A stretch of 20,618 nucleotides of DNA from a virus, in IMG/VR virus record IMGVR_UViG_3300007510_000889, positions 1-20,618 of that record; one strand, 5' to 3'. The notes below the pieces were generated by a model. The model was not told where the DNA came from. It ran no database searches and worked only from the letters and a program-made list of their open reading frames with translations. This document shows, in pieces, positions 1 through 20,618 of this stretch. A program made the translations under genes and the position numbers. Each line of letters starts with the position of its first letter. Within the stretch, counting starts at the first letter, position 1.

Positions 1-270
1 AATAAGATGGATGCTAGACTTGGGATTCTTGAAAATAAGGATAATAAACAAGTAGCTCAGACTTATATAGATACACTCAATGAGATTGATCCGGAAGCTA
101 CTACAATGTGGTATTTTTCTGAAGGCTTACTTGACGATGAGGCAAAGAGTGTAAGGCTTCCTACTTACAACGGTAAACAATTAAAGGTTGAGGATATCTT
201 ACATACTAAAGAGAAAAATCCAGATTTGAGCATCCAGCAAATTCTTAAAGTAGTTGGGGCTCTTAAATAA
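1..270 (+). CDS. C-terminal part or whole of an unknown phage protein
   Basis: The frame is open to the left edge of the window, so this may be the end of a longer protein; the first ATG is at base 7, and any ribosome binding site for it would fall mostly outside the window. The 87 residues from that ATG are acidic and soluble-looking, without membrane segments, cysteine pairs or a motif I recognise. The gene ends in TAA followed two bases later by AGGAG, the ribosome binding site of the giant virion-type gene at 283, so the two are cotranscribed rightward and the product may belong to the virion or its assembly. That role is inference from position only. Confidence 0.6.
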   Translation, partial: NKMDARLGILENKDNKQVAQTYIDTLNEIDPEATTMWYFSEGLLDDEAKSVRLPTYNGKQLKVEDILHTKEKNPDLSIQQILKVVGALK

Positions 271-282
271 TAGGAGTAAATA

Positions 283-3200
283 ATGAGAGATTTAGTAGCT
301 GAAACCCCGGGAAAATTTAAATTTAGTCAAACTGGTGCTGAAACTGGCCCGAGAAATCTCGCTAACGAGGTTGGTTTTAGTCAACAGCTTCAGGCTGGGG
401 GACCTCCATTAACTGAGATGTTTTGGACTCCTAAGGACACAGAAGCATTCATGAAAACTCTTGAGGGATATAAAACTATAGCTAGAAACCCAGGACTTTT
501 GATTGAGGCAACTAATGAATTTGTTTCAGCTCTTCCATCTTTCGGAACTGGTTTAATTGAAGCCGGTCAAGATTTATTTCAGGCTGGTATGAGTGATTTA
601 CCAGGCTCAATAGCCCAAAAATTTCTGCCTCCTTTTATGCGTAAAGATAGAGGTTTAAGTATTAAAGACTATTATGATATTTCTGCTGAGGGATTCCAGC
701 GAGGTTTTGAAAAACTTCCGAGAATCCATCCCAGTAATCCAGAAGCAACAGCTTTAATTATTGAGACAATGTTTGCCCCATTCATAGTAAATATGGAATT
801 GTTTCATAGGCTCTCTGAATCAGATGTTCTTGATGGTGTACCAGAGGAAGATAACATTAGAGGGACATTAAAATTTGTTGGGGATTTATCAAGTTTTTAT
901 TTAGATGCTGGAATTACTGGATTAAAATCCTCGCCGCCATTTTATCGAGCTAAAGGAATTAAACAATTAGCTGAAGGAAAACCCCTAAAAAGTAAAGCAG
1001 ATTATACTAATTTACTTAAGGATATTAAAAAGGATATAAGTAAGGAATTTGATATAGACCCAAAAGACCCGAGACTTAAAACTGCTGAAGGTCGGCAAGA
1101 AATAATTAATGGTATTAAGTCAGATTATGAAGCTCAGGGTTATCCAGTTATCCCAAAAATAATGCGGGATAATCAGATGAATATAAATCTAATGCCGAAA
1201 GAACAAATCGGTGTTACTGGTGCTGATCACGGACGTTTAGCTAAAACTCATTTACATAATTTAATAGATCAAAATACTAAAGCTAGTGAGTTAGCAAGTA
1301 GGGGTGATGTAGGTGCATTAGTATCTGATTATTCTGTAGGTGGGCCGGCAGCTGGGCCTATTATTCAAGCTCTCTCAGAACAAAGTAAGATTGTAAAGCA
1401 ACGTGCAGAAAGGGGTAGTAAAGCTGGTAAGCTGAGAGATGCTGAGGAATTAAAAGCTCGTCAGGAAATAGAACGTCAATATCAAGAAAATAAACCTAAG
1501 GAAACTGGTGGGGCTGCTAATCCAATACTTGGTTTAATGCGGAGACAGAGTGAGTTAATCCGTCAGCGGAATCTTGGAACTGATTCTGTTAAACCGGGAG
1601 AGCAAGCTGTGGCTCGTCAGCAAAGTTTAATGACTGAATTGGATAAAGCTCGAAAGCCGAAGGCCGAAGAAGAAATTCATGCGTATGTAGTTGAACAAAG
1701 GGCTGAACCTAAAGCTCCGTTAAAACAAGCTAAACCCGTTGAACCACTGGTTGAGACTAAGCCTACTCCTGTATTCCACTCAAGTGATATGATTAAGAAG
1801 CATGGCGTGGAATCTCTGGTTGTTGACGGCGTGACTGAATACGATCTTTACGGAAAGCGAAAGTTTAAAACTGAAGAAGCAGCTTACAAGGCTCTTAATA
1901 CCGACAAGAGACTTGTGAAAAAACAACAAGAGATGTTTAAGGATGGGCTTGAGCTTGAGGTTGTAAAGGTTGGGGATGAGTTTCGGTTTGCTGAGAATAT
2001 GGATATGACTCAGGCTGAGCAACGGTTGATTGAAAACTATCTCAGCAAGAAAGGTAAGCCTCAGGAAATGGATTTAGGAGTCGCTGAAAGTGAACTTCGC
2101 GGTTTGGGTGAGCAAGTTAAAGATTGGCATCAGGGCAAACCAGGAATTGATATTGAGATAATTAAAGAACGGATTGTTTCACTTAGTAATAGTTTTGTTC
2201 GGGAAAAGCCCGGAGCGAAAGGAGACTTTCTTGTTGATGCTGGTGATCGAATGCTTCAATTAATCACTGAGCGTCAAGCAGAACTAACCACACCAAAGAG
2301 TGGAAAATATGGCGAGGGTTTGATTAGTGGTCGTAGTCCAGTTAATCCAAAAGTTGATTTTATTTATAACGTAGATGGGAAGGTTTTTCAAGACTTAATT
2401 GAGGCAGTAGATTTTAATGCTGACCTTCGGTTGGGTGGCGTGGTTGAACAGCATCCTAGCGGGGGCTGGATTATTGAGATGAAAAAACCACCGCCAAAAA
2501 CAATTCCCGGAACTGGGCTATTCCTTAAACCATTATTAAATGAACGTGGATCAGTTGATATTTCATTTATGTCTAGTTTCGGTAAACGATTTCTTCGGAA
2601 TAGTAAGGTTAAGAAACCTTTATATCACTTAGCTTATAACCTAGATGTACTTAAGGCTGGATTTGATTTAAGTAAATCACCTGAATTAGGTATTCATTTA
2701 GCTACTAAAGAACAAGCTATTAATATTTTAGGGCGGAATTTAGGTATACCAATTATTATTAATACTAAACGTCCATTACAGTTAGTTGATAAAGGTAACT
2801 TTAGTCCTAATAATATTATCGAACAACTCAGACTAAATAAGATTATTACACAAAGTGAATATATTAAAGCTAGAGAACAGATGCAAAAAGTTATAGAAAA
2901 CATCAGTCCCCATATAATGACCCCAGAAAAATACTTACCTGCCCATAATAAGATTGTTCGGGATTTAATTCTTAAAAAAGGTTATGATTCTGTAAGATAT
3001 AAGAATATAAAAGAACAGCCTTCAGAACATCCCGGACTTAAAAAACGTAAAAATGAATTACTTATTGAAGCAAGAAAAAAAGCTGCTAGAGGTGAAGATG
3101 TTACAGCTATTAGGGATGAAGTAAAACAAATTCAAAAGGATATTCAAAGTAGGCAATTAATGGATTCTTATATTGTAATAGATAAAATTACTGTTAAGAA

Positions 3201-5604
3201 TGCACTTGACCCTAAATTATGGGAAGAGTCACCTACTACTAATACATTTCAACGTATTATTAAAGACCTGAAAACAATCCTTCTTGAACCATTATTAAAT
3301 GAACGTGGCAGCGTGAGTTTCGAAAAGCTTCCACCAGAAAAACTTGAAGCTTTACGGAGACTCCAAGAGGATGCTCGCAGAGCTGGTAAAACAGTTTATG
3401 ACCTGGTTCGAGAAATGGGTGAGAGTGAAGCTGTTGCTAAAGCTATAAGTGAGCTGGCTCGTCAACTATCAAAACGAATAGATATGTCGAAGCCTTCAGT
3501 TGGGTTAGAGGATTTTGAAACTGGTGATGTTATTAGTACTGGAAAAGATCGTAAACGTGGTGAGTATTTAGTCAAACAACCAAAGGTTTACAAAAGTGAG
3601 CTGGATGCTATTCGGGCAGCCAAAGATCCTAAACGAAGCTTTGTTGGTCAAGCAACCAAAGAATACGTTACGACTCCACAGATGATTAAAGAACTTGACT
3701 CGCCATATTATAAGCAACTTCAACGAACTTATTGGGAGACTGAAACTCGTATTGCTGATATGATTAAAGACCATGCTGATGGATTATCTAAGCAAGTTAA
3801 GGGATTAAACAGAAAATCACGTGAGCGAATTGGAACAAATCTTTATTGGCGTCAGAAAGATATTCGGGCGAGGATGGAAAAAGATGGTTTTAAGGAAAGT
3901 GATATTCCAAAACTGACTGAGCGTGAACAACAGTTTGTGGATTATATAGACCCGTTGCTGGAGGATATGGGATTTAGAATTAATCAAGCTAGAGTTAGCT
4001 CTGGGCTTAATCCGATAAAGCTAATACAAGATGATTATTTTACTGTGGCTTATGTAGAAAGTTTTGCTGAACGGATAGGCTTAAGTGCAAATATAATTCG
4101 AGATAATCCAAAAGTTATTAACTCACGATTTGCACGTTTTCTCGAGACTCCTTTCAAATACAAAAAGCGGCGGAGTAAAGAAGGATTGAAGAAACAACTT
4201 AAGTTTGATCCAGTTGAAACATTTGATACTTATATGCGCAGCGCTATTCGGCATGAACAGATGACTCCATTAGCATCGAAAATCCACGCAACACTTAAAC
4301 CACTTAAAACGGGAGAGTTTTATAAAACTAAAAGTGGAAAGACCAAGGAACGATTGTTCATGATGGATAAGGAGAAACCTAATCTTGCTCGTTGGTCGAG
4401 ACGCTGGGCTAATACAATAGCCGGTCGTGATCTTCAGGCAATGGGTACGCTTGTAGATTCTCCAGCAAATAATTTTATCGATATGGCAGCAAGAAAACTT
4501 TCTCGTAATCTGGTTGTTGCACTTATGTCAGGCTCTATTCGTTCAGCAGAGATTCAGGTTGGAGCACTTCGTAATACAAGTGGACGTATTGGCTTAGATT
4601 ATACAGCGTATGGTGTTGCTGAAGCAGCCAGACTGGCAGCCAAAGGAGAATTTACCAAAGTTAAAAACCGCTCAAGAGTGTTGAAAACCAGACTTGCGGA
4701 TATAAGCATGACTGAATTCTTTAGTGGCGTGCGGCGCGGGAAGCGAGCTTTGGCAGCCAAGATCGGTCTTACTCCACTAAAATATATGGATTACTCTACA
4801 GCAGTAGCTACATGGCTTGGAGCTGAAAAGTTTGCTTTAAATAAGATTCAAAAAGCACAAACTACTGGAAAGTTCGGAACGTTAAAAGAACATGGAATAG
4901 AATATTCTAAGAAGCTTAGTCGTGAAGAAATGGCTCGAAGATTCGCTGATGATATTGTAGTTGAGACTCAGGGTTCATCACTGGTTGGTGACATCGCACC
5001 AATTCAACGATCAGCAGTTGGCAAGCTTGTTCATTTGTTTCAGACTTTTACGATCAGTGATTGGAATATGCTTTACAAAGACGTGTTTGGCGTGAATAGA
5101 AAATTATCAAAGAAGCTTAAAGCTAAGCGAATGATTAATTACTTAATCGCCACAACACTTTTAAATATGTTCTTTGAGGACGTGTTAGATATTAATTCAC
5201 CGATGCCAACACCAATCAGGGCTGCAATGAAGTCAGCTGAGGAAGGTAAAAGCGGGGCGGAGATTGCTCTTGATGTAGCCAAGGAAATGGGTGAACCTTT
5301 ACCATTGGTCGGTGGTGCACTTCGTTATGGATTTAGTCCGGCGGGTGCAGTTGTTCAAACATTCGGTGAATTATTTGAAGCCCTTTCAGACAGAAGTAAA
5401 CGAAGTAGTGTGTTGCCCAGAACTTTGGATAGTGGGATTGCGAGAAAAACTGCCTTGGCGGGAGAATCACTTGCTAAGCTTTACGGCATACCATACACTG
5501 GACAGATTGCGAAAAGTGCTAGAGCCGCTAAACGGGGGGAAAGTCCTTATGCGATTATACAAGGATCGTATAGCGGCCCTAAAAAGAAATTTAGGCGTTT
5601 TTAA
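283..5604 (+). CDS. Giant phage polyvalent/ejected virion-type protein with an ADP-ribosyltransferase-like module
   Basis: This 1773-residue protein starts at an ATG preceded by AGGAG. It is not a known enzyme over its whole length. It resembles the very large multi-domain phage proteins carried in the virion and injected with DNA. Residues 1-300 are mixed; about 380-540 are charged and coiled-coil or proline-rich; 749-758 and 1002-1011 each contain PLLNERGSV. Between these two copies, residues about 770-970 look like an ART-PolyVal-type domain: a SKV..KPLYH entry (Y781-H782), GIHLAT (803-808), GYDSVRY (900-906) and DSYIVID (961-967). The canonical YHGT is changed to YHLA, so activity is uncertain. 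From about 1190 on there is a long basic and amphipathic region with hydrophobic stretches near 1410 and 1640, as in LPD-type ejection proteins. The virion role is inferred from size and domain style. The 3' end overlaps the convergent gene by 14 bases. Confidence 0.85.
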   Translation: MRDLVAETPGKFKFSQTGAETGPRNLANEVGFSQQLQAGGPPLTEMFWTPKDTEAFMKTLEGYKTIARNPGLLIEATNEFVSALPSFGTGLIEAGQDLFQAGMSDLPGSIAQKFLPPFMRKDRGLSIKDYYDISAEGFQRGFEKLPRIHPSNPEATALIIETMFAPFIVNMELFHRLSESDVLDGVPEEDNIRGTLKFVGDLSSFYLDAGITGLKSSPPFYRAKGIKQLAEGKPLKSKADYTNLLKDIKKDISKEFDIDPKDPRLKTAEGRQEIINGIKSDYEAQGYPVIPKIMRDNQMNINLMPKEQIGVTGADHGRLAKTHLHNLIDQNTKASELASRGDVGALVSDYSVGGPAAGPIIQALSEQSKIVKQRAERGSKAGKLRDAEELKARQEIERQYQENKPKETGGAANPILGLMRRQSELIRQRNLGTDSVKPGEQAVARQQSLMTELDKARKPKAEEEIHAYVVEQRAEPKAPLKQAKPVEPLVETKPTPVFHSSDMIKKHGVESLVVDGVTEYDLYGKRKFKTEEAAYKALNTDKRLVKKQQEMFKDGLELEVVKVGDEFRFAENMDMTQAEQRLIENYLSKKGKPQEMDLGVAESELRGLGEQVKDWHQGKPGIDIEIIKERIVSLSNSFVREKPGAKGDFLVDAGDRMLQLITERQAELTTPKSGKYGEGLISGRSPVNPKVDFIYNVDGKVFQDLIEAVDFNADLRLGGVVEQHPSGGWIIEMKKPPPKTIPGTGLFLKPLLNERGSVDISFMSSFGKRFLRNSKVKKPLYHLAYNLDVLKAGFDLSKSPELGIHLATKEQAINILGRNLGIPIIINTKRPLQLVDKGNFSPNNIIEQLRLNKIITQSEYIKAREQMQKVIENISPHIMTPEKYLPAHNKIVRDLILKKGYDSVRYKNIKEQPSEHPGLKKRKNELLIEARKKAARGEDVTAIRDEVKQIQKDIQSRQLMDSYIVIDKITVKNALDPKLWEESPTTNTFQRIIKDLKTILLEPLLNERGSVSFEKLPPEKLEALRRLQEDARRAGKTVYDLVREMGESEAVAKAISELARQLSKRIDMSKPSVGLEDFETGDVISTGKDRKRGEYLVKQPKVYKSELDAIRAAKDPKRSFVGQATKEYVTTPQMIKELDSPYYKQLQRTYWETETRIADMIKDHADGLSKQVKGLNRKSRERIGTNLYWRQKDIRARMEKDGFKESDIPKLTEREQQFVDYIDPLLEDMGFRINQARVSSGLNPIKLIQDDYFTVAYVESFAERIGLSANIIRDNPKVINSRFARFLETPFKYKKRRSKEGLKKQLKFDPVETFDTYMRSAIRHEQMTPLASKIHATLKPLKTGEFYKTKSGKTKERLFMMDKEKPNLARWSRRWANTIAGRDLQAMGTLVDSPANNFIDMAARKLSRNLVVALMSGSIRSAEIQVGALRNTSGRIGLDYTAYGVAEAARLAAKGEFTKVKNRSRVLKTRLADISMTEFFSGVRRGKRALAAKIGLTPLKYMDYSTAVATWLGAEKFALNKIQKAQTTGKFGTLKEHGIEYSKKLSREEMARRFADDIVVETQGSSLVGDIAPIQRSAVGKLVHLFQTFTISDWNMLYKDVFGVNRKLSKKLKAKRMINYLIATTLLNMFFEDVLDINSPMPTPIRAAMKSAEEGKSGAEIALDVAKEMGEPLPLVGGALRYGFSPAGAVVQTFGELFEALSDRSKRSSVLPRTLDSGIARKTALAGESLAKLYGIPYTGQIAKSARAAKRGESPYAIIQGSYSGPKKKFRRF
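2528..2549 (+). repeat. Direct repeat, left copy, flanking the ART-like module
   Basis: A 22-bp sequence beginning AACCATTATTAAATGAACGT is identical to 3287-3308. It encodes most of PLLNERG in the giant protein. The following Ser-Val is shared in protein but uses different codons, so DNA identity stops sharply. Confidence 0.9.
2560..3280 (+). other. AT-rich ADP-ribosyltransferase-like domain insertion
   Basis: This part of the giant gene encodes the SKV-KPLYH, GIHLAT, GYDSVRYKN and DSYIVID signatures seen in order in ART-PolyVal-like domains of phage polyvalent proteins. Hand counts of three 60-base lines (2701-2880) give about 28% G+C, against about 38-40% in sampled lines at 1201, 3421 and 3841. 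The compositional step and the bracketing direct repeats suggest the module was acquired. The family call rests on remembered motif order, not on a search. Confidence 0.6.
3287..3308 (+). repeat. Direct repeat, right copy, flanking the ART-like module
   Basis: Identical 22-bp partner of 2528-2549. The offset is 759 bases, exactly 253 codons, so both copies are read in the same frame and deletion between them would keep the giant protein in frame. Confidence 0.9.
5578..5602 (+). terminator. Weak intrinsic terminator at the convergent gene junction
   Basis: CCTAAA and TTTAGG form a 6-bp stem around a 6-base loop, followed by CG and five T on the plus strand. It lies inside the last codons of the giant gene and also covers the 3' end of the opposing gene. 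The stem is short and AT-rich, and on the minus strand no T-run follows it. Confidence 0.5.
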
Positions 5605-5896
5605 CCTTAGTCGATTCGATTATAATAAGGTCAATTATTTCACAGAGATTTTTATTACGTGACTTGATATAGTTTATTTTACCTACGACACTTATTAAGT
5701 TACGTAATAATTTTTCTAGTTCCTCAGGAGTTAAGCCTGAAAGTCTAACAATCCCTTCAGCTTTAGTAAACCATTCTTTGTGGTCTGGCTGGTTAGTGTA
5801 ATCTGCATGCTGGTCTTCAACATACCACTGACAATCACGTTGGTGATCTCGTTTACATATTAATAAGTGTAAAATCCCTGCAATCCGTTCGTACAT
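5591..5896 (-). CDS. Unknown phage protein, last gene of the leftward block
   Basis: 101 residues, ATG start preceded by GGGAG with one copy of the GCAATTTAATTGC palindrome just upstream (15 bases between palindrome and ATG). The N-terminal third is rich in His, Cys, Trp and acidic residues, with the segment MYERIAGILHLLICKRDH, followed by a helical, Leu-rich middle (LTPEELEKLLRNLI) and a basic tail. I recognise no enzyme motif; the cysteines are not in CxxC pairs. It is the promoter-distal end of the replication gene series, following the helicase-like gene after 33 bases, and its last 14 bases overlap the end of the convergent virion gene. Function unknown. Confidence 0.75.
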   Translation of the reverse strand: MYERIAGILHLLICKRDHQRDCQWYVEDQHADYTNQPDHKEWFTKAEGIVRLSGLTPEELEKLLRNLISVVGKINYIKSRNKNLCEIIDLIIIESTKVKNA

Positions 5897-5911
5897 ATTC
5901 TACTCCCTTGT

Positions 5912-5924
5912 GCAATTAAATTGC
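5912..5924. repeat. 13-bp palindrome GCAATTAAATTGC, copy 1
   Basis: Perfect inverted repeat with one central base. It lies between the stop of the helicase-like gene and the AAGGGAG ribosome binding site of the 101-residue gene, in a 33-base gap. One of six copies in the leftward block. Confidence 0.9.
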
Positions 5925-5929
5925 GACAG

Positions 5930-7129
5930 TTATAATTTAAATTCTTGTTTCGGTTTTGGTTTTTGCTCTGTGTAATGAATTTCTATATCATCACTTAAAG
6001 CAACACGTTTCAGGAATTTCATCGAGGCAAGTGAGTCTAACATTTTCTCAAGTGTCCATTTATCCACGTCCGTTTTATATCGCTCAAGCAATTGACTAAA
6101 CAAAATTGTTCTTGCCATCCCAATATCGTTCATGATCTTCGTCATTATGTTAGCATTACTTAAGTGACCAACACCACTAAATGTTCTCGGCATTTTAATT
6201 TCAGCTGCTTCAATTAACTTTATTGCTCGGTTAAGATCATGGCTTGAGACGTTCATATCATCACTACGAGAAACATTACATATCATTGAAAGCTTCATGA
6301 CGTGATTAGCTCGGCGTTCTAAGTAACCTTCAAACCGAGGATCACGGAAAGGTGGATTAGCTTCTTGCCATGTATACCACTCAACCCATCGATCAAGAAA
6401 ACAATCGGTCGTTCGGAATTGTCCACTTATCATATGAATCTGACCAAGATCATACTTTAGTTTTTCATAAGTCTGCCGTTCTTCAGCTGAAAATGCAGGG
6501 TATGGACATACTCGACCTTTGTTTTCTTCGAAGATAAAGATCATACGTGAAGTAAGTCCACCACCTATGGCGTCTAAAGACATAGTTGACCGAATTAAAT
6601 CGGGAGTAGTGGCTCCAAAGATATTAACAAACACGCCAATTATTTCGTCTGTCCCCATGTTCTTAGTTCGATAAGTCCACTGGTTTCGACAATCATACCA
6701 GTCAGTTAAGTCACTCATTAATTGTGAGTTTTGGTAACCAAGAAAAACTGTTAGTTCTTGTGACCAGACAGTCAGGGAAGAATGAAAGAACATCTTGCCC
6801 TTGTCAGTAATTAACGTATCAGTTGCGTTTTTTAATTCCCGGATTAAAGCCTCACGTGTAATAGCTTCAGCAGCCATCCTTATTTGTAAATCATCTAGCA
6901 TTGGTTTCATAAGATTCATAGCCGTTCCTTTTCGAGCAGCCGGAGGCCCAACCAATACTATGTACATGTTAGGATAAAACGTGAGTGTTCCCCAATTAAG
7001 TTGACATTTACGCTGAAGTACAGAAGCAATTGCAGCAATCGCTGTCCATATGTGGTAGTTATTTGGTGGCTCTGTATTCTTCACGCAATTAATGTAAGTA
7101 TCTATCCAATCGTCTACCTTTCTAGGCAT
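5930..7129 (-). CDS. DUF3987-type replicative helicase/primase-like P-loop ATPase
   Basis: A 399-residue P-loop ATPase, probably the phage replicative helicase or primase-helicase partner. The P-loop is at residues 61-69, GPPAARKGT, where the usual GK[ST] is replaced by RKGT; the Lys is kept. A central block FVNIFGATTPDLIRS and then GGGLTSRMIFIFEE is typical of DUF3987-like proteins and contains a candidate arginine finger. No zinc-finger or TOPRIM primase domain is visible, so primase activity is not supported here. The C-terminal third looks like a small winged-helix-type region. The ATG lies one base past the TGA of the polymerase gene, so translation of the two is probably coupled. Annotation as helicase comes from family resemblance and neighbourhood, not from full helicase motifs. 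Confidence 0.8.
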   Translation of the reverse strand: MPRKVDDWIDTYINCVKNTEPPNNYHIWTAIAAIASVLQRKCQLNWGTLTFYPNMYIVLVGPPAARKGTAMNLMKPMLDDLQIRMAAEAITREALIRELKNATDTLITDKGKMFFHSSLTVWSQELTVFLGYQNSQLMSDLTDWYDCRNQWTYRTKNMGTDEIIGVFVNIFGATTPDLIRSTMSLDAIGGGLTSRMIFIFEENKGRVCPYPAFSAEERQTYEKLKYDLGQIHMISGQFRTTDCFLDRWVEWYTWQEANPPFRDPRFEGYLERRANHVMKLSMICNVSRSDDMNVSSHDLNRAIKLIEAAEIKMPRTFSGVGHLSNANIMTKIMNDIGMARTILFSQLLERYKTDVDKWTLEKMLDSLASMKFLKRVALSDDIEIHYTEQKPKPKQEFKL

Positions 7130-7130
7130 A

Positions 7131-9611
7131 TCAGTTCTCCAGAACAGAATCTTTTATTATAGTTTCAAGTCGTGTAGCAAGAGTTTGAGTACTGGTTGTG
7201 TCGCTGCTTTTTAATTCTACACAATCCCGTTTTGAAAATGTTCTTGGAAGTACAGATATGTCAGCAGGAACAACAAATTTACGGTTGTCCAAAGTTACTA
7301 GAGGAGTTTCAAGGGCTTCTTTTACGTCCATAAGAATGTTAGCGTGTTCTTGCCAAGGTAGGGATTTAGGAATTTGAAAAACTATTTCATCGTGTTTCTG
7401 TAGAAGCAACTCAACTGAACGGTATTTTTGTCCGCCGTAGTAAATGAGGTTTAATCCACGTTCATTAATTACGTCACCGACAGTTCCTTGAGGAATACAA
7501 CTATAGGCTTCTTTAAAAAGCTTATCACCCCAACGATTCATGAATAAAGTCTTCCGACCCATCAGATTCGTCACAACCCGACCATTACGAAGCATCGAAC
7601 GAACCATTCCGTGGTAGGAATTTCTCACGCCGGGATAGGCCATATGATAACGTTCGACAACCCACTTAGCTTGACTTTCTAGCATCTGATAAAGTAAAGC
7701 AAAACTCCGATAACCCAAATCATAATTAAGTCCGTGATTTGCTTTCTTACCCCAAAATCTTTCATCATGCGTACCATCACCAAGTTGACATGCTTCAGCC
7801 CCATGCTCCACATCGTATTCAGTTGAAACTTCTTCGATAGGTTTCTGGAAAATCAAGGAAGCAGTTAACCGATGAATATCAATACCTTCCTCAAACGCTT
7901 TAATCATCGAGATAATATTACCAACATAAGCAACAATTCGATTCTCAGCCTGTGAAAGATCAATCGCATAACCGACATAGCCCGGATCAATTAAAAAGAA
8001 TTTAAGCAAAGCATGTGGAATGTTCTGGAGGTTCATGCCAGTCCCAAAGATATTTTCGCTAGAAGAGATTCGTGAGAACTTTGTTCCAGCAGGATTAAAT
8101 GAACTTCGCATTCGACTATCCTTGTCAACTTTTACTAACTTACCATCAACTACAGGCAGATAAGTTCCTTTAAGTTTCCGGATTTTACGGATCTTTTGAA
8201 CCAACGTAGCTTCTTTAACACCTTTCCGAGCCAACCGAGTCATAGCAATATCATCAGTCGTTGGTCGTTTTGTTTTGCGATTTTTGTAAGCCTTAAAACC
8301 CAGTGAGCCATAGAAATATTTACTGAGCTGTTGTGGAGAATTAGCATTTAGTTCCTGTCCAGCAGCTTCATTAAGCTTTGCTTGGACTTCAACTTGTTCT
8401 GATTCAAGCCGTTCATTTTCAGCGATCATCCCTTCCACGTCACACAGAATACCGCGTTCTTGCATATAAACAAGAGGCGCAACAATCTTAGTTTGGCGCT
8501 CATAAGTTTTCTCATTCTTCTGTTGCTTTAATCGCTGCTGTTGTTTTGGAAATGCCTCAGCACAAATAAGTGAATCAGTTGCGTTATATTTCCATAACTC
8601 AGACCAACCACCTCCACCAAAGTATTTCTTTCCCTCGTCCTTATAATATTGATGATCTGTCCAGATGCTCGTAATAAAGTCAAGACCCATAGGATAATCA
8701 GGCATAATTATTTTCTGGGCAATCATCGTGTCTTCGGCATTTTTAGTTTTAATTCCATAACGACGGAGTAAAAAGTGTTTATCAAATCCGATGTTTTGCC
8801 CGCCCTTTTTTATACTGGGATTTTCCAGAATCTTTGCTATGCTAAGCATCACGTCAAGTTCCTGGTCAGGAAGAAAGTAGTTATTCTGATCTTGAATAAA
8901 TGGAATCGAAATAGCTTCATCATCACGAAAAACAAATGAGATACATGAAACTTCTTCATTATAGATTTCAATATCAAAATATACGATTGAGCCATTAAGC
9001 CCAGCTTCGTGAGTTTTTTCGAGATAACTTAAACAATCAAAGAAACTAGGATTAATTATAAGTTTTCTGGCTTTTAGTTTAAAGTTTTCAGATGCTGTGC
9101 CTAGAGCACGCCGTAAATCGAATTGAATTAAGAAACGATTTAGGAACTGGAACTTTGGCGGGATAACTGTAGATGGATGAAGGCATGGAATGATCCACTT
9201 TCCAGGTAGTTCTGGGCAAGTAAGTACAGAACCACGCCACTTAGTTATTCCACTACGACCAGTTAAAACTGCTAAAGCATAATTACCACAAGCTACAATG
9301 GCTTTAGTTTTTACTTTCTTAAGTTCTTCAATTAAGTTATCTTTATGCCACTGACCAATCCCGCTGAATGTCATGCTTTTTAAGTTAAGATAATTACTGA
9401 CATAATGATCGAGGTCTTTGGCATAGTTGGTTAAATAACAGTCATGTCGCATAAGATTTACAGCCTGAAGATTCTCATTCAACTCCCGACCTGCCGGACC
9501 AACGAAAGGTCTTCCACTTTGAATATCTGTTTTCCCAGGCTGCTCACCAACAATAGCGATTTTAGCTTTTAGTGGATCGCCTTCCGGTCTTACATAAGTT
9601 TTTGTTTTCAT
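7131..9611 (-). CDS. Family A DNA polymerase with N-terminal uracil-DNA-glycosylase-like domain
   Basis: The 826-residue replicative polymerase has three parts. Residues 20-175 resemble family 4/SPO1-polymerase-related uracil-DNA glycosylase: GEQPGKTD (22-29), GRPFVGPAG (33-41) and LHPSTV (144-149); the usual N-terminal iron-sulphur CxxC is absent. Residues 205-350 are a 3'-5' exonuclease with D213/E215, N273/D277 and Y342/D346, so proofreading is probably active. The polymerase core has motif A DLSQAE (D551, E556), motif B R618-K622-H626-Y630 and motif C QKHDE (738-742). All catalytic acids are present. The residue matching E. coli Phe762 is His626, an unusual choice. The start ATG has AAAGGA seven bases upstream. 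The gene follows the DnaQ-like exonuclease and precedes the helicase. SPO1 polymerase is the known precedent for this kind of fusion. Confidence 0.95.
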   Translation of the reverse strand: MKTKTYVRPEGDPLKAKIAIVGEQPGKTDIQSGRPFVGPAGRELNENLQAVNLMRHDCYLTNYAKDLDHYVSNYLNLKSMTFSGIGQWHKDNLIEELKKVKTKAIVACGNYALAVLTGRSGITKWRGSVLTCPELPGKWIIPCLHPSTVIPPKFQFLNRFLIQFDLRRALGTASENFKLKARKLIINPSFFDCLSYLEKTHEAGLNGSIVYFDIEIYNEEVSCISFVFRDDEAISIPFIQDQNNYFLPDQELDVMLSIAKILENPSIKKGGQNIGFDKHFLLRRYGIKTKNAEDTMIAQKIIMPDYPMGLDFITSIWTDHQYYKDEGKKYFGGGGWSELWKYNATDSLICAEAFPKQQQRLKQQKNEKTYERQTKIVAPLVYMQERGILCDVEGMIAENERLESEQVEVQAKLNEAAGQELNANSPQQLSKYFYGSLGFKAYKNRKTKRPTTDDIAMTRLARKGVKEATLVQKIRKIRKLKGTYLPVVDGKLVKVDKDSRMRSSFNPAGTKFSRISSSENIFGTGMNLQNIPHALLKFFLIDPGYVGYAIDLSQAENRIVAYVGNIISMIKAFEEGIDIHRLTASLIFQKPIEEVSTEYDVEHGAEACQLGDGTHDERFWGKKANHGLNYDLGYRSFALLYQMLESQAKWVVERYHMAYPGVRNSYHGMVRSMLRNGRVVTNLMGRKTLFMNRWGDKLFKEAYSCIPQGTVGDVINERGLNLIYYGGQKYRSVELLLQKHDEIVFQIPKSLPWQEHANILMDVKEALETPLVTLDNRKFVVPADISVLPRTFSKRDCVELKSSDTTSTQTLATRLETIIKDSVLEN

Positions 9612-9629
9612 AGAAACATCCTTTCATAG

Positions 9630-10205
9630 CTAAGCTCTAATCCAACCACGTCTTACCAGTTCATAATAGCATTTCATGGTAGCCTTAATATCAAACATAG
9701 CATCATGAGCACCAACGAAGTTCTCGTTAAATAAGAATTGATAAAGCTCCTGGAGCTTAGGCCACTTATATTTTCCGTAACGTCCAGGGAGTTTACATAA
9801 AGCTGTCGTGCCTAGCATTGTACAATAGCATTTTGAGTTAGTTATTAATGTATCAGCCAGGCTAGTTCGATGGAATAATCCTCGGACTAAACGAGAATCA
9901 AATTGCCAGTTATGACAAACAAGTTTATTAGCCTGCTGGATTAATTCCTTCATCATATGAGCTGCTAGGTGTTCACTGACTCCTGTTCGTTCAGCTAATG
10001 TAACGGGAATGTTATGGACTTTTTGAGCACCTTCACTAATCGTCCGTCCATTAGGCTGAATGATCACGTTAAGCTCGGCATAAGAAATTCCTTCCTCAGC
10101 CAGCACTGCACCAACCTGAACAATCCAGGGAAAATCTGTTGCTTTATGATCAGGTTTTTTAAAGTTAAATACTCCACTTGTTTCAGTATCAAAAAAGAGT
10201 TCCAT
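9630..10205 (-). CDS. DnaQ-like DEDDh 3'-5' exonuclease
   Basis: A 191-residue exonuclease of the DnaQ/RNase T superfamily. Counting from the ATG at 10205, Exo I is FFDTET (D6, E8), Exo II is CHNWQFD (D103) and Exo III is HDAMFD (H167, D172), so the full DEDDh set is present. It probably trims DNA or RNA 3' ends during replication or degrades host nucleic acid. The polymerase downstream has its own proofreading domain, so this is not simply its missing epsilon subunit. I chose ATG 10205 over the TTG one codon upstream because AAAGGA sits six bases before it. The start overlaps the dCMP deaminase end by 17 bases, indicating translational coupling. Confidence 0.9.
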   Translation of the reverse strand: MELFFDTETSGVFNFKKPDHKATDFPWIVQVGAVLAEEGISYAELNVIIQPNGRTISEGAQKVHNIPVTLAERTGVSEHLAAHMMKELIQQANKLVCHNWQFDSRLVRGLFHRTSLADTLITNSKCYCTMLGTTALCKLPGRYGKYKWPKLQELYQFLFNENFVGAHDAMFDIKATMKCYYELVRRGWIRA

Positions 10206-10716
10206 CAATTATCCTTTCTTTGTTATAGTTACGAATAATAAGTGATGATTCACCTATTAAGAATTTTGATTGCTCGTCATACCAATCGTTAATGTTTACA
10301 CAGACCAGTTCCCGAATTCCTGCATTGATTATTTTCTTTAAGCATTCACGGCACGGGATTCCACAGTTCATATACATAGTCGTACCGTTAGTCGAAACAC
10401 CAATCTGAGCAGCATTTACGATTGCATTTTCTTCTGCATGTGAAGCCGTGCATAAGTGAAGTCCTTCGCCAGATTTGAAATTCAGTGCTTGGCGTGGACA
10501 CGAGTGACGTTGGTCAGGCCTGATAAACGGTAATGAATGATCGGTCAGGATTCGTTCCTCACCACAATGAGGGATTCCACGTGGAGGCCCGTTGAAACCA
10601 GTCGAAACAATCGTTCGATTACGGACAATTACTGCACCAATTTGACGACTTAAACAAGTAGACCATCGAGCAATCTCGTTACAAAGTCCTAAGAAACGAT
10701 CATCCCACTTATTCAT
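10189..10716 (-). CDS. Deoxycytidylate (dCMP) deaminase
   Basis: Converts dCMP to dUMP, feeding dTMP synthesis. The zinc-dependent cytidine/deoxycytidylate deaminase signature is intact: HAEEN with H93 and catalytic E95, and PCREC with C122 and C125. The N-terminal half has the WSTCLSRQIGAVIV and GFNGPPRG segments typical of ComEB/dCMP deaminases. The 175-residue length is normal for phage members. Extra His/Cys at 50-51 and 71-73 could bind a second metal. The ATG overlaps the upstream gene by 8 bases. No thymidylate synthase is in the window, so the rest of the dTMP route must be outside it or supplied by the host. Confidence 0.95.
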   Translation of the reverse strand: MNKWDDRFLGLCNEIARWSTCLSRQIGAVIVRNRTIVSTGFNGPPRGIPHCGEERILTDHSLPFIRPDQRHSCPRQALNFKSGEGLHLCTASHAEENAIVNAAQIGVSTNGTTMYMNCGIPCRECLKKIINAGIRELVCVNINDWYDEQSKFLIGESSLIIRNYNKERIIDGTLF

Positions 10717-10924
10717 TTTCTAGTTTCTTTTTAGATTCAAGCCAGGTTTTTTTAGGTTTTAGTTTTGGCTCCGGATTTTCATCTGGGGCAGTTTCAAGAC
10801 TGCAATTAATACCTTCAAGAAATTCAACAATTCCCATTAAGGCCAGTTTAATATTCGTATGTTGTGATCGTTGTGAATGAGTAATTCGTTTGACTCGTTC
10901 CTTGATTTTATTGAGCTTCTCCAC
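10709..10924 (-). CDS. Small basic/acidic unknown protein, probably GTG start
   Basis: I place the start at GTG 10924, which has a full AGGAGG nine bases upstream, giving 71 residues; the longer frame from ATG 10969 lies deep inside the upstream gene and has no good ribosome binding site. The product begins VEKLNKIKERVKR, has a short hydrophobic helix (LALMGIVEFLEGI) and ends in a Pro/Lys/Glu-rich tail. No recognised domain. Its first 17 bases overlap the 93-residue gene and its last 8 overlap dCMP deaminase, so it is translated as part of a coupled series. Function unknown. Confidence 0.65.
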   Translation of the reverse strand: MEKLNKIKERVKRITHSQRSQHTNIKLALMGIVEFLEGINCSLETAPDENPEPKLKPKKTWLESKKKLENE

Positions 10925-11189
10925 TGGACACTTCCTCCTTTGTAAGTTTATTATAAACAAATTGAGCATAGTGAGCTACCTTTAACATATCCCGACGTGA
11001 TTCAACAAGACCTCGTGCATTGTAAAGTCTTCGATTATAATAACGCTGAATACACTGCCAGCAATCTTCAGTAGTGAAATCATCAATCTGCTCATTGCCG
11101 CTTTTATTTTCATACTGCATGTTAGCATAGTTTTTAATATGTTCTTCAACCAGTTTACTAAATTCTCGCCATTCTTTTAATCTGTTCAT
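10908..11189 (-). CDS. Conserved-looking phage protein of unknown function
   Basis: 93 residues, ATG preceded by AGGAGG. The pattern is W-x-x-F near the start, HIKNYANMQYE, then FTTEDCWQCIQRYYNRR, N-ARG and RRDMLKVAHYAQFVY. This combination of an acidic DC..CI.RY helix and a D-x-x-K-x-x-HYA helix is one I have seen in many phage hypothetical proteins; I cannot attach a biochemical function. The H, E and D residues on helices are reminiscent of all-alpha nucleotide-handling proteins, which would suit the neighbouring dCMP deaminase, but this is speculation. Confidence 0.75.
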   Translation of the reverse strand: MNRLKEWREFSKLVEEHIKNYANMQYENKSGNEQIDDFTTEDCWQCIQRYYNRRLYNARGLVESRRDMLKVAHYAQFVYNKLTKEEVSSGEAQ

Positions 11190-11197
11190 CTTTCCTC

Positions 11198-11380
11198 CTA
11201 CATAGAACTAAAATTATTAATACCATAGTTATAATGATCCTTCACTTGCCTACAACTATGGCAATAAAACCAAGGTACGCCCTTTCCGATATATCCATAT
11301 CTGAATTTCTTATTGTGCCACTTCCGACACATCGGGCATTTACACTTAATTTTTACTCGTTTCTGTGCGTTCGTTGACAT
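11198..11380 (-). CDS. Small zinc-ribbon protein
   Basis: 60 residues with two cysteine pairs, CPMC (C15, C18) and CHSC (C40, C43), separated by a 21-residue basic and aromatic stretch: a classic four-Cys zinc ribbon. The N terminus is basic (KRVKIK). It probably binds nucleic acid or a protein partner. AAAAGG lies six bases before the ATG; the start overlaps the next gene's end by 35 bases. The zinc ribbon is visible in sequence; the function is not. Confidence 0.7.
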   Translation of the reverse strand: MSTNAQKRVKIKCKCPMCRKWHNKKFRYGYIGKGVPWFYCHSCRQVKDHYNYGINNFSSM

Positions 11381-11567
11381 GCATAGCCTTTTGTAATTCG
11401 TTTCTAAGATTTATTACTTGATTGTCACGGAATGTTGATACTGAAGTAAGAAAACTACGAGCACAAACGTGACATATGTAGGCTGAATTGATGGTAGACT
11501 TGTAATAAATCCTGTGTGGGTCTTTGATGCTAGTAGTTGTACAAAAACTACATACGGTTTTTTCCAT
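11346..11567 (-). CDS. Small ClpX-type zinc-finger protein
   Basis: 73 residues from ATG 11567. CSFC (C6, C9) and YICHVC (C32, C35) match the spacing and surrounding residues of the ClpX N-terminal zinc finger; the rest is a polar helical tail. Such a domain could bind an adaptor, a host protease partner or nucleic acid. I reject the longer frame starting at 11615 because it runs through a palindrome copy and AAGGA precedes ATG 11567. The palindrome lies 23 bases before the start. Confidence 0.7.
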   Translation of the reverse strand: MEKTVCSFCTTTSIKDPHRIYYKSTINSAYICHVCARSFLTSVSTFRDNQVINLRNELQKAMHVNERTETSKN

Positions 11568-11590
11568 GTTAGATTCCTTTTTATTCTTAT

Positions 11591-11603
11591 GCAATTTAAT
11601 TGC
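11591..11603. repeat. 13-bp palindrome GCAATTTAATTGC, copy 2
   Basis: The palindrome contains the TAA stop of the methyltransferase gene (11596-11598) and ends 23 bases before the ATG of the ClpX-type zinc-finger gene. Confidence 0.9.
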
Positions 11604-12972
11604 GATAGGTGTCAATAAGTTTCGCTACAAAAGCCTCTTTGTGTTCTTCGCCCAGATCAGTTCCGAAAGCTTTCATCTTACTTTCATGAGCAGCAAGAAT
11701 AGTAGTACCACTGCCAAGAAACGGAACTAAGATTTTTGATCCTGGCTCAGTAAAGGTCTGAAGGATTTCTTGGATTAATTCGATTGGTCGTTCAGTTGGA
11801 TGGATTTTCTGGGTTGGTGGGACAGTCTTGAAACTGAAAGAATTTGGTCGACCCTGCTTAACAATCTTTGGATCGCCCTTTTTAGCATAAAAGAACATTT
11901 CAAATGTAGATGCAAGATGCCGCATCGGGGAATTAGTCTGCCCATAGATTCCTGTAGGCATTCCTGTTTCATCTTCAACACCTTTTACCCACACACAAGG
12001 AAGTCCACGAACCTTCAGCTTTGCGGCTTTCAGCCAATCAAGCATTAAGCCAAACCATGGGTCCGGGCTAAACCAGCAAATCATAAAACTATTCGGTTTC
12101 ATAACTCGATAACATTCTTTAAATGTCCGGAGCATAAAACTAGGATAATCTTGTGGGTCTATTTCATTATACCCTGTTTCGCCGTAAGAATAACTTCCAA
12201 CATCGTTGTCAGCTTTTTTTATTTTACCGAGATTAATTGCATACGGCGGATCGATTTCTACCAAGTCAATAGAATTATCTGGCAGTTGCTTGACAAACTC
12301 AAAAAAATCACCATGAACAAAACTATCAGCGAGTTGTTTGATTAGTTTATCCTTGCCCCGGTTTCCGCCAGTTTCCTCATCAAACCGTTTAATGGCATCT
12401 TGCCGAACTACCATCTTACCGATGTTATTTTTAAGCTTCAACGCCTCAGCCCGGTTTTTCATCTTATCCCAACCAGCTTCTGGAATTTTCTCCATCATAT
12501 CAGCAAGATCAATATCCTGGCGAAGTTTCTCACGACTAATTCCGATCATATCAGCCACGTCACTACGGCTTACGCCAGGGGCATCCGGAGATGTAGATAT
12601 TTTCTCTCCATGAATTTCTTGCTGTAAGTGTAAAATCTCTCGCTCAAGATTTACTTCTTCATAAAATGTCAGATTCTCACGCTGAATATTTTCCATCAGT
12701 TCAATTGATTTTATCTCAAGTGTCGTGAGTGTCGATGGAAAAATCTTACAATCAATTTCTTTTTTATCCAGATGCTGACAAGCAGCAAGTCTACGTCCGC
12801 CAGCCAGAAGCAGATAAAGCCCATCCCCGGTATCCATTACTGCAATAGGGTGGATCAGACCTCGGGTTTGAATATCTTCAGCCAATGACGGAATATTATT
12901 ATAGTCCTTTCTTGCACGCTCTCCTGGGTCAATAAGTTTAGTTTTAACTCTTGCTAAGCGTCCTTTACTCAT
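11596..12972 (-). CDS. ParB-like domain fused to beta-class DNA methyltransferase
   Basis: A 458-residue fusion. Residues about 8-115 are ParB/Spo0J-like: LIHPIAV, LLAGGRRLAACQ (GGRR 58-61) and ENIQRENL (94-101). A helix-turn-helix follows at about 137-158. Residues 218-458 are an adenine-N6 or cytosine-N4 methyltransferase: DPPY at 241-244 (catalytic motif IV) comes before the AdoMet-binding FLGSGTT at 418-424, the beta-class order, with HPTERP just ahead of the latter. No restriction enzyme is seen nearby, so it probably protects or marks phage DNA. ParB-MTase fusions are known in phages and mobile elements. AAAGGAGAG precedes the ATG. The start overlaps the upstream gene by 8 bases. Confidence 0.92.
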   Translation of the reverse strand: MSKGRLARVKTKLIDPGERARKDYNNIPSLAEDIQTRGLIHPIAVMDTGDGLYLLLAGGRRLAACQHLDKKEIDCKIFPSTLTTLEIKSIELMENIQRENLTFYEEVNLEREILHLQQEIHGEKISTSPDAPGVSRSDVADMIGISREKLRQDIDLADMMEKIPEAGWDKMKNRAEALKLKNNIGKMVVRQDAIKRFDEETGGNRGKDKLIKQLADSFVHGDFFEFVKQLPDNSIDLVEIDPPYAINLGKIKKADNDVGSYSYGETGYNEIDPQDYPSFMLRTFKECYRVMKPNSFMICWFSPDPWFGLMLDWLKAAKLKVRGLPCVWVKGVEDETGMPTGIYGQTNSPMRHLASTFEMFFYAKKGDPKIVKQGRPNSFSFKTVPPTQKIHPTERPIELIQEILQTFTEPGSKILVPFLGSGTTILAAHESKMKAFGTDLGEEHKEAFVAKLIDTYRN

Positions 12973-13186
12973 TTATACTCTCCTTTAACATTTTCAATAG
13001 TTCAGCTTTTGTAACAGCTTCTAATGGATTCTTTTTTACCCGGGCCTTGGTTTTTCTCTTGGCTCGAATAGTAAACTTAGTAATCTTTTTGGTTAATCGA
13101 GATTGTCTAATCTTACGAATCAAGTTAAAAGCATCGGCTTTGGGCATCTCACTAATTGATATACAGAGATCATCTATAGTAGCCAT
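12965..13186 (-). CDS. Small basic protein of unknown function
   Basis: 73 residues. The first half, MATIDDLCISISEMP and on to IRKIRQSR, is helical; residues 34-55 are strongly basic (TKKITKFTIRAKRKTKARVK), and the end is a short helix rich in Lys, Leu and Glu. This suggests nucleic-acid or protein binding. I have seen phage hypotheticals with the same opening next to ParB-MTase genes, but know no function. AGGAG lies seven bases before the ATG. The end overlaps the methyltransferase start by 8 bases. Confidence 0.7.
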   Translation of the reverse strand: MATIDDLCISISEMPKADAFNLIRKIRQSRLTKKITKFTIRAKRKTKARVKKNPLEAVTKAELLKMLKESINE

Positions 13187-13188
13187 AG

Positions 13189-13410
13189 TTAGTCTCCTAA
13201 TTTAAGTTTACTCATATCCCTTAAAGTAATACTACGCTCGACAAGTAAACCCAAAACCTTTCCAGCCCCGTATCTGTCAATTAACTCTAAAAGATCATCT
13301 ATCATAACACCGAAAACAACTTTCCTCATCCCGTGATCGAGATATTTTACAAGTTTCATGTCTTGTTCTTCAGTGATATCTACACTCAAGCGAGGCCTAC
13401 GATAACTCAT
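13189..13410 (-). CDS. Ribbon-helix-helix-like small protein
   Basis: 73 residues. The start, RPRLSVDITEEQ, then a helix ending in HG, then RKVVFGVMIDDLLELIDRYG, fits the beta-helix-helix pattern of Arc/MetJ-type DNA-binding dimers; a shorter C-terminal helix follows (VLGLLVERSI). It may be a transcription regulator, and the palindrome family upstream of its operon partner is a candidate binding site, though there is no direct evidence. TAATG junction with the preceding gene and AGGGAGG before the ATG. Confidence 0.7.
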   Translation of the reverse strand: MSYRRPRLSVDITEEQDMKLVKYLDHGMRKVVFGVMIDDLLELIDRYGAGKVLGLLVERSITLRDMSKLKLGD

Positions 13411-13604
13411 TATGCTAACCTCCCTTTAATTAATTCGTTAAATTCATCAACTAAATCAATCCCCTCACGAATCAGTTTAATACTTATAAAGTTATTATAT
13501 CGAGTAGTTCCGTGATAACTTAATGCGTTAAGAATTTCACTGAGTATTCGTACAGTTTCTGCGTGGTGTGAAGGGATGTTAGGTTGGTAACCTTTTTTAC
13601 TCAT
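13410..13604 (-). CDS. Small unknown protein, first gene after a terminator-palindrome unit
   Basis: 64 residues from ATG 13604, which is preceded by GGAAGGTGG; a longer frame from 13622 would start inside the spacer and is not preferred. Predicted mostly helical (TVRILSEILNAL, IREGIDLVDEFNELIKGRL), with HH near the N terminus. No recognised domain; it may be a partner of the ribbon-helix-helix gene that overlaps it by one base (TAATG). The palindrome copy lies 14 bases before its ATG and an intrinsic terminator directly before that, so this gene opens a new transcription unit unless there is read-through. Confidence 0.65.
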   Translation of the reverse strand: MSKKGYQPNIPSHHAETVRILSEILNALSYHGTTRYNNFISIKLIREGIDLVDEFNELIKGRLA

Positions 13605-13618
13605 TTTAACCACCTTCC

Positions 13619-13631
13619 GCAATTAAATTGC
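13619..13631. repeat. 13-bp palindrome GCAATTAAATTGC, copy 3
   Basis: Abuts the terminator hairpin at 13632-13674 on one side and the GGAAGG ribosome binding site on the other. Confidence 0.9.
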
Positions 13632-13674
13632 AAAAGAGGCTAGTCCAAGAATAACTCCCAGACTAACCTCTTTT
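13632..13674 (-). terminator. Intrinsic terminator after the ssDNA-binding gene
   Basis: The 14-base arms AAAAGAGGCTAGTC and GACTAACCTCTTTT pair completely with one G-T wobble around a 15-base loop. The 3' arm on the minus strand ends in four T. The symmetry means it could also act on the plus strand. Confidence 0.85.
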
Positions 13675-13681
13675 TAGTTAT

Positions 13682-14092
13682 TTATGCCCCACGGACATAT
13701 TTGCGAATTTTATTAGTAGGGTTACCATCCTGATCCTTGCCGACACCGAGAATTGCCCAGCCAGTAACACCAACAATATCATTTTTTATGTCGAGCTGAC
13801 CGCCAAAGTCAATGCTAAAAGCCTCGCTAAAGCTAAGAAGCTTAAGTGTAGCAGCATTTTTCTCTTTGGGACTCATACCTTCATTCGGCAAAGGCAAATA
13901 GTCACCGAACTCCTTGCTGTAAGGATCATCCATTATTTCAAAGAAAGGCATTACAAAATCGTTCCCGTTTTTATCCTGGTTTTTCATGAAACTGACGATG
14001 CGAAGTTCAGCTTCTTCTCCATCCGGATGAACAGTTGGCTCATATGTGTCAGTTAAATCTACGCCACTTAAATCAATAAATTCCTCAGTCAT
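13682..14092 (-). CDS. DUF669-like single-stranded-DNA-binding protein
   Basis: 136 residues. An acidic N terminus (EEFIDLSGVDLTDTYEP), a central ELRIVSFMKNQDKNG segment, an FFEI strand and a C-terminal VTGWAILGVG strand resemble phage DUF669 proteins, which are thought to bind ssDNA with an OB-like fold. It directly follows a RecA/Sak4-like ATPase, the usual pairing in phage recombination modules. Its job would be to coat ssDNA for annealing or replication. AGGAG precedes the ATG, with a small TCGAC/GTCGA hairpin just upstream at 14106-14119. A strong terminator follows the stop. The family call is by remembered resemblance. Confidence 0.7.
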   Translation of the reverse strand: MTEEFIDLSGVDLTDTYEPTVHPDGEEAELRIVSFMKNQDKNGNDFVMPFFEIMDDPYSKEFGDYLPLPNEGMSPKEKNAATLKLLSFSEAFSIDFGGQLDIKNDIVGVTGWAILGVGKDQDGNPTNKIRKYVRGA

Positions 14093-14120
14093 TTTACTTC
14101 TCCTTTCGACTCACGTCGAG

Positions 14121-14936
14121 TTATTTAAATAAGGGTTTGTCTTCTGCGGGAAATCCGCATTTTTTAAGCATCTGTTTAATGTCTGGTTTCTCATAAGTTT
14201 TCAGCAATCCTTTTTTAGCCAATCGACTCCGAGCCAGATATCGCCCAGTTGCTTGAGTTAAAATTCTGTATTCAACGCCACTGCTGGTTGATTTAGGATC
14301 CATTACATAGATTTCATCAAACAACAGCGGGATTGTTACGGCAGCTTTTCCAGTAACCATATAACGATACGAAAGCTGGCCGCTGACTTCATCCTTTGAG
14401 CCTTCAAGATGCCCAGTCAAGATAAAGTCACATGGGAGTTTCATTAATACTTTAATCCAGTTCTGGATTTTTACCTTTTGCGGGACATAGTCATGTGCCC
14501 AACGCGGTGGTTTGCCGGCAAGTCCTTCAGATTTAAGAATCTGATTCATAATAGCATCAGTCCACGTTGAGGAACTGTCCAAACAATAAGTCCCAAAATG
14601 ATTAAAGTATCCGCTTTTTATTCTGGCTTTCATTACCTTTTCCCACTCCCTAAAAGCGGTAGGTGCTTCGGGGTTTTCTTCTTCCCATCTAATATCCGGT
14701 ACGAGTTTGCCCTCCTTAATCAAACCTCGTAAATTAATGGTTCCGCCAGGATCAAAGCAATCCATGTGGATCGGTTTTCTGGCAGTGTGGAGTAAGAATG
14801 TTTTGCCTGTGCCGCTTTCGCCAAGCACGAGCATATTAAGCGTCTCACTCCGTGGGTTATCTGAGTACATAGTCTGAAGCTTTTTAACCTCAGCCTTTAC
14901 ATCAAGTTTTTGGTTTGGGTTCGGGTTTAGGTTCAT
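14121..14936 (-). CDS. AAA_24/Sak4-like RecA-fold recombination ATPase
   Basis: 271 residues. Walker A is GESGTGKT (39-46); the Walker B strand is GTYCLDSSS (115-123); a third strand DFILTGHLEG is typical of phage AAA_24 ATPases, of which Sak4 single-strand annealing/RecA-like proteins are a subset. The segment MDCFDPGGTINLRG is also characteristic. It probably promotes annealing or strand exchange together with the ssDNA-binding protein downstream and the PD-(D/E)XK nuclease upstream. The start overlaps the zinc-ribbon gene in ATGA. Sak4 identity versus a general AAA_24 protein is not resolved by eye. Confidence 0.85.
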   Translation of the reverse strand: MNLNPNPNQKLDVKAEVKKLQTMYSDNPRSETLNMLVLGESGTGKTFLLHTARKPIHMDCFDPGGTINLRGLIKEGKLVPDIRWEEENPEAPTAFREWEKVMKARIKSGYFNHFGTYCLDSSSTWTDAIMNQILKSEGLAGKPPRWAHDYVPQKVKIQNWIKVLMKLPCDFILTGHLEGSKDEVSGQLSYRYMVTGKAAVTIPLLFDEIYVMDPKSTSSGVEYRILTQATGRYLARSRLAKKGLLKTYEKPDIKQMLKKCGFPAEDKPLFK

Positions 14937-15235
14937 TCTTTAAGTTCCTTTATTGGATTATTTAATTCATCTATTAAACCCCACTTAAGTAGAATAAGAG
15001 AAAAATCCTGATTAGTATAAATGGGTGCTTCATTATTTACAATGTGGTGGAAATTCTCTGAATTTAGCCCAAGACACTCAGCGTGAGCACATAAAGCCCG
15101 AGTGTGGAGATCAAACAGTGAAACAACATCTGGTGTGTGAGCTAAAATCTGTCCACACGCCGAACAACTAAATGCCCCATTAGATAATTCAGTTAACTTC
15201 ACGCCACAATAGGGACAACTTTGAGGTTTTGACAT
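14933..15235 (-). CDS. Zinc-ribbon protein of the recombination module
   Basis: 100 residues. CPYC (C7, C10) and CSAC (C24, C27) form a short N-terminal zinc ribbon; the remaining 70 residues are helical with His/Cys (HTRALCAHAECLGL) and show no further motif. The gene overlaps the nuclease stop by one base (TAATG) and the ATPase start by four (ATGA), so its product is made in step with both and may be a partner of one of them. Function otherwise unknown. Confidence 0.75.
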   Translation of the reverse strand: MSKPQSCPYCGVKLTELSNGAFSCSACGQILAHTPDVVSLFDLHTRALCAHAECLGLNSENFHHIVNNEAPIYTNQDFSLILLKWGLIDELNNPIKELKE

Positions 15236-16197
15236 TAGTAGTCTCCCTGTTCTTCAATGTTAAAGGTTTTCTTTGCCGGCTCAGCAGTTGGGTCCCAAAA
15301 ACGTTCTTCAAAACCAATTGGCGGTTCAAAAGCTCGCTGGAGTGGATTCGGCCAAGCCATACAGAAATCATGGTAGGGACAAAGCCGGAAGTAGTTTAAG
15401 CAACTGGTGTCTCGTAAGGGAAAAGCCATAAGAGTTTTATCACTTTCCTTTGTATCATCTAGCAATTGGTATTCACGCTCAAGTTCCCACAAATAATAAC
15501 GAGTGTTGTCTAGCCAAGTCTGCATCTGTTCATTGGTTCGTTTCAGGAGAATCCGGAGAAAAACCTGCTCTGGCTTTGGCGGACTTTTACGATTCGGAAA
15601 GAAACAACCGTTCATTTCAATCCCATCAATTTGTTCGGCTGGATAAAGACAATTCAGCACATGGTTGTAGATGCTTGGCTGACCATCAAGCAGGAATTGC
15701 TCCTGCCAAAGATAAGGACCAGACCCAGTCTTATGTTCACGAGCACGAATTTTGCTAGTTTCACGATGCTGCAGTAATGCATCCATCCGGAAATAAAGCG
15801 AACGATCTGCATCAATAGATACTTTGCCTGAGATTTCAGTATAAAGAGTATTAAAATCCTCTAAGTCAAAAGCATACTCATGGTAACCAGTGTATTGGCT
15901 AAGCCGTTCAAAAGCCTTGTCAGGCGTTTTCCCTTTAAACATATCGTCAGTTTCAGGTCCGAAATGCTCACGATAATAAGCCAGAAATTTATCAAAGGCT
16001 TTCAGCGTGTCCGTTTGGCTATAGCTTGTTAAAAGCAGATGCTCCATTGCTTCATGCCAAGCCGAGCCAAAAATTAAGTGATTATTCGGGGCTACTGGCT
16101 GCCAGCCCAAAACGTGGGAATAGAAGAATTTCCGCGGACAGGTCTTGTAGTCTTTTAGTTTTGAATTGTCGATTTTATTCTGGGCTAATTTTAACAT
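15235..16197 (-). CDS. PD-(D/E)XK nuclease of the Cas4/RecB/AddB type with Fe-S cysteines
   Basis: 320-residue nuclease. An N-terminal CPRKF (C20), an H48 motif (SAWHEA), D139 (RMDA) and E154-x-K156 (EHKTG) give the PD-(D/E)XK active site. The C-terminal cluster C266, C273, C279 (CLNYFRLCPYHDFC) with C20 matches the four cysteines that hold an iron-sulphur cluster in Cas4, AddB and Dna2. It would cut or resect ssDNA ends for recombination. No cas1, cas2 or CRISPR repeat is present, so a CRISPR role is not supported. AAGGAGG lies nine bases before the ATG. It is followed by zinc-ribbon, ATPase and ssDNA-binding genes. Confidence 0.9.
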   Translation of the reverse strand: MLKLAQNKIDNSKLKDYKTCPRKFFYSHVLGWQPVAPNNHLIFGSAWHEAMEHLLLTSYSQTDTLKAFDKFLAYYREHFGPETDDMFKGKTPDKAFERLSQYTGYHEYAFDLEDFNTLYTEISGKVSIDADRSLYFRMDALLQHRETSKIRAREHKTGSGPYLWQEQFLLDGQPSIYNHVLNCLYPAEQIDGIEMNGCFFPNRKSPPKPEQVFLRILLKRTNEQMQTWLDNTRYYLWELEREYQLLDDTKESDKTLMAFPLRDTSCLNYFRLCPYHDFCMAWPNPLQRAFEPPIGFEERFWDPTAEPAKKTFNIEEQGDY

Positions 16198-16384
16198 CGT
16201 TGAAGTCCTCCTTTTTAATCCGACTCACGAGCCGATAGTTTTTCACAAAGAACTCCTCAATAGCATCTGATGCATCAGCCGAATTATCAGTTAACTCAAT
16301 AAACATCCGGATAGTTAAGTTTCTGCTCAACCCGTCCTGAAATATGTTATCGATTCTTTTGTACATCTTTCTTGTAATAGCCAT
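16175..16384 (-). CDS. Small unknown protein
   Basis: 69 residues, basic N terminus (MAITRKMYKRID), then a mixed helical region (RMFIELTDNSADASDAIEEFF) and a charged end. No known motif. AAAGGA is six bases before the ATG. Its last 23 bases overlap the nuclease gene including the nuclease ribosome binding site, so the two are translationally linked. Function unknown. Confidence 0.65.
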   Translation of the reverse strand: MAITRKMYKRIDNIFQDGLSRNLTIRMFIELTDNSADASDAIEEFFVKNYRLVSRIKKEDFNDVKISPE

Positions 16385-16397
16385 TTGTATTCCTTTC

Positions 16398-16712
16398 TTA
16401 GTTAAATACTACTATTCTCTCCTGATAATACTCAGAAGTTTTTTTATTGGCTTTGTAGATTAATAAGTTAAGTCGTCTGTGTTTGGCTGCGAACATCCCG
16501 CAAGCAATCGAGCACATAACGCTTAGGCCACTAATAAGTAAATAATCGTGTTCTGTGCTGTTTTTTAAGTGATTTTCGAAAATCCTAGCCATTTTACTAC
16601 ATGCGAATCGGTTTATTGATCCAGTTGTCATATAAACTAATCGCCCGAAATCTTTTGCTGATGAGTAATCATGTGAAGATTGATTTATTACGAAAACCTT
16701 ACGTTTTGTCAT
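16398..16712 (-). CDS. Conserved-looking phage protein of unknown function
   Basis: 104 residues. The pattern VFVINQSSHDYSSAKDFG, then an alternating middle and LLISGLSVMCSIACGMFA, HRRLNLLIYK and a C-terminal basic/Tyr segment suggests an alpha/beta fold. I have met phage hypotheticals with the same S-x-HD-x-S-x-A and SGLSV-x-CSIA segments but no function. The hydrophobic stretch is too interrupted for a confident membrane helix. GGGAGGTG precedes the ATG. A palindrome copy lies 20 bases upstream. Confidence 0.7.
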   Translation of the reverse strand: MTKRKVFVINQSSHDYSSAKDFGRLVYMTTGSINRFACSKMARIFENHLKNSTEHDYLLISGLSVMCSIACGMFAAKHRRLNLLIYKANKKTSEYYQERIVVFN

Positions 16713-16732
16713 AGTTTAATCACCTCCCTTTT

Positions 16733-16745
16733 GCAATTAAATTGC
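16733..16745. repeat. 13-bp palindrome GCAATTAAATTGC, copy 4
   Basis: Lies 20 bases before the ATG of the 104-residue gene and 13 bases after the ligase stop. On the minus strand it follows directly a hairpin with ATTAGA/TCTAAT arms plus GAG/CTC. Confidence 0.9.
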
Positions 16746-16758
16746 ATTAGAGTCGAGT

Positions 16759-17640
16759 TTAACTAACCTCATCTAATGGATTAATAAATTTAGTTTCTGG
16801 AGCCCGCTCAACAAGCTCGAGGAAAACTCCGCTTTTTGGTTTACCGCTTGCCCAACGATGCTGATAGCCGACTTTACAGTCGAATTTTGTTAACGAGAAT
16901 CGCCTGAGCCACAGATCGTGACGCTCATCGTCCGAAAGTGAGAATGAACCAACTTCAAATTCAAAGTCATCAGTTGAACAGATAATCGCACCAATTGTTC
17001 CTTTGTATTTGCCCGAGCCTTCAACAAAACCAGTTATTTTATAAGTGTCACTTTTCTTCGGCTTGAATTTCATCGCCCATATTGAACGGCGACGAAGATA
17101 AGGAGCATCAAAATGTCTCACGATGATTCCCTCATAACCCAGTTTAATATATTCGTTAAAAACCTGCCGAATCTCTTCCAGCGTCCAGACAATTTTAACA
17201 GGGACGATTTTAAGATTCGGACCAAGCAAGGGTTTTAATTTACTAAGCTCGAGTAAGCGTTTAGCCTGAACCTTTTCTTCGTTAACTATATCAAACAGAT
17301 GATAATGCATCTGGTCGTGTTCGGGATTCAGATTAACTGTTCGACCAACAATCGAATGGATGTCTTCGAATGACATTCCGTGACGATAAAGTTCTCCGTC
17401 AAGTTCGATTGGCTTGTGAAGTTTTTTGGCTAAGTCTTCGAGTTGTCGCTGAATTAGCGGGAGACTTGTGATAGGATTATCTTCGCTGGAAAACATTACT
17501 GCATATGGGTCGATCAATAATGCTCTGCAACGTTCCCCATCAAGTTTAGGCTGAACTGCATATGGCGGCTGCCATTTTGCGAGTCGTTTTTCTTCGAATG
17601 GATAGCACAGTTGGATGTTTTTTCTTTTACCCAAAGCCAT
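16759..17640 (-). CDS. ATP-dependent DNA ligase
   Basis: Seals nicks in phage DNA using ATP. The nucleotidyltransferase motifs are all present: KLDGER with nucleophile K32 (motif I), IELDGEL at 78-84 (III), HLFDI (IIIa), YEGIIVR (IV) and WAMKFKPKK (V). An OB-fold segment, ITGFVEGSGKYKGTIG, follows. At 293 residues it is a compact phage-type ligase. The annotated ATG directly abuts AAAGGAG, which is too close; TTG at 17634, two codons on, has a six-base spacing and may be the true start. The gene lies just after a terminator, so it needs its own promoter or read-through. No obvious promoter is seen in the 35-base gap. Confidence 0.93.
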   Translation of the reverse strand: MALGKRKNIQLCYPFEEKRLAKWQPPYAVQPKLDGERCRALLIDPYAVMFSSEDNPITSLPLIQRQLEDLAKKLHKPIELDGELYRHGMSFEDIHSIVGRTVNLNPEHDQMHYHLFDIVNEEKVQAKRLLELSKLKPLLGPNLKIVPVKIVWTLEEIRQVFNEYIKLGYEGIIVRHFDAPYLRRRSIWAMKFKPKKSDTYKITGFVEGSGKYKGTIGAIICSTDDFEFEVGSFSLSDDERHDLWLRRFSLTKFDCKVGYQHRWASGKPKSGVFLELVERAPETKFINPLDEVS

Positions 17641-17675
17641 CTCCTTTCTGGTAATTGGTGGCGTTTAGATTAGTC

Positions 17676-17709
17676 AAAAACCCAACAGAGCCGAAACCCT
17701 GCTGGGCTT
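17676..17709 (-). terminator. Intrinsic terminator after the 109-residue gene
   Basis: The minus-strand arms AAGCCCAGCAG and CTGTTGGGTTT form an 11-bp stem with two G-T wobbles and a 10-base loop, then a five-T run overlapping the stem end. It separates the promoter-proximal gene from the ligase. Confidence 0.85.
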
Positions 17710-17729
17710 AGTTAATGTGGATTCAGGTG

Positions 17730-18059
17730 TTAACCTTCTGCCTGAATCTCCGCGATTAATGTGAGACGTTCCTCTTCTGACATCTTGCTGATTGCGGCAC
17801 GTGCCGCAGCTTTTGGATCTTTGGCAATGGAAGGAGCTTTTTCTCCTGGTACAAACTTATCTGCCCACGCCTGAGGGTCTTGTCCATTCTCCAGACATTT
17901 TCGGACACCGCCCTGAACCTTCACAACCAGCTGCTCAGTGAAAATTTTATTGACTTTGTCTTCACCAAAAAGGTCGACATTTTCTACGAGGCTTTTACCT
18001 ACGTTGTAATTAACTGTCGCTTCTTTTCCTACTTTTGGTGCTCTTGTCTTAATCTCCAT
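17730..18059 (-). CDS. Promoter-proximal 109-residue unknown protein, probably highly expressed
   Basis: The sequence begins MEIKTRAPKVGKEATVNYNVG, followed by LVENVDLFGEDKVNKIF and a VKVQGGVRKCLENG stretch, and ends in an Ala/Lys/Glu-rich helix (DPKAAARAAISKM). I have seen phage hypotheticals with the same VNYN..x-LFGE-x-V beginning; none has a function I can cite. It lies alone between a consensus promoter and an intrinsic terminator, unlike any other gene here, which suggests separate, strong expression, as expected for an abundant DNA-binding or host-takeover protein. AAAGGAG precedes the ATG. The protein is soluble, with one cysteine. Confidence 0.8.
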   Translation of the reverse strand: MEIKTRAPKVGKEATVNYNVGKSLVENVDLFGEDKVNKIFTEQLVVKVQGGVRKCLENGQDPQAWADKFVPGEKAPSIAKDPKAAARAAISKMSEEERLTLIAEIQAEG

Positions 18060-18087
18060 TTGTTACTCCTTTCATAAAGTAAGTTAA

Positions 18088-18096
18088 ATTATATCA
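18088..18096 (-). promoter_or_regulatory. Proximal extended -10 promoter (P2)
   Basis: TGATATAAT on the minus strand is a perfect extended -10. The corresponding -35 (ATTGGG or TTGGGG at 16-17 bases) is poor, as is usual for extended -10 promoters. It would start transcription about 20 bases before the ATG's ribosome binding site. Confidence 0.6.
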
Positions 18097-18100
18097 TTCT

Positions 18101-18113
18101 GGGGTTTATCCCC
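18101..18113. promoter_or_regulatory. GGGG-loop-CCCC hairpin in the leader between P1 and P2
   Basis: GGGGATAAACCCC on the minus strand forms a 4-5 bp G-C stem with a five-base loop. It lies downstream of P1 and upstream of the P2 -10, so it could be a leader hairpin or an operator. No T-run follows, so it is not a terminator. Confidence 0.4.
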
Positions 18114-18123
18114 AATTATTAGC

Positions 18124-18152
18124 ATTATATCAAATTGATTGACAGTTGTCAA
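18124..18152 (-). promoter_or_regulatory. Perfect sigma70-type promoter (P1) with extended -10
   Basis: TTGACA (18147-18152), a 17-base spacer, TATAAT (18124-18129) with TG one base upstream. All six bases match consensus in both boxes. Expected start near 18117, leftward, toward the 109-residue gene. Confidence 0.85.
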
Positions 18153-18153
18153 T
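18138..18153. promoter_or_regulatory. Inverted repeat overlapping the P1 -35: candidate operator
   Basis: ATTGACA and TGTCAAT are 7-base inverted arms separated by two bases, covering the P1 -35. A dimeric repressor or activator could bind here. The sequence differs from the 13-bp palindrome family. Confidence 0.5.
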
Positions 18154-18164
18154 AAATCTTTTCA

Positions 18165-18557
18165 TTAAGAATTCAATTCATTTAATAATGCTTGTTTGTC
18201 GAAAGCTGAGAGTTTATTAATAAGTTTACGAGCATATGTAAGTTTTTTTCGTTTTGTTTTGGGCTTGCTTGAATTAAGCCGGGCTTTACAGATTTTCAAT
18301 CGTTCGTCACGGAATGCTAGTTTTCGATCCAACACTTTATAACGATACTTAAGTCGATCAAGTTTTTGGGTCTGAGCCCATTCAAGTTTACGAATAAGTT
18401 TAAGTTTCTTGGCATGCTTTTTGCATTGTTGCTTAAGCAATAAAAGCTGGCTTCGCATGAAGTGTTCTGGCGTGTTAAGAAGTAACGGGCGTTTCGGTAT
18501 TGGTAAAGTTGCTTGTTGGTCACTGTAATGGTTTAAATAACTTTGTTGTATTAGCAT
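18165..18557 (-). CDS. Very basic, coiled-coil-like unknown protein
   Basis: 130 residues from ATG 18557 (GGAG seven bases upstream); a frame extending to GTG 18665 has no ribosome binding site and overlaps a better-supported coding frame. The protein has a polar, Gln/Asn/Pro-rich start, then about 90 residues heavy in Lys, Arg and Leu, such as CKKHAKKLKLIRKLEW and KPKTKRKKLTYARK. It may form helical, nucleic-acid-binding structure. It is the last gene before the P1/P2 promoter region, and no terminator is seen after it. No family recognised. Confidence 0.65.
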   Translation of the reverse strand: MLIQQSYLNHYSDQQATLPIPKRPLLLNTPEHFMRSQLLLLKQQCKKHAKKLKLIRKLEWAQTQKLDRLKYRYKVLDRKLAFRDERLKICKARLNSSKPKTKRKKLTYARKLINKLSAFDKQALLNELNS

Positions 18558-18558
18558 A

Positions 18559-18755
18559 TTAGTTCTCCAGTTGTTTAACGTTAAAATTATCTTTTTGGCC
18601 GTAGTAATTAGCCCTGACACTTGTGTAGTTTCGTCCAAGCTTTTTAGCGAGAAGTCCAACTGCACAATTTAACGCTTTTTTTGGCGGGTAGGTGAACGGA
18701 TTTTAAACTGGCAAAGCTCGCCATAGTTGTTTAGGGTTACAAGAAAGTTTTTCAT
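18559..18755 (-). CDS. Small protein apparently made by -1 frameshifting at A AAA AAG
   Basis: From ATG 18755 the zero frame gives 28 residues and stops at 18669. At codons CAA AAA AAG the sequence A AAA AAG (18675-18681) is the dnaX-type slippery heptamer in correct phase. Slipping -1 continues ALNCAVGLLAKKLGRNYTSV and on to TAA at 18559-18561, one base before the next ATG, giving 65 residues. The -1 frame has no start codon of its own after its previous stop, yet reads like a protein (GLLAKKLGRN, RANYYGQKDNF) and fills an otherwise empty 110-base gap that contains the next gene's ribosome binding site. A missing A in the homopolymer would look the same. The start overlaps the upstream gene as ATGA. 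Function unknown; the sequence looks like a small DNA-binding protein. Confidence 0.65.
18675..18681 (-). other. Candidate -1 slippery heptamer A AAA AAG
   Basis: In phase with the frame from ATG 18755, two codons before its stop. This is the same heptamer as in E. coli dnaX. I see no clear upstream Shine-Dalgarno stimulator or downstream stem-loop. Confidence 0.55.
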
Positions 18756-19114
18756 GTGGTTTCTTCTTTCGACTGCTCCTTATGCAATTTAATTGCGGAA
18801 GGGGTGTTGATGTCGATTTTCATTAACTCGTAAGCTATGTCGATTATCGGTTTTGGCTCGGTCAGTTCAGTTATAATCTGTTTAAGTGTTTGCTTAATTA
18901 TTTTCATATTAGCTTCCGACACAACTTCTTCTGGCTCACTGGACTGAACAAATTCATTAGCCAGTTTAGTCAATAATTTTTTAGCTTGCATAATACCGAC
19001 CACTACTGAGCTATAAGTCAAGTAGTCTGGCTTGTGAACTAATTCCCGTAATTCGTTCATCGCGTCATTAAATGTCTGTCCTTTCATTTCTTTCGTTTCT
19101 GTTTTTGTGTTCAT
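18752..19114 (-). CDS. Unknown helical protein
   Basis: 120 residues from ATG 19114, which is preceded by AAAGGAG with six bases spacing; an upstream extension would lie in another gene. Helical throughout: TFNDAMNELRELVHKPD, VVVGIMQAKKLLTKLANEF and MKIIKQTLKQIITEL; ends acidic and polar. No catalytic motif, membrane segment or cysteine pair. A palindrome copy (18784-18796) is inside the last codons and encodes the tail AIKLHK, so the extreme C terminus may be a by-product of the element. TAA of the preceding gene is one base before the ATG, and its own stop overlaps the next start as ATGA. Confidence 0.65.
   Translation of the reverse strand: MNTKTETKEMKGQTFNDAMNELRELVHKPDYLTYSSVVVGIMQAKKLLTKLANEFVQSSEPEEVVSEANMKIIKQTLKQIITELTEPKPIIDIAYELMKIDINTPSAIKLHKEQSKEETT
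18784..18796. repeat. 13-bp palindrome GCAATTTAATTGC, copy 5
   Basis: Inside the 3' end of the 120-residue gene, 28 bases before the ATG of the frameshift gene. AAGGAG follows it on the minus strand, too far from that ATG for an ordinary ribosome binding site. Confidence 0.9.
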
Positions 19115-19115
19115 G

Positions 19116-19325
19116 TTATTCTCCTTTCGGTTGAGCGGTTTCTTTAAACACTGTTCCAGGTCCTTTATCCCAATCCATACGGCCTTCAGTTCCAGGGCAA
19201 TAGTTTGTTGGGATAAACTTGTTGTATTGCTTACTGTAATAACCTGTTCCGCAATGAGATCCAAATGAGCAGCCACAGTTTGCACACTTCCGTTTTAAAT
19301 AATTAGTCATGCTAAGTCTCTCCAT
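19116..19325 (-). CDS. Small Cys-rich zinc-binding protein
   Basis: 69 residues from ATG 19325 (AGGAG six bases upstream); the frame from 19343 begins inside a palindrome copy and is rejected. CANC (C14, C17), C19, HC (C25) and NYC (C43) would bind zinc, and the C-terminal half reads GRMDWDKGPGTVF, a segment I have seen in short phage proteins with similar cysteines. No known activity. The end precedes the next ATG by one base (TAACATG). Confidence 0.7.
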   Translation of the reverse strand: MERLSMTNYLKRKCANCGCSFGSHCGTGYYSKQYNKFIPTNYCPGTEGRMDWDKGPGTVFKETAQPKGE

Positions 19326-19339
19326 GCTAAGCTCCTTTC

Positions 19340-19352
19340 GCAATTAAATTGC
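19340..19352. repeat. 13-bp palindrome GCAATTAAATTGC, copy 6
   Basis: Lies seven bases after the stop of the 295-residue gene and 14 before the next ATG. On the minus strand it follows a hairpin with ATGAGG/CCTCAT arms whose 3' arm abuts the palindrome. Confidence 0.9.
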
Positions 19353-19359
19353 ATGAGGG

Positions 19360-20247
19360 TTAAGAATTACTATCCTCATTTTTAGTTTGTCCGCCAGAAA
19401 GCATTTCTTGACGGAATTTGTTTATCGGAATTTCCATAGGTGAAAGTCCCGAGTTTGGATTTTCTGCTATCTGATGTTTAGTCACGCCATCACAGTTTGG
19501 GCAACAATCGGCATCAATAGTTTCACTGGTTGGTATGAAGTCAAGCAAAACATAGCTAGGCTTTAAACAATCCAGGCAAACGATTAAAGCTTGTTGCCGT
19601 GGTTCTTTTGATCCATCCCTTAAAACTTGTTTTGATATCCCGTTTCTTTTAACTACAGTTAATCGAGGCCTGGTGTTTGGCGTTGGTTTAGTTACACTTT
19701 CCATCCCAGGCATTGGTTGGCTGTAGTTTTGTCGAATAGATTCGATTGATTGCTGGCTTGTCATGGGCTGTTTGTTAAACTCTGCCATAGCCTGATCAAC
19801 TAAGTTTGGCTGGCTCAGGGTTTGGCTTGGAGTGTTTTGCTCGAAACTTTCGATCGTCAAGTTTGTATTTTGACGAAGTTTGTTTAATCGTGTGTTTGTA
19901 GTATTTATTCCAGCAATCGAAAGCACTTGTTTGGCGTGTGCTTCAGACTGGACAGTGAATTCCGGATACTTATCTAAAATAAGTGTTTCAAAACCCTCAA
20001 GTCCATAACGAAGAATTTGGGAGATGCTTGTCGGGCTCTCGCCTTGTTGCTGCATGAATTGAACTATTGTTGCTAGAGTCTTGTTACGGTAACGGAAAGT
20101 GGTAGACATTAAAGAACTGGTCTGGCGGCTTGGGTTAGTTCCTTTTGGTTGCCCTTTTCGATTCTTCCCGGGATTAGTCGAGAAGACACGGTTAATAGTT
20201 TCTTTTCTCGATTGTTTTTCGAGTTGCCATTGTTTAAGTTTGCTCAT
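19360..20247 (-). CDS. Ribbon-helix-helix-like protein with C-terminal zinc ribbon
   Basis: 295 residues. The N terminus is basic (KNRKGQPKG). Residues 48-92 (STTFRYRNKTLATIVQF to ILRYGLEGFETLI) fit a ribbon-helix-helix or MetJ/Arc-like fold. Residues about 95-215 are Gln/Ser/Thr/Pro-rich and probably disordered. The C-terminal zinc ribbon has CLDC (C224, C227) and CPNC (C249, C252). Together this suggests a DNA-binding regulator or scaffold. GGGAGG precedes the ATG three bases after the membrane-protein gene's stop. No family name recognised. Confidence 0.75.
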   Translation of the reverse strand: MSKLKQWQLEKQSRKETINRVFSTNPGKNRKGQPKGTNPSRQTSSLMSTTFRYRNKTLATIVQFMQQQGESPTSISQILRYGLEGFETLILDKYPEFTVQSEAHAKQVLSIAGINTTNTRLNKLRQNTNLTIESFEQNTPSQTLSQPNLVDQAMAEFNKQPMTSQQSIESIRQNYSQPMPGMESVTKPTPNTRPRLTVVKRNGISKQVLRDGSKEPRQQALIVCLDCLKPSYVLLDFIPTSETIDADCCPNCDGVTKHQIAENPNSGLSPMEIPINKFRQEMLSGGQTKNEDSNS

Positions 20248-20249
20248 TT

Positions 20250-20432
20250 TTAACCTCCCAGCACTTTTAACGGTGCTTCAATCTGGTTGTAAAGTGCCTT
20301 GATCATCATATGATCCTCTTTGATGATTTCCCATATTCTATCCATCCAATATGCCTTAGCAAGATTAAGGCAAACTATTAAACAGAATAATACACATACC
20401 ATATATTTTATAAATTCAAGCTTTTTCTCCAT
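20250..20432 (-). CDS. Small membrane protein, one transmembrane segment
   Basis: 60 residues. The N terminus is short and basic, then residues about 9-27 (KYMVCVLFCLIVCLNLA) form one hydrophobic helix with three Cys, followed by a soluble, mixed-charge tail. No lysis signature such as a paired holin/endolysin is nearby, so I do not call a holin. The ATG is preceded by GGAGGAG, two bases after the stop of the short upstream frame. Confidence 0.7.
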   Translation of the reverse strand: MEKKLEFIKYMVCVLFCLIVCLNLAKAYWMDRIWEIIKEDHMMIKALYNQIEAPLKVLGG

Positions 20433-20434
20433 CT

Positions 20435-20566
20435 TTACTCCTCCTTTGCTTCTTGTGGGCTATACCAATAATGAGCACCCTCAATTTCAATCTTCAAATT
20501 GTCGCAGGTACAGCCTTTTATAATGTGGAAATCAGCGGCAACACCACCGTGCAATATTGTAATCAC
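20435..20566 (-). CDS. Short unknown ORF, GTG start, tentative
   Basis: 43 residues from GTG 20566. The frame reads MITILHGGVAADFHIIKGC and continues to HYWYSPQEAKEE before the stop, two bases before the ATG of the membrane protein; the ribosome binding site of the latter is in its last codons. It contains CTC (a Cys-x-Cys). The frame fills an otherwise empty 97-base gap and looks protein-like, but the ribosome binding site (AGAG) is weak, and it overlaps the previous gene by 35 bases. Confidence 0.45.
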   Translation of the reverse strand: MITILHGGVAADFHIIKGCTCDNLKIEIEGAHYWYSPQEAKEE

Positions 20567-20618
20567 GGTATTCTCTGCTACACTTTTTACACCTGTAAAT
20601 TGTTATTTTCTCAAGTTG
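20532..20618 (-). CDS. C-terminal fragment of a zinc-ribbon protein, cut by the window edge
   Basis: The frame is open to the right edge and ends at TGA 20532. The 28 visible residues contain CKKC followed by WCC, like the end of a zinc ribbon. The N terminus lies outside the window. The gene continues the series of small Cys-rich early-type proteins. Confidence 0.5.
   Translation of the reverse strand, partial: QLEKITIYRCKKCSREYRDYNIARWCCR

Follow-up and report, generated by a model that had tools for sequence, protein, structure and literature searches.

In the dnaX gene of E. coli, the heptamer A AAA AAG stands in phase with a stop codon close behind it, and frameshifting there yields a shorter second product. 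Among phages, most known examples of frameshifting are head and tail genes. When stimulated, A AAA AAG ranks with the most shift-prone heptamers in E. coli, where heptamers without stimulators reach at most about ten times the background of 0.055% (PMC4066793). In a GeneTack survey covering more than 1,100 prokaryotic genomes, frame transitions seen in a single sequence and confirmed by homology were interpreted as sequencing errors or indels (PMC3711429). Here, we describe a small phage gene split between two frames at the same heptamer and conclude, with a probability of roughly 60%, that the split most likely reflects a recent and probably ordinary loss of one base in an A-run.

A gene split between two frames

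The source record, IMGVR_UViG_3300007510_000889 (positions 1 to 20,618), is a 20.6-kb IMG/VR virus contig, and we refer to this whole stretch of 20,618 nucleotides as the window. The split gene is on the minus strand, and its parts and neighbors are the following:

18752..19114, minus strand: upstream gene, 120 aa from ATG; its stop and the split-gene start overlap (ATGA)
18672..18755, minus strand: zero-frame segment MKNFLVTLNNYGELCQFKIRSPTRQKKR, ATG plus 27 codons; covers the two N-terminal strands in the family profile described below
18676..18682, minus strand: seven-A run (T's on the plus strand)
18675..18681, minus strand: junction heptamer A AAA AAG, in zero-frame phase
18669..18671, minus strand: zero-frame stop TAA
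18559..18675, minus strand: −1 frame segment ALNCAVGLLAKKLGRNYTSVRANYYGQKDNFNVKQLEN*, stop included, without a start codon; E 1.3e-5 to the family profile built without window sequence
18165..18557, minus strand: downstream gene, 130 aa; in frame with the zero-frame segment of the split gene and open from 18668 onward

The zero frame starts at the ATG at 18755, reads MKNFLVTLNNYGELCQFKIRSPTRQKKR over 28 sense codons and ends at the TAA at 18671-18669, with a single codon (CGT) between the heptamer and the stop. Reading in −1 across the junction gives ..QKK-ALNCAVGLLAKKLGRNYTSVRANYYGQKDNFNVKQLEN*, whose TAA at 18561-18559 falls one base before the ATG of the downstream gene (18557). A first-pass annotation had described this layout without stating the strand, and we found the 28-codon zero frame, the startless −1 frame ending one base before the next gene and the dnaX-type heptamer in correct phase (18681-18675) to be as it reported. 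A separate internal start serving the −1 half was rejected, there being no ATG, GTG or TTG in the −1 frame upstream of the conserved sequence. Reading through the zero-frame TAA would lead into the open frame of the downstream gene; as it is the −1 frame that carries the family match, this possibility was rejected. The downstream-gene frame is open at 18165-18668, spanning the entire −1 segment, and a mechanical ORF caller therefore yields a misleading 166-aa GTG ORF; no family was found for the downstream 130-aa gene.

Genome context

The split gene lies within a tightly packed early/replication block on the minus strand. Judging from the translations and the gene order of Desulfofustis phage LS06-2018-MD01, which matches that of the window and whose polymerase is 39.7% identical, the block appears to encode a DNA polymerase, a primase/helicase, a ParB-methyltransferase, a RecA-like ATPase, a nuclease and an ATP-dependent ligase. 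Convergent with the replication genes, a plus-strand block contains a 1773-residue protein (283-5604), the C-terminal part of which matches relatives from about residue 990; the remainder had no match among the contigs compared.

The palindrome GCAATTWAATTGC occurs in six exact copies (5912-5924, 11591-11603, 13619-13631, 16733-16745, 18784-18796 and 19340-19352), none being expected in shuffles. On the minus strand, most copies are followed within a few bases by a Shine-Dalgarno-like AAGG stretch. The three copies within the overlap with L005, a second contig of the same species, are also present in that contig; the more distant relatives retrieved had none. The palindrome is possibly an operator, or a leader hairpin protecting or processing the transcript.

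Coding content and family membership of the two halves

Codon usage favored the zero frame in the head of the gene and the −1 frame in the tail, the latter scoring +3.5 vs. −9.3 and −29.5 in the other two frames. When the joined sequence was searched against contigs related via the ligase gene, two weak, nearly full-length and continuous matches were obtained. Iterating over these contigs and those related through DNA polymerase resulted in a coherent family, and additional members came from a scan using part of the family. Against a profile that excluded all window sequence, the joined 65 aa covered positions 3-64 of 66 (E 7e-9), the −1 half still matched by itself, and the zero-frame half by itself remained below the threshold. 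By codon-usage score and protein-family match, the coding nature of the −1 tail exceeds chance, and its description in the first-pass annotation as protein-like was borne out. The combined evidence supports the reading that the two segments encode one protein joined at the A-run, and by profile the predicted 65-aa product belongs over its full length to an undescribed family of ~64-residue phage proteins.

The family consists of small phage early-region proteins of about 64 aa with a beta-beta-alpha-alpha-beta arrangement, normally encoded in a single continuous frame. For the protein of the split gene, Pfam and PHROGs gave no match worth keeping, and a narrower family alignment used as the query gave no family member among bacterial or archaeal genomes. 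Two hypothetical proteins of Methanosarcina virus MetMV, AZF89982 and AZF89980, belong to the family by profile (E 1.5e-7 and 9e-11), and the family therefore extends to viruses of archaea; the two form a tandem pair (L085:2287-2731). The analysis thus defines a small phage family, which should be annotated as one protein.

The family structure was confidently predicted as one small domain (pLDDT 96.5) with strands at 3-11 and 14-22, helices at 25-40 and 44-51 and a strand at 59-63, and the junction falls at the beginning of helix 1. Because the domain is cut at this point, the 28-residue product would amount to a beta hairpin plus a short tail; lacking the two helices and the final strand, it could not adopt the family fold. 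With the junction inside one small domain, the two-product logic of the dnaX and phage (lambda G-GT) frameshifts does not fit. In comparison with PDB folds, the best score was for a eukaryotic L18A-type ribosomal protein (Z 7.7), with archaeal LX lower and T7 Gp2 at Z 5.6; these scores are within the range of a common arrangement, and we thus claim no function.

Continuity of the gene in relatives

The gene was one open frame in all 20 distinct related viral contigs, and none of the 20 had an in-phase A AAA AAN heptamer within it. Half of them (10/20) had been recruited through neighboring replication genes rather than the split gene itself and, not having been selected as unbroken, are unbiased for splitting. 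Both tandem copies in MetMV were continuous as well, leaving the window copy, broken at 18675, as the only family member not in one continuous frame. Consistently, a search with stop-to-stop fragments gave the strong partial match typical of a split gene in the window only. The break is thus present in a single sequence with continuous homologues, the pattern of a singleton frame transition.

The first-pass annotation had proposed looking for the heptamer and the split frames in relatives, where we found neither (0/20 each), and had named single-frame relatives with eight A's as evidence against a programmed shift. The single frame was seen throughout; the relatives, about 19-31% identical to the joined protein (eight compared), are distant and therefore do not show eight A's at the junction site. 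Given this distance, the split and its slippery site may have been acquired very recently. Searches of viral contigs with the joined protein, three neighboring genes and a DNA pattern allowing a variable gap at the run returned no sequence from this or a close species that covers the junction, and the base loss is therefore inferred. The only genome match of the DNA pattern, in Persicobacter (L087), showed no similarity beyond 27 bases and was discarded as chance.

Frameshift-site features at the A-run

The junction has a slippery heptamer of the type X XXY YYZ in zero-frame phase, but it discriminates little, as a seven-A run with G after it has an in-phase slippery heptamer (AAAAAAA or AAAAAAG) in two of the three phases, and losing any one base in such a run should tend to mimic a frameshift site. 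When one-base losses were simulated in the A-runs of the window's genes, 17.6% were followed by a stop within two codons. The same in-phase A AAA AAG is found at 8811 in the DNA polymerase gene and at 13037 in a 73-aa gene, both continuous. Neither the heptamer nor the nearby stop is thus beyond chance. Neither class of stimulator was found: no Shine-Dalgarno-like motif was present within 25 nt upstream of the heptamer, and the downstream RNA structure was no better than that of shuffles (fold z 0.02 and −0.48). The seven-A run is among the longest homopolymer runs of the window, and six further 7-base A/T runs lie, on either strand, within intact genes.

Origin of the break

A one-base loss in the A-run of the sequenced variant would have moved the second half into the −1 frame. 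Ribosomes would then yield a 28-residue nonfunctional fragment, and small amounts of full-length protein may still arise by leaky −1 slippage on A AAA AAG, as an adventitious rescue rather than evolved regulation. Such a loss is supported by the continuous relatives, the profile match of the joined product, the lack of obvious stimulators and the chance-like distance to the stop, and it would be recent because the −1 tail is still intact. The tail also counts against it: being fully intact and coding-like in codon usage, it implies that the break is very young or that the full protein is still produced. A further opposing point is the high shift-proneness of A AAA AAG in E. coli when stimulated. 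Second in our ranking, though rather unlikely, is a consensus or assembly error, in which the gene of the virus is continuous and the A-run count of the contig is off by one. This is the sole broken gene found in the tightly packed contig, the site is one of its longest homopolymer runs, and the remainder of the gene is intact. Against an error, L005, which ends at 17312, short of the split gene, was 99.83% identical to the window over 6,317 bases with zero indels, and three 7-base A/T runs agreed between the two; a run-length error is for this reason less likely than a real mutation, and the base was presumably lost in the virus and not in the consensus.

A lineage-specific programmed −1 frameshift on A AAA AAG, setting the amount of the 65-aa protein, whether or not the 28-aa product is also functional, seems improbable to us. 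It would be in keeping with the in-phase heptamer and its stop one codon on, the intact, coding-like −1 frame and the full-length family match of the joined product only, but it is opposed by the lack of split or heptamer in any relative, the failure to find a stimulator, the cut through one small predicted domain, the presence of the same in-phase heptamer in intact genes of the window and the low shifting, within about tenfold of background, of unstimulated heptamers in E. coli (PMC4066793). We place slightly lower still an unstimulated shift of this lineage that has recently become the normal route and keeps the protein at a low level by obligatory slippage within the 64-residue domain. Of the frameshifted 65-residue protein suggested by the first-pass annotation, one protein encoded in both frames and joined at the A-run is thus retained, whereas a programmed shift is not supported. 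We give very little weight to slippage at the A-run, whether transcriptional or as reversible replication slippage (phase variation), by which a fraction of transcripts or genomes would be continuous. A-runs are slippage-prone for both RNA and DNA polymerases (PMC1088944, PMC3711429), but a large share of the bacterial genomes surveyed show selection against slippage at nine A/T and productive slippage is apparent at eight A/T in some genomes (PMC1088944), making seven short, and the six other 7-base runs of the window sit in intact genes.

Comparison with known systems

The locus resembles dnaX in having the same A AAA AAG in phase and a zero-frame stop close behind. It differs in that neither an upstream Shine-Dalgarno-like element nor a notable downstream stem was found, the arrangement is not conserved in relatives, and the −1 frame here supplies most of a single small domain, while the dnaX shift makes a shorter second product. 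Like the lambda G-GT tail chaperone, it is a phage gene whose two frames connect through −1; unlike G-GT, it is located in the early/replication region, encodes a single 64-residue domain and does not adjoin a tape-measure gene, and its split is not conserved. If the shift were programmed after all, the gene would be unusual among phage cases in lying outside head and tail genes. A textbook heptamer followed by an intact −1 frame is also expected after a one-base loss in an A-run before G, and since such a loss mimics a slippery site, comparison with homologues is needed before a programmed frameshift is called. AZF89982 and AZF89980 of MetMV, from the same small-protein family, differ from the window copy in being continuous frames and two tandem copies. 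The singleton transitions of the GeneTack survey (PMC3711429) are similar in being confined to one sequence, at a homopolymer site, with continuous homologues validating the joined product; they come from bacterial chromosomes, and the present case from a phage contig.
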